From Pseudoalteromonas piratica (GTDB taxonomy: Bacteria; Pseudomonadota; Gammaproteobacteria; Enterobacterales; Alteromonadaceae): 64,000 nucleotides of DNA. The stretch's first letter is position 1, and each line of letters starts with the position of its first letter. The notes under the pieces were generated by a model. That model did not search any database. It was given only the letters and a program-made list of their open reading frames with translations, and was not told the DNA's origin. The DNA lies in NCBI RefSeq assembly GCF_000788395.1, contig NZ_CP009889.1:62001-126000 (forward strand). Reading direction: 5' to 3'. Positions 1-64,000 of the stretch are shown piece by piece. A program made the translations under genes and the position numbers.

Positions 1-1161
1 CCCAATGAAGCTATTACTAACCGAGACATAATCTGTGCGCTGATTGCCTTTTGCCATATCCACGAGGTAGGTTTTGCGTCCTTGTCGGACCCCTTCGTGT
101 ACGATCAATAGTGTAAAAAAGAGCATTAAGTAATACACACTGTTACTTTCATTTAGCCAGATAAAAATCGCAGCAAGTCCACAAATCATACTATTTATTA
201 AGGCTGTGAAGGTCATAAGGCGTTTACTGTTTTTATCAGCAAGTTTGCCCCAAATTCGACCACTGATAAAACTCGCTACCCCACCTAGAACAACCAAACT
301 AGCAAGTGAAACAAGGTTAGAAGTTTGATTTGCTTGCGCCTGCAATACGAAATAAGGTGCAGCAAGACCTGAGCTAATCATTAAGCTTCTAACTATCACA
401 AAACGCAAAAACTGCGGATCATCGGTTATCAGCTGCAAATTACGTTTAACAATTGCCTTTGTGTCGGTTTGCTCCTTTTTGCTTTCAGCAAACTCTTTGA
501 TGAAACCAAAGCTAAGTGCACTTAATAAGAAGCAACACGCTCCCAATGACAGTAGTATATCTACTCCGCCAAATTTGCTATCACGAAAATATAAAAAAGC
601 ACCAAGCGCAATACTGACCGCACCCGCCATACTTGCTGCGGTTCCTGACAAAGTACCACGTTTACTCTTATCAATGGTTTTGCCTAGCACATCTTTGTTG
701 GCGATAGATGAAATCGCGCGGAATAAACTAAATAGTACTGTTAAAGAGACAATGGCGATACCAGCACTGCTACCAGTAAAATTAAGCGCAACATACAACA
801 AAGCAAAAACAACCAAACTTTGTAGCAATGCGCCATAAATTAAAAAGTGTTTACGAGTAGTAAAACCACGAATATACGCGCCAAGAATAATTTGCGGCAA
901 CATAGCACCAGATTCGCGTATTGGAACTAAGAGCGAAGTAAGAAAAACAGGCGCACCAGTAGTGGCCATCATCCACGGTAAAACCACTTTTGCACTCGTA
1001 AGTGCATCAGCAATTTTGCTAAACATTGAGGCCATTAAAAGCAGCAGATAATTGCCCCGCTGCACATTGCAGGCGCTATCACTTAGTTCACTGCATTCAA
1101 GGTGTTTATTTGTGTTGAGTCGAGCATGAAGTTTGTCAGTAAGTTTTGAAGTATTAGGCAT
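1..1161 (-). CDS. MFS transporter (3' end cut by window edge)
   Basis: The frame is open from an ATG at 1161 to the left edge, giving 387 residues and no stop. The translation has about ten hydrophobic segments, for example around residues 75-95, 105-130, 175-190 and 200-215. A cytoplasmic loop near residue 155 reads NKDVLGKTIDKSKRGTLSG, and a second near residue 300 reads GRIWGKLADKNSKR; both resemble the conserved loops of major facilitator superfamily permeases. An inner-membrane transporter is therefore well supported, but no substrate can be named. It is a single gene transcribed away from the rest of the window. The C-terminal part lies outside. Confidence 0.8.
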   Translation of the reverse strand, partial: MPNTSKLTDKLHARLNTNKHLECSELSDSACNVQRGNYLLLLMASMFSKIADALTSAKVVLPWMMATTGAPVFLTSLLVPIRESGAMLPQIILGAYIRGFTTRKHFLIYGALLQSLVVFALLYVALNFTGSSAGIAIVSLTVLFSLFRAISSIANKDVLGKTIDKSKRGTLSGTAASMAGAVSIALGAFLYFRDSKFGGVDILLSLGACCFLLSALSFGFIKEFAESKKEQTDTKAIVKRNLQLITDDPQFLRFVIVRSLMISSGLAAPYFVLQAQANQTSNLVSLASLVVLGGVASFISGRIWGKLADKNSKRLMTFTALINSMICGLAAIFIWLNESNSVYYLMLFFTLLIVHEGVRQGRKTYLVDMAKGNQRTDYVSVSNSFIG

Positions 1162-1249
1162 AAATCCTTTTTAAGTAGCACGATTTTTGAATCAGAGACA
1201 AATTACACTACGCTGTATTTACAGTAAGCGATCAGGCGGCAAAATAAGT

Positions 1250-1264
1250 GTAAAGCCCCTTTAC
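1250..1264 (+). other. Candidate parS site 1
   Basis: GTAAAGCCCCTTTAC is a perfect 6-bp inverted repeat around CCC. It touches the stop codon of the VOC gene. It shares its layout with six other sites in this window (7671, 25335, 31604, 33609, 35195, 57209). Assignment as a ParB-binding site is inference. Confidence 0.5.
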
Positions 1265-1680
1265 TACCTATTTGCCATTGGATGATCTGGATTTAGCTGC
1301 AACAGATCCCAACGATTACCATATAAATCTTCAAATACTGCTACGGTACCATATGGCTGCTCTTTCGGTTCACGAATAAAGTGAATACCAATTGCTTTCA
1401 TATGTTCATAGTCACGCCAAAAGTCATCGGTATTTAAAAATAAAAACACCCTACCACCTGCTTGATTACCAATAAATGGCGCTTGCTCTGGTTTAGATGC
1501 TTTAGCAAGTAACAAGGCCACACCATGTGAATTTGGCGGAGCCACGACCACCCAGCGTTTATCTTGCTCAGCCTGATAACTGTCTTCTAACAGCTCAAAT
1601 TTTAATTTATTAACATAAAAATCAATTGCTTCATCATAATCTTTAACGACAAGCGCAACGTGTACAATATTCTGTTTCAT
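1264..1680 (-). CDS. VOC (glyoxalase/bleomycin-resistance fold) family protein
   Basis: This 138-residue protein has the two-module layout of vicinal-oxygen-chelate proteins. It opens with an NIVHVALVVKDYDEAIDFY strand-helix motif, with a candidate metal ligand at His7. It ends with the VFEDLYGNRWDLLQ motif, where Glu117 is the usual second ligand. The length is normal for a single-domain member. Members include dioxygenases, glyoxalases and binding proteins, so the reaction cannot be assigned. It stands alone on the minus strand between the MFS gene and the N-acetyltransferase pair. Confidence 0.85.
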   Translation of the reverse strand: MKQNIVHVALVVKDYDEAIDFYVNKLKFELLEDSYQAEQDKRWVVVAPPNSHGVALLLAKASKPEQAPFIGNQAGGRVFLFLNTDDFWRDYEHMKAIGIHFIREPKEQPYGTVAVFEDLYGNRWDLLQLNPDHPMANR

Positions 1681-1756
1681 AGAAATCCTAAACGATTTTG
1701 AAAACTAATATTCTAGATATTAAATACGCTGACTAACAATTTAATCGTTAAAACAA

Positions 1757-1779
1757 CAAAAGCGGCCTAAGCCGCTTTT
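1757..1779 (-). terminator. Rho-independent terminator after the NAT operon
   Basis: AAAGCGGC and GCCGCTTT arms form a GC-rich hairpin, followed on the minus strand by a T-rich stretch. It lies 31 bp downstream of the N-acetyltransferase stop. Confidence 0.7.
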
Positions 1780-1809
1780 GAAATATTACAACGCTAAAAC
1801 CACATGGTT

Positions 1810-2619
1810 CTATCGCTCTCGATTTATAAATGTGTAAAGTGTTTCAGCATCAGAAAACGCTATATCAAGTAAGCAGTGTTCAACTAATAATGAATGCAAT
1901 TGCTGTACTGACGTAATGGGATAAACTATTTGTTCCTTTTCAGCATCATCAAAAAAAGTGACTTCGCGATTGCGTATCAGCACCCGTTCGTTTTCCATAA
2001 CCCGTGATACCACCAGGTTATTAACAAATGCTGCGCCTGCGAATTGTGAGCTATAAAAGTGGCCTATATTGCAATCCATTTCAGTAAATTCAGCTAAATC
2101 AAAACGGTACAAGGTAATAGGCTGCGTATTTGCAGACGTATACTCAAGCCGATAGTGGTTATTATCCATTTCTATAACCGTATAGCGCCCGTTGATAGTA
2201 TCAATATCGCCATTTTTTAGCGGTACAATAAAGCGTGGGTTCATTGCACCAAACCCGACATCAATGAGGTATTGTTCACCTTCAAACGTTAATAAAGTCA
2301 CTCGGTGTAAACGACCATTATCTTCTTTTCCGTCAAGTAAAACTCGCGCAATTAAGGGTTTTACAGAGAAACCTAAATATTTTAATACCAGATACATCAC
2401 TTTGTTATGTTCAAAACAGTATCCGCCAGTTCTGTTAAAAACTACGCGCTCAAATAAGGCTTCTGCATCAAGTGATAAGTTAGCATTTAAAATCACATTG
2501 CAGCTGCTAAATGGTAAGGTGGCAATATGCTGCGCTTTAATATGGCTGATAAGTGACAGCCCAGTTAGCGTTGTATTGATGTTTAACTGGGTTAAATATT
2601 TTTCGACTAGTTGTTCCAT
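1810..2619 (-). CDS. Arylamine N-acetyltransferase
   Basis: The protein would acetylate aromatic amines or hydrazines with acetyl-CoA through a Cys-His-Asp triad. All three catalytic positions are visible: Cys68 in GGYCFEHN, His105 in GRLHRVTLL and Asp120 in LIDVGFG. The length (269 aa) is typical for bacterial NAT. The ATG at 2619 is chosen over the GTG just before it because AGGAGG lies at the right distance. That ribosome-binding site overlaps the stop of the upstream flavoprotein gene (2630), so the two genes are one operon with probable translational coupling. The physiological substrate is not evident. Confidence 0.9.
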   Translation of the reverse strand: MEQLVEKYLTQLNINTTLTGLSLISHIKAQHIATLPFSSCNVILNANLSLDAEALFERVVFNRTGGYCFEHNKVMYLVLKYLGFSVKPLIARVLLDGKEDNGRLHRVTLLTFEGEQYLIDVGFGAMNPRFIVPLKNGDIDTINGRYTVIEMDNNHYRLEYTSANTQPITLYRFDLAEFTEMDCNIGHFYSSQFAGAAFVNNLVVSRVMENERVLIRNREVTFFDDAEKEQIVYPITSVQQLHSLLVEHCLLDIAFSDAETLYTFINRER

Positions 2620-2629
2620 CACTTACCTC

Positions 2630-3133
2630 CTATTTGTTTAAAGCTTCATTAAATTGCGACAACGCGTTACTTTCAATATTAAATCCTTCTCGGCAATTCG
2701 CATGTAAATGTGCCGAATACTGAATATCAAAATAGTTAAACACTTTTTCAAAAAAGCCATTAAAAATAGGGCATAGCTCATCACTTGCCGAGGTTGCCAG
2801 TACAAATGCCGGCTTATGTGCAAGAGAACGTGCTTTAGGTTTAAGTCTCTTTACATCGGTGAGTTCAGTAATGCGGTCAATCAAAGCTTTTATTGTTGCT
2901 GTTGGTGCGTGCCAATAAACTGGTGAAGCAAAAATAAGCTTATCTGCAGCCAATATTTTCTCAACTAACGGGTAAAAATCATCTGTTGGGTAATTATTTT
3001 GATAGTTGTAAGGGGTAATTGTTAGGGCATCAATATCAATCACCTCTAAACTATGATGTTTTGCAACTTCCTCAATTAATTGCGCGGTATTACCTTGCTT
3101 ATTTGCACTTGAAAATAAAACTAACTTTGTCAT
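2630..3133 (-). CDS. Flavodoxin-like NAD(P)H-dependent FMN reductase family protein
   Basis: This 167-aa flavodoxin-fold protein starts with the phosphate-binding loop FSSANKQGNTAQLI. It carries the second FMN-contact motif FASPVYWHAPTATIKALIDR near residue 90. Such proteins reduce FMN, quinones or azo compounds with NAD(P)H. It is the first gene of a two-gene unit with the N-acetyltransferase, 10 bp apart. This suggests linked reduction and acetylation of aromatic compounds, but that is inference. Confidence 0.85.
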   Translation of the reverse strand: MTKLVLFSSANKQGNTAQLIEEVAKHHSLEVIDIDALTITPYNYQNNYPTDDFYPLVEKILAADKLIFASPVYWHAPTATIKALIDRITELTDVKRLKPKARSLAHKPAFVLATSASDELCPIFNGFFEKVFNYFDIQYSAHLHANCREGFNIESNALSQFNEALNK

Positions 3134-3216
3134 GTTTGGCAGTCCTTTTTAAAATTTCCATGCACTTTAAAAGCTCAACCATGGTTGAGGTAAAGGATTA
3201 TTTTAAAAAAATTTAA

Positions 3217-3243
3217 AGGCACTCTATTTATCTAAGAGTGCCT
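3217..3243 (-). terminator. Terminator after the ABC permease operon
   Basis: AGGCACTCT and AGAGTGCCT form a perfect 9-bp stem. On the minus strand it is followed by a long T-rich run. It lies 22 bp beyond the permease stop. Confidence 0.75.
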
Positions 3244-3265
3244 AATGAACTCTTACAAACACATG

Positions 3266-5746
3266 TTACTCAGCAAGCAGTGAGCGAATTGAGCTATTTA
3301 AGTGCTTTCTACTGACAAAAACACCGATCCCAGTGATAACCATTAAGATACAAATTAACGTGATGCCGAGCCAAGTAAAATTAGGTACATAGTTAAGTGA
3401 AAATTGCGACTTATAAATAAGTTGTCCCGCTAAATAAGTGCCGATAATCGCACCTGCCGCCGTGATAAATGCGGTGACTAACCACTCAATTATGTTTAAC
3501 TGCAAACAGGTTTTTCGGGTAAAGCCAAAGCTTAAAATAATGCTATTTTTCTTCTGCTCTTTTGGCTCAACGGCTTTAATAGAAGCAATAATCACCACCA
3601 AGGCTAAGAGTGCAATCATAACAGCAAAACCTGTAATAACTTGCGTTACCATTACCAGCGTTTTATCAAAACGTGCGGTAATTTCTTTTAAACTCACCAT
3701 GCGTAACGTAGGAAACTGCTGCCACAGCGGGGCAAGTAACTGCCATTGGTTTTCAGCAAGTTCAATGCTGGCCATAGTGTAATGCGGGGCATCAATAAAC
3801 TGGGTTGCCAAAGGTGGCATTTGTACCCAAAAGGTAATAGAGCCTGCTCCTGGTTTAAATGCATGACTTGCTGTGATCGTAAAGGGATACGCTTGCTGAT
3901 TAATATAAAATGTCAGTGTATCACCAAGCTTAAGCCCTAAATCTGTCATCACTTCTTGCTCAATGGATACTTGTTGCCAGTTCTTCGTATTAGCTTGCCA
4001 CCATTCGCCACTTTCTAAGTGATTATTACTAGGTATTGCTTCACTCCAGTGAAGGCGAATAGCACGGCTAAACGTTGCTAAACTATCACTGGGTTTATCG
4101 GTAAATTCATCGAGCGATAATCCATTTATATGGGTGAGTTTTGCATTTAGATAGGGCTTAACTTGGCGTACTTTAATGCCTTCTTTAGCTGCCCAGCCTT
4201 CAATAAAACTCATTTGCTTGTTACTGGCCTGTGAGATAAATACATTGCCGTCGTGCTGGCGTTGATACATCGACATTGTTTGACCAAGGTCGCGTAATAA
4301 CATCAGGGTAAAGAGTAATAAAAATGCACACAGGCCAACGCCTAATATTTGGGTACTTTTACTTACCAGGCGTTGTTTCATCATAAATAACGAAAAGGGT
4401 ATTAAGCCCGAAAACTGAGAGGTGGCTTTTTCACCCAAAGTTAAACCTGACCAACTCATTAATAACATTATACAAACGGTAGAAAGCACTGCTATTAGCA
4501 TCATGGTGGTCAGTAATACATTATCCGAATAGATATAAGCCACACTAAACAGTACTAAAGCACTTGCTACTTTACTGAGCCCTGTATTTACGTCATTACT
4601 ATGTCCTATAAACTGCTCTGCCACACTATTTTTAAACAGTGCAAACCACACGGGCGCTTGAAATATAGCAAAGATAATCATCACAGCAGACGCTGATTTA
4701 AATGCTGGTAGAAATTGCCACTGCCAAGTTAAGTTACTGAATGTGTCATTTAAAAACTGAACTAAACAATAATGACCAACCATCGCCAATATCATCACAA
4801 CAGGCAATAATACACCAACACCTATACACCATTTAAACAGCGAAATCTGAATACAGCTTGCTTTACTTGCGCCTAAACTCATACAAAGCGCACTAAAGTA
4901 ACGCTCTTTTCGGGTTTGCACTTGCGCTAACTGTTCTATCGCGATTGCCGCCATAAAAAATAAGATAATCGAGGCAAGGCCCATAAAATTTTCAGTACGT
5001 TGCCAAAAACGTGCCAGCGGATGCTTGCCTTGTTTGTGAAAGATCTGAGCCGCGGGTAAGTGTGTTTTATGCCATGTCATTAAAGCATTGCGTTGCTGGG
5101 TATTCGCAGCGATTAAATAGCGATACTGTACTAAGTCATCAGCAAAATTAAGCGCGGTTAAATCGTGTTGATTTATCATCGCTCGCATTGCAACAGAATG
5201 ACCTTCCATTAATCGATCAGGTTCGTGAAGCAACACACGCTCGACCCTAAAAGTATGACTGCCAATTGTCAGCAATTCACCTGGTGAAATCGTCAGACTG
5301 GCAAGCAAACGCGCATCAAGCCAAATAGTGCCCGGCTCTGGGCCATTTTCGCTAACTTCACCCTCTGTTTGTAATGATGGTGAGCTGATAAGCTCACCTT
5401 GCAGTGGATAATCATTGCCAACCGCTTTTAGTTGAGCTTGTTGATAATGACCATTGTGGGTAAGCGTGGTTGTAATTTGTTGCGTGACGACAACATTTTC
5501 TGAAAGTGTATTGATGTCACTAAACTGATCGTGATTGAGCGCTTGTTTTTGTGTTATCACTACATCAGCGCCTAATAAGCCATTTAGATTTTGTTCTAAA
5601 TAGTTTTGAATGCTATTACTTGTCAGCGTTAAGGTAATAATAAACAACAACAATAAACTGTAGACCCAACGCAATAAACGCTGGTGGTTACTCTTGTAGT
5701 CTTGCCAATAAAATTGCCAAGCCAATTTTAAGTTTGTTAGTAACAT
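3266..5746 (-). CDS. FtsX-like ABC transporter permease
   Basis: A large permease of about 826 aa from the chosen start. It begins with a membrane anchor (LLLLFIITLTL), a long periplasmic domain of about 220 residues, then three helices, further helices mid-protein, a second periplasmic domain and three C-terminal helices. This is the duplicated FtsX/MacB-like layout of YbbP-type permeases. The reading frame extends 45 codons upstream, but the ATG at 5746 is preferred: GGAGG precedes it and it overlaps the ATPase stop by 10 bp, so the two are translationally coupled. Such systems usually extrude lipids, peptides or lipoproteins; the substrate here is unknown. Confidence 0.85.
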   Translation of the reverse strand: MLLTNLKLAWQFYWQDYKSNHQRLLRWVYSLLLLFIITLTLTSNSIQNYLEQNLNGLLGADVVITQKQALNHDQFSDINTLSENVVVTQQITTTLTHNGHYQQAQLKAVGNDYPLQGELISSPSLQTEGEVSENGPEPGTIWLDARLLASLTISPGELLTIGSHTFRVERVLLHEPDRLMEGHSVAMRAMINQHDLTALNFADDLVQYRYLIAANTQQRNALMTWHKTHLPAAQIFHKQGKHPLARFWQRTENFMGLASIILFFMAAIAIEQLAQVQTRKERYFSALCMSLGASKASCIQISLFKWCIGVGVLLPVVMILAMVGHYCLVQFLNDTFSNLTWQWQFLPAFKSASAVMIIFAIFQAPVWFALFKNSVAEQFIGHSNDVNTGLSKVASALVLFSVAYIYSDNVLLTTMMLIAVLSTVCIMLLMSWSGLTLGEKATSQFSGLIPFSLFMMKQRLVSKSTQILGVGLCAFLLLFTLMLLRDLGQTMSMYQRQHDGNVFISQASNKQMSFIEGWAAKEGIKVRQVKPYLNAKLTHINGLSLDEFTDKPSDSLATFSRAIRLHWSEAIPSNNHLESGEWWQANTKNWQQVSIEQEVMTDLGLKLGDTLTFYINQQAYPFTITASHAFKPGAGSITFWVQMPPLATQFIDAPHYTMASIELAENQWQLLAPLWQQFPTLRMVSLKEITARFDKTLVMVTQVITGFAVMIALLALVVIIASIKAVEPKEQKKNSIILSFGFTRKTCLQLNIIEWLVTAFITAAGAIIGTYLAGQLIYKSQFSLNYVPNFTWLGITLICILMVITGIGVFVSRKHLNSSIRSLLAE

Positions 5747-6438
5747 GCCACAGCCTCCTGCTGTTCTAAAGAGACTTTCGATAATGTGCCGTTTGCTAAA
5801 TGATACACATGCTCTGCATACCCTGCTAACTCGAGACTGTGGGTTACTATTATTAAGCTTGCATTGTTTTCTTTGCAGCAATTAACTAGGTGTGTCGCAA
5901 CCTCTTGTGCGCTTTTAGGATCTAAGTTGCCCGTTGGTTCATCGGCAAAAATAAATTTTGGTTCAAATACTAATGCTCGCGCAATTGCAACACGTTGTTG
6001 TTCACCACCACTTAACTGACTGGGTTTGTGATCTTTGCGATGACTTAACCCAACTTTTTCAAGCCAATGGGCAGCTTTTCTCATTGCTTGTTTATCGCCT
6101 CGTAACTTTAATGGCAAAGCAACATTGTTAAGTGCGGTGAGCTCGGGCAGTAAATGAAATTGCTGAAAGATAAACCCCACCTGCTCTCTGATGGCATCTA
6201 ATGAGATGCGCTTATCATTCTCAACATACTTCACAGCACCACTAGAGGGGATTTCGAGTCCAGATGCCAACATCAACAAGCTTGACTTACCAGCTCCAGA
6301 GGGACCTGTGATAGCGTAAGATCTTCCTTGTTGAATCGTCATATTTAACGATTCAAAAAGCGTGATTTTTTCATCATTTGTTTTAAATGACTGACTTAAA
6401 TTTTTTAGCTCAATGTAGTTATTCATAATTTGGCTCAC
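5737..6438 (-). CDS. ABC transporter ATP-binding protein (LolD/YbbA type)
   Basis: The protein has 233 aa with every motif of an ABC ATPase: Walker [10 protein letters not shown] at 45-53, Q-loop FQQFHLLPE near 91-99, signature LSGGEQQR at 142-149, Walker B FIFADE at 162-167, and the switch His in VTHS. It belongs to the group that pairs with FtsX-like permeases, and that permease follows in an overlapping frame. An internal ATG at codon 5 is a possible alternative start. The gene is divergent from an exported protein gene across a region with paired operators (6475-6531). Confidence 0.92.
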
Positions 6439-6474
6439 AAAAATAGAATGTGAGACCAGCTTAAAGGGGCAGAT

Positions 6475-6490
6475 GTGAAATAGATGTGAA
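6475..6490 (+). promoter_or_regulatory. Tandem GTGAA operator, left copy
   Basis: Two GTGAA pentamers start exactly 11 bp apart (6475 and 6486). This one-helical-turn direct repeat is typical of OmpR/PhoB-class response-regulator sites. It lies 37 bp upstream of the ABC operon start. An inverted copy lies at 6516-6531. Confidence 0.55.
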
Positions 6491-6515
6491 GACGATTTAA
6501 AACATAAAAATCCTC

Positions 6516-6531
6516 TTCACAAAGCTTTCAC
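6516..6531 (-). promoter_or_regulatory. Tandem GTGAA operator, right copy (inverted)
   Basis: Two TTCAC pentamers start 11 bp apart (6516 and 6527). They are the reverse complement of the left operator and also share its flanking GAAGA-N-GATT. The site faces the exported-protein gene at 6581. Confidence 0.55.
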
Positions 6532-6580
6532 ATGGTGTTTGCTAGCGTATCTGTAAAATCACAAAACTTTGAGACTTGTT

Positions 6581-7282
6581 ATGTTTAGAAAACTACTAAT
6601 TGCGGTTATTACCTTATCCACTATAAAAGTAAATGCCACGGCACATTCAACAACCGAACGCACTAATTACCAAGTATTAATAAATGACGCGATTACCCAA
6701 TTTGAACAAACACCGAGAGAACAGTGGTCATATCAAGTAGCGCGCTATGAAAATGAAGAAGGCGATATCACCACCAGCCTCGAGCAATTTAATGCCAATA
6801 GCAAAACATGGCATTTGCTGAAAACCAATGAAAAAATACCGAGCGAAGCACAGCAAAAAGCGTTTTTACAAAAGAAAGAAAAGCAAAAAGAAGGCGTTAA
6901 TATCTCAATACAATTACGCGAATTAATCAACCAAGAGTCGCTTAGTTTTCAAAATGAAGATAACGATTATCTTTATTTAAATTTTGATGTGAATTTAAAA
7001 AAGTTAGGTAAAAAAGCAAGTAACCAACTCGTCGGGAAGCTTTCATATAATAAAGGAAGCAAATACATAGAGTTAATTGAAATTGCAAATACAGCCACAT
7101 TCTCACCGATGTTTAGCGCCAAAATTACCGACTTCAATATTCAACTGGCATTTATTAAACGCGACATAAGCATTTTGCCTAAGCACAACACAATGACGAT
7201 GAAAGGCACATTTGCCTTTTTTACCAAAATAGACGAACGTTCAAAAGACACTTTTTCTCATTATCAGCAATTACACCCTTAA
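6581..7282 (+). CDS. Exported protein of unknown function
   Basis: This is a 233-aa product from the ATG at 6581; a TTG four codons earlier is possible but less likely. The first 20 residues (KLLIAVITLSTIKVNATA) form a signal peptide, so the mature protein is periplasmic or surface exposed. The rest is hydrophilic, with a lysine-rich stretch near residues 90-105, and no motif I recognise. Its promoter region is shared with the divergent ABC transporter and both sides carry the same operator. Co-regulation, perhaps in envelope stress, is likely but unproven. Confidence 0.7.
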   Translation: MFRKLLIAVITLSTIKVNATAHSTTERTNYQVLINDAITQFEQTPREQWSYQVARYENEEGDITTSLEQFNANSKTWHLLKTNEKIPSEAQQKAFLQKKEKQKEGVNISIQLRELINQESLSFQNEDNDYLYLNFDVNLKKLGKKASNQLVGKLSYNKGSKYIELIEIANTATFSPMFSAKITDFNIQLAFIKRDISILPKHNTMTMKGTFAFFTKIDERSKDTFSHYQQLHP

Positions 7283-7285
7283 TCT

Positions 7286-8251
7286 TTAGCGCAACGACTG
7301 CTGATGTCTAAGTGGCGTAATACCACGCCACTTTTTAAAGGCATGAGTAAATGAAGATTGTTCTTGAAAGCCTAACTCAAGCGCTGTTTCAGCAATACTA
7401 TATTGAGTTAGTAAAAAATCGACTCGCGACTGACGCTCTAAGGTTAATAACTCTATAAATGAGGTGCCTTGTTGCTTCAATTTACGCTGAAGTGTTCTTG
7501 GACTAATAAAAAGTGCCGCCGCGATCCGAGTTTGATCACATTGGCGTAAACTCGCTTTCGCTTTTAGCAACAAGGTTACTTGCTCTTTAATATTGCTGTG
7601 CGCATTGCGTGCTTGTAGCTCGCTCTCTGTTACTTCAATTAATGCCCTAAACATCGCTTTATTTTCGCTTGTAAAGGGGATTGACAGTAACGCTTTTGAA
7701 AAAATAATACTGTTCGTTGTTGCGCGGATGATCACGTTACAGCGAAACCAATCACGCAGGATCGTTAACTCATCAGGCGTTAGATCAAATGCAAAAGTGA
7801 TTTCGTCAGGTTTATATGTTTCACCTAAAATTTTTCGCACCGTTGCAATCCATGCCGTAGTATTTCTCAGCACCATTTGTTTACTGTTGGTGCTTTTGGG
7901 AACCCAATCAAGCTTTACTTGATTTTCTAGAGGGTGAACATGTGTTTCGCCAATATCGGCCACCAGTGAGTCAAAGCGGATCAGAGCATCAATCGCTTGT
8001 GAGAGGTTTTCACAACTTTCAACAAGATACCCGAGTACCCCATAATCTTTTGCCTGAATACGCTTGCCTAACTCAAAACCAAATAAGCTTAGCGCACTCA
8101 ACTCAGCACCTAAATTAAGTAAGTTAATGTAGTCTTCCATTGCTATACGCCCGGCATTTTCAACATAACTGGCTGCTGGTGGCGTAGTAATGTCGAGCTC
8201 ATTTAGATAACTCGAAACACTTTGTAAATATGCAATCGAAACTGAGGCCAT
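7286..8251 (-). CDS. AraC family transcriptional regulator
   Basis: About 321 aa from the ATG at 8251; the frame continues seven codons to a TTG. The N-terminal 190 residues resemble the arabinose-binding-type regulatory domain of OruR/ArgR-like AraC proteins, including the LGAELSALSLFGFELGKRI and YGVLGYLVESC motifs. The C-terminal 90 residues carry the double helix-turn-helix: RIAAALFISPRTLQRKLKQQG, then the second helix pair ending AFKKWRGITPLRHQQ. It is convergent with the upstream gene, with stops almost touching, and divergent from the SRPBCC/hydroxylase pair, which it may control. The inducer is unknown. Confidence 0.88.
   Translation of the reverse strand: MASVSIAYLQSVSSYLNELDITTPPAASYVENAGRIAMEDYINLLNLGAELSALSLFGFELGKRIQAKDYGVLGYLVESCENLSQAIDALIRFDSLVADIGETHVHPLENQVKLDWVPKSTNSKQMVLRNTTAWIATVRKILGETYKPDEITFAFDLTPDELTILRDWFRCNVIIRATTNSIIFSKALLSIPFTSENKAMFRALIEVTESELQARNAHSNIKEQVTLLLKAKASLRQCDQTRIAAALFISPRTLQRKLKQQGTSFIELLTLERQSRVDFLLTQYSIAETALELGFQEQSSFTHAFKKWRGITPLRHQQSLR
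7671..7685 (-). other. Candidate parS site 2
   Basis: GTCAATCCCCTTTAC on the minus strand fits GTMAAN-CCC-NTTKAC. It lies inside the AraC coding region, which argues against a transcription operator. Confidence 0.45.
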
Positions 8252-8350
8252 ATCATTGTCGCAAAATAACAAAAATCATGTCGTATTACCGCAAGATAAA
8301 GATGCAAAGTCAAATTAAGCTGCTAAAAGTCGTAAATAAACAGCAATGTT

Positions 8351-8779
8351 ATGATTTCAGTTAATTATCAAAAAACAATAAAGGCAACGCCAGATCAAAT
8401 TTTTACTAAGTTGATTGATCATCCCAATTTAGATCAATTGTTTAATGCCAAGTTTGAAGTGGTGAAAGAGCAAAACCTTAATGAACCTAAAGGTGGTAAA
8501 GGCTGTATCAGGCAAGTATCTATTCTTGGCGTGTCGTTTTTGGAAGAAATTGTTACCGCAAACAATCACGAAATTCGCTATCGCGTATTAAATAATTTTC
8601 CGGTAAAGAATCATTTAGGGGTTATATCTTTTCTGGCCCAAAATGACGCCACAACAGTCAATTATACTATTGAATGCCAATCCCCTTGGTATTTACCGCG
8701 TTTTCTCTTACGCAAATTACTTTCTAACGACATTCGCAATTGCTTAAATAAATTAGGAGCTATGTATGATCCCCGTTGA
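8351..8779 (+). CDS. SRPBCC family protein
   Basis: A 142-aa protein with the polyketide-cyclase/START-like pattern. An N-terminal strand-helix (YQKTIKATPDQIFTKLIDHPN) is followed by alternating beta strands and a long C-terminal helix (FLLRKLLSNDIRNCLNKLGAMY). Family members bind hydrophobic ligands in a deep pocket. Its last codons overlap the start of the sterol-desaturase-family gene by 14 bp, so it may present or sense the lipid that the hydroxylase modifies; this is inference. Confidence 0.8.
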   Translation: MISVNYQKTIKATPDQIFTKLIDHPNLDQLFNAKFEVVKEQNLNEPKGGKGCIRQVSILGVSFLEEIVTANNHEIRYRVLNNFPVKNHLGVISFLAQNDATTVNYTIECQSPWYLPRFLLRKLLSNDIRNCLNKLGAMYDPR

Positions 8780-9575
8780 GCTAATTCTATTGGGGTTGAG
8801 CCCAATTTTTATTATTTGTGTGGCTTTAGAGTTTATCAAGGCACGTAAACATTACGATATAAAAGACAGCATTAACAACACCGCACTTGCGCTTTTGCAC
8901 CAAGGATCTGATGCAATAATTTTGCTGTTACTCATGCCTATGTTTAACTGGCTTCATCAATTTGCATTGTTTGATATAAAGCTCACAGCAATATCTTTGC
9001 TTATAGGCTTTGTTTTACAAGATTTTCTCTATTATTGGTTTCACCGAGCATCACATAATATTCATTGGTTTTGGCTTGCTCATGTGGTGCACCATAGTTC
9101 GACACATATGAACTTTACAACCGCTTTTAGGCAAAGTGTATTGTATCCGATTGTGGGTATGTGGCTATTTTGGTTACCAATGATCTTAATTGGCTTCTCG
9201 CCAAGTTTAGTGTTTGCCATTGTGGCAATTAATTTAGCTTATCAGTTTTTTGTGCACACTCAGGTCATCGGCAATTTAGGCTGGTTTGAAAACATATTTA
9301 ATACGCCAACACATCATTGTATTCATCACGCAACAAATAAGCCCTACATCGATAAAAATTATGCGGGCGTGTTAATAATTTGGGATAAGTTATTTGGCAC
9401 TTTTGCGCCAGAAGATAAATCCATTACCATCAAATATGGCATTATTGGCGAACTGCCAAAAGATAACCCTGTGAGCACCAACTTTAAGCAGATCTCAGTT
9501 ATGAAGCAAAAGCTCAAAGAATCAAACTCTCTAAAAGAGAAATTAAGCGTGCTATTTGGCTATCCTAGCCATTAA
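8766..9575 (+). CDS. Sterol desaturase/fatty acid hydroxylase superfamily protein
   Basis: This 269-aa membrane protein has the eight-histidine di-iron signature of the family. HRASHNIHWFW lies near residues 97-107, HVVHHSS near 110-116, and HHCIHH near 179-184. Four to five hydrophobic segments surround these clusters. The enzyme would hydroxylate or desaturate a lipid chain in the inner membrane using O2. Translation is probably coupled to the preceding SRPBCC gene. The substrate (fatty acid, sterol-like or alkylglycerol lipid) cannot be read from the sequence. Confidence 0.88.
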   Translation: MIPVELILLGLSPIFIICVALEFIKARKHYDIKDSINNTALALLHQGSDAIILLLLMPMFNWLHQFALFDIKLTAISLLIGFVLQDFLYYWFHRASHNIHWFWLAHVVHHSSTHMNFTTAFRQSVLYPIVGMWLFWLPMILIGFSPSLVFAIVAINLAYQFFVHTQVIGNLGWFENIFNTPTHHCIHHATNKPYIDKNYAGVLIIWDKLFGTFAPEDKSITIKYGIIGELPKDNPVSTNFKQISVMKQKLKESNSLKEKLSVLFGYPSH

Positions 9576-9585
9576 CAAAGAAAAG

Positions 9586-10302
9586 TTAATCTTTGCCATA
9601 CAGGCGGGTGTATTTATCAACTATTTTGCTGATCACACCTTGCTCATAAAGCGCATCAATCGCAGCATTTAAACGGGGTAATAGATGCTGCTTTTGTTTA
9701 TTTAAACGAATGCGCAGAAGCCCCTGAGTGTGTAGTTTTTGAAATTGCAGATCCACATCATATTTTTTTGCCCAGTAACTTGCTGTTAGGTCGCCAATTA
9801 AAATGCGTGATACGCGGGCTTTTTTGAGCGCCAATACCAGCTCTCGCTCTGAGCGGAAATCTACGCGATTAAAGGTATTATCATCGTAATAGTAATAACC
9901 TAGCACCGTGCCAATATTAAAATGATCTAAATGGGCGGTTTTGCTCGAATCGGTTAACCCAACAAAGTATTCTTTTACCGTAAATAATGGCTTGGATAAC
10001 ACAAATTCTGGCCCCACATATTGATTGGGAAACCATTCAGCACATACTGCATCAAAATCTAGCTCTCCGTCTATCAGCGCTTGGTTCGTGCGCTTAGGCG
10101 GCATTTTAATTTCAACGCCAGGAATGTTTGCTTGTTTTAAAATTAAAGGAATAAGCTCGCCAAGAATGCCTGGCGTTGCCTTATCTTGCATGTAATAAGG
10201 GATCCAGTTACTTGAACCTGAAGAGTTATACCGTAAGCTGTTTTGATCTGCTGTAAGGGGTGAGCTTAGTAACATCAAAAGCAACAAAAAAGCCCGTATC
10301 AA
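9586..10302 (-). CDS. Periplasmic solute-binding protein, SBP family 3-like
   Basis: A 238-aa protein with an N-terminal signal peptide (AFLLLLMLLSSPLTA). It has the two-lobe layout of extracellular solute-binding family 3: an N-lobe with PKRTNQALIDGELD, and a C-lobe with FNIGTVLGYYYYDDNTF and a terminal helix DALYEQGVISKIVDKYTRLYG. No permease or ATPase is adjacent. Stand-alone members in marine Gammaproteobacteria often act as sensors or have unknown roles. A similar protein is encoded at 51434-52156. Confidence 0.75.
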   Translation of the reverse strand: MIRAFLLLLMLLSSPLTADQNSLRYNSSGSSNWIPYYMQDKATPGILGELIPLILKQANIPGVEIKMPPKRTNQALIDGELDFDAVCAEWFPNQYVGPEFVLSKPLFTVKEYFVGLTDSSKTAHLDHFNIGTVLGYYYYDDNTFNRVDFRSERELVLALKKARVSRILIGDLTASYWAKKYDVDLQFQKLHTQGLLRIRLNKQKQHLLPRLNAAIDALYEQGVISKIVDKYTRLYGKD

Positions 10303-10473
10303 ATTACCTCCAAAATAAACATAAGAATCGAGTTTGTTTAAAAATAACTACCTGTATTTTAGTTCAAATTCATCATTCTGTTATATAAAACATTTGATGA
10401 AAACTGAGCAAATTTACGAACTTTATAGCGTATTCGATCATTCTTGTCTTTTATCGAAATGTTTATTTAGCCA

Positions 10474-10503
10474 CAAAAAAAGGCCCATACAGAGGCCTTT
10501 TTA
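10474..10503 (-). terminator. Terminator after DAHP synthase
   Basis: AAAAAGGCC and GGCCTTTTT arms surround a short loop, 28 bp beyond the stop codon. A second palindrome (AGCATTAATTTAATGCT) overlaps the gene end. Both strands have T tails, so it may act in both directions. Confidence 0.7.
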
Positions 10504-10530
10504 ACTTCAAAACAAGCATTAATTTAATGC

Positions 10531-11895
10531 TTATTTACGAGCATCTTTTAGCAAATCAGCCACAAGGAAGCCAAGCTCAAGTACTTGGTCAGCATTGAGG
10601 CGTGGATCGCATTGTGTACGATAACGTTGCGCTAAATCTTCTTCACATAAGCCATATGCGCCACCAGTACATTCTGTAACGTGTTGGCCTGTCATTTCAA
10701 GGTGAATACCACCAGGATATGATCCTTCAGCTTTATGAACAGCAAAGAACTGGCTGATTTCACGCATGATGTTATCAAAACTACGCGTTTTATAGCCATT
10801 GCTCGCTTTTTCAGTATTGCCGTGCATTGGATCTGAGCTCCAAATTACCTTACGACCTTCTTGCTGTACTTTACGAACAAGTGCAGGCAGTTTCTCAGGT
10901 AATACATCAGCACCCATACGCGTAATTAACGTTAGGCGACCCGGAATATTATCTGGGTTAACCGCGTCAATTAAACGGATCAGGTCATCAGGATCCATAC
11001 CAGGACCTACTTTCACACCAATAGGGTTCTTAATACCACGGAAGAATTCAATATGTGCATGGTCAAGTTGACGTGTACGTTCACCAATCCATACAAAATG
11101 CGCAGAACAGTCATACCAGTCACCTGATAAATGGTCGCGACGTGTTAGTGCTTCTTCGTAGCCAAGTAATAATGCTTCATGTGACGTGAATAGTTCAGTT
11201 TCACGAATATTGGCAGAATTAGTTGAAGTAATACCGCACACTTCCATAAATTGCAGTGCATCTTGAATACGATCAGCTAATTCTTGGTATTTGTTTTTAA
11301 GTGGGTTAGCAGCAACAAAACTCATATTCCAGCGGTTTACTTGATGTAAATCTGCTAGACCGCCTTGTGCAAAAGCACGCAGCAAGTTAAGCGTTGATGC
11401 ACTGTGGTGATACGCTTGCATTAAACGCTGCGGATCCGGAATACGCGCTTCTTCAGTAAATTCAAAGCTGTTTACGATGTCACCACGGTAAGATGGTAAA
11501 CTTACACCATCAATGGTTTCTAAATCTGCCGAACGTGGCTTAGCATATTGACCAGCCATACGTGCAATTTTAACAACAGGGCACTTACCACCATAAGTAA
11601 GTACAACGGCCATTTGCATTAACGTTTTAAACGTATCGCGAATGCTTGCAGCATTAAACTCAGAAAAGCTCTCTGCGCAGTCACCACCTTGTAGTAAGAA
11701 AGCTTTACCTTCACATACATTTTCAAGATATTTAAATAAGCTACGAGTCTCTTCTGCAAACACCAGTGGTGGTGCAGAGTTAAGTTGTGCTTCTACGTTT
11801 GATAATTGTTCAGCGTCTCTGTAATTCGGCTGTTGTAGAATAGGGAAGTCTCTCCAACTATTCGGGCTCCAAGGTTTCACTACATTTTTCCTCAT
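10531..11895 (-). CDS. Class II 3-deoxy-7-phosphoheptulonate (DAHP) synthase
   Basis: This enzyme condenses phosphoenolpyruvate with erythrose 4-phosphate, the first step of the shikimate pathway. At 454 aa it has the plant-like class II sequence: the [10 protein letters not shown] start, [11 protein letters not shown] near residue 68, [14 protein letters not shown] near 110, [18 protein letters not shown] and the C-terminal [12 protein letters not shown]. The length is normal. It is downstream of the BtuCD-like genes with 61 bp between, so it may have its own promoter there. No TyrR/TrpR-type operator was recognised. Confidence 0.93.
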
Positions 11896-11956
11896 TCCAA
11901 TATAACCTCAGTTCCGAATTTACAGGGCTAGGATTAAATTTCAAGTGATAATTTGT

Positions 11957-12736
11957 CTAGTTCCATGATATTTGGTAATAAGCATTATTTTCATAACTTA
12001 TTTGCGTTGAATTGAGGCCAAAACAATCGACAAGATGCGCAATTTTAATATCCCTTCCTGCTTTAAATTCGCCTATTAGCGAACCATTTTTCATTAATAA
12101 ACAAGGGTTTTGTGATTTAAGAGCAAAATTAACCTCATGATGAGAAGATAAAACACAAATTTGCTCACTAATTTTCTGTAAATAATCCACCAACCACAAA
12201 GTATGTTTTATATCTAAACCGGTAAAGGGTTCGTCCAATAATAAGAGTTGTGTTTCAGGACGTATTGATTCATCGCACGATAGTAAGGCTGCACATAAAT
12301 AACAGCGCTGCCTTTCTCCACCAGATAAAAATTGCAGTGGCTTATCAAGCAAAACCGCAACTTCTAAACCCTTAACAACTTCATGATTGCAAAGCTCCTC
12401 TTTTAGATAGCTAGGTGAACTATCAAAAAAGATCGCTAACATTTCATAACCCGTTATTGAAAAATGGGCTTGATGTTGTTGCGTTAAATACGCACGGCGG
12501 CGCGCTAATTGTTGTAAAGAAAGAGAAGAATAAGCTTCATTTGCAATGGTTAATGCATCATAAGTTTCATCATAAAGGCCTGCCAAACAATCAAGTAAGG
12601 TTGATTTACCCGCACCATTAGCGCCCAGTAAATGATAGAATCCCGGGCGTAATTGCAGCCTGTCAATATTAATAATAAAACCGCTGTAAGGTATAAAATT
12701 AAGCTGACGAATCTTTAGGTAGTCGTTTGTCACCAT
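11957..12736 (-). CDS. Vitamin B12/iron-chelate ABC transporter ATP-binding protein (BtuD-like)
   Basis: A 259-aa ABC ATPase with Walker A GANGAGKST at 38-46, signature LSGGERQR at 137-144, Walker B LLLLDEPF at 164-171, and a switch histidine in LSSHHEVNFA. It is most like ATPases of the cobalamin/siderophore import class, whose permease gene overlaps its start by one base. Cobalamin import is favoured by overall resemblance to BtuD, but siderophore import cannot be excluded. No periplasmic binding protein or TonB-dependent receptor gene lies next to it. Confidence 0.82.
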   Translation of the reverse strand: MVTNDYLKIRQLNFIPYSGFIINIDRLQLRPGFYHLLGANGAGKSTLLDCLAGLYDETYDALTIANEAYSSLSLQQLARRRAYLTQQHQAHFSITGYEMLAIFFDSSPSYLKEELCNHEVVKGLEVAVLLDKPLQFLSGGERQRCYLCAALLSCDESIRPETQLLLLDEPFTGLDIKHTLWLVDYLQKISEQICVLSSHHEVNFALKSQNPCLLMKNGSLIGEFKAGRDIKIAHLVDCFGLNSTQISYENNAYYQISWN

Positions 12737-13719
12737 TACATTTGCCCTCGATGTGCAAAGTGTTTAAACAAAACCCAAATAAACAGTGGCCCACCGAGTG
12801 TTGCACTAACAAGCGCAAGCGGTAAGTTAGTGCTCATCAACGCTCGCGACAAAAATTCAATAAAGACCATTACAACCGCCCCCACTAAACATAGTTTGGG
12901 GAGTAAATATTTATTATCATTACCAAATATCATGCGACAAGCATGGGGGACTAAGAGACCTAAAAATGCCACTATACCGCCTAAAGAGACTGCAATCGCC
13001 GTTAATAATGCCCCTACCGATAAACACTCGAAACGTAAACGTTTTACATTTACGCCATGAAGCCTTGCAGTGCGATCACCTAGATAAACAAAGTTAAGCA
13101 AACGACTACGGCGTTTCAAAAACCACACAATCGCTAAGGTAGCTATCAGCATACTACAGGCACTTTTCACAGTAACATGTTCGAAACTTCCTAACATCCA
13201 TACACTAAACACACGTAATTGGTCATTGTTTGAGTAGTAGATGAACCAACTAGCAATCGCCGAAGTGATCGTAGTAATGCAAATACCCGCTAAAATTATC
13301 GCTAAACTGGCGTAGCTACCTAATTTTTTAGCTATAAAAAAAATTAAACTTATCGCAAGTGCTGCACCACACAGTGCAAATAAAAACATATAGAAAACGC
13401 TAAAATCAAACGTCGCAGAAATTAACCCCGCAGCAGCTAAAATAACCGATAGCGATGCAATACCCGAAATACCAAGCAAGCTTGGCTCAGCAAGGGGGTT
13501 TGCCAGTAACAATTGAAAGAGATGACCCGCTATCGCTAAGCAAATGCCCACGGTGATTGCGGTGATAATTTTCGGCATGCGCAAATCAAATAAGATCATT
13601 TTATCTATTTCATTTAGATGCCAAGGAAGTATGTTTTTACCGCCATTAAGCCCAACAAAAAGACTTAATAAAACAACCAGTAATCCCACACCATATGTCA
13701 TTATGGCCTGTTTGTTCAT
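12736..13719 (-). CDS. FecCD/BtuC-type ABC transporter permease
   Basis: The 327-aa protein is a typical FecCD-family permease with about ten membrane helices. Hallmarks are LRMPKIITAITVGICLAIAGHLFQLLLANPLAEPSLLGI near the N-terminus, GDRTARLHGVNVKRLRF in the middle, and FLGLLVPHACRMIFGNDNK, which is the coupling region. It forms an operon with the overlapping ATPase. The upstream region (13720-13911) has no recognisable cobalamin riboswitch or Fur box. Together they import cobalamin or an iron chelate from the periplasm. Confidence 0.88.
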   Translation of the reverse strand: MNKQAIMTYGVGLLVVLLSLFVGLNGGKNILPWHLNEIDKMILFDLRMPKIITAITVGICLAIAGHLFQLLLANPLAEPSLLGISGIASLSVILAAAGLISATFDFSVFYMFLFALCGAALAISLIFFIAKKLGSYASLAIILAGICITTITSAIASWFIYYSNNDQLRVFSVWMLGSFEHVTVKSACSMLIATLAIVWFLKRRSRLLNFVYLGDRTARLHGVNVKRLRFECLSVGALLTAIAVSLGGIVAFLGLLVPHACRMIFGNDNKYLLPKLCLVGAVVMVFIEFLSRALMSTNLPLALVSATLGGPLFIWVLFKHFAHRGQM

Positions 13720-13784
13720 TTAACATGAAAACTAATTTGTAATAGTGCGTTTATAACAGAAAATGGCGCATAAAGCTTGTTCTT

Positions 13785-13798
13785 GACTGTTGCAATCA
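13785..13798 (+). other. Possible Ter-like site upstream of tus (weak)
   Basis: GACTGTTGCAATCA keeps the isolated G and much of the GTTGTAAC core of E. coli Ter sites, with substitutions at two core positions. It sits about 115 bp upstream of the tus-like gene, near its promoter, as in E. coli. The Ter sequence recognised by this Tus is unknown. Confidence 0.2.
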
Positions 13799-13911
13799 AT
13801 ACCATCTAACAGATAAGAAAGATAATACAGAGCTATTGGTCACTGTTTTATTAAGAAATAGTGTATTGATACACGATTTACATCATTTAACTGGGCTTCT
13901 GAGGAGTTTTA

Positions 13912-14775
13912 ATGAATAAACGCTTTTTATTGCGCAGTCACTTTGATACCTGTAGCCAATTAGTTGCTGAACTACAAAATGCGTTAAAAAGTGCTGATCT
14001 GCAATTTTGCCATTACTATCAACTGCCAAAAATAAAAGAAGAAGAACACCATAACCCGGCCAAAAGCATTGAAGTAACACCATTTTCAGATAATGAAGCA
14101 CTCTCACTTTGTTGCGACGCATATCAAGATTGGTTTAAACAGCCACATATAAGTGGAAAATTATTAACCCGTCATCCAGCGATAGTCGGCATTAAAGGTG
14201 TTGATCAACACATCGAATCTTTGATCTTAGCGATTAATACCGAAAAGCAAGCCTTTAAGCAGATCGTTTTATCAGAAAAAACAAAAGATGCCCGTTTTGA
14301 ACTGGTGCACAGTGCGATTCCAAACTTAATCACCTTAGCTTTCTATCGACAGCTCTATTACGAAAAGCGGCCTACGTATTCATTGCGTTTTACCTGGATG
14401 CATAAACATTCGATACAACATTTAAATGTGAAACAAGCACTGGATTTTCTACATAAAAATCAAAGCCAAAAGCCACTAATAACAGAAGATAAAGCAGCTT
14501 GGAATGTCATGGTTGAAAAGGAAAAGCAGCGCATTATTAATTTGAGTAAGGATCACAAACTGCGTATTCGTCGTCCAATAAGGGTGTCGCCGCAAGTAAA
14601 TGTGCGCTTTAGCGCAACAGATCGCTACCATGTGAGCGCCGCCCTACCCTTTATTTTATTTAACGCTGAACAAACAGAAAAAGTCGGACAACTAAAGAAT
14701 TACGCGAAAAAAGCAGACGCTAGGCAGAAAAAAAGCCGCTATTTAATTGAGCGACTTTTTTTAGAAACACCCTAA
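13912..14775 (+). CDS. tus: Tus-like DNA replication terminus site-binding protein
   Basis: This 287-aa protein aligns along its length with E. coli Tus (309 aa). [18 protein letters not shown] matches LPEVKKEDEHNPLNRIEV of Tus; [20 protein letters not shown] matches [37 protein letters not shown] matches the DNA-contacting strands KLKIKRPVKVQPIARVWY. Tus binds Ter sites and stops forks arriving from one side. The gene sits beside the replication initiator rather than at a terminus, convergent with rep and 6 bp away. This arrangement suggests a role in making replication from this origin one-directional. A terminator hairpin lies in its last codons. Confidence 0.85.
   Translation: [287 protein letters not shown]
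14728..14762 (-). terminator. Terminator inside the 3' end of tus
   Basis: Seven As, a GCCGCT/AGCGAC stem and seven Ts form a symmetric hairpin within tus codons. It lies 20 bp past the rep stop, so it can end the rep transcript. It would also act on tus mRNA just before its stop codon. Confidence 0.65.
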
Positions 14776-14781
14776 AAAGCT

Positions 14782-15999
14782 TTAATCTTCAACGATTTGA
14801 ACAATATCTTCTTCGTTATCGATAACAATAGCGTCATCAGCTAACCGTTTACCGCTTTGGATCTCTAAGCGTTTCTTTTGTTTGTTTAAGCTTAGCATTT
14901 CTTCACAGAAATCATCCGTTGGGAACATTTCGTAAACGTAATCGATAATTTTACCAGATTTATCTTCCTTCACATTATCGATGGTGTAATCAGAAATTAC
15001 ACCTTTACTGATCAAATCTTTCATCGTTGTCGTCATATCACGACGCAGTGCTTTTAGTTTGTTTTCGGTAATTTCTTCATCACCCGTAATAGAGCCGTAT
15101 TTTTCCATAATTGAAAGTAAACGGAAGTGATGGGTTTTACCAGGCGCAGCATATCGCCATAAGTGATATAAACGAAGCATCATCCAACGTGACAAACCAC
15201 GTTTTAATTCTTGTGCACGGTTGAAGTAATATCCTTTATATTCAAGGTTATCAATCATGTTGTGAACAAAAGCATTTAAACAAGCAACACACTTTATGTT
15301 GCCGCCCTGCCCTTTCTTACCGCTAAAATGTAATGATGATAAAAAGTTCATATTTGACTCATAAAATGAGTCATCTACATCGGTATTTTTCGTGTCTTTA
15401 GCAGAATACTTGAAGCTTAGTTTAGAGCCTTGTAGTGCTTCTAACGCTTCTTTGATCTGAGGATAAGGCATTGACTGCCCTACGCTCTTCAGCTCTTGTG
15501 CCAGTTCATTCATTGAAAATACTACCGCGTACTGAATGCCCGACTTAAAATTGATCTTTACAATTTTACCTTTCGACGCCAAGCGGATCAGTGCGCGTTC
15601 AACCTTCTCTTCACGATCAGAGGGCCAAACTAAGAACTCTTTTTCTTCACCTTGTTGCTTAGTGCTAACAACAGCAGGCGTAATTTTCAACTCACCTTCA
15701 TATTGAATGCCATCAATACGCTCTGAAATACGGCGGGTAACAATGGTTCGGCCTGGTGCTTCTTCTACAGGTAGCTTTTTATGGCCCGATCGCACAAAAC
15801 GACCCCAAAGATCATAATGATTAAACGTATTTGAGTAAGCACGTAAATCGTGGCGAGCATTTTCAACAGGAACACGAACATCTTTATTGTCGGTAAATAA
15901 TGCCAAATTCTCATTATCAACAGCGCTTTCAACGCCGTGGATCTGTCCACGTAAGGTATCTGGCAGATTCTCAACCGAGATATTTACTTTGTTAGACAT
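14782..15999 (-). CDS. rep: Plasmid-type replication initiator protein of the second chromosome
   Basis: A 405-aa protein with the feel of plasmid initiators. A basic, partly disordered N-terminus is followed by winged-helix-like regions: around residues 95-200 (EEKEFLVWPSDREEKVERALIRLASKGKIVKINF onward) and around 235-330 (YKGYYFNRAQELKRGLSRWMMLRLYHLWRY, a helix-turn pattern). The family is probably the RepA/RPA-type initiators, but I identify it mainly from context. It is divergent from parAB across an 856-bp non-coding region with a DnaA box, many GATC sites and iterons. It most likely opens that origin and binds the iterons, including those in its own promoter, for autoregulation. Confidence 0.78.
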   Translation of the reverse strand: MSNKVNISVENLPDTLRGQIHGVESAVDNENLALFTDNKDVRVPVENARHDLRAYSNTFNHYDLWGRFVRSGHKKLPVEEAPGRTIVTRRISERIDGIQYEGELKITPAVVSTKQQGEEKEFLVWPSDREEKVERALIRLASKGKIVKINFKSGIQYAVVFSMNELAQELKSVGQSMPYPQIKEALEALQGSKLSFKYSAKDTKNTDVDDSFYESNMNFLSSLHFSGKKGQGGNIKCVACLNAFVHNMIDNLEYKGYYFNRAQELKRGLSRWMMLRLYHLWRYAAPGKTHHFRLLSIMEKYGSITGDEEITENKLKALRRDMTTTMKDLISKGVISDYTIDNVKEDKSGKIIDYVYEMFPTDDFCEEMLSLNKQKKRLEIQSGKRLADDAIVIDNEEDIVQIVED

Positions 16000-16070
16000 T
16001 CAAGTTCCCATCTAAATTATTATTATCTGCTAATATCATCACAGATCATTACTAAAGTTAATTAAATTAG

Positions 16071-16090
16071 TTAGTATAATTTTGATCTGA
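16071..16090 (+). repeat. Origin iteron, rep promoter copy 1
   Basis: TTAGTATAATTTTGATCTGA matches the iteron consensus with a few changes in the A-run. It lies 72 bp upstream of the rep start codon, suggesting autoregulation. Confidence 0.6.
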
Positions 16091-16107
16091 CCTTTATTTT
16101 TTTGCTC

Positions 16108-16128
16108 AGATCAAATTTTTACCAACTA
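16108..16128 (-). repeat. Origin iteron, rep promoter copy 2
   Basis: On the minus strand this reads TAGTTGGTAAAAATTTGATCT, a close match to the consensus in the opposite orientation to copy 1. Confidence 0.65.
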
Positions 16129-16201
16129 AAATGAAGTAAAATAACATTTCGCTTGTTAATGCGTTCAAAAAACGTACATGCAAATCAAGTTTTGACGTAC
16201 T

Positions 16202-16221
16202 GAGATCACTTTTTTACTAAC
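16202..16221 (-). repeat. Origin iteron copy 3
   Basis: On the minus strand this reads GTTAGTAAAAAAGTGATCTC, nearly identical to the distal-array units. A degenerate relative without GATC follows at 16232-16253. Confidence 0.65.
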
Positions 16222-16307
16222 AAAACGTTTTCAGAACGATATTTTACCAACTCAAAGGCCGATTTATTAGTATAAATCTGGTTTTTTTTACCAAAATAGC
16301 CCTTCAG

Positions 16308-16348
16308 TTAGTAAAAAACGGTTCTGAGCCAGTAAAAATAGGTGTTTA
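16308..16348 (+). repeat. Two degenerate origin iterons
   Basis: TTAGTAAAAAACGGTTCTGA (16308-16327) and CCAGTAAAAATAGGTGTTTA (16329-16348) keep the AGTAAAAA half but have lost GATC. They abut at a two-turn spacing of 21 bp, just before the DnaA box. Confidence 0.45.
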
Positions 16349-16358
16349 ACAAAGCGAT

Positions 16359-16367
16359 TGTGGATAA
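16359..16367 (-). other. DnaA box
   Basis: TGTGGATAA is the exact reverse complement of the consensus DnaA box TTATCCACA. It is the only perfect copy noticed in the origin region, and it sits between the degenerate iterons and the GATC cluster. Confidence 0.75.
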
Positions 16368-16438
16368 CTTAAGATCGAATTAGTAGGGATCTGATCTCAA
16401 CCAAGTTAGGATCCGATCTTAATTAACGTGATCTTTGT

Positions 16439-16472
16439 AATTGATTAAAATTGTATTCAATTTCAATCAATT
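16439..16472. repeat. AT-rich inverted repeat in the origin
   Basis: AATTGATT and AATCAATT form the outer stem, with AAATTG and CAATTT inside after one mismatch, leaving a TATT loop. The 14-bp stem could extrude as a cruciform or serve as a protein site. Confidence 0.5.
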
Positions 16473-16557
16473 ATCTTGGTTAAAACCTGATCTCAACGCC
16501 CTTTTTTGTGAATTGTGCTGTGCATAAACTGTACATTAACGGTGAATATAAAAAACA

Positions 16558-16623
16558 CTCAGTAAAAGGCTGATCTCACTGTAGATATAAAACGGATCTT
16601 TACCAAGTAAAAACACGATCCAG
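16558..16623 (+). repeat. Two parA-side origin iterons
   Basis: CTCAGTAAAAGGCTGATCTCAC (16558-16579) and CCAAGTAAAAACACGATCCAG (16603-16623) resemble the distal-array iterons. They are in forward orientation, 45 bp apart, and both contain GATC. Confidence 0.5.
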
Positions 16624-16639
16624 AAAAAAATATAAAATT

Positions 16640-16660
16640 GTTTTTTTACAACAAGTTATA
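16640..16660 (-). other. Possible Ter-like site in the origin (weak)
   Basis: The minus strand contains GTTGTAA followed by an A-run, matching seven core bases of E. coli Ter. The conserved C after the core and the upstream G are missing. It is listed only because a tus gene is present nearby. Confidence 0.2.
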
Positions 16661-16684
16661 TTAACAATTCACAGCCCTAATCTT

Positions 16685-16746
16685 AAATACCTTAGTATTT
16701 AACCACCTTTAAACTTATCTTTTATACCTTAGTAAATAAGTAAGGC
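16685..16746. promoter_or_regulatory. Repeated CCTTAGTA motifs upstream of parA
   Basis: AAATACCTTAGTATTT (16685-16700) is a near palindrome. CCTTAGTAAATAAGTAAGG about 30 bp downstream repeats CCTTAGTA and is itself an inverted repeat. ParA proteins with an N-terminal helix-turn-helix normally repress their own operon, so these are candidate ParA operators. Confidence 0.4.
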
Positions 16747-16855
16747 AATAAAACGCTATTTTTTTCTTTCAATTAAATAGATGTCGTCATAGAATAGTGA
16801 AAACAGCAAATTTAATGGACATTTGCATAATACACGTAAGTGTTAAGGTTTAGCT

Positions 16856-18091
16856 ATGACAATCACACAAAATGCGTTAAGTACCTATAAGCTTCTTAAA
16901 GCAACAGCAAAGGTAGCTGAGGAATCCCTAGAAGGACGTATTCAGCATTACCGTGCACATATAAAGTCAGATGAAAAAGAATTAAGAACGTACACACAAA
17001 AAGCAGCAGCTGATTTGCTTGGTTGTAATAACCGTACTCTTAAGCGCCGTCATGACCAAGGAGACTTTGATCACCTCGATATTAAAAAAGGTGCAAATGG
17101 TCATTATGCCTATACACTAAGCAATATTTATCAGATGGCTGATATTATGGGCATTCCTGCAGACAATCGTACTGCAGACGATAAGCTACAAGTCATTGTG
17201 GTAAATTCACTTAAAGGTGGATGTGGTAAAACAACAAGCCTTGTTAATATAGCGGCAGCACTGGCAACAACAAATATTAAACGTTATCGCATTGGTATTA
17301 TTGATCTTGATCCGCAAGGCTCATCGACTAGCTTTTTCCCTCCAGCTGAACCTGATCCCATTACTGTTGGTGATTTAATGCGTGATTGCATCGACCTAGA
17401 AGACGGCGAAACATGGGAAGAAGTTGTTTCAAGTGCATTTGTCACAACTCATATTCCAAATATTCGTTTTTTACCTTCAGGAATGGATGATTTTTACTTT
17501 GAACACGAAACTGCAACTCAGTTAAAAGAAGGAAAAGGTTACGAAGTATCTCAGCACTATCATAAATTGCTCGATAAAGTCATAAAACCAGTAGAAGATC
17601 AATTTGATATTATTTTGATCGATACAGCGCCTTCTCTCAATTTCATGTTTTACAATGCATTAATGGCATCAACCTCAATGCTGATCCCTGTGCACCCAGA
17701 AGCGGTTGATTTTGATGCAAATAATAAATATTTAAAACGATTAGGTGAGATCTATCATACCGTTGCTGCACTCGGTCATAATGGCTGGGACTTTATGCAA
17801 TTCTTAGTAACGAACTATGTAAAAGGCAATCACTCACAACGCGATATTGTTAAAGATGTGCGCAGTGCTTTTGGTCGTCAAGTAATGAGCTACCCAATCA
17901 ACCATAGCTCAGCAATTACTGCTAGTTCTTCATCTTTTAATACAATATTCGATCAAAAAACATCTGACAGTTTAGCCAGTCGCGAATCACTGATTAAATC
18001 ACAAGAAAATATCAAAGATGTGGTCGATGAACTGGAAATGTTGATCCGCTCAAATTGGTCATCAACCCAATGTCAGTTAGAAACAGCTTAA
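16856..18091 (+). CDS. parA: ParA family partition ATPase (type Ia)
   Basis: This 411-aa protein has an N-terminal extension of about 110 residues with a helix-turn-helix (YTQKAAADLLGCNNRTLKRRHDQG, 46-69), then the deviant Walker A motif KGGCGKTT at 120-127, the Walker A-prime segment IIDLDPQGSS and the ILIDTAPSLNF motif. ParA moves ParB-bound centromeres apart using ATP and nucleoid DNA; long forms with a helix-turn-helix also repress their own operon. It is followed 13 bp later by parB. The nearest origin is the adjacent non-coding region, so it serves this second chromosome. Confidence 0.93.
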   Translation: MTITQNALSTYKLLKATAKVAEESLEGRIQHYRAHIKSDEKELRTYTQKAAADLLGCNNRTLKRRHDQGDFDHLDIKKGANGHYAYTLSNIYQMADIMGIPADNRTADDKLQVIVVNSLKGGCGKTTSLVNIAAALATTNIKRYRIGIIDLDPQGSSTSFFPPAEPDPITVGDLMRDCIDLEDGETWEEVVSSAFVTTHIPNIRFLPSGMDDFYFEHETATQLKEGKGYEVSQHYHKLLDKVIKPVEDQFDIILIDTAPSLNFMFYNALMASTSMLIPVHPEAVDFDANNKYLKRLGEIYHTVAALGHNGWDFMQFLVTNYVKGNHSQRDIVKDVRSAFGRQVMSYPINHSSAITASSSSFNTIFDQKTSDSLASRESLIKSQENIKDVVDELEMLIRSNWSSTQCQLETA

Positions 18092-18104
18092 TTTAGGTTT
18101 TACA

Positions 18105-19073
18105 ATGGCAAAAAAACGTAAAAATGATACTCGAATCGATCCCTTTGCAACGGCAGTGGAATCGAGCAGTTTAGATGCTTTATTAGAAAACGCACAAGCG
18201 GGTGATCAGATCACCATGCCTGCACCTTCCGATCCTAATCGTGAAATTAAGTTGTACTGCAAACTAATTAAGAATCAAGAAATTGCACACAGCACAAACG
18301 TGTATGGTAAAAACCGCCGTGTACAAGCACTGCTAAATGAAAAGTCTGTGTCAGATATAATCACCAGCATAAAAAGCGATGGTCGTAACCAACACCCGGC
18401 GCTTTGCTGGCAGCAAGGCGATCAAGAGGTGGTGCTTGCGGGTTCTCGTCGTCGTAAAGCGTGTATGATCTCGGGCAGTGATTACCTTGTGTTAAGTTCA
18501 CCTGATTTCACCGAAGAAGATGCAAAAATTTTAGCGGTTTCATCTGATCAATATATTGCGCCTAGTTTATGGGAGCTCGGTCAAGCGTATGCGCAAACCA
18601 AGCAAGATCTGATTGAGCAAGGTCGCAAAGGATCGTACCGCGAGTTAGCTGAAATTGAAGGGGTGTCGCACACTGCGATTGCTGATGCATTAAAGGCATA
18701 TGAAAAATTACCGCAAGAAGTTTTATCACTGTACCCAACAGCAAATCATGTTGGCCGCGAAGTGGCAAAGAAGCTAATTGAAGCGCGTGAAAAAGACGTG
18801 GAACAATTTGCTGCAAAAGTGGCTGAGGTAAAACAGCGTTTAGCGGAACTTACCCTCGATACTGATGATAAAACGGCTCTGGCAATTACCCGTGAACTCA
18901 CTTATTCAGAACCAACGAATAGCAAAGCTCGTGAGATGATTGATATGGGTAACAGTTACATTAGCGCGCAAAAACATGGCAAAAGTGGTGACGTTGTTAT
19001 CAAAATTGATAATCGTGTCCTCACCGATAAACGCATGGAGCAGTTAACTAAGCTGCTAGCTAACTTTAACTAA
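18105..19073 (+). CDS. parB: ParB family centromere-binding protein
   Basis: The 322-aa protein has a basic N-terminus (AKKRKNDTR), a ParB/Srx-type domain around residues 75-145 with the arginine motif AGSRRRKAC at 112-120, and a helix-turn-helix at 177-200 (SYRELAEIEGVSHTAIADALK). ParB binds parS and loads onto DNA around it. The palindrome GTMAAN-CCC-NTTKAC, found seven times in this window, is a candidate target. It is co-transcribed with parA and followed by a strong terminator. Confidence 0.9.
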   Translation: MAKKRKNDTRIDPFATAVESSSLDALLENAQAGDQITMPAPSDPNREIKLYCKLIKNQEIAHSTNVYGKNRRVQALLNEKSVSDIITSIKSDGRNQHPALCWQQGDQEVVLAGSRRRKACMISGSDYLVLSSPDFTEEDAKILAVSSDQYIAPSLWELGQAYAQTKQDLIEQGRKGSYRELAEIEGVSHTAIADALKAYEKLPQEVLSLYPTANHVGREVAKKLIEAREKDVEQFAAKVAEVKQRLAELTLDTDDKTALAITRELTYSEPTNSKAREMIDMGNSYISAQKHGKSGDVVIKIDNRVLTDKRMEQLTKLLANFN

Positions 19074-19099
19074 TTAAACACAGTTAAACTTTCTTACTA

Positions 19100-19132
19100 A
19101 GCGCATTTACAGGCCAGTAAATGCGCTTTTTA
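19100..19132 (+). terminator. Terminator of parAB
   Basis: AGCGCATTTAC and GTAAATGCGCT make a perfect 11-bp stem followed by a T run, 27 bp after the parB stop. Confidence 0.85.
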
Positions 19133-19256
19133 CTATCATTTTTTAATCACAAGCTAATCAATATCATAAATTCGTCATAAATCACCAGAATTCGCTTTGC
19201 TGGCCGAGTAAATCACCATATACTGGCAGAATTATTGATTTTTTATAGCCCCCGAT

Positions 19257-22200
19257 ATGTCACAGCGCTTGTCAAAAAACGATCTACTTGCATTGTTTGA
19301 TGAAATTAAAAACGAGGAACAGGCTAGTTTTCCACTGACTGAGTCGTTCTTAAAACGTTTTTTTAAGCCTGCTGTGTTCGTAAAAGCAAAAGATTATTTA
19401 AGCAATGAACTGGTGCTATGGCGTGAAGCCAGTGATGGTTTTAAATCAATCAATGGTGAAGTTGCTAATCAACAAGGCGAAACCTTTTACCCGCAAGCAA
19501 CGATTAAACAACGCAATGGCCAACCACAAGTAACCACTTCATGTTCCTGCCGTTTAGGGCAAAAATGTGAACACATTGCTGCGGTCTTTTTATCGCTCAA
19601 AACAGAGCATTCAGGCGAGTTTGGTAAAAATTACTTGTTGCATGACTGGTTTACCCGCTTAGAAGCATTGAAGTCGAAATCAGAAAACCAAGCCGACAAT
19701 GTGTTGTTGTTTAGTTTAGAAAAAAACGGTGATGACATCGTGTTATTGCCAAAAATAGCTCCACGCAGTGACAATAATTATGGGTTGGGTCGTGCATTAA
19801 CGGCTAAACAGTTGTCTTCACAAGTTACCCCAAAAGATCTCGACGAAAAAGACTTCCGCTTGTTTAGTTGGATCCGCTCACAAAATACTTTAGGCAAACT
19901 CACCTTAACCGGAGAGTGGGGTGCATTGGCACTGGCAAAACTTGTTGAAACCAAACGCTGTTATTGGGGAGATGAGCGCACACCGCTTAGTCTTATTCAT
20001 AAAGAGCCCCTGGCGATTGACTGGCAAGAAAATGAGCTCGGTGCCGAACTTAAACTCAGCATAAATGATCATCACAATTGGGTATTAGTACCAACCACAC
20101 CTCCCTATTTTATTGATTTAGAAACAAAACAAGTGGGTGAAATTGATACTAGCCTCGCCAGCGATGAAATGAGTTTGCTTTTAACCATGCCTGCGGTTGA
20201 AAAAAGTAGCTATGCGCAAGCACAAGATAAACTTAATGGGCTCTATGGCTTTGGTTTTGTCCCTCACCTCGTAGACAGTGAAGGGCAATCTACGACCCCA
20301 CAACCGTGTTTACGTTTTGAGCTAGTCGACGAACTGCCTACTTTAGCATTGAGCTTTAATTATAAAACCGCTGTACACAATAGTGCCTTCGAAAACACAT
20401 GTATCAATCAGCTTAATAACTATGGTTTAGAGCTTATTTCAATCGAAGACACTATTCGTTATTTTCGTTTTCCGCCAGCTAATGAAAACCAAGTACAGTG
20501 GCACTGGTTTATCAATGAAGTCTGTAATGAGCTTAAAAGTCATTTATGGAAAGTGAGTGAACCAACCAAGCAATTGGAAATGCCATCTGAAGCGAAATTA
20601 GTGGCGCATTTATCACGTGTTGCCAATAATAAATTGCAATTAGATATTAACTTTTCAGTGGATCAACTGGTATTAGATTTTAACTTATTACGTGAGAAAG
20701 CGGCGTTAATAAACAACAAAGCTAATAAAGGCTATTACATCAATTACCACCAAGATCGTTGGCTTGTAGTCAGTCGTGATGATGCGCTTAATTTAAAACA
20801 TGTTATTGATCAATACTATGGTGAAAAACGCTGGCCAAAACGCTTTACCTTGCCGCTGTCTGCACTAACTTTGCTACGCATGTGTGAAAGCACGCTATTT
20901 TCTATTGAAGATAAGCAATTGGCCGAGTTGTTTTACTTAAAACACAGTGAAAACAGTTTAACGGCTAACTTACCAACGGGCCTCAATGCCACGCTACGTG
21001 ATTATCAGCTTAAAGGTTTGGCTTGGTTACAATTTTTAGAGAAACACGGTCTAGGTGGCATTTTGGCTGATGATATGGGCTTAGGTAAGACAATCCAGGT
21101 ACTAAGCTTTTTGATAAGCCAAAAAGAAGCGAAACGCAACGCTGGACCAAGCTTAATTATTTGCCCAACTAGTTTAGTTAATAACTGGCTGATAGAAGCT
21201 AATAAATTTACCCCTGACTTAAAATTGGTCGCGGTACAAGGGGCAAACCGCAAAAAGTTGTTGGCTAAAGCATCAACGGCTGATGTTGTTATAACATCAT
21301 TCCCGCTTTTACTGCGCGATCACGAGCATTATATGCAAATGCACTTCGGTAATATTATTTTGGATGAAGCGCAAACTATTAAAAATTATCAATCTAAAGT
21401 GTCGCGTTTTGCTAAAGCACTGAAAGGTGATTTCCATTTATGCTTAAGTGGCACGCCGGTGGAAAATAACCTCTCAGAGCTAAAATCACTGTTTGATTTT
21501 GCCATGCCAGGATTACTTGGCAGTACGGCTTACTTTAAAAACCATTTCCAGCAACCAATTGAAAAAGAAAATAATGCGTACCGCGCTGAGCAATTGAACG
21601 ATATTATTGCGGGTTATGTCTTAAGGCGTACCAAAGCGGAAGTGGCAAAAGAGTTGCCGGCGAAATCTGAAATGGTCAAAGTGATTGAGCTTTGTGATAC
21701 GCAAAAGACCTTGTATCAAAAAGTCAGCGAACAAATTGAATCGAAAGTTAAGTCTATTTTTGAAGCCGGCGAACAGCAGGCCAGTAAGTTACTGTTTTTA
21801 GAGTCACTGTTAAAACTCAGACAAATTTGTTGCGATCCGCGCTTAATTAATAAGTCGAGCGCCCCAGAAGAAGCAATCAATAGTGCCAAGCTAAACTACC
21901 TCGCAGAGACCCTGCCTGAAATGCTTAAAGAAGGGCGTAAAGTAATTATCTTTAGCCAATTTACCAGCATGTTGTCACTGATTGAGCAAAAATTAAATGA
22001 AATAGGCATAGACTACAGCTTATTAACAGGGCAAACCCGTCACCGTCAAAAAGCCATTGATAAGTTTCAACAAGGTGATGTCAGTGTGTTTTTAATTAGC
22101 TTAAAAGCTGGCGGAACAGGGCTTAATTTAACAGCTGCTGACACCGTTATTCATTATGATCCGTGGTGGAATCCTGCTGTGGAGCGTCAGGCGACTGATA

Positions 22201-22388
22201 GAGCCTATCGTATTGGGCAAGATAAACCGGTGTTTGTTTATAAACTGATTTGTCAAAATAGTATTGAAGAGAAAGTGCAGCGCATGCAGCAAGAAAAGGC
22301 CGCTTTAGCTGAGCGCTTTTTTGATAGTAATAGCCATGGTTTCTCTGATTTTAGTGAGCAAGATCTGTTGCAATTAATAGGATCGTAA
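19257..22388 (+). CDS. SWIM zinc-finger SNF2-family helicase
   Basis: This is a 1043-aa ATPase. A SWIM zinc finger (Cys96, Cys98, Cys104, His106) lies in the N-terminus. A long middle region is followed by the SNF2 core: LADDMGLGKTIQ near residue 605, the ILDEAQTIKN box near 702, SGTPVENNLSEL, and the C-terminal helicase motifs SLKAGGTGLNLTAADTVIHYDPWWNPAVERQATDRAYRIGQ. Such HepA/RapA-related proteins translocate on DNA or remodel protein-DNA or RNA polymerase complexes. No methylase or nuclease partner is adjacent, so a housekeeping role is more likely than defence. Confidence 0.9.
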   Translation: MSQRLSKNDLLALFDEIKNEEQASFPLTESFLKRFFKPAVFVKAKDYLSNELVLWREASDGFKSINGEVANQQGETFYPQATIKQRNGQPQVTTSCSCRLGQKCEHIAAVFLSLKTEHSGEFGKNYLLHDWFTRLEALKSKSENQADNVLLFSLEKNGDDIVLLPKIAPRSDNNYGLGRALTAKQLSSQVTPKDLDEKDFRLFSWIRSQNTLGKLTLTGEWGALALAKLVETKRCYWGDERTPLSLIHKEPLAIDWQENELGAELKLSINDHHNWVLVPTTPPYFIDLETKQVGEIDTSLASDEMSLLLTMPAVEKSSYAQAQDKLNGLYGFGFVPHLVDSEGQSTTPQPCLRFELVDELPTLALSFNYKTAVHNSAFENTCINQLNNYGLELISIEDTIRYFRFPPANENQVQWHWFINEVCNELKSHLWKVSEPTKQLEMPSEAKLVAHLSRVANNKLQLDINFSVDQLVLDFNLLREKAALINNKANKGYYINYHQDRWLVVSRDDALNLKHVIDQYYGEKRWPKRFTLPLSALTLLRMCESTLFSIEDKQLAELFYLKHSENSLTANLPTGLNATLRDYQLKGLAWLQFLEKHGLGGILADDMGLGKTIQVLSFLISQKEAKRNAGPSLIICPTSLVNNWLIEANKFTPDLKLVAVQGANRKKLLAKASTADVVITSFPLLLRDHEHYMQMHFGNIILDEAQTIKNYQSKVSRFAKALKGDFHLCLSGTPVENNLSELKSLFDFAMPGLLGSTAYFKNHFQQPIEKENNAYRAEQLNDIIAGYVLRRTKAEVAKELPAKSEMVKVIELCDTQKTLYQKVSEQIESKVKSIFEAGEQQASKLLFLESLLKLRQICCDPRLINKSSAPEEAINSAKLNYLAETLPEMLKEGRKVIIFSQFTSMLSLIEQKLNEIGIDYSLLTGQTRHRQKAIDKFQQGDVSVFLISLKAGGTGLNLTAADTVIHYDPWWNPAVERQATDRAYRIGQDKPVFVYKLICQNSIEEKVQRMQQEKAALAERFFDSNSHGFSDFSEQDLLQLIGS

Positions 22389-22503
22389 ACTTTTTTAAAA
22401 TAAATTTGAACTTAACTGAAAACGGCTAGTCTATTAAAACAGATAACATGATGAATTGCTGTTGTTGTCTAAATCCATCCCTGGATTAGTAGATTTCCCG
22501 TTG

Positions 22504-22520
22504 ATTACTAAGTTAGTAAT
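22504..22520. repeat. 17-nt palindrome
   Basis: ATTACTAA-G-TTAGTAAT is a perfect palindrome whose arms match the TTAGTAA half of the iterons, but it lacks GATC. Confidence 0.4.
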
Positions 22521-22526
22521 TTTTTG

Positions 22527-22560
22527 GCCAGATACATTACACAATGTGTCTGGCTTTTTT
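22527..22560 (+). terminator. Terminator after the SNF2 helicase
   Basis: GCCAGATACATT and AATGTGTCTGGC form a 12-bp stem with one G-T pair, then six Ts. Confidence 0.85.
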
Positions 22561-22618
22561 CTTTCTAGCACGTCAAAATAACTTTAAATAATAAAAATTG
22601 CATTTGTAAGGCATTTTC

Positions 22619-23434
22619 ATGCGTTGGGAAGATATAAAACGCTATCAGGTAATTGAAGCATTGTTACTGTGGGAAGGTAAATTGAATGCCCGTCAATTAA
22701 TGGATTATTTTGAAACAAGTCGGCCCACGGCGCAAAAGTATATATCAGAGTACAAGTTGCTCAATCCTACGGGGTTTGAATTTATTAGCCAGCAGCGTGC
22801 ACATATTGCCAAGCCAAATTTCACGCCGCAATTTATCGACTTTGCGTTTTCAACCTACCATGCGCTCTTTAATTTACAATCAAGCCAAGCGGTTACTTCA
22901 CTAGTTGAAACCTTACCGCAAGTACATCGTAATATTAGCCCACAACTTGTAAGGCCAATTTTACAAGCAATCCGCTACCAATTACGTTTAGATATTGGTT
23001 ATATTTCGTTGTCTAGCCCTGAGTTTGAAGACCGTATAATCCAACCACACAGTTTGGTTTTTGATGGAACGCGATATCATGTACGCGCATTTTGTGAGAA
23101 AAACCAAGATTATCGCGATTTTGTATTATCGCGCTTTTCAGGGGAGTATGCTTTTGAAGGGGATGCTTCTCATGATCAATCACAGGATATCCGTTGGCAA
23201 ACAGAAGTTGAATTAGTGGTGTGCCCTGATCACCGTTTAAATGATCTACAAAAACAGGTTATTGCGCATGACTACCAAATGAAAGATCAAAAATTGGTGC
23301 TTAAAACCCGCGCTGCGTTATTAAAATACTTACTTCAGCATTTGCGATTAGATATTTACCAGGCTGCCGCTGAGCAGCAGCAAATAGTGATAGAGCCTGA
23401 GTGCCGAAAACAGCTATCACCCTATATTAGTTAA
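22619..23434 (+). CDS. WYL-domain transcriptional regulator (BrxR/CapW-like)
   Basis: The 271-aa protein has an N-terminal winged helix (LNARQLMDYFETSRPTAQKYISEY, about 24-47). A WYL domain of about 75 residues runs from LDIGYISLSS through IIQPHSLVFDGTRYHVRAFCE to YRDFVLSRF, followed by a C-terminal extension. This is the layout of BrxR/CapW repressors, which control BREX, CBASS and other defence islands and sense a nucleic-acid ligand through WYL. Here no defence genes adjoin it, so its targets are unknown. It is a single gene with its own upstream terminator boundary. Confidence 0.82.
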   Translation: MRWEDIKRYQVIEALLLWEGKLNARQLMDYFETSRPTAQKYISEYKLLNPTGFEFISQQRAHIAKPNFTPQFIDFAFSTYHALFNLQSSQAVTSLVETLPQVHRNISPQLVRPILQAIRYQLRLDIGYISLSSPEFEDRIIQPHSLVFDGTRYHVRAFCEKNQDYRDFVLSRFSGEYAFEGDASHDQSQDIRWQTEVELVVCPDHRLNDLQKQVIAHDYQMKDQKLVLKTRAALLKYLLQHLRLDIYQAAAEQQQIVIEPECRKQLSPYIS

Positions 23435-23444
23435 TGCTTGGTTT

Positions 23445-23687
23445 CTAAAATGCCATCAGTGTTAAATATGGGATCATTAATATACCAACAAAAGTAAGTG
23501 CACCCATGGTCTGGCTTTGCAGTAATGCGAAAAGCTGCTGATTTCGGACTGTTCTCGCCTCGGAACACTGTTTTACTAACTCGGAAATTTGATACTCTTT
23601 TACTGCACTTTTTATCAATTGTTGTTCAAGCTTAAGTAGTTTTTTATAGCCGTTTTGTGCTTTTAAAAAATTATCTAATGTATTCAT
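23445..23687 (-). CDS. Small membrane-anchored protein of unknown function
   Basis: An 80-residue reading frame preceded by AAGG at a suitable distance. The N-terminal 58 residues are predicted helical and charged. The C-terminal 20 residues (MGALTFVGILMIPYLTLMAF) form a hydrophobic tail anchor. No family is recognised. It is convergent with the WYL gene. The good ribosome-binding site and organised composition favour a real gene, but evidence is modest. Confidence 0.45.
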   Translation of the reverse strand: MNTLDNFLKAQNGYKKLLKLEQQLIKSAVKEYQISELVKQCSEARTVRNQQLFALLQSQTMGALTFVGILMIPYLTLMAF

Positions 23688-23790
23688 ATTTAAGCCTTTT
23701 TATTTAAAGCAAAGCGTGATTTAAGGTTATTAAAGCTAACTTTAATGAAAAAATAAATAGCACGTTTTTTGACCTGTTAAAGATGTTTAC

Positions 23791-23833
23791 AGATCACATT
23801 TTTACTAGCTAATAAATCACATTTTTACTTACT
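23791..23833 (-). repeat. Isolated pair of iterons
   Basis: On the minus strand AGCTAGTAAAAATGTGATCT (23791-23810) and AGTAAGTAAAAATGTGATTT (23814-23833) are direct repeats 23 bp apart. The first is almost identical to units of the 60-kb array; the second has AATC in place of GATC. They lie in the gap upstream of rmuC. Confidence 0.65.
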
Positions 23834-23950
23834 CATTCCTGAATAAGGTGTTAAGAAGTTTTACATGTGGCTTGCTAAATAATTGAATAATGTGCGGGTT
23901 AAATCGCAAAAAAGGTATACTAAAACTGTTGTCTCGTTTAGGAAAAACTC

Positions 23951-25309
23951 ATGCAAGCTTTGTTAAACCAACCTGAAATAGTGATTACGGCATTTTTATG
24001 TCTGTTCGTTGTGTTTTTAGTGACTATTTTGGTAATAGCTGGTCGTCATAAAAATAAAATAGCTTTGCTCGAAGCTCAGCATTTACAAGAAAAATCAGGG
24101 CTGGAAGAAAAAGTAGCAACGCTTGTAGAAACCTCAGATCAAAATTTTACTAACTGGCAGCAAGAGCAAGAACGCGCCAATCAATTGCGTATTAAGTACA
24201 GTGCGTTGCAAACGCGCCTTACTGAAAGGGAACACAGCTATCAACAGCAATTAGCCAGCCTACAGGATGCGAAGTCAGAACTTAAAAAAGAATTTTCGTT
24301 ACTCGCCAACCAAATATTTGAAGAAAAAGGCCAAGCATTTAAGTCGCTGAATCAAGAGAGCGTGTCAAATTTACTCAAGCCTATGCAAGAGGAACTCAGA
24401 GGTTTTAAACAAAAAGTAGAAACCATTCATACCGAAGAGTTAAAACAACGCTCAGAGCTGAAAGCGGAGTTAATGCACTTGCAAAAACTTAATCAAGCCA
24501 TTACTTCTCAAGCTGAACAATTAACAACAGCACTACAAGGACAAAAGAAAACCCAAGGTAACTGGGGGGAGTTAATGCTTGAAAACGTATTAGAAAGTGC
24601 TGGGCTGCGTGTAGGTGACGATTATCAACGTGAATTTCATGTAAAAACCCTTGATGGTAATTATCGCCCTGATGTGGTGGTGTTTTTACCGCAAAACCGC
24701 CATTTAGTGATTGATGCGAAAACGTCTTTAAATGCCTACACTCAGTATGTAAATGCAGATAATGAATTTGTTGCTGAGCAAGCGCTAAAACAGCACGTAA
24801 GTGCGGTAAATGCCCGTATTGAGGAGCTTGCGAGTAAAGGTTACGATAAACTTCCTGGCTTGAACTCTCCTGAGGTGGTGATTTTATTTATGCCTATCGA
24901 ATCGGCCTATGTTGAAGCATTAAAATACCAACCGGACTTATATCAACGTGCAATTGAAAAAAATATTTTGGTAGCAACGCCTACAACCTTATTAACCAGC
25001 ATGAATATTGTGCGTCAATTATGGCGATTTGAAGAGCAAAGCAAGCACAGTGCAGAGCTCGCACAGCGCGCAGAACGTTTTTATACTAAGTTAAACGGCT
25101 TTTTAACCAGCATGCAGGGCGTTGGTAAAACCTTAGATAAAGCAAAAGAGGGCTACGACCGCGCATTTGCTCAACTTTATTCGGGCAAGGGTAATTTAAT
25201 TAAACAAGCTGCTGAATTTAAAGAGCTCGGTGTTGCAGTACAAAAAGAGTTACCAAAAGAACTGATTGAAAAGGCAGAGCTTGAACTTAACTTTGAACAA
25301 GATGAATAA
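23951..25309 (+). CDS. rmuC: DNA recombination protein RmuC
   Basis: This 452-aa protein starts with a membrane helix (VITAFLCLFVVFLVTILVI), continues with a long coiled coil to about residue 195, and then has the conserved RmuC nuclease-like domain. The domain includes KKTQGNWGELMLENVLESAGL, YRPDVVVFLPQNRHLVIDAKTSL and VVILFMPIESAYVEAL. RmuC limits recombination at inverted repeats in E. coli. Length and domain order are normal. It is a single gene. Confidence 0.93.
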   Translation: MQALLNQPEIVITAFLCLFVVFLVTILVIAGRHKNKIALLEAQHLQEKSGLEEKVATLVETSDQNFTNWQQEQERANQLRIKYSALQTRLTEREHSYQQQLASLQDAKSELKKEFSLLANQIFEEKGQAFKSLNQESVSNLLKPMQEELRGFKQKVETIHTEELKQRSELKAELMHLQKLNQAITSQAEQLTTALQGQKKTQGNWGELMLENVLESAGLRVGDDYQREFHVKTLDGNYRPDVVVFLPQNRHLVIDAKTSLNAYTQYVNADNEFVAEQALKQHVSAVNARIEELASKGYDKLPGLNSPEVVILFMPIESAYVEALKYQPDLYQRAIEKNILVATPTTLLTSMNIVRQLWRFEEQSKHSAELAQRAERFYTKLNGFLTSMQGVGKTLDKAKEGYDRAFAQLYSGKGNLIKQAAEFKELGVAVQKELPKELIEKAELELNFEQDE

Positions 25310-25334
25310 GACTTAAAAGCATACGATAAAAAGT

Positions 25335-25349
25335 GTAAATCCCCTTTAC
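25335..25349 (+). other. Candidate parS site 3
   Basis: GTAAATCCCCTTTAC lies 26 bp after the rmuC stop. Together with its flank AAGT it matches the site at 1250 over 19 bases with one difference. Confidence 0.5.
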
Positions 25350-25454
25350 AGTTTTATTTTAAATTAAGTGTTTGCTAAGTTTTGAAACGTTAAAAAAGTA
25401 AGCTAGTGAACGTTATCGCGCGCACTAGCTTAATTAAGTCTTAATAGCTGCACA

Positions 25455-27599
25455 TTATTGTGAGTTACTTACCACCACATATTCTGGTAATTCGGTTGCA
25501 TCTGGTTGTTCATGTATCATAAAACTTTGATAACTCAGGTTATTAAAAAAGAGTGCCGTGGAGTCATTTTCAGGCTCTATAAACAACATATCAGTGCGAT
25601 TATTGTGAAGCTGCATATTGTTGATCTCCCAGCGACTATTTACCGGTAGTGCTGTTCCCATACCGAAACCTGTTATTTCGACGTTCTCAATACGTCCTGG
25701 ACCATGGGTTGAATCATTTGAAATATCTAGGCCCACACCTGATTTCGCCGTTCCCTCATTGAAACTAAATTCGCTCGCTTCTTTCCCAACACCATAAATA
25801 TTTGCATCAAACAGGCTCAATCGTTCGTTGTAATTAAGTAACACACCGTCACGACTTCCCCATACAGTAAGGTCATTCACACTAGGTGTTAATGTATCGA
25901 TATACGCTTGCGGCGGTGAATGATGAAAGTCACTTTGTTCATCGCGGCCAAGATAATTTTTTGCATGAATATAGCGAATTCTAAATCCGATGGTTGCACC
26001 ATAAGACTCATTACCTCGACTTTCAGCCATTGGTGCCCACCAAACCGGAACCGATTCTCTGTTTGGAATTAAGTGGCCATTCGCTAGTTGAGATACCGGA
26101 ATTGAAACGCGAGTTGCAATATCAGCAGCTGGATTAATAATGCCATCACTCCAATAAATAAAGCCATGAGCAGATGCACCCGCGGAGACATTGTTAATTA
26201 GTCTCACTCGTGGACCTGTTAACCAAAAGCCATCACCATCATGGCCATAGTCCATTCTGGCAGCTCGCAGATCAGGGTCAATGGCATTTTGATCATCCAA
26301 AGTAAATGATGAATTAACACTGCGGATAGCAATATTTCCTTCCAAGCTACCAATTTCGTCGCCAGCTTCAGTATAAAATCCAGCGCCTTGTAGGTCATAA
26401 GCGACATTATCAATAAAGTTAACGTGTGAAGAGTGATTTACAAATCCCCAACCTGGCCCTTTAAATACTACGGACCCTTTAACTAGCGCTGCCATGCTTT
26501 CTGCGTGCGTGCCAATTTGATGAAAGTGAACGGCATAGCGACCTCGCACATTTGAACCGCCTAGCGCTATGACTGTTGCTGATGCAGGCGCATCATCTCC
26601 GTTGCTTTCTGGATCATCGAACACAAATTCAACGTCATCGAGTGGGCGAGTTTTATCTGTACGGCCAAGCTCGGTAAATTGAGCAAAATTTATATCAACC
26701 TGTGAGCTCATAAACATAATATGGCCACGATGCGCTATTTCGGTATTTTCTGAACGAAATTCAACGTTTCTTGTAACATTGGCGACATACACGTTTAGTT
26801 CAGGTGTTGGTGCGGTATGATCGTAGGCTAATGGTTGGTCGAGATACACCTGATCACCATTAACCTCACTAATTACTCTTATTTCATCGCTCGCGGGATC
26901 AAACATACGAGTGCCTGTAATAACTAATTGGTCGCCAACTTCCCAACCTGATGGGGTTGTGCGAAGGTTTATGGTTTGAGCACCTTGCTCGGCTTGTGGT
27001 GATATGATTGCCCTATGAGTTTTTTCTGCCCCGTAAATCGTTGTTGTTCCAGCTAAAATAGCACCTCGACTAAGCAATGATGAATCATTAACGGGACCTT
27101 CATCGATAAAAATAACTTCTGCTTTCGTTGATGCTTCAATGGGAGTATCTGCTGTGCCAATTTGCAGTGTACCGCTACACGAGCTGTAAAGGGTATCTAC
27201 TAGCAGGCGCGTATCTTGATTGGGCGAAAAGGTAAGTGTGCCATCTATACGAACCAGTGATAGTCGTGTATCTAATTGTTGTGTAAGTGAAACGGTCAGT
27301 CCTTCAGGGATAACAACAATGGCATCCTGTTCAGGAACGTTGCCGCCCCAGGTTGCTGTATCAGACCAATCTCCGGAATCTGTAGCCGTATGAGTTGCAA
27401 GAGAGTGACTTGCAAACTCAGGCGCAGCAGCGCAATGCCCTGCAGAATGATCTATATCAACCTGACTTTGCTCTGTAGCTGTGCTGGTAGTTGGTATTTC
27501 AACTGCATCTGGTGCGGCTGAGCCGCCACATGCAGTAATACTTAGCATTATAAATAAACTTAAAAATGGGCTTAACCTAGGTATCTTTGAACTATGCAT
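25455..27599 (-). CDS. G8-domain right-handed beta-helix lipoprotein
   Basis: The 714-aa protein begins with a lipoprotein signal peptide whose lipobox ends ITAC at Cys24, so it is probably anchored in the outer membrane. Residues about 75-175 form a G8 domain (SGDWSDTATWGGNVP, IDGTLTF, GTLQIGT), named for its conserved glycines and known from CEMIP/hyaluronan-binding proteins. The remainder has the imperfect repeats of a parallel beta-helix (VRGRYAVHFHQIGTH, VFKGPGWGFVNHSSHVNFIDNVAYD, EGNIAIRSV). A role in binding or cutting extracellular polysaccharide is plausible but not shown. Confidence 0.8.
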   Translation of the reverse strand: MHSSKIPRLSPFLSLFIMLSITACGGSAAPDAVEIPTTSTATEQSQVDIDHSAGHCAAAPEFASHSLATHTATDSGDWSDTATWGGNVPEQDAIVVIPEGLTVSLTQQLDTRLSLVRIDGTLTFSPNQDTRLLVDTLYSSCSGTLQIGTADTPIEASTKAEVIFIDEGPVNDSSLLSRGAILAGTTTIYGAEKTHRAIISPQAEQGAQTINLRTTPSGWEVGDQLVITGTRMFDPASDEIRVISEVNGDQVYLDQPLAYDHTAPTPELNVYVANVTRNVEFRSENTEIAHRGHIMFMSSQVDINFAQFTELGRTDKTRPLDDVEFVFDDPESNGDDAPASATVIALGGSNVRGRYAVHFHQIGTHAESMAALVKGSVVFKGPGWGFVNHSSHVNFIDNVAYDLQGAGFYTEAGDEIGSLEGNIAIRSVNSSFTLDDQNAIDPDLRAARMDYGHDGDGFWLTGPRVRLINNVSAGASAHGFIYWSDGIINPAADIATRVSIPVSQLANGHLIPNRESVPVWWAPMAESRGNESYGATIGFRIRYIHAKNYLGRDEQSDFHHSPPQAYIDTLTPSVNDLTVWGSRDGVLLNYNERLSLFDANIYGVGKEASEFSFNEGTAKSGVGLDISNDSTHGPGRIENVEITGFGMGTALPVNSRWEINNMQLHNNRTDMLFIEPENDSTALFFNNLSYQSFMIHEQPDATELPEYVVVSNSQ

Positions 27600-27720
27600 A
27601 AATACGCTCCTTTCTTGAGTATTTGATTATTGTTATGGTGACAAAAACGACTGGTTAACTGTTTTCAAAATAAGTATATGCGATGACAAAGAGAGAGAAG
27701 CTTACAGTTTATGCTGCTTA

Positions 27721-27740
27721 ACCATACAAAACTGTATGGT
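27721..27740. promoter_or_regulatory. Perfect 20-bp operator-like palindrome
   Basis: Eight-base arms ACCATACA/TGTATGGT surround AAAC, about 120 bp upstream of the G8 lipoprotein start. The binding protein is unknown. Confidence 0.5.
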
Positions 27741-27962
27741 ATTGTTATACCTGAAATACTGTTTTAATGATGAGCGTATACACAGCTAGATAAGTGTGAA
27801 GTTAAAGTAAAAGAATGCCGCGGATCTTTGATAATCAGTATCCCATTTTCAACACAGGGGAATATTTTTTTAATCAATAGATGATTGGATTTTATGGCAA
27901 TTACTAGGTCTAATTTAGATTAAACCTAGCAATTTTGATGGGTGTTTTATTAATTAAAACTG

Positions 27963-28035
27963 GAGCGTGTTGACCTTTTCTGCCGATTTCTACAGCAGCT
28001 TGTTTGGTATTTAGACCACAAAGATCAACACGCTC
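27963..28035. mobile_element. 73-bp MITE-like element (internally deleted)
   Basis: The 16-bp ends GAGCGTGTTGACCTTT and AAAGATCAACACGCTC are inverted repeats with one mismatch. The left interior (CAGCAG at the same 14-bp offset) matches the 263-bp element at 40352-40614. It lies 15 bp past the stop of the repeat lipoprotein gene and may serve as its transcript end. Confidence 0.65.
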
Positions 28036-28049
28036 TAATTGAAGTGAAA

Positions 28050-28811
28050 TTAGTTAATCTTTACCTCACCTTTTACATTATCAATATTTACGTCACCTGA
28101 GCCATCATCTTCAACAATTAGTCCACCAGCGCCATTCACTTTAATATCACCCGAACCGTCATCTAATCTCACAGTACCAGTCACATTTTTAACCACAACA
28201 TCACCTGAACCATCGTCAATTGTGACTGCTCCTTGGGTATTTTCTACTGTGGTATCGCCTGAGCTATCTTCAATTTCAACATCACCTTGAATATTAGTTA
28301 CGTAGATTGAACCCGAACTGTCGTCAACATACACAGATTTACCACCATCAATTGTTAAGTCGCCAGAGCTGTCATCCACTTTGATAGTGTTTTTTAAACC
28401 TGAAATAGCAATATCACCAGAGCTGTCATCGAGAGTTAATGCAAGTTCACTCGGCATACTAATTACCAAGTCAATGCTGTGGCCTTGGTTAATGTGAATA
28501 TGAAAACCGTCTTGAATATCGTGCACAGCAATTAGTTTTGCTGTATCACCCTGCTGCGTTAATGACAGCTCATAATTTAAATCATCACTGGTATAAATAT
28601 CTGCTTTTACAACTATTTTGCTACTGGTATTTGAACCAACAATTTTTAGCGAGCCAGCGCCTGTTTCCGCGACTAGTTTAGATAACTGGCTAGCATCTAA
28701 TTCCAGTTCACGCTCGATATGTGTGTCTGCGGTACTCGAACTGCCACCAATATGTACTACGCAGCCTGAAAGTAGTGTTGCCATTGCTATTGCTGAAAGT
28801 GTTTTGTACAT
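28050..28811 (-). CDS. Repeat-rich lipoprotein, DUF4097-like
   Basis: The 253-aa protein has a lipobox LSGC at Cys17. After a beta-rich N-terminal part, residues from about 120 onward hold seven tandem units of 17-20 residues built on D-D/G-S-S/G-S-G-D followed by hydrophobic-alternating strands. This is the pattern of a small right-handed beta-helix of the DUF4097 type. Such proteins are periplasmic or surface adhesin-like; no enzyme motif is seen. The repeats are similar at the DNA level as well, so copy number may vary between strains. Confidence 0.8.
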   Translation of the reverse strand: MYKTLSAIAMATLLSGCVVHIGGSSSTADTHIERELELDASQLSKLVAETGAGSLKIVGSNTSSKIVVKADIYTSDDLNYELSLTQQGDTAKLIAVHDIQDGFHIHINQGHSIDLVISMPSELALTLDDSSGDIAISGLKNTIKVDDSSGDLTIDGGKSVYVDDSSGSIYVTNIQGDVEIEDSSGDTTVENTQGAVTIDDGSGDVVVKNVTGTVRLDDGSGDIKVNGAGGLIVEDDGSGDVNIDNVKGEVKIN

Positions 28812-29227
28812 ATTATTCCCTTTTTCCTTAGCGTTATGTTTACGTTAAATTTTTCCGATGAAACTATTAATTCATCAATGTTTTTAGTTATGTAATGGCA
28901 TTATTTGCAATCAGTGAGCCAATTATTAACTAATTGAAAAATATACATTTATTTTTTAATTAATTAATGGTGAATAATCGATAGACTAAAAGTTAGTTAT
29001 TTATGCCAAAGCGTGTAAGGTAAATTGACCAACTTTGTGCTCATTTAGACGGTTGATCGCTAGTTGTTTATATTTGGCTACGCATACGCTTTTTTTTAAC
29101 TGATGGACTCATACCTTTTGTATTGAATGTTTTTTAAAACTGTCATTTATCTTTCATCTTTGTTGGCTAATTTTATTGCCCGTAATAATTCACAACTACT
29201 GTGTATGAAAAGCGAGAGAAAACTGTT
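28812..29227. other. Gene-free region between divergent genes
   Basis: This AT-rich stretch must hold promoters for the minus-strand lipoprotein and plus-strand maoP. No strong palindrome, RNA or small gene was recognised. Confidence 0.5.
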
Positions 29228-29566
29228 ATGACAAATGCAATCCGTGCTGGTCGTCGAAAGTTTTATGATGATGAACATTTTTCAGGTGGTATAGAGCGTT
29301 CAGGCTTTTTTACTATTTCTGAAGCCGATTTCTTAGTGGAATATGGTGATACATTAAATGGCTTAAGTTCAGGAAGTATGCAACCTGAAACCTTAGTTGA
29401 GTCGGAGTTTGTTGCTTGCATGCAATCAGGAATAATGTCCAACAGTTACGAGGTAAAGCTATGGCGCAAATATTTAAAAGCCATCCATAGTGTTACTCAT
29501 CGCGCAAGTGCCAGTAGTTCTCGCACAGAACAAAAGTATTCATTAGAGAGTTATGATGAAGCATAG
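29228..29566 (+). CDS. maoP: DUF413 protein, MaoP (YifE) family
   Basis: The 112-aa product from the ATG at 29228 (a GAGAGAA sequence lies upstream; the frame extends nine codons further) matches the DUF413 core of E. coli MaoP. Landmarks are KFYDDEHFSGGIERSGFFTISEADFLVEYGDTLNGL, then VESEFVACMQSG and VKLWRKYLKAI. MaoP works with the maoS site in organising the Ori macrodomain of E. coli. Here it lies about 13 kb from the chromosome II origin. Whether it acts there is unknown. A small basic protein gene overlaps its end. Confidence 0.82.
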   Translation: MTNAIRAGRRKFYDDEHFSGGIERSGFFTISEADFLVEYGDTLNGLSSGSMQPETLVESEFVACMQSGIMSNSYEVKLWRKYLKAIHSVTHRASASSSRTEQKYSLESYDEA

Positions 29567-29699
29567 TTTACAACAAGATAGTTATCTGGAAAAAAGTAAA
29601 ACCGGTAAAAAGGCAAAGCGTGAAAAGCCTAAAAGTAAGTTTGAAGGCAAAAATAAGCGCAAAAAATTTGATGACTATGATTGGGATGAACGCGATTAA
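29556..29699 (+). CDS. Small lysine-rich protein (47 aa)
   Basis: A short frame (ATG at 29556, or 29553) overlaps the maoP stop by about 11 bases and is preceded by AGAGAG. It encodes MKHSLQQDSYLEKSKTGKKA and on to an acidic tail DDYDWDERD: a basic middle and an acidic C-terminus, likely disordered. Translational coupling to maoP suggests a real gene product, perhaps nucleic-acid or ribosome associated, but no family is recognised. Confidence 0.6.
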   Translation: MKHSLQQDSYLEKSKTGKKAKREKPKSKFEGKNKRKKFDDYDWDERD

Positions 29700-29851
29700 C
29701 TAACGTATTAATCGATACCAGTGGGCAGTAACGCATTCTGTACTGCCCGATAACTTGTTTTAGGTTCAACTTATTGCTGAGCTGGTAAATTCTGGTTTAG
29801 TACAGCAAGCCTGTTTAGTTTGATAACTCACCCTAGTTACTATCGCACTAA

Positions 29852-30253
29852 TTATGCTATTTCAATCAGTAAAATAACCCACATTGACAGCACTGAAATC
29901 ACAGCTCCCCAAAACGTTAACATTCGGTGAAGTACATTATTATATGTTAGGTGAACAATCGCTTGGGCAACTCTAAATCCAACAAATACCCAAGCAAGTA
30001 GTAAGGCTAATTCATTATTAGTTTTGAGTATGACAAAGAGCGTAGAAACAACATAAAATAACACCGGCACCTCAAACATATTGTTAAAGCAACGTGTTGA
30101 TTTAGTTAATTGTTCAGGTACTTCTTGCCCACCCATGGTTCGGTAGTATTTAATTTTTACACTGCCGTTTTTAACGCTTTTTACACGGGTAACCACCGCG
30201 ACAATCCCAACAATAAACGTTAACACTACCATGGCAAACATTGCATAGATCAT
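29852..30253 (-). CDS. MAPEG family membrane protein
   Basis: This 133-aa protein has four hydrophobic helices. It carries the MAPEG pattern: RCFNNMFEVPVLFYVVSTLF in the second helix and ALLLAWVFVGFRVAQAIVHLTYNNVLHRMLTFW, the glutathione-binding-like segment. The eukaryotic relatives handle eicosanoids and glutathione; the bacterial role is largely unknown. It is a single gene. Confidence 0.88.
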   Translation of the reverse strand: MIYAMFAMVVLTFIVGIVAVVTRVKSVKNGSVKIKYYRTMGGQEVPEQLTKSTRCFNNMFEVPVLFYVVSTLFVILKTNNELALLLAWVFVGFRVAQAIVHLTYNNVLHRMLTFWGAVISVLSMWVILLIEIA

Positions 30254-30568
30254 ACTGAGCCTTTTATTTTTTTAATAATTTAATGCTGATCTAATAGATC
30301 ATTTATCTTGCTTAATGTGTTTTAACATAAGGCGCTTAGGTAAATACATGCTTTTTTTATTTTAAATAAAGAGCTACAAATTTTAGTCGTCTGAATAATT
30401 GGTTAGCTATAAATCTTAGAATGATAGTTTAATGATTATATAGCTGACGTTTTGCGTATTCGTTTCGTGAAATAACGCCGATGTGTGTATTTCAATTATC
30501 TGATAGCTTAATCATTTCGTCATACTTCTTTCATACACTGCGCTAAAACATCGGATTTCTTATTGTTT
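30254..30568. other. Gene-free promoter region
   Basis: The region separates divergent MAPEG and capsule-type genes. It is AT-rich and probably holds both promoters. No repeat or RNA stood out. Confidence 0.5.
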
Positions 30569-31729
30569 ATGCGTATTTTATTTATTTCTCGCAATAGCAG
30601 CCATGCGAAATATTATCGAACCTTAGTATCTAACTTAAATCTTGATGCACAGCTTCATGTTACTGGTTTACCAAGGTGGGGTGCGATAAAGCAATTGGGC
30701 CAATTGTCACAATTTAAGCATAATGAAATACTTGAAAATCATTTACTGAGAAAAAAAGCACGTCATCCAAAACTCTTCGCTTCTAACTTTGTATGTAATG
30801 TATTTAAAGCATATTTAGCGGTATTTGAGTCGCTGCGATTTTTAAAATTCATTGATCTCTTAAAAGCTGAACAACCGGATAAAGTGGTGGTTTGGAATGG
30901 TAAAAAGCTGCCAAATCAAACCGTGGTTTCAGCTGCCGAATGTTTGTCTATTCCGGTAATGTTCTTTGAAAATGGCTTAGTACCCAACACAACATGTTTA
31001 GACCCCAAAGGGGTTAATTATCTATCTAGTTTGCCAAGAACTCCTGACTTTTATATGCAGCGCGAATTAACGGGGGCGAGCTTAGCGGCTATCGAACAAG
31101 CTAAAAGTCATAAAAATCGCGTAGCCGATACACCCACAGAAAGCCTGCCTGAAAATTATATTTTTGTGCCCTTTCAAGTGCCTAACGATACTCAAGTGGT
31201 TGTTCACTCGCCCTGGATAAAGAGTATGGAAATGCTTTTTGAAGAGGTGATGAAAGCAGTTGATGCTTTGCAAAACCCGAATCTAAAAGTGGTATTTAAA
31301 GAGCACCCTAATTGGCCGCATAAGTTTACCCAGTTACATCAAGCGCACCCTAAAGCGGTATTTGCGAATAGTGTGAAAGCGAGCGACTTAATTAAAAATG
31401 CACAAGCAACGATTACCATTAATTCGACTGTTGGTCTCGAAACTCTACAGCTTGGCGGTAAGCTTATTACCTTAGGCAATGCGTGTTATGCACTGCCAGA
31501 AATGGTGTTGTCAGCAAGCTCGCCTGTCGAATTAAAGGAACAAATAGAAAAAATAGCTGCTTGGCAGCCAAACACAGTCTTAATTGAACGTTTTCTGGAT
31601 TATGTAAACGGGGTTTACGCCATACCACAAGCGTGGCGTCGGGTTGACCAGCGCCATATTGAGTCGGTTGAAAAAAGGTTGTTAGAGCAAGATGAGTTTT
31701 CAGTAGAACTAAATCATCAAACAGCTTAA
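30569..31729 (+). CDS. Capsule polysaccharide biosynthesis-type protein (KpsS/KpsC-like)
   Basis: A 386-aa cytoplasmic protein with the layout of the capsule synthesis family: an N-terminal Rossmann-like MRILFISRNSSHAKYYRTL, a central KVVVWNGKKLPNQT segment, and a C-terminal GT-B-like half with VVFKEHPNWPHKF and ATITINSTVGLETLQLGGKLITLGNA. The HP motif and N-S-T-V-G-L-E motif are typical of Kdo transferases KpsC/KpsS. It is isolated from any capsule operon, so its glycan target is unknown. ATG at 30569 is preferred to the TTG two codons earlier. Confidence 0.8.
   Translation: MRILFISRNSSHAKYYRTLVSNLNLDAQLHVTGLPRWGAIKQLGQLSQFKHNEILENHLLRKKARHPKLFASNFVCNVFKAYLAVFESLRFLKFIDLLKAEQPDKVVVWNGKKLPNQTVVSAAECLSIPVMFFENGLVPNTTCLDPKGVNYLSSLPRTPDFYMQRELTGASLAAIEQAKSHKNRVADTPTESLPENYIFVPFQVPNDTQVVVHSPWIKSMEMLFEEVMKAVDALQNPNLKVVFKEHPNWPHKFTQLHQAHPKAVFANSVKASDLIKNAQATITINSTVGLETLQLGGKLITLGNACYALPEMVLSASSPVELKEQIEKIAAWQPNTVLIERFLDYVNGVYAIPQAWRRVDQRHIESVEKRLLEQDEFSVELNHQTA
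31604..31618 (-). other. Candidate parS site 4
   Basis: The plus strand reads GTAAACGGGGTTTAC, a perfect 6-bp inverted repeat around GGG. It lies inside the capsule-type coding region. Confidence 0.5.
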
Positions 31730-31776
31730 TTTAAATGTGAAGCATCGCAAAAGAAGTTGCTAAAGTGAAATATGAA

Positions 31777-31810
31777 TAAAATAAAAGGGCAAATAAATGC
31801 CCTTTTATTA
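31777..31810. terminator. Bidirectional terminator between convergent genes
   Basis: AATAAAAGGGC and GCCCTTTTATT form a symmetric stem with T tails on both strands. It lies between the capsule-type gene and the porin gene. Confidence 0.8.
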
Positions 31811-31814
31811 TTGT

Positions 31815-32951
31815 TTAGAAAACAAAGTCTATGCCCATACTAATTGTTCTGGAATCACCATGATAGGCCCAGCCAGTTGGTTCATGTCCTTGATCGACAA
31901 AGGTGTCGTACTGGATTTTAAACGCAACGTTAGAATAGAAGTCATACCTTAAACCATAGCTCAACATATAATGTTCTTCTAAATCCTCTGTAGGGACATT
32001 TGCCCGTTCATGATCGGCTTTTGAATAGGATATATAAGGTTGAAATTCATCAATGTTATAAACGACAGAGATTAAGTAAGTTGGGAACTCTGTTCCTACA
32101 GCATCATCGTATTCCACATAGTTCATATCAAAAAGAATGGTGAAATCACTTATATTCACTTGTCCGCCAAAGCCTATAAACTGCTGTGAGAATGGTGTGT
32201 ATGGACTGATGCTGCCATCTTGTTGAATGGTTTCTCTATCTCTGTCATTTTGGAAGTAAACAAAACGCAAATCAAAAAAATCACCCGACATATTCCAATT
32301 AAAACCAGCAATGTCTGTCCAGTACTCATTTACTGTCCGTGCATTACCACCATAGAGCTTATCGTAATACAGCATTTCGACATTATCGTCTGAATATTCG
32401 TTACCATAAAAAGCGGTTATGGTGTTTGAGTAGTCACCGAGCTCAAAGCTATACATGGCATGTGCACCATCAAATTGAGTGACTTGCCACCAATATAGGT
32501 TTGAAGGAGGACGCATCCAAGGATAGGCATACCCCACCTCAGCATATTCTGAGAAGTAGTACATCGGAATGTTGCGTCGTCCAGCCATAAAAGTCCAGTC
32601 TTCGTTAGCTTGATAAGTAACGTAATACCAATCAAACTCTGGATTAAAGTCATCCACGCCTTTTGCTACTAGCTGTGCCGTTACCGACAGCTTATTGTTA
32701 AATTTGTAGATACCTTGCACCGCTATAATTGATTCAGCTTTAAATGTGAGGTCATTTGTATACTGACCTACATCGTAAAAATCGGCGGTAAGAATCTCAT
32801 CTCGGGTTTGTCCAGGGTTCAGTGGATCATCCACTGTACCAAGGGTTTTACCTGCGATAATTGAACCATATCCACTTATATTTAGTTCTGCACTTGCTGA
32901 TTGTGAAAAGATAACCAGTAATGCCGACGCGACCAGTGAAAGCTTTTTCAT
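31815..32951 (-). CDS. Outer-membrane porin-like protein
   Basis: This protein of about 378 aa starts at an ATG preceded by GGAGAG; the frame runs five codons further to an ATG that overlaps the upstream stop. A signal peptide (LSLVASALLVIFSQSASA) is followed by LNISGYGSIIAGKTLG and many alternating aromatic strands, and the chain ends with the typical C-terminal phenylalanine (GIDFVF). This is a beta-barrel porin pattern. It is the second gene after a PstS-like small protein, with 11 bp between, so the pair may serve phosphate or phosphonate uptake; the substrate is inference. Confidence 0.82.
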   Translation of the reverse strand: MKKLSLVASALLVIFSQSASAELNISGYGSIIAGKTLGTVDDPLNPGQTRDEILTADFYDVGQYTNDLTFKAESIIAVQGIYKFNNKLSVTAQLVAKGVDDFNPEFDWYYVTYQANEDWTFMAGRRNIPMYYFSEYAEVGYAYPWMRPPSNLYWWQVTQFDGAHAMYSFELGDYSNTITAFYGNEYSDDNVEMLYYDKLYGGNARTVNEYWTDIAGFNWNMSGDFFDLRFVYFQNDRDRETIQQDGSISPYTPFSQQFIGFGGQVNISDFTILFDMNYVEYDDAVGTEFPTYLISVVYNIDEFQPYISYSKADHERANVPTEDLEEHYMLSYGLRYDFYSNVAFKIQYDTFVDQGHEPTGWAYHGDSRTISMGIDFVF

Positions 32952-32962
32952 ATTATCTCTCC

Positions 32963-33403
32963 TCAAAATGTAGCTACGACTTTTACATCGTCAGTTACAG
33001 CGCTTGCATCTAAATAGCCGATTGCATCTGGATTTGATGAGATGCTTGATATAACGGCGGCATTTGAGTCCATTTCCTGAGGGGGCGTTCCTTTACCTGT
33101 AAATAAAATCTTTGACCAATAAGCCTTTACTTGGCTGCTCGATTTACCCAAAACTTTTGAATTAAATTCTTCAGTAGCGGGATCACTGTAGTTAGCACTA
33201 ATTAAAATCGCGGAACGACCATTAGTATAACTTTTTGTTTTTCCTAAAAAGATTTTTTTGATTGTACCTTGATCAAAGGATGAATCATTGGTTGGATGAA
33301 CAACAACCGCAACATCAGCGATCGCATGAGACATATTCATTAATGCCATTGTGGATACTACACAAACAACTTTCCACGTTTTCTTTGGAGAAGGTAATAA
33401 CAT
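32963..33403 (-). CDS. Short PstS-like periplasmic phosphate-binding family protein
   Basis: The 146-aa protein has a signal peptide ending near residue 29. Its mature domain resembles one lobe of PstS-type binding proteins: AVVVHPTNDSSFDQGTIKKIFLGKTKSYTNG, FNSKVLGKSSSQVKAYWSKILFTGKG and the typical ISSNPDAIGYLD. Full PstS proteins are about twice as long. The start is supported by AAGGA six bases upstream. It heads an operon with the porin and is divergent from the DUF3450-TonB operon across a region with a PhoB-like box, consistent with phosphate control. Confidence 0.82.
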   Translation of the reverse strand: MLLPSPKKTWKVVCVVSTMALMNMSHAIADVAVVVHPTNDSSFDQGTIKKIFLGKTKSYTNGRSAILISANYSDPATEEFNSKVLGKSSSQVKAYWSKILFTGKGTPPQEMDSNAAVISSISSNPDAIGYLDASAVTDDVKVVATF

Positions 33404-33608
33404 AGTTAATCCTTATTATTGCTGCGCTAAGCGTTATACATAGTGCATAACGATATTGAAAAAGTAGTCCTGCTTGTGCCTATTATCAAGAAATACAGGC
33501 TAATTTTGAGTGAAATATGCCTGCTGAGACGTGCTTCTTTAGTATTTATGGCTTAGGTAGCTTTGCACCAGATTAATACAAAAAATCGATGAGAGATGTG
33601 TTTGAGCT

Positions 33609-33623
33609 GTAAATGGGGTTTAC
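33609..33623 (-). other. Candidate parS site 5
   Basis: The plus strand reads GTAAATGGGGTTTAC, fitting the consensus with all 13 invariant positions of the strict form. Confidence 0.5.
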
Positions 33624-33731
33624 GGATTTCCCTTTTCTCTAGCTGGAGTTTTTGGCTTTCCATGTTTTAGGTATTAGGATTTTCTTTTTAAATTCAACCG
33701 CTAGATGAATTTATTTAATGTTCAATGCCGC

Positions 33732-33775
33732 TTGTCACAAATTTGTTGCTTCTTTGTTGTTCATTTGTAATTCTT
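33732..33775 (+). promoter_or_regulatory. Four-repeat PhoB-like box
   Basis: TTGT begins at 33732, 33743, 33754 and 33765, exactly every 11 bp; the first unit is TTGTCACAAAT. PhoB boxes are tandem 11-bp units based on TGTCA followed by an A/T tail. The box lies about 40 bp upstream of the DUF3450 start, at the position of an activator site. Confidence 0.6.
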
Positions 33776-33815
33776 TTTTAAAAAGGGCAGGAAATAATTA
33801 CAACAAGGATAAGCA

Positions 33816-34610
33816 ATGAAACATTTTTTTGTGTTAGCTTTGACAGCGCTGTCATCTATGTTTGTTTATGCGCAATCATCGGATGCAGAATTAATGCAAC
33901 AATGGCTGGATCTTGAAAGTCAAAAGGGCAAACTTCAACTCAGCTGGCAAGCTAATGAACAAGCACTAAAAAATCAATTATCACTTTTAAAGCAAGAGAA
34001 ACAAGCGCTTAATGCATTACTCAAAACGGCAAATGCAGCGCGTAGCGAAGTAGACACAAAGCGTTTAGCCTTAACTGAGCAACAACTTGCTTTTGAAAAA
34101 AATCAACAAACAGTCGATGCAGCTTTAAAAAATGCGCACCTTTTCGTTAAACGTATTACTCCCCTACTTCCGCCACCGTTACAAAACGATTGGCAAACTA
34201 AAACAACCCAAATTGAACAAACAGAGCTGCCAAATAGCGAAAAATTAGAACGCTTACTGAGCATGTATAAAGCGGCTGATGAATTTAATCAACGAATTGC
34301 AATTCACAACACCAATATGCATTTACCGTCAAATGAGGGGGACTCCGAGCGTTTGGTGAATCAAATTTACTTAGGCCTTTCACAAGCTTGGTATATCAGT
34401 GATGATGGTGAATTTTACGGTATAGGTCGCGTTGAGCAGTCTGGCTGGCAATGGCATCATGGTGCAGCTGCAAAACAGCTTATAGGTTCAAACAGCGAAG
34501 GGTTTTCAACTGATTTGCTAGCTATCAAAGCAATGCTTGAGAAACCAACTAATGCATCATTTATAAAAGCGCCATTGGCAATTGCAAGTATTGATAAGGA
34601 GCGTCTGTGA
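33816..34610 (+). CDS. DUF3450 family periplasmic protein of a TonB system
   Basis: The 264-aa protein has a signal peptide (FFVLALTALSSMFVYA), a coiled coil over residues 25-110 rich in Q, K, L and E, and a conserved C-terminal part (RLVNQIYLGLSQAWYISDDGEFYGIGRVEQSGWQWHHG). DUF3450 proteins are nearly always encoded with a second type of ExbB-ExbD-TonB complex in marine Gammaproteobacteria, as here. The probable role is periplasmic support of that complex. Its stop overlaps the next start (TGATG). It is the first gene of a seven-gene operon. Confidence 0.88.
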   Translation: MKHFFVLALTALSSMFVYAQSSDAELMQQWLDLESQKGKLQLSWQANEQALKNQLSLLKQEKQALNALLKTANAARSEVDTKRLALTEQQLAFEKNQQTVDAALKNAHLFVKRITPLLPPPLQNDWQTKTTQIEQTELPNSEKLERLLSMYKAADEFNQRIAIHNTNMHLPSNEGDSERLVNQIYLGLSQAWYISDDGEFYGIGRVEQSGWQWHHGAAAKQLIGSNSEGFSTDLLAIKAMLEKPTNASFIKAPLAIASIDKERL

Positions 34611-35872
34611 TGGTTCGTTTAGTAAGCTTACTGCTGTTGCTATTAAGTACAACGGCCTTTAGTGAGACAAATGTTAACCAACAACTGCTTGAGCGAATTG
34701 CTAAATCAAAGCAACAGTTGATGTCCATTGAGAAGCAAATTAATCAACAATCGCTTTCTTATCAAAAACAAATAAACCAAGCCCTTAACGATGTTAAAGC
34801 GCTTCGTGAAAAAGCATCTGCAATACAGCGTGTGGCCGATGAGCAAATTTTAAGTGTTGAACAACTTTCACAGCGCGTTGAAAAATGGCGCGCGCAAGAC
34901 AATTATCAAAAGCTATTATTGCAAAGCTACTTCGAACAAAATAGTACCCCAATTGGCCAGTTTACCAACGCGAATGGCGAAGTGGTAATCAGTGAAAACG
35001 TGTTTAATACCTTACAAAACCAGCTCGTCGATGCACTTGTACCGCGCTGGCAACCATCAAAAGTCGTAGATGAATCTGGTGAGATAGCACATTTTAATGT
35101 TCTTGAAATGGGCCCAATTTCGCTTGCTTACAACCAAGAACGAGCGCTAGGCGGCCTTGTTGAACAGCATATCAATCAAGCAATCCCGAGTTTAGTCAAG
35201 GGGGTTTACAGTGATAGTGAGGTTGCTCAATTAGCGCAGCTTAACCAAACAGGACTTGGCACGGTAATGTTTGACCCAACCCTTGGTAATGCGTCAAAAC
35301 TGCAAAATAAACAACAAGGCATTATTGAACACATTAAAAAAGGCGGCGTTTGGGCCTTACCTATTTTATTTTTTGGCGCGTTATCATTTGTCGTGGCAAT
35401 GATTAAAGCGATACAGCTGTTAAAGCTGCCAAGCATTAAATCAGATCTTACAGCACGTTTATCAAGTACTGACGAACTGCGTGGTGCGGAACACCAACTG
35501 GTTGAAATTGCCAAAAATTACCCTGTATCCAATCAACGTGACGACCAACTAGTGGCGTTTTTAATGAAGTACCGTTATCAAGTTGAGAATTACCTAGGTG
35601 TTGTAGCCACTTCGGCAGCGATTGCGCCTTTACTTGGTCTACTGGGAACGGTATCGGGCATGATCAACACCTTTATGATGATGAACACCTTTGGCACAGG
35701 TGATGCGGCAACGGTATCAGGCGGTATCTCAGAGGCATTGGTAACCACAGAGTTAGGTTTAATTGTTGCGATTCCGTCACTGATTTTAAGTGCATTACTC
35801 AGTCGAAAAGCAAAAAGCCATAATGCGAAACTTGAAGCCAATGCGATTCAGCTCAGCAAATATGAGTTTTAA
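34610..35872 (+). CDS. exbB: MotA/TolQ/ExbB proton channel protein with periplasmic coiled coil
   Basis: The 420-aa inner-membrane protein has a signal sequence, a long periplasmic coiled coil (about 20-110) and a linker. The ExbB/TolQ domain follows, with helices near 246-266, 329-349 and 372-392; the channel motif is TSAAIAPLLGLLGTVSGMINTFMMM. This long form is the TtpC type seen in Vibrio TonB2-like systems. It would use the proton gradient to energise TonB together with the second ExbB and ExbD that follow. The ATG at 34610 overlaps the previous stop. Confidence 0.9.
   Translation: MVRLVSLLLLLLSTTAFSETNVNQQLLERIAKSKQQLMSIEKQINQQSLSYQKQINQALNDVKALREKASAIQRVADEQILSVEQLSQRVEKWRAQDNYQKLLLQSYFEQNSTPIGQFTNANGEVVISENVFNTLQNQLVDALVPRWQPSKVVDESGEIAHFNVLEMGPISLAYNQERALGGLVEQHINQAIPSLVKGVYSDSEVAQLAQLNQTGLGTVMFDPTLGNASKLQNKQQGIIEHIKKGGVWALPILFFGALSFVVAMIKAIQLLKLPSIKSDLTARLSSTDELRGAEHQLVEIAKNYPVSNQRDDQLVAFLMKYRYQVENYLGVVATSAAIAPLLGLLGTVSGMINTFMMMNTFGTGDAATVSGGISEALVTTELGLIVAIPSLILSALLSRKAKSHNAKLEANAIQLSKYEF
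35195..35209 (-). other. Candidate parS site 6
   Basis: The plus strand reads GTCAAGGGGGTTTAC, one change (A to C at position 3) from the strict form. It lies inside the long exbB gene. Confidence 0.4.
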
Positions 35873-35875
35873 ACC

Positions 35876-36280
35876 ATGGACTTTTCGATTTATTTAAAAC
35901 TTTTTAGTAACGCTGTGGTGTGGGCGCTTTTGGCAGTTGCCATCTTTAGTTATGGCAAGCTGTTGTCGCTGTTGTTCTTTATTAAGCCCTGTCAAGCATG
36001 GTTAATGCGCTGTAATTATTGGATTGCAGCACTAAAAACCTTACTTGCTGCTCTACCCTTGCTGGGACTACTTGGCACCATTAGTGGACTATTGAGTACC
36101 TTCAACTTTATGTCATTGAATAATGGGCTCGATATGCAAGAAATGGTAAGTGGTGGTATTGCAAGTGCAATGTACACAACACAACTAGGGCTGGTATTTG
36201 TTGTGCCAGGCTTGCTGCTTCATACCTTATTGAAAAGCAAAGTAGCAACTTGGCAGGTGGAGGCTGTATGCGTTCGTTAA
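35876..36280 (+). CDS. exbB: ExbB-type proton channel subunit
   Basis: A 134-aa MotA/TolQ/ExbB-family protein with three membrane helices and the motif LPLLGLLGTISGLLSTFNFM, the proton-channel helix. It is shorter than classical ExbB (about 240 aa) and lacks the large cytoplasmic loop, as in TonB2-type systems. It follows the long ExbB by 3 bp, and its end overlaps the ExbD start by 13 bp. Confidence 0.88.
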   Translation: MDFSIYLKLFSNAVVWALLAVAIFSYGKLLSLLFFIKPCQAWLMRCNYWIAALKTLLAALPLLGLLGTISGLLSTFNFMSLNNGLDMQEMVSGGIASAMYTTQLGLVFVVPGLLLHTLLKSKVATWQVEAVCVR

Positions 36281-36675
36281 TAGAGCAAAAAATAGAAGAC
36301 AGTAAAAGCCAAGAGATAGACTTAGCACCATTATTAGATGTGGTGTTTATTCTGCTTATCTTTTTTATTGTCACCACAGTGTTTGTTAAAGAAACTGGTG
36401 TGGAAGTTGATAAACCCAGCGCCGTTTCTAGCCAACAATTACAAAAGTCGGTGCTTATGCTCGCCATTACTGACGCAGGGCAAGTGATGTATGCCGGTAC
36501 AAATATCGGGGTGGCAGGCGTCAGAGCCACGTTAATTCAAGCGAGTAGGACTAAACCGCGGCCATTAGTCATTCAAGCGGATAAACGCGTGCCAACAGAA
36601 TTACTGGTTAAAGTGATTGATCAGGCAAAGCTTGCTGGGGTTGAAAACATCAGTTTAGCTACACAGGTGAAATGA
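36268..36675 (+). CDS. exbD: ExbD biopolymer transport protein
   Basis: This 135-aa protein starts at the ATG at 36268, preceded by GGAGG; the frame opens six codons earlier. It has a short cytoplasmic N-terminus, one helix with the functionally essential aspartate at its start (DLAPLLDVVFILLIFFIVTT) and a periplasmic domain ending VIDQAKLAGVENISLATQVK. It completes the proton-driven ExbB/ExbD motor. Its stop overlaps the tonB start (ATGA). Confidence 0.92.
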   Translation: MRSLIEQKIEDSKSQEIDLAPLLDVVFILLIFFIVTTVFVKETGVEVDKPSAVSSQQLQKSVLMLAITDAGQVMYAGTNIGVAGVRATLIQASRTKPRPLVIQADKRVPTELLVKVIDQAKLAGVENISLATQVK

Positions 36676-37361
36676 TGACGATGGTAAGTCAGCCTCAACT
36701 AACCACACAATCACTACTTTGCACAATAGCCCCATGGAGTATTAGCTTATTTTTGGTCGTTGGGCTTGTTAGTCTATTGCATTGGTTAAAACAAACACCG
36801 GAGCTTCCCGAGGCGACGCTCGCAGTGCGAAAATTGGATGTTGCATTGCCTGCGCCGCCGCCCCCGCCACCTCCGCCAATGAAAAGCACTTCGCAAAGTA
36901 GTGAAGCATCTCAAACCAGTTTAAACATTGCGGGCTTAGGTGATGGACCACAGGTAAATTACGCAGACAAACCGAAAATGACATTGCCTAAAGTGCAGTC
37001 GTTGGCACTGCCAGAATTCACTATGGACGCCAAAATGATACAGCAGCGTCTAGCGCTTGATATGCCGCTGATGGCAGTAGAGAAACTTGATCAGGTACCA
37101 CAGGTTGTGAAGCAAAAGTACTTTCCTCCGCCGTTATCGATACGGCGCAAAGGCATTAAGCGAGTTTCAACAGAAGTTGAGTTGATAATCGATCAAACGG
37201 GTAAGCCCTACATTAAGCGCATCACCGACCCTGTTTATCCAGAGATGGTCGAAGTGATCCGTAACTGGGTTGAACATGCGCGTTTTAGTATTCCAAAAAA
37301 AGATGGCCAACCTGTGCAAGCAATATATTTATATGGTATCCATTTTAATTACGGCAGATAA
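36672..37361 (+). CDS. tonB: TonB energy-transducer protein
   Basis: The 229-aa protein has an inner-membrane helix (IAPWSISLFLVVGLVSLLHWL, about 19-39), a proline run at 60-69 and a C-terminal TonB-like domain (VSTEVELIIDQTGKPYIKRITDPVYPEMVEVIRNWVEHARFSIPKKDGQPV). It links the ExbB/ExbD motor to outer-membrane receptors. The spacer is short, as in TonB2-type proteins. No TonB-dependent receptor is encoded next to it; the upstream PhoB-like box hints that its receptor works under phosphate limitation. Confidence 0.9.
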   Translation: MMTMVSQPQLTTQSLLCTIAPWSISLFLVVGLVSLLHWLKQTPELPEATLAVRKLDVALPAPPPPPPPPMKSTSQSSEASQTSLNIAGLGDGPQVNYADKPKMTLPKVQSLALPEFTMDAKMIQQRLALDMPLMAVEKLDQVPQVVKQKYFPPPLSIRRKGIKRVSTEVELIIDQTGKPYIKRITDPVYPEMVEVIRNWVEHARFSIPKKDGQPVQAIYLYGIHFNYGR

Positions 37362-37364
37362 ACA

Positions 37365-38747
37365 ATGAATAAACTAACTCCCTTATTTTTTGCTTCGTGC
37401 GCTTTTATTGCTGTAAACAGCTTGCCTAGTCACGCAAGTAATTTAACCAGCAAATTTAAAATTGAAGTAGAACAACCAACATTTGTACTGCCACAATTTT
37501 CAGGACCTTACAGCGAAAAAGAAGCCAATATTGCGCCTGAAGAACTTGAAACAGCCGAGCGTCTGCGCGGGTTATTAGAAAGCGGTGACAAGCAAGCAGT
37601 ATTAAAAGAGCTGGAAGCGTTTTACGATATCGAACTGAGTGTTGCCATGCTGATGTTAAAAGCACAGCTTTATTTCGCCTTAGAAGATTATGAAAAGGCA
37701 GAAAAAACATACCTTGCTTCACTTGCAAGAAGTCCTCATTTAGTTAGAGCACACAGTGATTTAGGGCAGCTTTACTTAATCAAAGATGATCAACACAAGG
37801 CGCGAGAATATTTTGCCAAAGCCATAGCGCTGGGAGCCAATGATGCGGTGGTGTATGGTCAACTGGCATATTTAAACTTAACGCTGCACGGCCCTTATTC
37901 AGCGATAAATGCCTATCAACAAGCTTTGGCAATAGAGCCTGAACAAGCACAGTGGCAGCAAGGGTTATTTGTTGCGCTCACGCAGGCAAAAATGTACCAA
38001 GCAGCGGCAGCCTTATTAAGTGAGCTTATTGCAAAGTCGCCGAATGACAGCAAATTATGGCTTAATCAGGCGATTTTATCGCTTGAACAAAACGACTCTC
38101 GCGCAGCACTGGCATCGCTAGAAATGGCCATTTTACTTGGTGATAAGCGTGAAACTAACTTAAAAACAGCAGCACAGTTGCATTTACAACAAGACAGTTT
38201 TGAGCGCGCAGTCGAGCTTATTAACACCCATTTATCGCAATACGACTTGGATTTAACGAGTTTAAATACTTACCTGACTTGGTTATCACAACGTGGTCTT
38301 TGGCAGCAAAGTAAAACCATTTTGGCATCACTTGAAAACAAGCTTTCAACCTTTGATGGGCAAACCAAAAGCGTTATTTATTTGCATAAAGCCTTACTGA
38401 ATAGTGAAACAGCAAGCCTAAATGCAGCTGACAGCGCATTTAAATTGGCGTTGGATGCCAACCCAAATCATGGACAGGCATTAGTTGCCTATGCCGATTT
38501 TTTAATTGATAGAAAATTATTCACCCAAGCAGAAACCCTCTATTTGCGTGCAGAAGCGCTAAGCGACTGGCAAAAACAAGCAATGTTAAGTCGCGCTCAG
38601 TTGTATGTAGATATTCAAAAATACGATGCGGCACTGACCGTTTTAAAAAGTGTGACAAGCCGTTTCCCTGAAACACGTGGTATTTCAGAGCAAATAGCCT
38701 TGCTTGAAAATATTATTGTGACAAAAAAACAACAAGCAGAAATTTAA
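37365..38747 (+). CDS. TPR-repeat periplasmic protein of the TonB operon
   Basis: The 460-aa protein has a signal peptide (PLFFASCAFIAVNSLPSHA) followed by about ten tetratricopeptide repeats from residue 85 to the end, such as LKAQLYFALEDYEKAEKTYLASLARSPHL and AYADFLIDRKLFTQAETLYLRAEAL. A TPR protein of this type (like TtpB) is a regular member of DUF3450-TonB operons and probably acts as scaffold. It starts 3 bp after tonB. Confidence 0.85.
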   Translation: MNKLTPLFFASCAFIAVNSLPSHASNLTSKFKIEVEQPTFVLPQFSGPYSEKEANIAPEELETAERLRGLLESGDKQAVLKELEAFYDIELSVAMLMLKAQLYFALEDYEKAEKTYLASLARSPHLVRAHSDLGQLYLIKDDQHKAREYFAKAIALGANDAVVYGQLAYLNLTLHGPYSAINAYQQALAIEPEQAQWQQGLFVALTQAKMYQAAAALLSELIAKSPNDSKLWLNQAILSLEQNDSRAALASLEMAILLGDKRETNLKTAAQLHLQQDSFERAVELINTHLSQYDLDLTSLNTYLTWLSQRGLWQQSKTILASLENKLSTFDGQTKSVIYLHKALLNSETASLNAADSAFKLALDANPNHGQALVAYADFLIDRKLFTQAETLYLRAEALSDWQKQAMLSRAQLYVDIQKYDAALTVLKSVTSRFPETRGISEQIALLENIIVTKKQQAEI

Positions 38748-38756
38748 GGAAGAACA

Positions 38757-39209
38757 ATGAAAACTAAAATGTGTTTATTTATCGCAGCTATTTCTTTAGC
38801 AGGCTGTCAGTCAACATCATCAGACGATGAGTTTGTATGCAGTACTCAAACTGATTGGCAACAGTTAGGTTTAACGACTGCGCAAAAAGGAAAAAGTGTG
38901 CGTGCTTTTGATCGTTACAAAGCACAGTGTGGCGAAGCGTTACCGCCAAATGCGCAAGATCTCTACCTTGATGGCTTTACTGCGGGTATTAAAGAGTATT
39001 GTACTTATGAAAATGGCTTTGAATTAGCGCAAAAAGACATTGAAAATCCAAATGTGTGTCCATTTGAAATCCGCGCAGAATTTGATAAAGGCTATAAAAT
39101 TGGTTACCTCGATCGCCGTGAAAAGAAAGAAAATGCCGACTATGCTGAGCGCGAGTTGGAAAGAAGAGCACTACAAAACCGAAACGGACAGTCTTCTACA
39201 GGGCAATAG
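38757..39209 (+). CDS. DUF2799 lipoprotein
   Basis: This 150-aa protein has the lipobox LAGC at Cys17 and the conserved DUF2799 pattern: FVCSTQTDWQQLG, FDRYKAQCGEALPPNAQDLYLDGFTAGIKEYC, NGFELAQ and FDKGYKIGYLD, with several conserved cysteines. The function is unknown. It is the last gene of the TonB operon, nine bp after the TPR gene. Confidence 0.85.
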   Translation: MKTKMCLFIAAISLAGCQSTSSDDEFVCSTQTDWQQLGLTTAQKGKSVRAFDRYKAQCGEALPPNAQDLYLDGFTAGIKEYCTYENGFELAQKDIENPNVCPFEIRAEFDKGYKIGYLDRREKKENADYAERELERRALQNRNGQSSTGQ

Positions 39210-39229
39210 CACCTCAGCTGTAAAATTTG

Positions 39230-39257
39230 GTATTGCAACTTTATTAGATTGCAATAC
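39230..39257 (+). terminator. Weak hairpin after the TonB operon
   Basis: GTATTGCAA and TTGCAATAC form a 9-bp stem, 20 bp after the operon stop. The following bases are C/T-rich rather than a clear T run. Confidence 0.4.
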
Positions 39258-39335
39258 TCCCTCTCATCAAGCTTGTTGCGATAACTCAATGACTTGATTG
39301 CCGCTATTAAAGTCTGGATCAAAGGTTAAACGCTA

Positions 39336-40229
39336 CTAGCGATGGCAGCGTTTAATCTCTTCAACAAGCGCTTTGGCAAGCGGCGATACTGAGCTCATTT
39401 TCTTAGTGATTAGCATTACGGGGATTTGATAGTGGTATTTCTCGGGGTGAATTGCTTTAAACAGTCCTTTATCAACCCAGTAATTAGCGTAGTGCTCTGG
39501 TAAATAGCCTATAAAGGCGCCTGATAAAATCAAATGTGCGATACCTTCATCATGATAGGCGGTTGCACTATTTTGATAATTAAGGCCATCATTACGTACT
39601 TCTTTATCCCGCATATAGTTTGAGGTAATCACCTCGGCTTGTTTCAATAACTTATTGCGCTCATTCGGTTTACAATCAAAAAGGGCATGCCCTTTGGCGC
39701 AATATAGATAATTGGTTTCGTTATGCAGTGGGAAGTAATCTAAACCACGCAAATGATGGCGACTTACGCCAAGCCCCACCAGAGAGCGACCATTTACTAC
39801 AGAAGTTTCTACTTCCCGTGCTTCACACACATTGATATCAAATTGAATGTTATCGCTTTTTTGTTTTAGCTCGCGAATAACATCACTAATGCCACAGCGC
39901 GGATCGCTCACCATGGTATCAATTACCGAAATCGTCACGCGGCCTGATAGCTCATTTTTAGAGCCTGCAACTGTGGTGGCAAACGCTTCGCACTGTTGTA
40001 ATAGCTCAAGGCTTGCTTGATAGGTAATACGGCCAGGCTCGGTGAGTTCAAAACCGCTGCGCCCGCGTTTACATAGTTTGATGCCAAGTCTCACTTCTAA
40101 ATCTGATAAATGTGAGCTAATGGTCGAACGGCCAATGTTCAGTCGAGATTCTGCGGCAGAGAGCCCGCCACATTCCACAATTGCAACAAATATGCGCAAT
40201 AGGCGCAGATCGACGTCATGAATTTGCAT
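39336..40229 (-). CDS. LysR family transcriptional regulator
   Basis: The 297-aa protein has the N-terminal winged helix of LysR regulators (LRIFVAIVECGGLSAAESRLNIGRSTISSHLSDLEVRLGIKLC) and a periplasmic-binding-like effector domain from about residue 90. It is divergent from hutH, the classical layout for a LysR regulator and its target. Histidine-utilisation genes are more often controlled by HutC, a GntR-type protein, which is not present nearby. Control of hutHU by this protein is therefore plausible but unproven. Confidence 0.88.
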   Translation of the reverse strand: MQIHDVDLRLLRIFVAIVECGGLSAAESRLNIGRSTISSHLSDLEVRLGIKLCKRGRSGFELTEPGRITYQASLELLQQCEAFATTVAGSKNELSGRVTISVIDTMVSDPRCGISDVIRELKQKSDNIQFDINVCEAREVETSVVNGRSLVGLGVSRHHLRGLDYFPLHNETNYLYCAKGHALFDCKPNERNKLLKQAEVITSNYMRDKEVRNDGLNYQNSATAYHDEGIAHLILSGAFIGYLPEHYANYWVDKGLFKAIHPEKYHYQIPVMLITKKMSSVSPLAKALVEEIKRCHR

Positions 40230-40634
40230 CTTTTTTAGCCTTGGTTTTTAGTTCGATAAAATCGGAATAAGCATCGATAATTATGCATTTATAAAACTTG
40301 GGTCGCAAGCTAACATTACTGCATTGATTAATCATCACAGTTAGATGACTAGGGTCTGTTGACCTTTCAAGTTCGTTTTTTCAGCAGTTTGATTGGGTTT
40401 TATACAAGGCAGAGGCTGCGTGGCATAGTTATTCTATGTGAGTCAGCCGATAACACAGTAGAAAAGCCAATCAAGCGCTGCCGAACGGTTCTTTTGAGCG
40501 CACTTTTCTCATTGTTGCTCGATATTCGCTTAGATTACTAGGCCACACATCGAGCGCCGCGATAAAAGCACGCTCAAAGAGAACAAAAATAGAACAGCAA
40601 AGATCAACAGACCCTAAAACGTTAGGAGACAACA
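40230..40634. other. lysR-hutH intergenic region occupied by a MITE
   Basis: About 120 bp of original control DNA (40230-40349) is followed by the 263-bp inverted-repeat element, then 18 bp with the hutH ribosome-binding site (TTAGGAGA). Confidence 0.65.
40352..40614. mobile_element. 263-bp MITE-like element upstream of hutH
   Basis: Ends GGGTCTGTTGACCTTT (40352-40367) and AAAGATCAACAGACCC (40599-40614) are 16-bp inverted repeats with one mismatch. Each is flanked by TA, consistent with the TA target duplication of IS630/mariner-type transposition. It has no transposase gene; a 60-codon frame inside is not credible. It ends 20 bp before hutH. Confidence 0.75.
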
Positions 40635-42134
40635 ATGACGTTTAAATACGGCGTAGATCGCCTGAATATTGATATTGTAAATGGCATTGCCGATGGCAGT
40701 GTTAAAGCAGAGCTTAGCCAAGAAGCGATTGATAAAATTAATACCAGCCGTCAACGCGTTGACAAAATGGCCGCATCAGACAAAGCGGTTTATGGCATTA
40801 ACACAGGCTTTGGTCCACTGTGTGATACGCAAATCACGCCAGAAGAAACAAACCTATTACAAAAAAACCTGCTGATCACCCACGCTGTTGGTGTTGGTAA
40901 TCCAATTGCTAAATCAATTTCTAAATTAATGCTGATCACTAAAGTACATGCTTTAAGCCAAGGTTTCTCGGGTATTCGCCTCGAAACTGTTGAGCGTATG
41001 CTGAAGTTTATTGAGCTTGATTTAATTCCAGTCGTACCAGAGCAAGGCTCGGTCGGTGCATCAGGCGATTTAGCACCATTATCGCATTTATTCTTACCAC
41101 TTTTAGGTGAAGGTGAGTTTTGGGTAGGTGATGACATAGTACCAGCGGCGAAAGCCCTTGCTGACAATGGGTTAGAGCCAATGGATCTTCATGCTAAAGA
41201 AGGTTTAGCGCTAATTAACGGTACTCAGTTTATTTTATCTCATGGTATTACTGGTCTAACTAAGATGCGTTACCTGCTTGATCTTGCCGATGTTGCAGGT
41301 GCAATGAGCATTGAAGGTATGCAAGGTAGCCAATCACCATTTAGAGAAGAGTTACATGCAATTCGTGCCTTTGCTGGCAATGTTGAAGTCGCAACGCGCA
41401 TGCGTCGTCTATTTAAAGATTCGCAAAATATGGCAGATCACACAGACTGCGACCGTGTACAAGACCCATATTCGCTGCGCTGTATTCCGCAGGTGCATGG
41501 TGCGTCACGCAACGCTTACAACCACTTAAAAGAACTTGTTGAAATTGAAATGAACTCGGTCACTGATAACCCAATTGTGATCAGTGAAGAAGAAGCGATT
41601 TCGGGCGGTAGTTTCCACGGTCAACCGCTGGCAATGGCACTTGATTATGCATCAATTGCAGCTGCTGAACTGGGTAACATTTCAGACCGTCGTTGTTATT
41701 TATTGCTTGAAGGTTTACACGGCTTACCACGTCTACTGACTACCTCAGGCGGCCTAAACTCAGGCATGATGATCCCACAATACACCACAGCGGCACTTGT
41801 AACCGAAAACAAATCACTGTGCTTCCCTCCGTCAGCGGACAGTGTGCCAACGTCAATGGGTCAGGAAGATCACGTGTCTATGGGCAGTATTTCGGGCCGT
41901 AAACTTAACCAAATTCTTGGTAATCTTGAGAAAATCTTCGCAATTGAGCTAATGTACGCAGCGCAAGCCGTTGATTTCAGACGCCCAAATACTTGTTCAG
42001 ATATTATTGAACAAAATCATGCGCTCATTCGTACTAAGGTTGCGAAATTAGAAGAAGACAGACTATTAAAGCCTGATATTGATGCCATGGTTGAGTTTGT
42101 AAAATCTCAGGCATTTACTGTTACGCTTAATTAA
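40635..42134 (+). CDS. hutH: Histidine ammonia-lyase
   Basis: HutH removes ammonia from L-histidine to give trans-urocanate, the first step of histidine breakdown. The 499-aa protein carries the MIO-forming Ala142-Ser143-Gly144 in GSVGASGDLAPLSH, exactly the classical numbering. It also has the conserved YGINTGFG near the N-terminus, and SLRCIPQVHGASRNA and the QEDHVSMG segment. AGGAG precedes the ATG. It is followed 11 bp later by hutU. Its promoter is either in the MITE or upstream of it. Confidence 0.96.
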   Translation: MTFKYGVDRLNIDIVNGIADGSVKAELSQEAIDKINTSRQRVDKMAASDKAVYGINTGFGPLCDTQITPEETNLLQKNLLITHAVGVGNPIAKSISKLMLITKVHALSQGFSGIRLETVERMLKFIELDLIPVVPEQGSVGASGDLAPLSHLFLPLLGEGEFWVGDDIVPAAKALADNGLEPMDLHAKEGLALINGTQFILSHGITGLTKMRYLLDLADVAGAMSIEGMQGSQSPFREELHAIRAFAGNVEVATRMRRLFKDSQNMADHTDCDRVQDPYSLRCIPQVHGASRNAYNHLKELVEIEMNSVTDNPIVISEEEAISGGSFHGQPLAMALDYASIAAAELGNISDRRCYLLLEGLHGLPRLLTTSGGLNSGMMIPQYTTAALVTENKSLCFPPSADSVPTSMGQEDHVSMGSISGRKLNQILGNLEKIFAIELMYAAQAVDFRRPNTCSDIIEQNHALIRTKVAKLEEDRLLKPDIDAMVEFVKSQAFTVTLN

Positions 42135-42145
42135 GGATAACTGAC

Positions 42146-44155
42146 ATGAACGTACAAGAATTTCAACACAGCATAAAACAGGGTATCCCAAGCGAGCTGC
42201 CTGCACCTAAAGCATATCCTGCAGGCGCTAACCGCGCACCAAAGCGTAAAGATATTTTATCGGTAGAAGAAAAACAGCTAGCGGTGCGCAATGCGCTACG
42301 TTATTTCCCGAAAGAGTGGCATGCGGAGCTTGCTGAAGAATTTGCACAAGAGCTTAAAGACTTTGGCCGTATTTATATGTACCGCTTTAAGCCAAACTAT
42401 GAGCTAAAAGCACGTTCAATCTCTGATTATCCTGCAAAATGCGAACAAGCTGCGGCGATCATGTTAATGATCGACAATAACCTTGATCCAGCAGTGGCAC
42501 AGCACCCAGAAGAGCTAATTACTTACGGTGGTAATGGTGCGGTATTCCAAAACTGGGCGCAGTACTTACTTGCGATGAAGTACTTAAGCGAAATGGAAGA
42601 AGACCAAACGCTGCATATGTACTCAGGTCATCCTATGGGTTTATTCCCATCATCGAAAGATGCACCACGTGTAGTGGTAACCAACGGTATGATGATCCCG
42701 AATTATTCAAAGCCGGATGACTGGGAAAAATTCAATGCGCTAGGTGTAACGCAATACGGCCAAATGACAGCAGGCTCATTTATGTACATTGGTCCACAAG
42801 GTATTGTTCACGGTACAACCATTACGGTTATGAACGCATTCCGTAAAGTACTTAACAAAGGCGAATCACCAAAAGGCAAGATCTTCTTAACAGCAGGTCT
42901 TGGCGGTATGAGTGGTGCACAGCCAAAAGCAGGTAACATTGCTAACTGTATTACAGTATGTGCTGAGGTGAACCCGAAAGCGGCAATTAAGCGTCATCAG
43001 CAAGGTTGGGTTGATGAACTGGTTGATAATATGCCAGACCTTATTGCCCGTGTGCGTAAAGCGCAAGAAAACGAAGAAGTAGTGTCGATTGCGTTTATTG
43101 GTAATGTTGTTGATGTATGGGAAAGCTTCTTAGCTGAAGATATTTTCATTCACTTAGGTTCAGACCAAACGTCACTTCATAACCCTTGGTCAGGCGGTTA
43201 CTACCCGGTTGATATCAGCTATGAAGAATCAAACCGTTTAATTCGTGAAGAGCCAGAAGTATTTAAAGAAAAAGTACAAGCAACGCTTAAACGCCATGCT
43301 GATGCGGTAAACAAGCACACAGCAAAAGGCACTTACTTCTTCGACTACGGTAATGCGTTCTTACTTGAATCATCGCGTGCGGGCGGTGATGTTATGGCTG
43401 AAAACGGTATTGATTTCAAATACCCGTCATACGTGCAAGATATTCTTGGCCCGATGTGTTTTGACTATGGTTTTGGTCCGTTCCGCTGGGTGTGTACTTC
43501 GGGTAACCCAGAAGATTTAGACAAAACCGATGCAATTGCGGCAAAAGTGCTTGAAGAAATTATGGCGAACTCGCCGGAAGAAATTCAACAGCAGATGCAA
43601 GACAACATCACTTGGATCAAAGATGCGAAAGAGAACAAGCTAGTGGTTGGTTCACAAGCACGTATTCTTTATGCTGACTCGGAAGGTCGTATTAAGATTG
43701 CAAATGCCTTTAACGATGCCATTGCGCGCGGTGAAATTGGTCCAGTGGTACTTGGTCGTGATCACCACGATGTATCTGGTACCGATTCACCATTCCGTGA
43801 AACGTCAAACATTTATGACGGCAGCCGTTTTACTGCAGATATGGCTATTCACAACGTAATTGGTGATGGCTTCCGCGGCGCAACTTGGGTGTCTATCCAC
43901 AATGGTGGTGGTGTAGGTTGGGGTGAAGTAATGAATGGTGGTTTCGGTATGCTACTTGACGGTAGTGACGATGCTGAGCGTCGCCTTAAGTCTATGCTAC
44001 TGTTTGATGTAAACAACGGTATTGCCCGTCGCAGCTGGGCGCGTAACGAAGAAGCTAATTTTGCAATCAAACGCGAAATGGAGCGAACTCCTAAACTTAA
44101 AGTAACGCTTTCACAAAATGTCGAAGACGATATTTTAAATAAACTCGCGTTTTAA
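42146..44155 (+). CDS. hutU: Urocanate hydratase (long form)
   Basis: HutU converts urocanate to imidazolone propionate with a tightly bound NAD+. At 669 aa it is longer than the usual bacterial enzyme (about 555 aa) and close to the eukaryotic length (about 676 aa). Recognisable segments are YGGNGAVFQNWAQYLL, MYSGHPMGLFPS, GQMTAGSFMYIGPQGIVHGTT, GLGGMSGAQPKAGN, GSDQTSLHNPWSGGYYPVD, and VLGRDHHDVSGTDSPFRETSN. hutI and hutG are not in the window. Confidence 0.95.
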   Translation: MNVQEFQHSIKQGIPSELPAPKAYPAGANRAPKRKDILSVEEKQLAVRNALRYFPKEWHAELAEEFAQELKDFGRIYMYRFKPNYELKARSISDYPAKCEQAAAIMLMIDNNLDPAVAQHPEELITYGGNGAVFQNWAQYLLAMKYLSEMEEDQTLHMYSGHPMGLFPSSKDAPRVVVTNGMMIPNYSKPDDWEKFNALGVTQYGQMTAGSFMYIGPQGIVHGTTITVMNAFRKVLNKGESPKGKIFLTAGLGGMSGAQPKAGNIANCITVCAEVNPKAAIKRHQQGWVDELVDNMPDLIARVRKAQENEEVVSIAFIGNVVDVWESFLAEDIFIHLGSDQTSLHNPWSGGYYPVDISYEESNRLIREEPEVFKEKVQATLKRHADAVNKHTAKGTYFFDYGNAFLLESSRAGGDVMAENGIDFKYPSYVQDILGPMCFDYGFGPFRWVCTSGNPEDLDKTDAIAAKVLEEIMANSPEEIQQQMQDNITWIKDAKENKLVVGSQARILYADSEGRIKIANAFNDAIARGEIGPVVLGRDHHDVSGTDSPFRETSNIYDGSRFTADMAIHNVIGDGFRGATWVSIHNGGGVGWGEVMNGGFGMLLDGSDDAERRLKSMLLFDVNNGIARRSWARNEEANFAIKREMERTPKLKVTLSQNVEDDILNKLAF

Positions 44156-44183
44156 CGAATGTTTATTTAAGTAAAGTAGAAAT

Positions 44184-44212
44184 TAAAAGCGAGGCACATG
44201 CCTCGCTTTTTT
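44184..44212 (+). terminator. Terminator of hutHU
   Basis: AAAAGCGAGGC and GCCTCGCTTTT form a strong stem with a four-base loop and a T tail, 29 bp after hutU. Confidence 0.9.
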
Positions 44213-44287
44213 GTATGTACTACCAATTGCTTTTTACGGGGTTGTTATCTATACAAAACAATAATCGTAGTTTTATAAACAATCCAT

Positions 44288-44935
44288 ATGTCTTCATTAT
44301 CAAAAAAACTCGCGTCATATAAAAGTGATTTTAATACAAGAACGCCAGTCGAAATATTAGAAACCATAAATCGAAGCATTTCATTATTTCAAGAGCACTC
44401 AGCATTAAAGTCGGTGCTGAAAGTAGGCCAAAAATTTCCACCATTTGAACTAGCCGATTTAAATGGTCGTTTGTTTGATAGCCGGGTATTAATCAAAGAA
44501 AAACCCTTAATCGTGACGTTTGTGCGCGGCGGGTGGTGCCCTTATTGTGTGTTAGAAACACAAATGTGGCAGCAGTATTTTGAAAAAAGTAAAAGCAGCT
44601 TAAATATAATTGCAATAACACCAGAAAAGCCCGAGTTCGCAAAATCCATGTTGTCTGATAACAGCCAAAATTTTCCACTACTATTTGATTCCGGGCTTTG
44701 TTTTGCAGAGCAGTTAGGGTTGGTTTGGAAAACGGATGATGCTATGAAAGCGCAATTGTTAAAATGGGACATCAATTTAACTGAACGACATTGTACGCAA
44801 ACTTTTAACCTGCCAGTTCCGGCTACTTTTGTTATTGATCAACAGGGAATTATTCAGTTTCGTTTTATTGAAGAAGACTACTCAACACGTGCTGAGCCCG
44901 ATGACGTACTCGCCGTTTACAATCGCTTTATCTAA
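44288..44935 (+). CDS. Peroxiredoxin-like (AhpC/TSA) family protein
   Basis: The 215-aa protein has a thioredoxin fold. An N-terminal helical extension of 45 residues is followed by GQKFPPFELADLNGR, PLIVTFVRGGWCPYC with Cys84 and Cys87, and VPATFVIDQQGIIQFRFIEEDYSTRAEP. A CxxC pair in place of the single peroxidatic Cys suggests a thiol-disulfide or atypical peroxiredoxin activity. It has no signal peptide, so it is cytoplasmic. Single gene. Confidence 0.85.
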   Translation: MSSLSKKLASYKSDFNTRTPVEILETINRSISLFQEHSALKSVLKVGQKFPPFELADLNGRLFDSRVLIKEKPLIVTFVRGGWCPYCVLETQMWQQYFEKSKSSLNIIAITPEKPEFAKSMLSDNSQNFPLLFDSGLCFAEQLGLVWKTDDAMKAQLLKWDINLTERHCTQTFNLPVPATFVIDQQGIIQFRFIEEDYSTRAEPDDVLAVYNRFI

Positions 44936-45151
44936 AGCAAATTAGTTAATATAAAAATCGATTTTTACCTGTGTTCTTTTTCTGAGAGTTTTGTCGTTGA
45001 TTATTGAGATTTATTAATCAATTAACGCGTTTAATTTGCGCATATTGTTGGCTATTTATTCTGGTGAACAGGTATGAATAATAGCGTATAGGCAAAGACG
45101 TAAACTGTTGTTTAAGTTACAATGAGGGCATAGAAATAGACGAAATGCATA

Positions 45152-46060
45152 ATGATTAATCCAAAACTTCCACTTGTTTATCATCCCAATTATTCATTTA
45201 GTTTTGACGACAAACATCGTTTTGTAATGAGCAAATTTGCACGCCTTTATCAACATTTAGATGCTAATGGCTATATTAATACAGACAATTTACATCAGCC
45301 GCCGGTGGGAGATTTCAGGCCAATGGAGTTGGTGCATTGTGAGAATTATGTTCATGACCTTTTTCACAACCAGCTTGATGGTAAAGCAATGCGACGCATC
45401 GGTTTACCATGGTCTGAACAATTAATGGCGCGTACTTTTACCGCACCGTTGGGCACACATTTGACTGCAGAACTTGCGCTTGAACATGGTATTGCGTGTC
45501 ATTTAGCGGGGGGGACGCATCACGCCCATTATGACTTTGGCTCAGGTTATTGCATGGTCAATGATTTGGCTTACACGGCTACTCGGCTTATAAATGATGG
45601 TAAAGCCAGAAATGTACTGATCTTTGATTGCGACGTGCATCAAGGCGATGGTACAGCAGCGATGCTTGAACATAACCCTTATGTCTTTACATGCTCAATT
45701 CATTGTGAAAAGAACTTTCCTTTTCGTAAGCAACACAGTGATTTAGATATTGGCTTAGAAGTAGGGTTAACTGATCGAGATTATCTAAAAATCGTATCAA
45801 CTACTTTAAATGACCTAATTGAACAACTTAATCCATCGCTAGTGCTTTATGACGCAGGTGTTGATATTTGGCAGCAAGATACGCTAGGCAAACTCAATAT
45901 TAGTTGGCAAGGGCTCGCAGATCGTGATTATGCCGTGCTTGAAATATGTCAACAAAAAGGCGTGCCTGTAGCCACCGTAATCGGTGGTGGTTACGATAAA
46001 GATCATCAGCGATTAGCAGAGCGCCATGCTCTTGTAGTTGAGCAAGCAGCCCGCTTTTAA
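45152..46060 (+). CDS. Histone deacetylase-family (acetylpolyamine/protein deacetylase) enzyme
   Basis: A 302-aa zinc hydrolase of the arginase/deacetylase superfamily. The catalytic His-His pair is in GGTHHAHYDFGSGYC (His123-124), and zinc ligands Asp161 and His163 are in FDCDVHQGDG; the third ligand is in LVLYDAGVDIW. Bacterial members remove acetyl groups from polyamines, lysines or other amides. The gene is separate, with a small Trp-rich protein gene 39 bp downstream. Confidence 0.88.
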   Translation: MINPKLPLVYHPNYSFSFDDKHRFVMSKFARLYQHLDANGYINTDNLHQPPVGDFRPMELVHCENYVHDLFHNQLDGKAMRRIGLPWSEQLMARTFTAPLGTHLTAELALEHGIACHLAGGTHHAHYDFGSGYCMVNDLAYTATRLINDGKARNVLIFDCDVHQGDGTAAMLEHNPYVFTCSIHCEKNFPFRKQHSDLDIGLEVGLTDRDYLKIVSTTLNDLIEQLNPSLVLYDAGVDIWQQDTLGKLNISWQGLADRDYAVLEICQQKGVPVATVIGGGYDKDHQRLAERHALVVEQAARF

Positions 46061-46099
46061 ACCACTGTGTAATTAGGTGGATATTATTAACAAGGTTTT

Positions 46100-46327
46100 A
46101 TGATTTTTATGCAACATACTCTTTCACCTAATAAGTTACTGAACAGTAAATGGACAGCTGTTTCACCGCAAAAGAAAGAAAAGCACTTTATGGTCACAAG
46201 TGTGGAATTTGACGAAGAGGGCAGTGTGATTGAATGTATCATTGAAGCCCTTATGACCAAGCGAGAACAAAGCATAAACTGGCGTAGTTTGAAAGATCCC
46301 AAAGTGTGGAAAATGGGGTGGCAATAA
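46100..46327 (+). CDS. TIGR02450 family Trp-rich small protein
   Basis: This 75-aa protein matches the Trp-rich TIGR02450 family: NKLLNSKWTAVSPQKKEKHFMVT, then VIECIIEALMTKREQSINWRSLKDPKVWKMGWQ. The ATG at 46100 has AAGG five bases upstream; an ATG three codons later is possible. Function unknown. Confidence 0.85.
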   Translation: MIFMQHTLSPNKLLNSKWTAVSPQKKEKHFMVTSVEFDEEGSVIECIIEALMTKREQSINWRSLKDPKVWKMGWQ

Positions 46328-46340
46328 CATTCCTTAGAGA

Positions 46341-46372
46341 AAAAAAGCCTGTAACTGAATTACAGGCTTTTT
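46341..46372. terminator. Bidirectional terminator
   Basis: AAAAAGCCTGTAA and TTACAGGCTTTTT form a symmetrical stem between the convergent Trp-rich protein and OmpA-family genes. Confidence 0.85.
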
Positions 46373-46388
46373 GGAAAATGAAGGCTAG

Positions 46389-47426
46389 TTATTTTGTTTT
46401 TTTAACTTGCTCAACTAACTTAACTACAACTACTGCGCGACGGTTTACTTTATGCGCTTCTTCTGTGTTGTCTTGATTTACTAGTTCAGACTCGCCTTTA
46501 CCAGCAACCAGAATATTTGCAGCATTCACACCATGGCTGTCGACTAAAATTGCCTTTACAGCTTCTGCACGTTTAACAGAAAGTGTTTGGTTATAAGTTT
46601 CATTGCCAAGGCTTGATGTGTGACCGCTGATTTTAGCTGTTACATCGTCATTTTTAAGGTATTTGGCAAATGCTTCAATATCAGCGAAATAGTGTGGCGC
46701 GACATCAAATTGATCATGTTCGAAAAGCACTTCTAAACGCTCTACCACTTGACGTTCTTCAATTACCGTACAACCTTTGCTATCAACAACTTCATTGCTT
46801 GGTGTATTTAAACAGTCATCTTGACCGTCAGCCACACCATCTTGATCTGCATCTAATGGTGCAGGAGCGGCAGCTAATTGTTGCGTTGGCTTAGTGTCAG
46901 CAAAAGTATAAGAAACACCAAGCTTAAGTGCAGAGTCAGTGTAATCATTACTTTCAAGTGACTTAAGTAAAAGCGCTTCAGTATTTACAGTCCAGTTATC
47001 GGCCACTTCAAGGTAACCACCAAAACCAACATTCGCTGCAGTAAACGAGTCATACACATCGATTTGTTTAACACCACCAACAAGGTAAAAACCTGATTTG
47101 CCTAAGTGATAAAGTGCATCAACACCAACACGGTGACCAGATTTTTCGTTATCTGTTGATTCAATTGCAAGGTTGAGCTTAGCTAGTTCAAGGCGTGCTG
47201 CAAAGCTTTCGTTAATGCGGTAACCAAAATCAACACCAAACCCTAGAGACTCACCCATTCTTTGTTGAGTGGTTTCTTCAGGGTGCCAATGAGCAAAATA
47301 ATAATCAGCAAACCCAGAGATATAAAAACCTAAATCCTTCTCTGATTGTTGAGCGTTCACAGTTGTCGCAGCACTTGCAAGTGCAATAGCGGGGATTAAT
47401 TTTGCTACTTTCCCTTTGAAAATCAT
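46389..47426 (-). CDS. OmpA family outer-membrane protein
   Basis: The 345-aa protein has a signal peptide ending near VNAQ and an eight-strand beta-barrel (about 28-185, starting DLGFYISGFADYYFAHW). A calcium-binding thrombospondin-3-like stretch follows (DADQDGVADGQDDC, about 196-209), then the OmpA peptidoglycan-binding domain (about 230-340, with ISGHTSSLGNETYNQTLSVKRAEAV and NRRAVV). It bridges outer membrane and cell wall. Single gene with AGGAA ribosome-binding site. Confidence 0.92.
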   Translation of the reverse strand: MIFKGKVAKLIPAIALASAATTVNAQQSEKDLGFYISGFADYYFAHWHPEETTQQRMGESLGFGVDFGYRINESFAARLELAKLNLAIESTDNEKSGHRVGVDALYHLGKSGFYLVGGVKQIDVYDSFTAANVGFGGYLEVADNWTVNTEALLLKSLESNDYTDSALKLGVSYTFADTKPTQQLAAAPAPLDADQDGVADGQDDCLNTPSNEVVDSKGCTVIEERQVVERLEVLFEHDQFDVAPHYFADIEAFAKYLKNDDVTAKISGHTSSLGNETYNQTLSVKRAEAVKAILVDSHGVNAANILVAGKGESELVNQDNTEEAHKVNRRAVVVVKLVEQVKKTK

Positions 47427-47568
47427 GCTTTATTCCTAATACTAAAGTGTGGAAAGCGCGCATTTTAACAGTCAATGAAGACATTGCAACACTCTAATAC
47501 ATATGAAATTTTTTCTATTTGATTCAAAACGAAATTATGAACTACCTTTTTCAAAAACCAGTTTGCGA

Positions 47569-49731
47569 TTACTCTCCTAGCTTTATCCTTACATCATTGA
47601 TATGTAATAATATTTTTGCAGCGGCAGTCGCATCATCCAGTGCACGGTGATGATTTTTTAGCTCGATATTAAGGTCTGCGCACAGCTTGCCTAGCGAGTA
47701 AGATTGGTGTCCTGGCAAATACTTACGTGCCTGTTGCACAGTACAAATTTTTGCACGCGTATATTTCTGATTTAATCGCGCAAATTCTTGGCGAATAAAG
47801 CCATAATCAAAGTTAACATTGTGGGCAACAAAAATTGCATTCTGACTAAATGTATTTAACTTTTCGGCAATATGTTCAAAAAGCGGTGCGTCTTTTACCA
47901 TTTCATTGCTAATACCCGTGAGTTCAGTGATCATTTTGGGAATATGACGCTCAGGGTTAACGAGTGTTTGCCAGGTATCTGTAATAACGCCTTGTTCTAT
48001 TCTAACCATGCCAATTTCAGTAATACGATGGTGCTCTTTTTTGCCACCCGTTGTTTCAATATCGACAACCACATAGCTTTGTTCGGTGTTAAAACGCCAC
48101 TCAGTGCGCTGAATTTTCACTTTAAAACCAGCATTAATAAGATGCTTAATACTGATTAATTGATTGCGCCTTAGACTGTCTCCTGGAGCTTTAATTTCTT
48201 CAAAATAGAGTTCACCATTATTAATAATCATTAAATCTGGGTAACCATCGCTCAATTCTTTAAAGAGTTGCGCCATATTGAGCAGATGGTTATGCACTGC
48301 ATTTATTGGCGCATGATGTAGGAAATGTGTCAGTACTTCACTAAGCTCAGGGTGCCAGTAAAATAACCCATTTGGTTCGCCGCTATGCTCAAGAATGGTC
48401 GTTGCAATGTAGTTTATAAAGCGCTCTTTATTATTCAACTGAGCCAACTTTTGCTTAATTTCACTTTCCAGTGAATGAAAGAAGCTATTTTCTTTGAGTA
48501 CTTTTGGAAAATAAGAAAATTCATTTGCACGCTTTGACTCGGGATGTTGGTAAAGCTCATGCCAGAAGGTGAGGGCGAAAAGTGCTCGCCAGAGTTTATT
48601 CTCGGTAAAGTAACACTGTTTTTTTTGTTTTATATAGCGGTCTTTTACACCATTTTCAACGTGTCCGAGGTAGGCTTCATCGAGTGCTATTGGCGTGGGT
48701 GAGTCACGTAACACATCGGTTAACAAGCTGGTACGTTTTTGATTGAATTTTAGTGCATAAAAATCTTCAGCAAAGAGTAATAAGGTTTCACTCTCAGGGT
48801 CATCTAATATGTCAAGAAGCAGCGTTTCACAAAGCGCAATGCGACCTGATTTATAAAGTAAGCGAATATATTTTTCTTTGGCGGCAGGATGCTGAGACTC
48901 ACTTAACAAACGTTCGCCAAGCTCAGTGTTATCTGCAATAAGAGCAATTGCTAGTTTATATAAACCATGGTGGTATTTTTGCGAAGCTAAATAGCCAATG
49001 GGTAATTCAGTTTCAAGTAATTTAAGGGCTAGTGTAGTTAAAGACGGTATGTCGGTTTTATCTGCTTGCTTTATATCGTTAAACAGAGTGGCATGTAGAA
49101 ATGCACTTTTTGCTTCATCGATATCACTAAAATTTGCCTGTTGTTGCTGCACGCCTTGTGTTTGCATAACGCCCAAATCACGCAGAGAAAACTGATTTAA
49201 ACGACCAGATAAATGGCCAAAGTATAAAAATAATAAATAGCTAAAAGTACTTTGTTTTGCGAAATAAATATGACTGGTTAGGACGGGGTGTTTTTTCACA
49301 TTTTCATAGCTCAGTCCGCTATTTTGGTTGTTTAACACAAAGTTTAACCATTTACTCTTAGTAGCACTCTTTACCGGTTTATCTAACGCTAAACTGGCGC
49401 ATAAATCGATGAGATCTTGTTTGTTTAGCTGTGAAAAAAAGTCAGACAATGTGTGCTTACTTATACGCGCAACAAATCCTGCTTTTCGAAGTATGTTAAT
49501 TGCAGTGGCCGAATCGTTTATTTCATTATAGGTCAATGTGTCTTTGCGAATGAATGGTGACTTGCGATTAACAATGCGCACTAACATGCATTGTGCATCT
49601 TCATTCAATGTTTCAAAGTGGCTGATAAAGTCTAACTCAGCGGTTGCCAATAGATGGGCTGAAGTTGTTTTGATAAACGTCACAAACTCAACAAAGTGGG
49701 ATAAATAGTACTTTTCTGGCAACTCTTTCAT
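47569..49731 (-). CDS. VRR-NUC nuclease fused to DEDDh 3'-5' exonuclease
   Basis: This 720-aa protein has a FAN1-like N-terminal helical region (about 1-490) and a VRR-NUC nuclease site with Asp499, Glu512 and Lys514 in PDLMIINNGELYFEEIK. A complete DnaQ-type exonuclease follows: Asp557 and Glu559 in DIETTG, Asp642 in HNVNFDYGF, His695 and Asp700 in HHRALDDA. FAN1 proteins cut flapped or cross-linked DNA. Coupling to a proofreading-type exonuclease in one chain suggests DNA repair with end trimming. Single gene. Confidence 0.82.
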   Translation of the reverse strand: MKELPEKYYLSHFVEFVTFIKTTSAHLLATAELDFISHFETLNEDAQCMLVRIVNRKSPFIRKDTLTYNEINDSATAINILRKAGFVARISKHTLSDFFSQLNKQDLIDLCASLALDKPVKSATKSKWLNFVLNNQNSGLSYENVKKHPVLTSHIYFAKQSTFSYLLFLYFGHLSGRLNQFSLRDLGVMQTQGVQQQQANFSDIDEAKSAFLHATLFNDIKQADKTDIPSLTTLALKLLETELPIGYLASQKYHHGLYKLAIALIADNTELGERLLSESQHPAAKEKYIRLLYKSGRIALCETLLLDILDDPESETLLLFAEDFYALKFNQKRTSLLTDVLRDSPTPIALDEAYLGHVENGVKDRYIKQKKQCYFTENKLWRALFALTFWHELYQHPESKRANEFSYFPKVLKENSFFHSLESEIKQKLAQLNNKERFINYIATTILEHSGEPNGLFYWHPELSEVLTHFLHHAPINAVHNHLLNMAQLFKELSDGYPDLMIINNGELYFEEIKAPGDSLRRNQLISIKHLINAGFKVKIQRTEWRFNTEQSYVVVDIETTGGKKEHHRITEIGMVRIEQGVITDTWQTLVNPERHIPKMITELTGISNEMVKDAPLFEHIAEKLNTFSQNAIFVAHNVNFDYGFIRQEFARLNQKYTRAKICTVQQARKYLPGHQSYSLGKLCADLNIELKNHHRALDDATAAAKILLHINDVRIKLGE

Positions 49732-49886
49732 TGGATTGGGGTCTCAACAACTTGGTTGCAATATTTTGCGCTGCAAAAGTCGACTAATCAATTCTTTTGC
49801 ACGTATTAACATTTTCTAACCAATTAGCTTTTACTGATCCACTAGGGATTTGTTAGCTTATGTTTATTCACATTCAAGGAAGTAAC

Positions 49887-51368
49887 ATGAAAATAATAAC
49901 AGCATTAATCGTTACTCTTGGCTTGGCAAGTACGGCAAGTTTAGCCAAAAGCAAAAACAGCTTGTTTAATGAGGTTGCCATTGAAACCGAATTAACGTTA
50001 TCACAGCCAGTTTATCCAATTGATTTATTGCCCAATCCGGGTAAAGAATTGATGTTGATAGGCACACTTGATGGTCAGCAATATATTGATATTTATGGTG
50101 CATCTGAATCTGCTTTATACAACCGTATTAAGCGGGTGAGCGTGCCAAATAGTATGTTGGGATTTGACGTGACACAGTGGCAAAACGCGCAACAGCAAGT
50201 CTATTTATTCTCTGCTGAAGCCATTTATCAATTACAGCTTGAAAAAGACCAATCTATCGAAAGAATTATCGATATTCAAACATACCTTAAGAAAGATAAT
50301 GCTCAGCATTTATCTAAAATGAACTTTGTGCATAACGTTAATGTGGACCAAAAAGCTGACTTTTTAACCACAGATCTCAATGCGAGTTTTCTTTATTTAT
50401 CTGATGACTCGGGTTACAACAAAGTCAATTTAGATCTTCCAGCAAGACTGGTCATTGAGGGGCACAGTGCGGAAATTGATCCCCCACGATTTGCTTTTTT
50501 CGATACCAATGAAGATCAAGTGTCTGAACTAATTGGCTTTCAGAATGGAGAGTTAAAGTTACTACCGAGCATTAATTCAGCTAATGCCCAAGCGATTAAG
50601 TTAAAAGATGACATAATGGTTGATGATTGGTGGCATACCAAAGATGCTGACGGGGAATCACTCGACCAAAGTAATTTGGTTTATCGTAAACTAGAGCGCA
50701 TCGAAGATGTTAATCATGATGGAATTTTTGATTTGGTGGTGCGTTTTACGAAAAGTTCAGGGGCACTCGATAGACAAAATGATTATGAAATTTATTTAGG
50801 GGCAATCGAGTCAGGAAAAATTGTTTTTCAACAAGACACAACCTCGCTTATTCAAGACGAAGGCACACTCACCGATCTTACTTTTGTCGATATCAATGGT
50901 GACAAACAATTAGAAGTGCTAGTGTCAGGGTTTGATATTGGTGTGTCACAAATTATTGGTGCGCTTTTATCAGGCTCTATATCACAAGATGTGCATTTGT
51001 TTTATCAAAACGAGCAGGGGCGTTTTAGCCCTAAAAATAAAATAACGCGAGAAGTTGAGCTTAGTTTCAGCATTTCCAAGGGGCGAAGTGGATCGCCTGT
51101 AGTGTTATTTGCTGATGTAAACGGTGATGGTAAGAAAGATTGGGTCTTGTCGGATGAACAAAAAGCAGTGAATGTTTACTTAGCTAAAAACTATCGCGAC
51201 TTTGAACGCCGGGCGACAAAGTTTAAAACTACTCTACCAATGATGGGCAGACGTGTTGTAAGTGCAGATTTAAACCAAGATGGTAAAGACGACTTAGTAA
51301 TGAGTTATGGCAGACTTGATGAAGAAAAGATGCGTAACACCATTAAAATATTATTTGCACAAAGCTAA
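49887..51368 (+). CDS. Exported VCBS/FG-GAP repeat protein
   Basis: A protein of about 493 aa from the ATG at 49887 (AAGGA upstream; the frame opens nine codons earlier). A signal peptide (ITALIVTLGLASTASLA) is followed by beta-propeller-like FG-GAP repeats with calcium-binding loops: DVNHDGIFD, DINGDKQLE, DVNGDGKKD and DLNQDGKDD. Such proteins are surface or periplasmic and often adhesive. No partner gene is obvious; a solute-binding-like gene follows at 51434. Confidence 0.8.
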   Translation: MKIITALIVTLGLASTASLAKSKNSLFNEVAIETELTLSQPVYPIDLLPNPGKELMLIGTLDGQQYIDIYGASESALYNRIKRVSVPNSMLGFDVTQWQNAQQQVYLFSAEAIYQLQLEKDQSIERIIDIQTYLKKDNAQHLSKMNFVHNVNVDQKADFLTTDLNASFLYLSDDSGYNKVNLDLPARLVIEGHSAEIDPPRFAFFDTNEDQVSELIGFQNGELKLLPSINSANAQAIKLKDDIMVDDWWHTKDADGESLDQSNLVYRKLERIEDVNHDGIFDLVVRFTKSSGALDRQNDYEIYLGAIESGKIVFQQDTTSLIQDEGTLTDLTFVDINGDKQLEVLVSGFDIGVSQIIGALLSGSISQDVHLFYQNEQGRFSPKNKITREVELSFSISKGRSGSPVVLFADVNGDGKKDWVLSDEQKAVNVYLAKNYRDFERRATKFKTTLPMMGRRVVSADLNQDGKDDLVMSYGRLDEEKMRNTIKILFAQS

Positions 51369-51433
51369 ATAATTAGCGTATTAGTAGCCTATTCTGGACT
51401 ACACTTATTTATTATTTCATCAAGGAAGTGTTT

Positions 51434-52156
51434 GTGCTTAAACGTATTTTTGCAGCTAGTTTACTCGTAATATCGTGCTCTTCCAATGCGGGGGCGATTA
51501 AGTTTGGCTTTAATCAACAGCATTATTCGCCCTACGTAATCCACGACGATAACTTTACTTCGCAGTCAGGCATTGTATTTGACATGAGCATGGCTATTGC
51601 AGAGGAAGCGGGTTTCGTTGCTAAGTTGATCTCATTGCCGCGTAAACGTATTGAAGGGTTTTTAGTTGAAGGCAAAATCGACGCCCAGTGTCACACTAAT
51701 CCTTCCTGGTATCAGCATCCTGATTTAGTCTGGAGCGAAGCGCTTTACCGCGACTCAGATGTGGTGATAAGTAATCACAATTTTGCCAGTCTTAATGAGT
51801 TTTTTGATAGTAAAGGGTTTAAGTTGGGCACGGTACTTGGTTACAAATACCCTGAAATAGCCCCTTATTTTGCCTCTGGGAATATTAAACGTTTTAACAG
51901 TACAACATCTAAGGGCAGCTTCGCACGGTTTATACGAGGTGAATTAGATGGCTTTGTAACATCGCTTACTGAGGCAAACTATCTGGTTCAGCTAAAACGT
52001 TTTAACGTGCTGGAAATCAATAAAAATCAAATCTACTGTTCTTTTTCACCCAAATTGAAAGAAGAGAAACGAAAACGTTTGTTAAGCGCGGCTGAAACGT
52101 TAAAAATGAATGGTGAATTTGAGCGAATTTTAGCAAAGTATATTAAGCAGGAATAA
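51434..52156 (+). CDS. Periplasmic solute-binding-like protein
   Basis: The 240-aa product starts at a GTG at 51434, six bases after AAGGAAG; another GTG two codons earlier is less well placed. A signal peptide (LKRIFAASLLVISCSSNAGA) precedes a family 3 binding fold: GIVFDMSMAIAEEAGF, LPRKRIEGFLVEGKIDAQC and a terminal helix MNGEFERILAKYIK. It resembles the protein at 9586-10302. No transporter genes are adjacent, so transport is not certain. Confidence 0.75.
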   Translation: MLKRIFAASLLVISCSSNAGAIKFGFNQQHYSPYVIHDDNFTSQSGIVFDMSMAIAEEAGFVAKLISLPRKRIEGFLVEGKIDAQCHTNPSWYQHPDLVWSEALYRDSDVVISNHNFASLNEFFDSKGFKLGTVLGYKYPEIAPYFASGNIKRFNSTTSKGSFARFIRGELDGFVTSLTEANYLVQLKRFNVLEINKNQIYCSFSPKLKEEKRKRLLSAAETLKMNGEFERILAKYIKQE

Positions 52157-52516
52157 TGCTTGTTTAGAAAGATAAGACAAATAAAAAGGGCCCATAAAGG
52201 GCCCTTTGGTTTTCTCTAGTATCGTTCAAATTTTTTGCCAGTCTTAACCCCTTAAGACAAATAGGCAACCCTTTTCAGGGCTCCAGTACCGGAGTGTTAG
52301 TCAAGTACTTGGATTTGGTAAGTAACAGTGCTTAGCACTCTTACTAAATAAAGCGGCTATACAAGTAACTATACCCATGGGTATTAACTTAACCTACATC
52401 CCACATGCTGTAGCTGTTGATTTAGCACATTTATCAACGTATTCGATTTTATCGTGCCTGCAATAAAAGCGAAAAACTACTTCGTTAAGTCAACGTTACT
52501 TCTAGCCGAGTAACCG
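52157..52516. other. Structured gene-free region between convergent genes
   Basis: This 360-bp gap holds at least five inverted repeats: the terminator at 52184-52207, CTCC-AGTACC-GGAG (52281-52294), a GTAAG-AGTGCT-T-AGCACT-CTTAC nested stem (52318-52344), and ATACCCATGGGTAT (52371-52384), a perfect 14-bp palindrome. No reading frame was seen. It could encode a structured RNA or be a cluster of protein sites. Confidence 0.5.
52184..52208 (+). terminator. Terminator after the solute-binding-like gene
   Basis: AAAGGGCCC and GGGCCCTTT form a 9-bp stem with a short loop and a GT-rich tail, 28 bp after the stop. Confidence 0.75.
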
Positions 52517-53746
52517 TTATGCAATAGACAGGAAAAAGCCTGCAATTGCTGCGCTCATCAAGTTAGCCATCGAACCGGCTAACACAGCGCGTAAGCCAAG
52601 TTGCGCAATATCTTTACGACGACTTGGTGCCATACCGCCAATGCCACCAAGCAAAATAGCGATAGAGCTTAAATTAGCAAATCCACACAACGCAAACGTA
52701 ACTACTGCTTTAGTATGTTCGCTCAGCTGCGCTTGGTAATTCATAAAATCTAAATAAGCAACAAACTCGTTAACAACCAGCTTTTGCCCGATAAAACTAC
52801 CAGCAAGTTGTGCTTCGCTCCACGGAATACCAAGCAACCATGCGATCGGAGCAAAGGCATAGCCTAAAATTTGTTGGATAGTTAAATCTGGGTTATCAAA
52901 CCAGCCACCAATCCAGCCAACTAAACCATTTGAAAGAGCGATTAATGCAACGAATGCAAGTAGCATCGCACCTACGTTCATCGCTAATTGCATGCCGTTT
53001 AAGGCACCACCAGCGGCAGCATCAATCACGTTTACCGGCTTTTCATCTGAGCTATCTAACTCATTCAAATCTTGTTTAGGCGTTTCTGTTTCTGGCACCA
53101 TCATTTTTGCCATTAGGAAACCACCTGGTGCAGCCATAAAGCTTGCTGCGATAAGGTATTTTAATTCAACACCTAAACTTACATAACCCGCTAATATAGA
53201 ACCCGCTACAGTTGCTAAACCACCAACCATTACGGCAAATAGTTCAGAGCGAGTCATAGTTGCAATAAACGGTTTTACTACCAGTGGCGCTTCTGTTTGG
53301 CCAACGAAAATATTGGCAGTAGCTGAAAGCGACTCTGGTTTAGATGTACCTAATAATTTTTGTAGGCCACCACCTAGAATCTTAATTATCCAATCCATAA
53401 TACGTAGGTGGTATAGTACCGCCACTAACGCAGAGAAAAAGACAATTACAGGCAGCACTTTAATTGCAAAAACAAAACCGATGCCTTCGATTTCGTCACC
53501 CGCTAAGCCGCCAAATAAGAAGCGAATACCATCATTCGCATAACTAATTACGTTTGCAACACCAACTGAAATGCTGTTAAGCACTTCGCGCCCAGCAGGT
53601 ACGTATAAAACGAACGCGCCGATCAATACCTGCAGTGCAAATGCACCACCAACAGTGCGTAAATTAATTTTTTTTCGATTAGTAGAGCAAATAAATGCAA
53701 TGGCGAGTAAGCTCGCAATGCCCACTAAACTCATTAAAGAGGTCAT
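52517..53746 (-). CDS. nupC: NupC-type concentrative nucleoside transporter
   Basis: The 409-aa inner-membrane protein carries CNT-family hallmarks: [41 protein letters not shown] (the nucleoside-binding Gln-Thr-Glu-Ala-Pro), and [13 protein letters not shown] and [20 protein letters not shown] near the C-terminus. It takes up nucleosides with protons or sodium. It follows uridine kinase by 21 bp in the same operon, so pyrimidine nucleosides are likely cargo. The deoBD operon lies divergent beyond udk. Confidence 0.9.
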
Positions 53747-53767
53747 AAATCGTTCCCAAGTTACCTT

Positions 53768-54394
53768 TTATTGAAGTAATTGTTTTATTTTGCTTTTTAA
53801 TATATCAATGGCAACTCGATTGCGCCCCCCTCGAGTTACAACAACATCAGCGTTGTGCTTCGATGGGTCAATAAATTGGTAAAACATTGGTCTTACCGTA
53901 GCTTGGTATTGCTCAATCACAGATTGTAGGCTTCTACCACGCTCTTCAAGATCACGCTGCATTCGACGCATTAAACATATATCTAATGGCGTATCGATAA
54001 ACACCTTAATGTTAAATTCTTCACATAATTGAGGGTCTGAAAGAAGTAAAATACCCTCAACAATTAAAATTTTAGCTGGTTGAACTCGCCTAGTTTGATC
54101 ACTACGAGTGTGTTTAGCGTAATCATAAACAGGAATATCAACCGGTTCGCCAGCTTTGAGCTGGTTTAAATGCGTTAATAGCAACTCATGCTCAAATGCA
54201 TCAGGGTGATCATAGTTCGTTTGCGTTCTATGTTCGAACGGCAAGTGCGATTGATCACGGTAATAAGCATCTTCTTCAATAATGGCGATAGCACCGGGTG
54301 CTAGCTCATTTACAAGTTCATTATAAATCGTTTGACTAAACAACGACTTTCCAGAAGCAGATGCACCTGCAATTGCGATAATTGTGCGTGTCAC
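53768..54394 (-). CDS. udk: Uridine kinase
   Basis: Uridine kinase phosphorylates uridine and cytidine with GTP/ATP. The 208-aa protein shows the P-loop GASASGKS at 10-17, [28 protein letters not shown] near 40-67, and the lid motif [21 protein letters not shown]. Length and motifs are normal. It is first in an operon with nupC, so uptake and phosphorylation of nucleosides are linked. A hairpin lies about 135 bp upstream. Confidence 0.95.
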
Positions 54395-54528
54395 AAAAAC
54401 GTTACCTTAAAAATCATTACAACAGTGACTTACCTTAGCAAAAAAGCGCACAATTATCTTTAGTTAGTGGCGCCCAGTGGTTCTTTCCTGAATACGATGC
54501 CAAATTTAGCCCCTTTAACTGGTTAAAA

Positions 54529-54546
54529 ACAGGACAAAAGTCCTGT
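54529..54546 (-). terminator. Hairpin with T tail upstream of udk
   Basis: ACAGGAC-AAAA-GTCCTGT is a perfect 7-bp stem. On the minus strand it is followed by TTTTTAACC, as in intrinsic terminators. It lies upstream of udk, so it could be a leader attenuator or stop antisense transcripts. Confidence 0.4.
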
Positions 54547-54666
54547 GTTACCCATGGCGCAAAGCCTAGAGTATTTAAGTCGCTAACAGAATTTGGCTAG
54601 GCGAAATATTTGCCAGTAGCTAAACTAAAAGCAAACACCCTTCGGTAACATCAATCTGAGGTAATA

Positions 54667-55878
54667 ATGGCAAGAGCGCTAATTTTAATGGCAGACAGTT
54701 TAGGTATCGGTGCAGCACCAGACGCTGAAAGCTTTGGTGATAAAGGAGCGAATACCTTAGCTCATTTGCTTGCAGCATACCATGGTGAGACAGGCCAAAA
54801 ACTTGCGTTACCAAATTTATCAAAGCTGGGATTAATAGACGCCTGCGAAGAGGCGAGTAATACTAGTTGCCAAGTTGCTGAACGAAATGCACCAATTGCA
54901 GCATATGGCTATGCTAAAGAAATCTCCTCAGGCAAAGATACACCCTCAGGTCATTGGGAAATGGCAGGTGTTCCAGTACTGTTTGACTGGGGCTATTTTC
55001 ACGATAAACAAAACAGCTTTCCAGAAGCATTTATTGAAGAATTTATCAAACGCGCAAACTTGCCAGGTATTTTAGGCAATTGTCATTCATCAGGCACAGT
55101 TATTTTAGAATCGCTTGGTGAAGAGCACATGCTAACCGGTAAACCAATTTGTTACACATCAACTGATAGTGTTTTTCAGATAGCTTGTCATGAAGAATCC
55201 TTTGGTCTTGAACGTTTATATGAAATTTGTGAAATTGCCCGCGAATTACTAGACGAATACAACATTGGTCGTGTTATTGCACGCCCATTTTTAGGGGATG
55301 CTGCTGATAATTTTGCCAGAACGGGTAACCGTCGTGATTATTCAGTATTACCACCAGCACCAACACTACTCGATAAACTAGCCGCAGATAATGGCGCGGT
55401 AATTAGTATTGGTAAAATTTCCGATATTTATGCCCACCAAGGCATCACTGAAAAACACAAAGCACCAGGCCTTGAAAACTTAATGGCAAAAACAGCTGAG
55501 GTTTTTGGCAGTGCAAATGATCACAGTTTAACGTTTGTTAACTTAGTTGATTTTGATGAAAAATTTGGCCATCGTCGCGATGCTATTGGTTATGCAAAAG
55601 CCTTGAAGCAACTGGATGATTATTTACCAGAATTCTTAGCATTGTTAGGTAAAGATGACGTATTGATGATCACTGCTGACCATGGCTGTGATCCGACATG
55701 GCAAGGCACAGATCATACGCGTGAATATGTCCCAGTCATTGCGTATACGCCAGGTATGAATGCAGTTAATTTAGGCGAACGCGGCACCTTTGCCGATATC
55801 GGACAAACATTAGCCCAATGGTTTTCACTTGAGCCATTGGAATACGGAAACAGTTTTAAATCTCAGCTTGGCAGCTAA
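54667..55878 (+). CDS. deoB: Phosphopentomutase
   Basis: DeoB interconverts (deoxy)ribose 1- and 5-phosphates in nucleoside catabolism. The 403-aa enzyme has the alkaline-phosphatase-superfamily metal sites: [29 protein letters not shown] at the start, [13 protein letters not shown] near residue 95, and the C-terminal [26 protein letters not shown]. Length is typical. It is followed 16 bp later by deoD. Confidence 0.96.
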
Positions 55879-55894
55879 CTTAATAGGAAAGATT

Positions 55895-56596
55895 ATGAGC
55901 ACACCACACATTAATGCACAGTTAAATGATTTTGCCGAAACGGTATTGATGCCAGGCGATCCGCTTCGTGCTAAGCATATTGCTGAAACGTTTTTAGATG
56001 ATGCGCGTGAAGTAACATCGGTTCGAAATATCTTAGGTTACACAGGTACTTATAATGGTAAGCCTGTGAGCATTATGGCTTCGGGAATGGGTATTCCATC
56101 GATGAGTATTTATGCTCGCGAATTAATCGTGAGTTACGGTGTTAAAAACTTAATTCGTATTGGTACCTGTGGTGGTATTGGTAGCGATATTAAAATCCGT
56201 GATGTTATTTTTGCACAAGGCGCCTCTACTGATTCAAACGTGAACCGTGCTCGCGTTCAAGGTTATGATTTTGCGGCAATTGCCGATTTTGACTTACTTG
56301 TAAATGGTGTTGAAGCTGCAAAGCGCCTAGGCATTTCTGCAAAAGTAGGTAATGTGTTTACAACAGATACTTTTTATCAAGCATCAACCGATCTTTATCA
56401 ACAGCTTGATAAACTTGGCGTATTAGCAGTAGATATGGAAACTGCAGGCCTTTACGGTGTTGCTGCTGAATACGGCGCGAATGCAATGGCTTTATTCACA
56501 GTAAGTGATCATGTAATCACAGGCGAAGCAACGCCTAGCGAAGAAAGACAAAACAGTTTTAATGAAATGGTTAAAATTGCGTTAGAGTCAATTTAA
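55895..56596 (+). CDS. deoD: Purine nucleoside phosphorylase DeoD
   Basis: DeoD cleaves purine (deoxy)nucleosides with phosphate. From the ATG at 55895 (AGGAAA upstream) it has 233 aa, the usual length; the frame runs 22 codons upstream into deoB but that part is not used. Motifs are [44 protein letters not shown] and [10 protein letters not shown]. It forms a deoBD operon that complements udk-nupC across the divergent promoter. Confidence 0.96.
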
Positions 56597-56633
56597 CGGT
56601 TTTATTAAAAACCTCCTAAACAGTTGTGAAGTC

Positions 56634-56662
56634 AAAGCCGGTATTTAATACTGGCTTTTTTT
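56634..56662 (+). terminator. Terminator of deoBD
   Basis: AAAGCCGGTATT and AATACTGGCTTT form a stem with one G-T pair and a seven-T tail. Confidence 0.85.
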
Positions 56663-56817
56663 GTATCTGCGATACGTTTAAATGATTGAAACAAGAAAAG
56701 TTACACATTTTATTACAGATAGATCCCCAAATTAACACTGTGCTTACCTCTGAAACAGGCGAATTCACTGATGTTTGCTACTTTTAAGGAGCATTCAACG
56801 AGAGTGAGGAACGGCGT

Positions 56818-57153
56818 ATGAAAGCATTAGCATTAACAGCAGTGAGCGTATCACTGCTAGCTGTACCAACAATGGCTACAGCCTTTAATAAATCAACAAT
56901 TGAGTCAGTCTTAGTTCAAACTTGTAAAGATGTAAAAAGTAATAAAGTTTATAAGCTAAAGGCAAACCTAAAAGAAAATCACCTTCGAGTACATGTGATT
57001 AATGAAAAACTTATGTGTAATGGTGAAAGTGTCTACGATTTTGCAATGACTCATAATGCTGATAAAACCGCCAAAATGTTAAGAACAGGATCGGTATCGA
57101 TTCAGGATGTTGCGCTTAATAATGCGGATAAAATATGGGTTTGGTTAGACTAA
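56818..57153 (+). CDS. DUF3718 family exported protein
   Basis: This 111-aa protein has a signal peptide (ALALTAVSVSLLAVPTMATA). Its mature domain is a DUF3718 type: SVLVQTCKDVKSNKVYKLKANLKENHLRV and ...KLMCNGESVYDFAM, with two conserved cysteines likely forming a disulfide. The function is unknown. Single gene. Confidence 0.85.
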   Translation: MKALALTAVSVSLLAVPTMATAFNKSTIESVLVQTCKDVKSNKVYKLKANLKENHLRVHVINEKLMCNGESVYDFAMTHNADKTAKMLRTGSVSIQDVALNNADKIWVWLD

Positions 57154-57177
57154 AACCAATATTTTTAAGCACTTAGT

Positions 57178-57208
57178 AAACAGTCTGCACTTATTTGTAG
57201 GCTGTTTT
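57178..57208 (+). terminator. Terminator after DUF3718 gene
   Basis: AACAGTCT and AGGCTGTT form a stem with one G-T pair, followed by TTGTC. Confidence 0.55.
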
Positions 57209-57223
57209 GTCAACCCCCTTTAC
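57209..57223 (+). other. Candidate parS site 7
   Basis: GTCAACCCCCTTTAC fits GTMAAN-CCC-NTTKAC, one change (A to C at position 3) from the strict form. It lies in the gap upstream of the PstS/OmpA fusion gene. Confidence 0.4.
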
Positions 57224-57313
57224 ATAAAATATTGTCATCACATTTCCCAGTTACTGTAATATAAATGCCATCTAAAGTTCATAACATACCCGAAAAAAAA
57301 ATGAGGTATGGCA

Positions 57314-58987
57314 ATGGAACACGAAAAAACACTGCTGATCGATCAAATCATCTCAACTGCCAAACGAGAATTTGATATTGATCTAGTAAAAGAAAAGTTA
57401 CTCTCAGAAGAAGAATATCGCACTTTGGTGTTTACTGAACTTAACAGTTTAGAAAATGCTGAGCTAAATCGTTTGATTGGCTCATTTAATCAAGCAAACC
57501 AAACTCAACCTTCTGCTTCTAGTCGCGATGAGGTGCTTGATAGCAAGCGTAATAAAGGATTATTAATCGCTGCATCAGTTGCGGTAATTACCCTGAGTGT
57601 TATCGGCGCATGGTTTGGCCTTTCTGGAAAAAGCGAACAGCCAAATAAAGTAGTTGCAGTACCAGCTAAAGTTGTTTCGCAAAAATCACCAGAAATGACA
57701 AAACCAAAAGCAATAGAGGCTGAGCCTGAACAAATTTTTAAACCGTTATTCGCAATTCACGGATCTAACACCATTGGTGAAAAATTAGCTCCCGCGCTGC
57801 TTAAAGCTTATTTTGAAGAACAAGGCGCGAGTGATATTGACTGGCAACAAGGCGGCATTGCAACTGAACGCACAATGCAATTTGACATGGATGGTGAGAA
57901 ATTAGCAATTGGTTTAGCTGCGCATGGATCGTCTACGGCATTTAAAGCGCTGAATGCAAATATGGCACAGATCGGCATGTCATCACGCAAAATAAAAACC
58001 AGTGAAATTGAAGCGTTAAAAGGGCAATCGGGCGATCTTTCAAAGCTTGGCAATGAACATATCATTGCGCTAGATGGGTTGGCTATTATTGTGAATCAAA
58101 ATAATCCATTAAAAGCAATCACAACTGAAACACTATCACGAATTTTCTCGGGAGAAATCAGTAATTGGGCTGAAATTGGCGGTGAGCAAGCACCAATTAA
58201 AGTGCTTGCCCGAGATAATAACTCAGGTACTTTTGATACCTTTAAATCATTGGTATTGAAAAAGTATGGACGAAAGTTAACAGCGAGCGCTGAGCGATTT
58301 GAATCAAGTTCTGAATTGTCTGAGCGTGTATCACAAGATGATTTTGCAATTGGTTTTATTGGCTTAAACTATATCCGTTATAGTAAGGCATTAGCTATTG
58401 CTGATAGTAACGAAACAAAAGCGATTTACCCAACGCGCTTCACAATAGCAACAGAAGATTATCCACTTGCGCGAAGACTATATTTATATACGCCAACTAA
58501 TAGCGCGACGCAAATAAAAGACTTTGCAAATTTTGCGATTTCAGATCGCGGCCAAGAGATTGTGCAATCACTTGGACTTATCTCCCAGTCGATCCGAGTA
58601 GAAGATGTTGCATCGAGTGAGTTAGCGCCTGATAAATATAACCAATATGCCAAACTTGCGAAGCGTTTATCATTAAACTTCCGTTTTAACTACGCCACAC
58701 GCGATCTTGATAACAAAGGTAAGCGAGATTTACAGCGTTTAGTATCGTTTGTTGAGCAAAACCCAAGTAAAAAGTTAGTACTGATGGGCTTTTCTGACAG
58801 TATTGGAGCACGTGATAAAAATACACTATTGTCATTAAGCCGCGCGAAAAGTGTTGAGCAAGAACTCAATGCTCGAGGTATTAATGTCTATGCCGTAGAA
58901 GGTTTTGGCGAAGATATGCCGTTGGCTAATAATGATAACGAAGTCGGGCGAGAGCGTAATCGTCGCGTAGAGGTATGGGTGCTATAA
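57314..58987 (+). CDS. Membrane-anchored PstS-like/OmpA fusion protein
   Basis: The protein (557 aa from the ATG at 57314, chosen because TGAGG lies seven bases before it) has a cytoplasmic N-terminal domain of about 80 residues and one membrane helix (about 82-103). A periplasmic PstS-type phosphate-binding domain spans about 148-440 (FAIHGSNTIGEKLAPALLKAYFEEQG, IALDGLAIIVNQNNPLKAIT, VLARDNNSGTFDTFK). A C-terminal OmpA peptidoglycan-binding domain follows (about 450-557). It could sense or bind a ligand while tied to both membrane and wall. Function unproven. Confidence 0.82.
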   Translation: MEHEKTLLIDQIISTAKREFDIDLVKEKLLSEEEYRTLVFTELNSLENAELNRLIGSFNQANQTQPSASSRDEVLDSKRNKGLLIAASVAVITLSVIGAWFGLSGKSEQPNKVVAVPAKVVSQKSPEMTKPKAIEAEPEQIFKPLFAIHGSNTIGEKLAPALLKAYFEEQGASDIDWQQGGIATERTMQFDMDGEKLAIGLAAHGSSTAFKALNANMAQIGMSSRKIKTSEIEALKGQSGDLSKLGNEHIIALDGLAIIVNQNNPLKAITTETLSRIFSGEISNWAEIGGEQAPIKVLARDNNSGTFDTFKSLVLKKYGRKLTASAERFESSSELSERVSQDDFAIGFIGLNYIRYSKALAIADSNETKAIYPTRFTIATEDYPLARRLYLYTPTNSATQIKDFANFAISDRGQEIVQSLGLISQSIRVEDVASSELAPDKYNQYAKLAKRLSLNFRFNYATRDLDNKGKRDLQRLVSFVEQNPSKKLVLMGFSDSIGARDKNTLLSLSRAKSVEQELNARGINVYAVEGFGEDMPLANNDNEVGRERNRRVEVWVL

Positions 58988-59019
58988 CCCCCTTAGAGAA
59001 TCCTTTTAAGTAACATGAT

Positions 59020-59062
59020 GCGATAGTTATTCAAATCAATTTGGCTAACTATCGCTGTTTTA
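59020..59062 (+). terminator. Terminator after the PstS/OmpA fusion
   Basis: GCGATAGTTA and TAACTATCGC form a perfect 10-bp stem with a T-rich tail. Confidence 0.8.
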
Positions 59063-59102
59063 TAATTAAATCGCTTTTTATTTACTATTTACCCCATTCT
59101 TT

Positions 59103-59189
59103 ATGATTAAAAAATCCTTTCTATTAGTCATAAGTCTGTCATTTTTCTCAGATAAACTCTGTGCTTCAACGATGAGGGAGGGTTTTTAA
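59103..59189 (+). CDS. 28-aa signal-peptide-like leader in frame with the next gene
   Basis: ATG at 59103 opens a frame MIKKSFLLVISLSFFSDKLC that looks like a secretion signal, with a cleavage-like Cys-Ala-Ser. It ends after 28 codons at TAA (59187-59189). The next codon, in the same frame, is the GTG start of the 214-aa protein. It may be the 5' part of a gene broken by a nonsense change, or a genuine leader peptide. Confidence 0.5.
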   Translation: MIKKSFLLVISLSFFSDKLCASTMREGF

Positions 59190-59834
59190 GTGCACAATTT
59201 ATTGATGGATAAGGCGACGTTGTCGCAAGTATTTCTTGCTTTCGCACCGATGGAAGCATTAAAAGTTAAAAATAATATCGACCAAGCAATTGATGCGTTG
59301 TCATTGCCTTCTGCGGAATTACTTGAAGAAATGCAGGCGCTTGGAATTGAGCTACCTGACAAACCGAGTGTTTCTAAAAAAGTCGATTTAACCACAATTA
59401 ATAGCACTGTACTGACAACACACCTCACAGAATTGTTTCTTGATAAAAACAAATTATTAAAAACGTTTAGTGAGTTTTCGTTGAGCGAACAAGTAGCACT
59501 TCGCGCATTTTTATATAACTTGATACCAATGCTTCACTTACCACCTGCGTCAATCATTGAAAAAATGCAGCAAGAAGGTGTGTTTGATGTTTTAATTGGC
59601 GAACAAGATAAAGCGCAAGCGGTTAAAGATAAAATAGCCGCGTTAAATGCTGAAAAAGAGCAGAACAAGCTTAATGCTGTAAAAGAGCGCTTAGCCAAAT
59701 TGTCAGATACGCCTAAGCAGTGTGCTGATGAGCTGAAAATTGCGCGCGTGAAATCAAATCTAAATAAAGCAACGTCACAGACCCAAACAGCTGAGCTTAT
59801 CGATATCAAAAGTAAGATTGCTCAGTTAGGTTAA
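59190..59834 (+). CDS. Helical protein of unknown function (possible broken exported protein)
   Basis: A 214-aa protein beginning at GTG 59190, seven bases after GGGAGGG; an ATG at 59205 is an alternative. Residues about 10-50 and 85-125 are similar to each other (L-x3-F-x2-F, then LSLPSAELLEEMQALGI against LHLPPASIIEKMQQEGV), an internal duplication. The C-terminal 75 residues are lysine/glutamate-rich helix, likely a coiled coil. No family is recognised. The in-frame upstream signal peptide suggests that the protein was, or is, exported. Confidence 0.65.
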   Translation: MHNLLMDKATLSQVFLAFAPMEALKVKNNIDQAIDALSLPSAELLEEMQALGIELPDKPSVSKKVDLTTINSTVLTTHLTELFLDKNKLLKTFSEFSLSEQVALRAFLYNLIPMLHLPPASIIEKMQQEGVFDVLIGEQDKAQAVKDKIAALNAEKEQNKLNAVKERLAKLSDTPKQCADELKIARVKSNLNKATSQTQTAELIDIKSKIAQLG

Positions 59835-60021
59835 CCGTCCGATCAGAGCGGCATTTTATTAACTCAAGAATGCTGCTCATAACTCTTCCTTAAACTTCAC
59901 CCCGAGTGCCCCTGTATCAAACGTTTACAAAACAAATTTTTACTAACTGACACGTCTTTGCGCCTATTTCAAGGTCGGTACAAGTACACAATAGATTCAA
60001 AAAGATGAAAATGCAGTTCAG

Positions 60022-60040
60022 AGATCATCATTTTACTAAG
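60022..60040 (-). repeat. Inverted iteron before the distal array
   Basis: On the minus strand this reads CTTAGTAAAATGATGATCT, a match to the consensus in opposite orientation to the array. Confidence 0.6.
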
Positions 60041-60075
60041 TAATAGACTGTAAGTGACAGAATTTAGCCAATTAG

Positions 60076-60491
60076 TTAGTAAAAATATGATCTATAGCGT
60101 GGCATTGCATTAAAAATTACTAACTAGTTGGTAAAAATGTGATCTCAAATGTCAAAAAACAGCGTTTAGCTGACTAATGTTAGTAAAAAGCTGATCTGTT
60201 GGTTGATAAATACCCTTAATTTTAACTTTAGTTAGTAAAATTATGATCTTTATAAAACGAATAGTTAGTAAAAATGTGATCTATCATTTTCATAGTTAGT
60301 AAAAATATGATCTTTAAACATCGTGTAAGTATGATATTCGCGCAAAAAATACTGTATTTAGGGGGAAGACGTGTCAATTTTGAACACTTGTTAACGTCTA
60401 TTTTACAATTAGAGAGATTTTAAATTAGCTAGTAAAATAGCGATCTGTGATTATTGCTAACCATATGTTACTTAGTAAAAATATGATCTGA
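60076..60491 (+). repeat. Distal iteron array of eight direct repeats
   Basis: Units of 20 bp start at 60076, 60128, 60180, 60232, 60265, 60296, 60429 and 60472. The consensus is TTAGTAAAAATATGATCT. The steps are 52, 52, 52, 33, 31, 133 and 43 bp. Every unit contains GATC at the same position, so each is a Dam site. The same iteron appears in the rep promoter and at 23791-23833, so the array is most likely bound by Rep, about 44 kb from the origin. Confidence 0.8.
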
Positions 60492-60522
60492 TAAGAGTAA
60501 GTGCTTCTATCATAGAGCAATG

Positions 60523-60545
60523 AAAAAAGGCCATTCGGCCTTTGG
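60523..60545 (-). terminator. Second terminator after aceA
   Basis: AAAAAAGGCC and GGCCTTT arms around ATTC give, on the minus strand, a stem followed by a T run. Confidence 0.65.
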
Positions 60546-60573
60546 ATCACAGTTAGGGATACATAATAATTCG

Positions 60574-60600
60574 TAAAAAAGCTAGGCGCTTTGCCTAGCG
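60574..60600 (-). terminator. First terminator after aceA
   Basis: On the minus strand GCTAGGC and GCCTAGC form a stem directly followed by six Ts, 28 bp beyond the aceA stop. Confidence 0.85.
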
Positions 60601-60627
60601 AGAGTGAACGATTTACCTTGGGGATAA

Positions 60628-62235
60628 TTAAGAGAATTGGTTCATAGTGTTGTCTTCACCTGCTGCTTTTAGCGCAGCGTCACCAGAGAAGTACTCTTTG
60701 TGATCATCGCCCATATCTGAACCTGCCATGTTTTGGTGTTTAACACACGCAATACCTTGGCGAATTTCCTGACGTTGAACATTTTTAACATAGCCAAGCA
60801 TGCCTTGTTCACCGAAGTATTCTTTCGCAAGGTTATCGGTTGAAAGTGCCGCTGTATGATAAGTTGGTAATGTAATTAAGTGGTGGAAAATACCCGCTTC
60901 ACGTGCAGCATCAGCTTGGAAAGTACGGATTTTCTCATCTGCCAATACTGCTAGTTCAGTATTGTCATATTCAACGCTCATTAGTTGGTCACGGTTATAC
61001 TGTGAAACATCTTTTCCTTCTTCAACCATTGCATCAAATACTTGCTGACGGAAGTTAAGTGTCCAGTTGAATGACGGTGAATTGTTGTAAACTAGTTTTG
61101 CGTTAGGGATAACTTTACGAATTTCATTTACCATCGCGCCAATTTGACCAACGTGAGGTTTTTCTGTTTCGATCCAAAGTAGGTCTGCACCATTTTGTAA
61201 TGACGTAATACAGTCAAGCACACAACGCTCTTCACCAGTACCTTGACGGAATTGGAATAGGTTGCTTGGTAAACGCTTAGGACGAACCAGTTTGCCGTTA
61301 CGGTTAAGAATAACGTCACCGTTTTTAATATCTGTAGATTCAATTTCTTCAACATCTAGGAATGCGTTGTACTGATCACCTAAATCACCTGGTTCATTGC
61401 TTACCGCGATTTGTTTAGTTAGGCCTGCGCCTAATGAGTCGGTACGCGCAACAATCACTCCATTATCAACACCTAGCTCAAGGAATGCATATCGCACAGC
61501 ATTAATTTTCGCAAGAAAATCTTCATGAGGTACTGTTACTTTACCATCTTGGTGGCCACATTGTTTTTCATCTGATACTTGGTTTTCAATCTGAATACAG
61601 CATGCGCCCGCTTCAATCATTTTCTTAGCAAGTAAGTAAGTTGCTTCTTCGTTACCAAAGCCTGCGTCAATATCAGCAATGATTGGTACAACGTGAGTTT
61701 TATGATCGTTAATTTTTTCTAATGCTGTCTGTTCAGCCGCGCTGTCGCCAGCTTTACGTGCTGCATCTAATTCACGGAAATAACCACCTAGTTCACGTGC
61801 GTCAGCTTGACGAAGGAAGGTATAAAGTTCTTCAATTAATGCTGCAACAGATGTTTTTTCGTGCATTGATTGGTCAGGCAGTGGACCAAATTCAGAGCGA
61901 AGCGCTGCAACCATCCAACCTGAAAGATATAAATAACGACGGTCAGTGTTATTTTGGAAGTGTTTTTTAATTGAAATCATTTTTTGCTGACCGATAAAAC
62001 CATGCCAACAACCTAAAGATTGAGTGTACTGTGATGGATCTTGATCGTACGCTTCCATATCCTTTCGCATAATATCTGCTGTGTAGCGAGCAATCTCTAA
62101 ACCATTTTGAAAGCGGTTTTGTAAACGCATACGTGCAGCCGACTCAGGGTTAATGTTTTGCCATTTCTTTTCGCCTACTTCTTTTAACGTTGCAATGCGA
62201 TCGATTTCTTGTTGGTAAGTTAATTGTGTAGCCAT
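60628..62235 (-). CDS. aceA: Isocitrate lyase
   Basis: AceA splits isocitrate into glyoxylate and succinate in the glyoxylate shunt. From the ATG at 62235 (AAGGA upstream) it has 535 aa; the frame extends 22 codons further but that is unlikely to be used. It is of the long bacterial type (about 530 aa), with the catalytic motif KQCGH at about 224-228 and IADIDAGFGNEEATYLLAKKMIEAGACCIQIE just before it. It is divergent from malate synthase G, so the two shunt enzymes share a 253-bp control region. Confidence 0.95.
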   Translation of the reverse strand: MATQLTYQQEIDRIATLKEVGEKKWQNINPESAARMRLQNRFQNGLEIARYTADIMRKDMEAYDQDPSQYTQSLGCWHGFIGQQKMISIKKHFQNNTDRRYLYLSGWMVAALRSEFGPLPDQSMHEKTSVAALIEELYTFLRQADARELGGYFRELDAARKAGDSAAEQTALEKINDHKTHVVPIIADIDAGFGNEEATYLLAKKMIEAGACCIQIENQVSDEKQCGHQDGKVTVPHEDFLAKINAVRYAFLELGVDNGVIVARTDSLGAGLTKQIAVSNEPGDLGDQYNAFLDVEEIESTDIKNGDVILNRNGKLVRPKRLPSNLFQFRQGTGEERCVLDCITSLQNGADLLWIETEKPHVGQIGAMVNEIRKVIPNAKLVYNNSPSFNWTLNFRQQVFDAMVEEGKDVSQYNRDQLMSVEYDNTELAVLADEKIRTFQADAAREAGIFHHLITLPTYHTAALSTDNLAKEYFGEQGMLGYVKNVQRQEIRQGIACVKHQNMAGSDMGDDHKEYFSGDAALKAAGEDNTMNQFS

Positions 62236-62488
62236 CGTTGTAATTCCTTCATCTTGTTTATTGGATGGCGCTGGTGTTATTACCTCGCAGAGCAACAACA
62301 TTGAACGGGTAGCGCCTTTACATCTAAGTTAGGCTGAATCGTAATAATTTATGAAATTTATAGTTTTTATCACCAATATTTATCTAATGAATGCCAAAAA
62401 CAAGCTTTCTTGTGTAAGTTAGATAGAATCAAGTAACCAAATTATTTAAACGCATACAATTGTGTGCCACTTCAAGGTGAGAAAACTT

Positions 62489-64000
62489 ATGACAACACGA
62501 ATTCACCACGCAGGGTTAGCAGTAGACCCGAGCTTATATGCTTTTATTAACCATCAGGTTATTCCAGGCACGGGTGTCGATGTAGAGCACTTTTGGCAAG
62601 GTTTTGCAAAAATTGTGTCAGAAATGACACCAATAAACCGTGCTCTTCTGGTGAAACGTGATGACCTGCAAGTACAAATTGACCAATATCATCAAGCTCA
62701 TTCGAACTTTGATTTCGAGCATTACAAACAATTCCTTCAGCAAATTGGCTATCTCAAAGAAGCACCAAATGATGTGACTATTAGCACGCAAAAGGTGGAA
62801 CCAGAAATCGCAAACATGGCTGGACCACAACTGGTAGTGCCTGTGAGCAACGCTCGCTTTGCACTTAATGCGGCCAATGCGCGTTGGGGGTCGTTGTATG
62901 ATGCTTTGTATGGTACTGATGCTATTTCTTATGAAAATGGCCGAGAAGTAGGTAATGCATATAATCCTGTGCGCGGTAATGCAGTAATTGATTTTGGCCG
63001 TGAATTTTTAGATCAGGCATTGCCTTTAAGTTATGGGTCACACAAAGACGCCAGCGACTATGCAATCGTTGATGGTAAGCTCATTGTTACCTTAAATAAT
63101 GTAAGTCAAAGTGGTTTGCAATCTCCCGAGCAGTTAGTGGGCTATAACGGTACCAAGCAGCAGCCAAAAGAATTAATTCTTCAAAATAATGGCTTACATA
63201 TTATTATTCAATTTGATGAAAACCATCAAATAGGTAAGCAAGATAGTGCGCATATTAAAGATGTTGTACTTGAGTCAGCACTTACTACCATAATGGATTG
63301 CGAAGACTCAGTCGCTGCAGTAGATGCAGAAGATAAATTAGGTGTTTACAGTAACTGGCTAGGCCTCAATAAAGGGGATTTATCAGTAGAGTTTGAAAAA
63401 GGTGGCAAGGTACTGACTCGAGCGCTTAATCCGGACAAAAGCTATGTTGATTTGAGTGGTAAAGAACAAAGTTTAAAAGGCCGCAGCTTAATGTTAGTGC
63501 GCAATGTTGGCCACTTAATGACTAACCCAGCCATTATAGATAAAAATGGCGACGAAATTTTCGAAGGGATCATGGATGCTGTTATCACATCATTAATTGC
63601 ATTGCATGACCTAAGAGGCAATGGCAAGGCCGGTAATAGCCGTGCTGATAGCATTAATATTGTGAAACCTAAAATGCACGGCCCTGAAGAAGTAGCCTAT
63701 GCGAATACTTTATTTAGCAAAGTGGAAAATCTACTCAACCTGCCAGAAAACACTCTAAAAATGGGCATCATGGATGAAGAGCGCCGAACCTCTGTTAACC
63801 TTGCCGCGTGTATTTTTGAGGCAAAAGAGCGCGTTATCTTTATCAATACAGGTTTCTTAGATAGAACTGGGGATGAAATCCACACCAGTATGCTGGCTGG
63901 ACCAATGTTACCTAAAGAGCAAATTAAAGCGCAAAAATGGATAGGGGCATACGAAAACAATAATGTTGATGTAGGACTTGCTTGTGGCTTGAGCGGTAAA
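62489..64000 (+). CDS. glcB: Malate synthase G (3' end cut by window edge)
   Basis: The frame is open from ATG at 62489 to the window end, giving 504 codons of a protein usually about 720 aa long. Diagnostic segments are NARWGSLYDALYGTDAI, RGNAVIDFGREFLD, the GNGKAGNSRADSINIVKPKMHGPEEVA loop and MGIMDEERRTSVNLAACI. It condenses glyoxylate with acetyl-CoA to malate. AAGGTGA precedes the start. Pairing aceA with glcB rather than aceB is a noteworthy arrangement. Confidence 0.95.
   Translation, partial: MTTRIHHAGLAVDPSLYAFINHQVIPGTGVDVEHFWQGFAKIVSEMTPINRALLVKRDDLQVQIDQYHQAHSNFDFEHYKQFLQQIGYLKEAPNDVTISTQKVEPEIANMAGPQLVVPVSNARFALNAANARWGSLYDALYGTDAISYENGREVGNAYNPVRGNAVIDFGREFLDQALPLSYGSHKDASDYAIVDGKLIVTLNNVSQSGLQSPEQLVGYNGTKQQPKELILQNNGLHIIIQFDENHQIGKQDSAHIKDVVLESALTTIMDCEDSVAAVDAEDKLGVYSNWLGLNKGDLSVEFEKGGKVLTRALNPDKSYVDLSGKEQSLKGRSLMLVRNVGHLMTNPAIIDKNGDEIFEGIMDAVITSLIALHDLRGNGKAGNSRADSINIVKPKMHGPEEVAYANTLFSKVENLLNLPENTLKMGIMDEERRTSVNLAACIFEAKERVIFINTGFLDRTGDEIHTSMLAGPMLPKEQIKAQKWIGAYENNNVDVGLACGLSGK

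Follow-up and report, generated by a model that had tools for sequence, protein, structure and literature searches.

Why should a secondary replicon carry a compact cluster of origin-type repeats tens of kilobases from its origin, beside the isocitrate lyase gene? The question is raised by the DNA analyzed here (the window), 64,000 nucleotides of Pseudoalteromonas piratica corresponding to positions 62001-126000 of contig C2 (1,618,489 bp) of a two-contig genome. An initial annotation of the window had described eight direct repeats 44 kb from the origin and had suggested that they could titrate or pair the replication initiator or act as a datA-like timing locus.

A repeat array at the 3' end of aceA

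The array consists of eight direct copies of the 18-mer TTAGTAAAANNNTGATCT on the + strand at window positions 60076-60489, and the reported repeats (60076..60491) were therefore borne out, with starts from 60076 to 60472. A scan of the 64-kb window allowing up to three mismatches gave 16 matches versus 0.20 expected, and none of 100 shuffled sequences reached 16 matches. The array is real and not due to chance. The start-to-start steps between the eight copies are 52, 52, 52, 33, 31, 133, and 43 bp, which confirms for the window the claimed run of four copies 52 bp apart followed by steps of 33 and 31 bp. GATC, the Dam site, is present in all eight direct copies, as had been stated for each unit. 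The copies lie in a gap (59835-60627) between two convergent 3' ends, and the description of this gap as gene-free agrees with our finding no ORF of at least 100 aa within it. At a PWM threshold of 12 bits the gap holds eleven sites, all within 650 bp: the eight direct copies plus three inverted copies. Seven of the direct copies and the inverted copy at 60022 scored at least 25 bits, and the direct copy at 60429 scored 24.0 bits.

Starts 60076, 60128, 60180, 60232, 60265, 60296, 60429, and 60472, + strand: direct copies of TTAGTAAAANNNTGATCT (18-mer scan and PWM)
60022..60039, - strand: inverted copy, 25.0 bits (18-mer scan and PWM)
59929..59946, - strand: inverted weaker copy, 22.2 bits (18-mer scan and PWM)
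59845..59862, - strand: inverted weak copy, 15.0 bits (PWM)
59190..59834, + strand: 214-aa ORF with no assigned function, convergent with aceA
60628..62301, - strand: aceA (isocitrate lyase), with the array at its 3' end

A 14-bp inverted repeat (59945-59958 and 60366-60379, 93% complementary) has one arm inside the 133-bp interval of the array. The best candidate for an IHF-like site in this interval had two mismatches.

The replicon and its origin

Genes in the window are ordered tus-repA-ori2-parA-parB-SNF2 helicase-WYL-rmuC, which matches the chromid ori2 cluster described for Pseudoalteromonas in the available portion of PMC7858055, where repA plus the putative ori2 was shown to replicate in two other Pseudoalteromonas species. 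The window replicon is a Pseudoalteromonas chromid, and its RepA was found at 82.5-84.4% identity in twelve named Pseudoalteromonas records of 0.68-1.3 Mb. The cumulative GC skew has its minimum at ori2, and 20-kb samples along the chromid change sign between 800 and 900 kb; thus chromid replication appears bidirectional. An E. coli-type dif consensus had no match in the window and one on the main chromosome, which leaves dif2 unplaced.

13912..14775, + strand: tus homologue (Ter protein), convergent with repA
14782..15999, - strand: repA, chromid replication initiator, predicted fold nearest RctB
16000..16855, no strand assigned: ori2 region in the gap between repA and parA, with 13 sites of the motif above 12 bits
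16856..18091, + strand: parA2 (AAA_31/ParA-like), family match
18105..19073, + strand: parB2 (ParB/RepB/Spo0J-like), match below curated cut-offs
23562..24153, - strand: a further small cluster, partly upstream of rmuC and partly just within it (sites 23562, 23791, 23814, and 24136)
8392..8409, - strand: single strong site inside ORF 8351-8779 (18-mer scan and PWM)

The array unit had been said to recur in the rep promoter, and copies were indeed found in the repA-parA gap, the strongest at 16071, 16108, and 16203 with weaker copies besides. The aceA units are therefore, as in an iteron array, repeats of about 17-22 bp that also occur in the cognate origin (the 13 ori2 sites over 12 bits). Three ori2 sites exceed 24 bits, and the aceA array has more strong sites than ori2 itself. 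The tus gene (13912-14775) is far less conserved than its neighbor repA, at 40-45% identity in most of the genus.

Conservation of the aceA array

With an array defined as at least three sites within 1.5 kb beyond the 3' end of aceA, it was found in 38 of the 39 chromid-bearing genomes of the genus (the window's own and 37 of the 38 others), a count that overstates the evidence because related genomes are not independent. The total comprises 29 of 30 aceA loci plus the nine remaining chromid-bearing genomes. G009 had no array at aceA, and a refetched locus gave the same result. The aceA gene body and its other flank contained seven sites in all across the 30 loci. The first PWM had been trained on loci that it then scored, and the scan was repeated with a PWM trained on ori2 sites only, which gave at least three sites in 29 of 30 aceA loci over 12 bits and in 27 of 30 over 14 bits. 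In G038 (C35 179450-181040) aceA matched as two pieces, one with an internal stop.

Comparison with relatives, which the initial annotation had called for, upheld the position of the array at aceA, whereas the 52-bp step and the 44-kb distance are not general. Only the two nearest relatives share the step with the window genome, at 51-53 bp, most other genomes having steps of 40, 42, and 32 bp, and the distance from ori2 to aceA is about 11-83 kb in 15 genomes (by coordinate subtraction, with contigs treated as circular where required). Steps of 20-60 bp between copies on one strand fall near multiples of 10.5 bp both at aceA (119 steps, R 0.81) and at ori2 (136 steps, R 0.71), R values that assume the 10.5-bp period and are given without a null distribution. 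The interval between the two blocks of copies, read by eye, is 132-134 bp in 20 of the 29 array-bearing loci and 79-156 bp in the other nine.

These data bear on the possibility that the array, although bound by RepA, does nothing of its own in replication control, its sites being relics of an ancestral origin or copies kept by chance. The missing array of G009 and the variable placement of the other chromid arrays between genomes would be in keeping with relics. However, 38 of 39 aceA flanks keep the array although the neighboring open frames differ between genomes, and the 132-134 bp interval is shared by most of the array-bearing loci. We consider this reading unlikely.

Distribution of the sites on chromids

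The exact motif was found in 39 of the 40 genus genomes, the window's own included, and a reversed-pattern control gave zero in each. Matches to repA and to tus were likewise each found in 39 of 40. The single-contig genome G001 had no exact motif, repA, tus, aceA orthologue, or MinC over the cut-off. In ten other genomes compared with G001, MinC is on the repA-bearing contig, and thus the G001 assembly probably lacks the chromid. At least four sites were present in each of the 30 repA loci scanned. In G023 (C7 471428-472625) repA matched as two pieces, one with an internal stop.

The positions of exact sites were counted in ten genomes with the pattern TTRGTAAAANNNTGATCY (the size of the G020 contig was assumed, and the reversed pattern gave one match in all). 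The repA contigs carried 123 sites, of which 31 were at ori2 and 87 were on the parA side of ori2 at 1.2-110 kb; three more were farther out and two were on the other side. Hence initiator-type sites lie outside but near the origin, a datA-like location. This placement argues against a role at the terminus and fits loci that double soon after initiation. The 123 do not include three sites of plasmid G008:C3 or a further 13 from main chromosomes, ten of these 13 at an array upstream of phoB and three alone elsewhere (G008:C1 1364966, G021:C1 3451981, and G022:C1 1298270).

In seven of the ten genomes, exact sites also occur on the parA side at about 3 kb from ori2, by distance just past parB (for example, G025:C2 399195-399357 and G017:C2 156557-156864). 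In the window no listed site falls between parB and the SNF2 gene. In G028 (C1 1191256-1202489) the cluster at aceA is joined by others that lie about 79 and 89 kb away from ori2.

An array of the same sites upstream of phoB

The window's own genome has five sites over 12 bits on the main chromosome (C1 1292657-1292873), between a 613-aa ORF and a porin gene, with phoB, phoR, and a pstS-like gene adjoining. The initial annotation did not contain this array, nor the inverted copies at 60022, 59929, and 59845, nor the fact that the aceA array belongs to a larger set. In each of the 40 genus genomes, G001 included, phoB has an array upstream. Main-chromosome sites of the chromid initiator type are therefore conserved, as at a crtS-like locus. 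In 28 of 30 loci it lies within 1.5 kb of phoB, with G036 and G033 at about 1.5-1.9 kb; the ten genomes outside those 30 loci have it at up to about 2.1 kb. In G017 and G034 the array is about 1.8-2.1 kb upstream.

The usual layout is of two opposed half-arrays, with two to five sites on one strand and an equal number on the other. Counts of spacing and of IHF-like sites, which draw on related genomes, were made on 37 loci (those of G014, which has no inner pair in its cut locus, and of G016 and G020 are left out). The innermost opposed pair is 104-108 bp apart, start to start, in 23 of the 37 (range 96-147). Of 92 same-strand steps below 60 bp in the phoB arrays, 88 are 30-32 bp (R 0.91, again given without a null distribution). 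Between the half-arrays, 29 of the 37 loci have a match with at most one mismatch to the IHF-like consensus WATCAANNNNTTR, and 13 of these matches are perfect; the chromid background per 90 bp is 0.27 with at most one mismatch and 0.019 for perfect matches. No such IHF-like site lies between the halves in the other eight loci. In the window's own genome the IHF-like site is on the other strand and has one mismatch.

The PWM trained on ori2 sites only gave at least three sites in 28 of 30 phoB loci over 12 bits and in 26 of 30 over 14 bits. The same PWM gave no site over 12 bits in 28 phoB loci of other genera or in 220 kb of the window's chromid, and over 10 bits it gave one match among the 28 loci. 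These controls were the 28 of 36 other-genus genomes with a match and covered 1.5 kb on each side of phoB, a span beyond which an array could be missed; within it no array was seen.

In nine genomes whose main chromosome is a single contig, the phoB array is 559-926 kb from dnaA, or 0.35-0.45 of the replichore. With MinC as an assumed stand-in for the terminus, the arm left after the array exceeded the longest chromid arm in all nine, by 110-478 kb, and in G000 and G002, where MinC is opposite ori2, the difference was 213 and 204 kb. The delay after V. cholerae crtS is about 200 kb according to the accessible text of PMC6090056. The arm left and the longest chromid arm (n = 9) gave a Pearson correlation of 0.66 but a rank correlation of 0.12 (p 0.77). 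As conserved gene order alone could hold phoB in this place, the geometry is compatible with a trigger but is not evidence for one.

Plasmid relatives and the predicted fold of RepA

RepA homologues of plasmids are 47-54% identical to chromid RepA, and four such plasmids have related GATCT-ended repeats upstream of repA.

pTML1: repeat type ACATGTAGTAAATCTGATCT, upstream of repA
P. donghaensis plasmid: repeat type AGATCGCATTTACACGTTAT, upstream of repA, in 16 copies with some spacings of 41-43 bp; the reverse complement ends GCGATCT
Plasmid G008:C3: repeat type CATAGAGGAAAANTGATCT (as reverse complement), upstream of repA
P. spongiae plasmid: repeat type ACATATAGGAAAACTGATCT, upstream of repA (record taken as circular)

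The plasmid repeats have a G[TG]AAA-like half followed by the GATCT end, with 2 bp less between the halves than in the chromid motif, and thus the link of motif to RepA is one of family resemblance, which supports the predicted binding indirectly. No tus match was found in the whole of pTML1 (two loci), and G008:C3 has one at 26%; for the P. donghaensis and P. spongiae plasmids the tus search covered partial stretches.

RepA met the cut-off of no Pfam or NCBIfam family, gave one chance-level ribosomal match in a PDB sequence search, and was not found in a phage collection. Its predicted structure (a model of moderate quality, pLDDT 73.8) was nearest to Vibrio RctB (TM 0.36/0.49, rmsd 5.2-8.7), with no sequence relation to RctB detected. 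The predicted fold fits the RepE/pi/RctB class of initiators, as expected for the winged-helix Rep initiator of an iteron array.

Other proteins that might bind the units

The units could be Ter sites of the chromid Tus, with the array acting as a polar replication fork trap: tus adjoins repA and accompanies the motif in 39 of 40 genomes, a run of eight asymmetric units all facing the same way has a polar look, and no Ter sequence was found here for the chromid Tus. In the P. tunicata chromid, Xie et al. (PMC7858055) found no ter of the E. coli type close to where the terminus was expected. However, 118 of the 123 exact sites are at ori2 or on its parA side rather than at the terminus, and the phoB array, which has both orientations and lies at 0.35-0.45 of the replichore in 9 genomes, would stop forks arriving from either direction. 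Moreover, pTML1 combines a RepA homologue and GATCT repeats with no tus match, and Tus is 40-45% identical in 36 of 38 relatives versus 83-86% for RepA (the latter in nearly all of the 36 relatives with divergent Tus), while the motif is constant. We regard a fork trap as very improbable. Terminus sites oriented to trap forks, the hallmark of such a system, were not what was found in these genomes: the sites lie at ori2 and its parA side, with both orientations at phoB.

Equally improbable are operators of an ordinary transcription regulator of aceA or of phoB-linked genes. The phoB array of this genome is upstream of the porin gene and phoB, as an operator might be, but the window array is between two convergent 3' ends, and the motif, densest at ori2 and in the arrays, was not detected in the 1.5 kb on either side of phoB in the 28 other-genus loci. 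Least probable of all are ParB2-binding centromere (parS) sites, for which one could cite the proximity of sites to parAB and the frequent clustering of centromere sites near an origin, since 16 GATC repeats adjoin repA in a P. donghaensis plasmid stretch (50 kb of 244 kb) with no match to ParA2 or ParB2 and with only a PRTRC-type ParB annotated, and a conserved main-chromosome array is hard to explain for a chromid centromere.

A proposed role in control of RepA

The likely explanation is that the array is composed of RepA-binding iterons outside the origin that titrate or pair RepA, with the phoB array as a crtS-like candidate. The titration or datA-like reading of the initial annotation is the one best supported by the sequence data (RepA replicons, ori2, and the parA-side sites), although neither the 52-bp phasing nor the distance from the origin is a defining property of the locus. 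Sites, conservation, spacing, and the link to RepA replicons are all read from sequence, and whatever goes beyond these and the predicted fold is inferred. We predict with considerable confidence that RepA binds the array units. It is on balance probable that the chromid arrays have a negative role through titration or pairing, whereas timing of chromid replication by the phoB array is put forward tentatively.

The aceA array would be one of a set of RepA-site arrays on the parA side of ori2. It would be copied soon after ori2 fires and hence would double early, and the doubled array would then soak up free RepA or pair with ori2 such that early re-initiation is avoided. Early doubling, together with the larger number of strong sites than at ori2, suggests lower free RepA or pairing with ori2. 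The Dam site in each unit could tie RepA binding to the methylation state, a control that is possible given that Dam is present in all nine genomes tested. The phoB array would be the site through which main-chromosome replication times that of the chromid. A network of three kinds of RepA sites (ori2, the helically phased parA-side titration arrays, and the inverted, often IHF-centered phoB array) can be sketched on this basis, again as a tentative scheme.

According to Xie et al. 2021 (PMC7858055), the two Pseudoalteromonas replicons finish replication at the same time; these authors suggested a crtS-like site, and their comparison with the Vibrio crtS sequence gave none. Of the loci found here, the phoB array is the best candidate for the inter-chromosome signal suggested there. 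Among the matches listed for main texts of the open-licence literature, in the portions available, no description of these arrays was found. The aceA and phoB arrays give the proposal definite, conserved candidate loci, open to deletion or relocation. If the proposal is true, extra-origin initiator sites, one set per replicon, would be a recurrent route from plasmid to cell-cycle-timed chromosome. The phoB array would then join Vibrio crtS as the second trigger of replication acting between chromosomes. It would consist of the same iterons as an ordinary origin, and the initiator of this lineage has a predicted RctB fold but no detected sequence similarity to RctB.

Comparison with known systems

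The incC locus of plasmid F and incA of P1 are sets of additional iterons that are not part of the minimal origin and can titrate the initiator or bridge it, and both lie close to the origin. The aceA array resembles them as extra iterons that could act in either way, and differs in being tens of kilobases from the origin of a 1.6-Mb replicon. F incC is named in the accessible text of PMC11711613.

A parallel in position is found in V. cholerae, where, according to excerpts of PMC3937223, RctB sites about 40 kb from ori2 titrate or pair RctB and have been proposed to have a datA-like role; deletion of the strongest distal site alone gave no growth phenotype. Both sets of sites are extra-origin, on the early-replicated side of a secondary chromosome, with a Dam site per iteron. 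The distal Vibrio sites in those excerpts are spread over 74 kb, whereas in the window eleven lie within 650 bp at near whole helical turns, in an array that keeps its place beside aceA. E. coli datA is similar as an initiator-binding locus near the origin that limits re-initiation, but it binds DnaA and promotes its ATP hydrolysis (same excerpts), and no nucleotide switch is known for RepA.

As far as the available portions of PMC3937223, PMC11711613, and PMC6090056 go, crtS and the phoB array are alike as main-chromosome loci part-way along one replichore, with recognition by RctB shown for crtS and recognition by RepA predicted for phoB. The available text of PMC11711613 gives crtS no similarity to the RctB iteron motif, whereas the phoB array is made of ori2 units in two opposed half-arrays. 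RctB ChIP-seq in that text also marked other main-chromosome regions, some with iteron-like sites, and thus such main-chromosome sites are not unique to Pseudoalteromonas.

Sites of the chromid type are also found on plasmids. Three TTAGTAAAA sites lie downstream of the plasmid repA of G008:C3 (L075, 16025-16546), and P. carrageenovora plasmid pKCTC22325 (L070, 1906-2427) likewise has three downstream of its own repA. As the repeats upstream of the G008:C3 repA are of another type, the TTAGTAAAA sequences on this plasmid may be sites for the chromid initiator.
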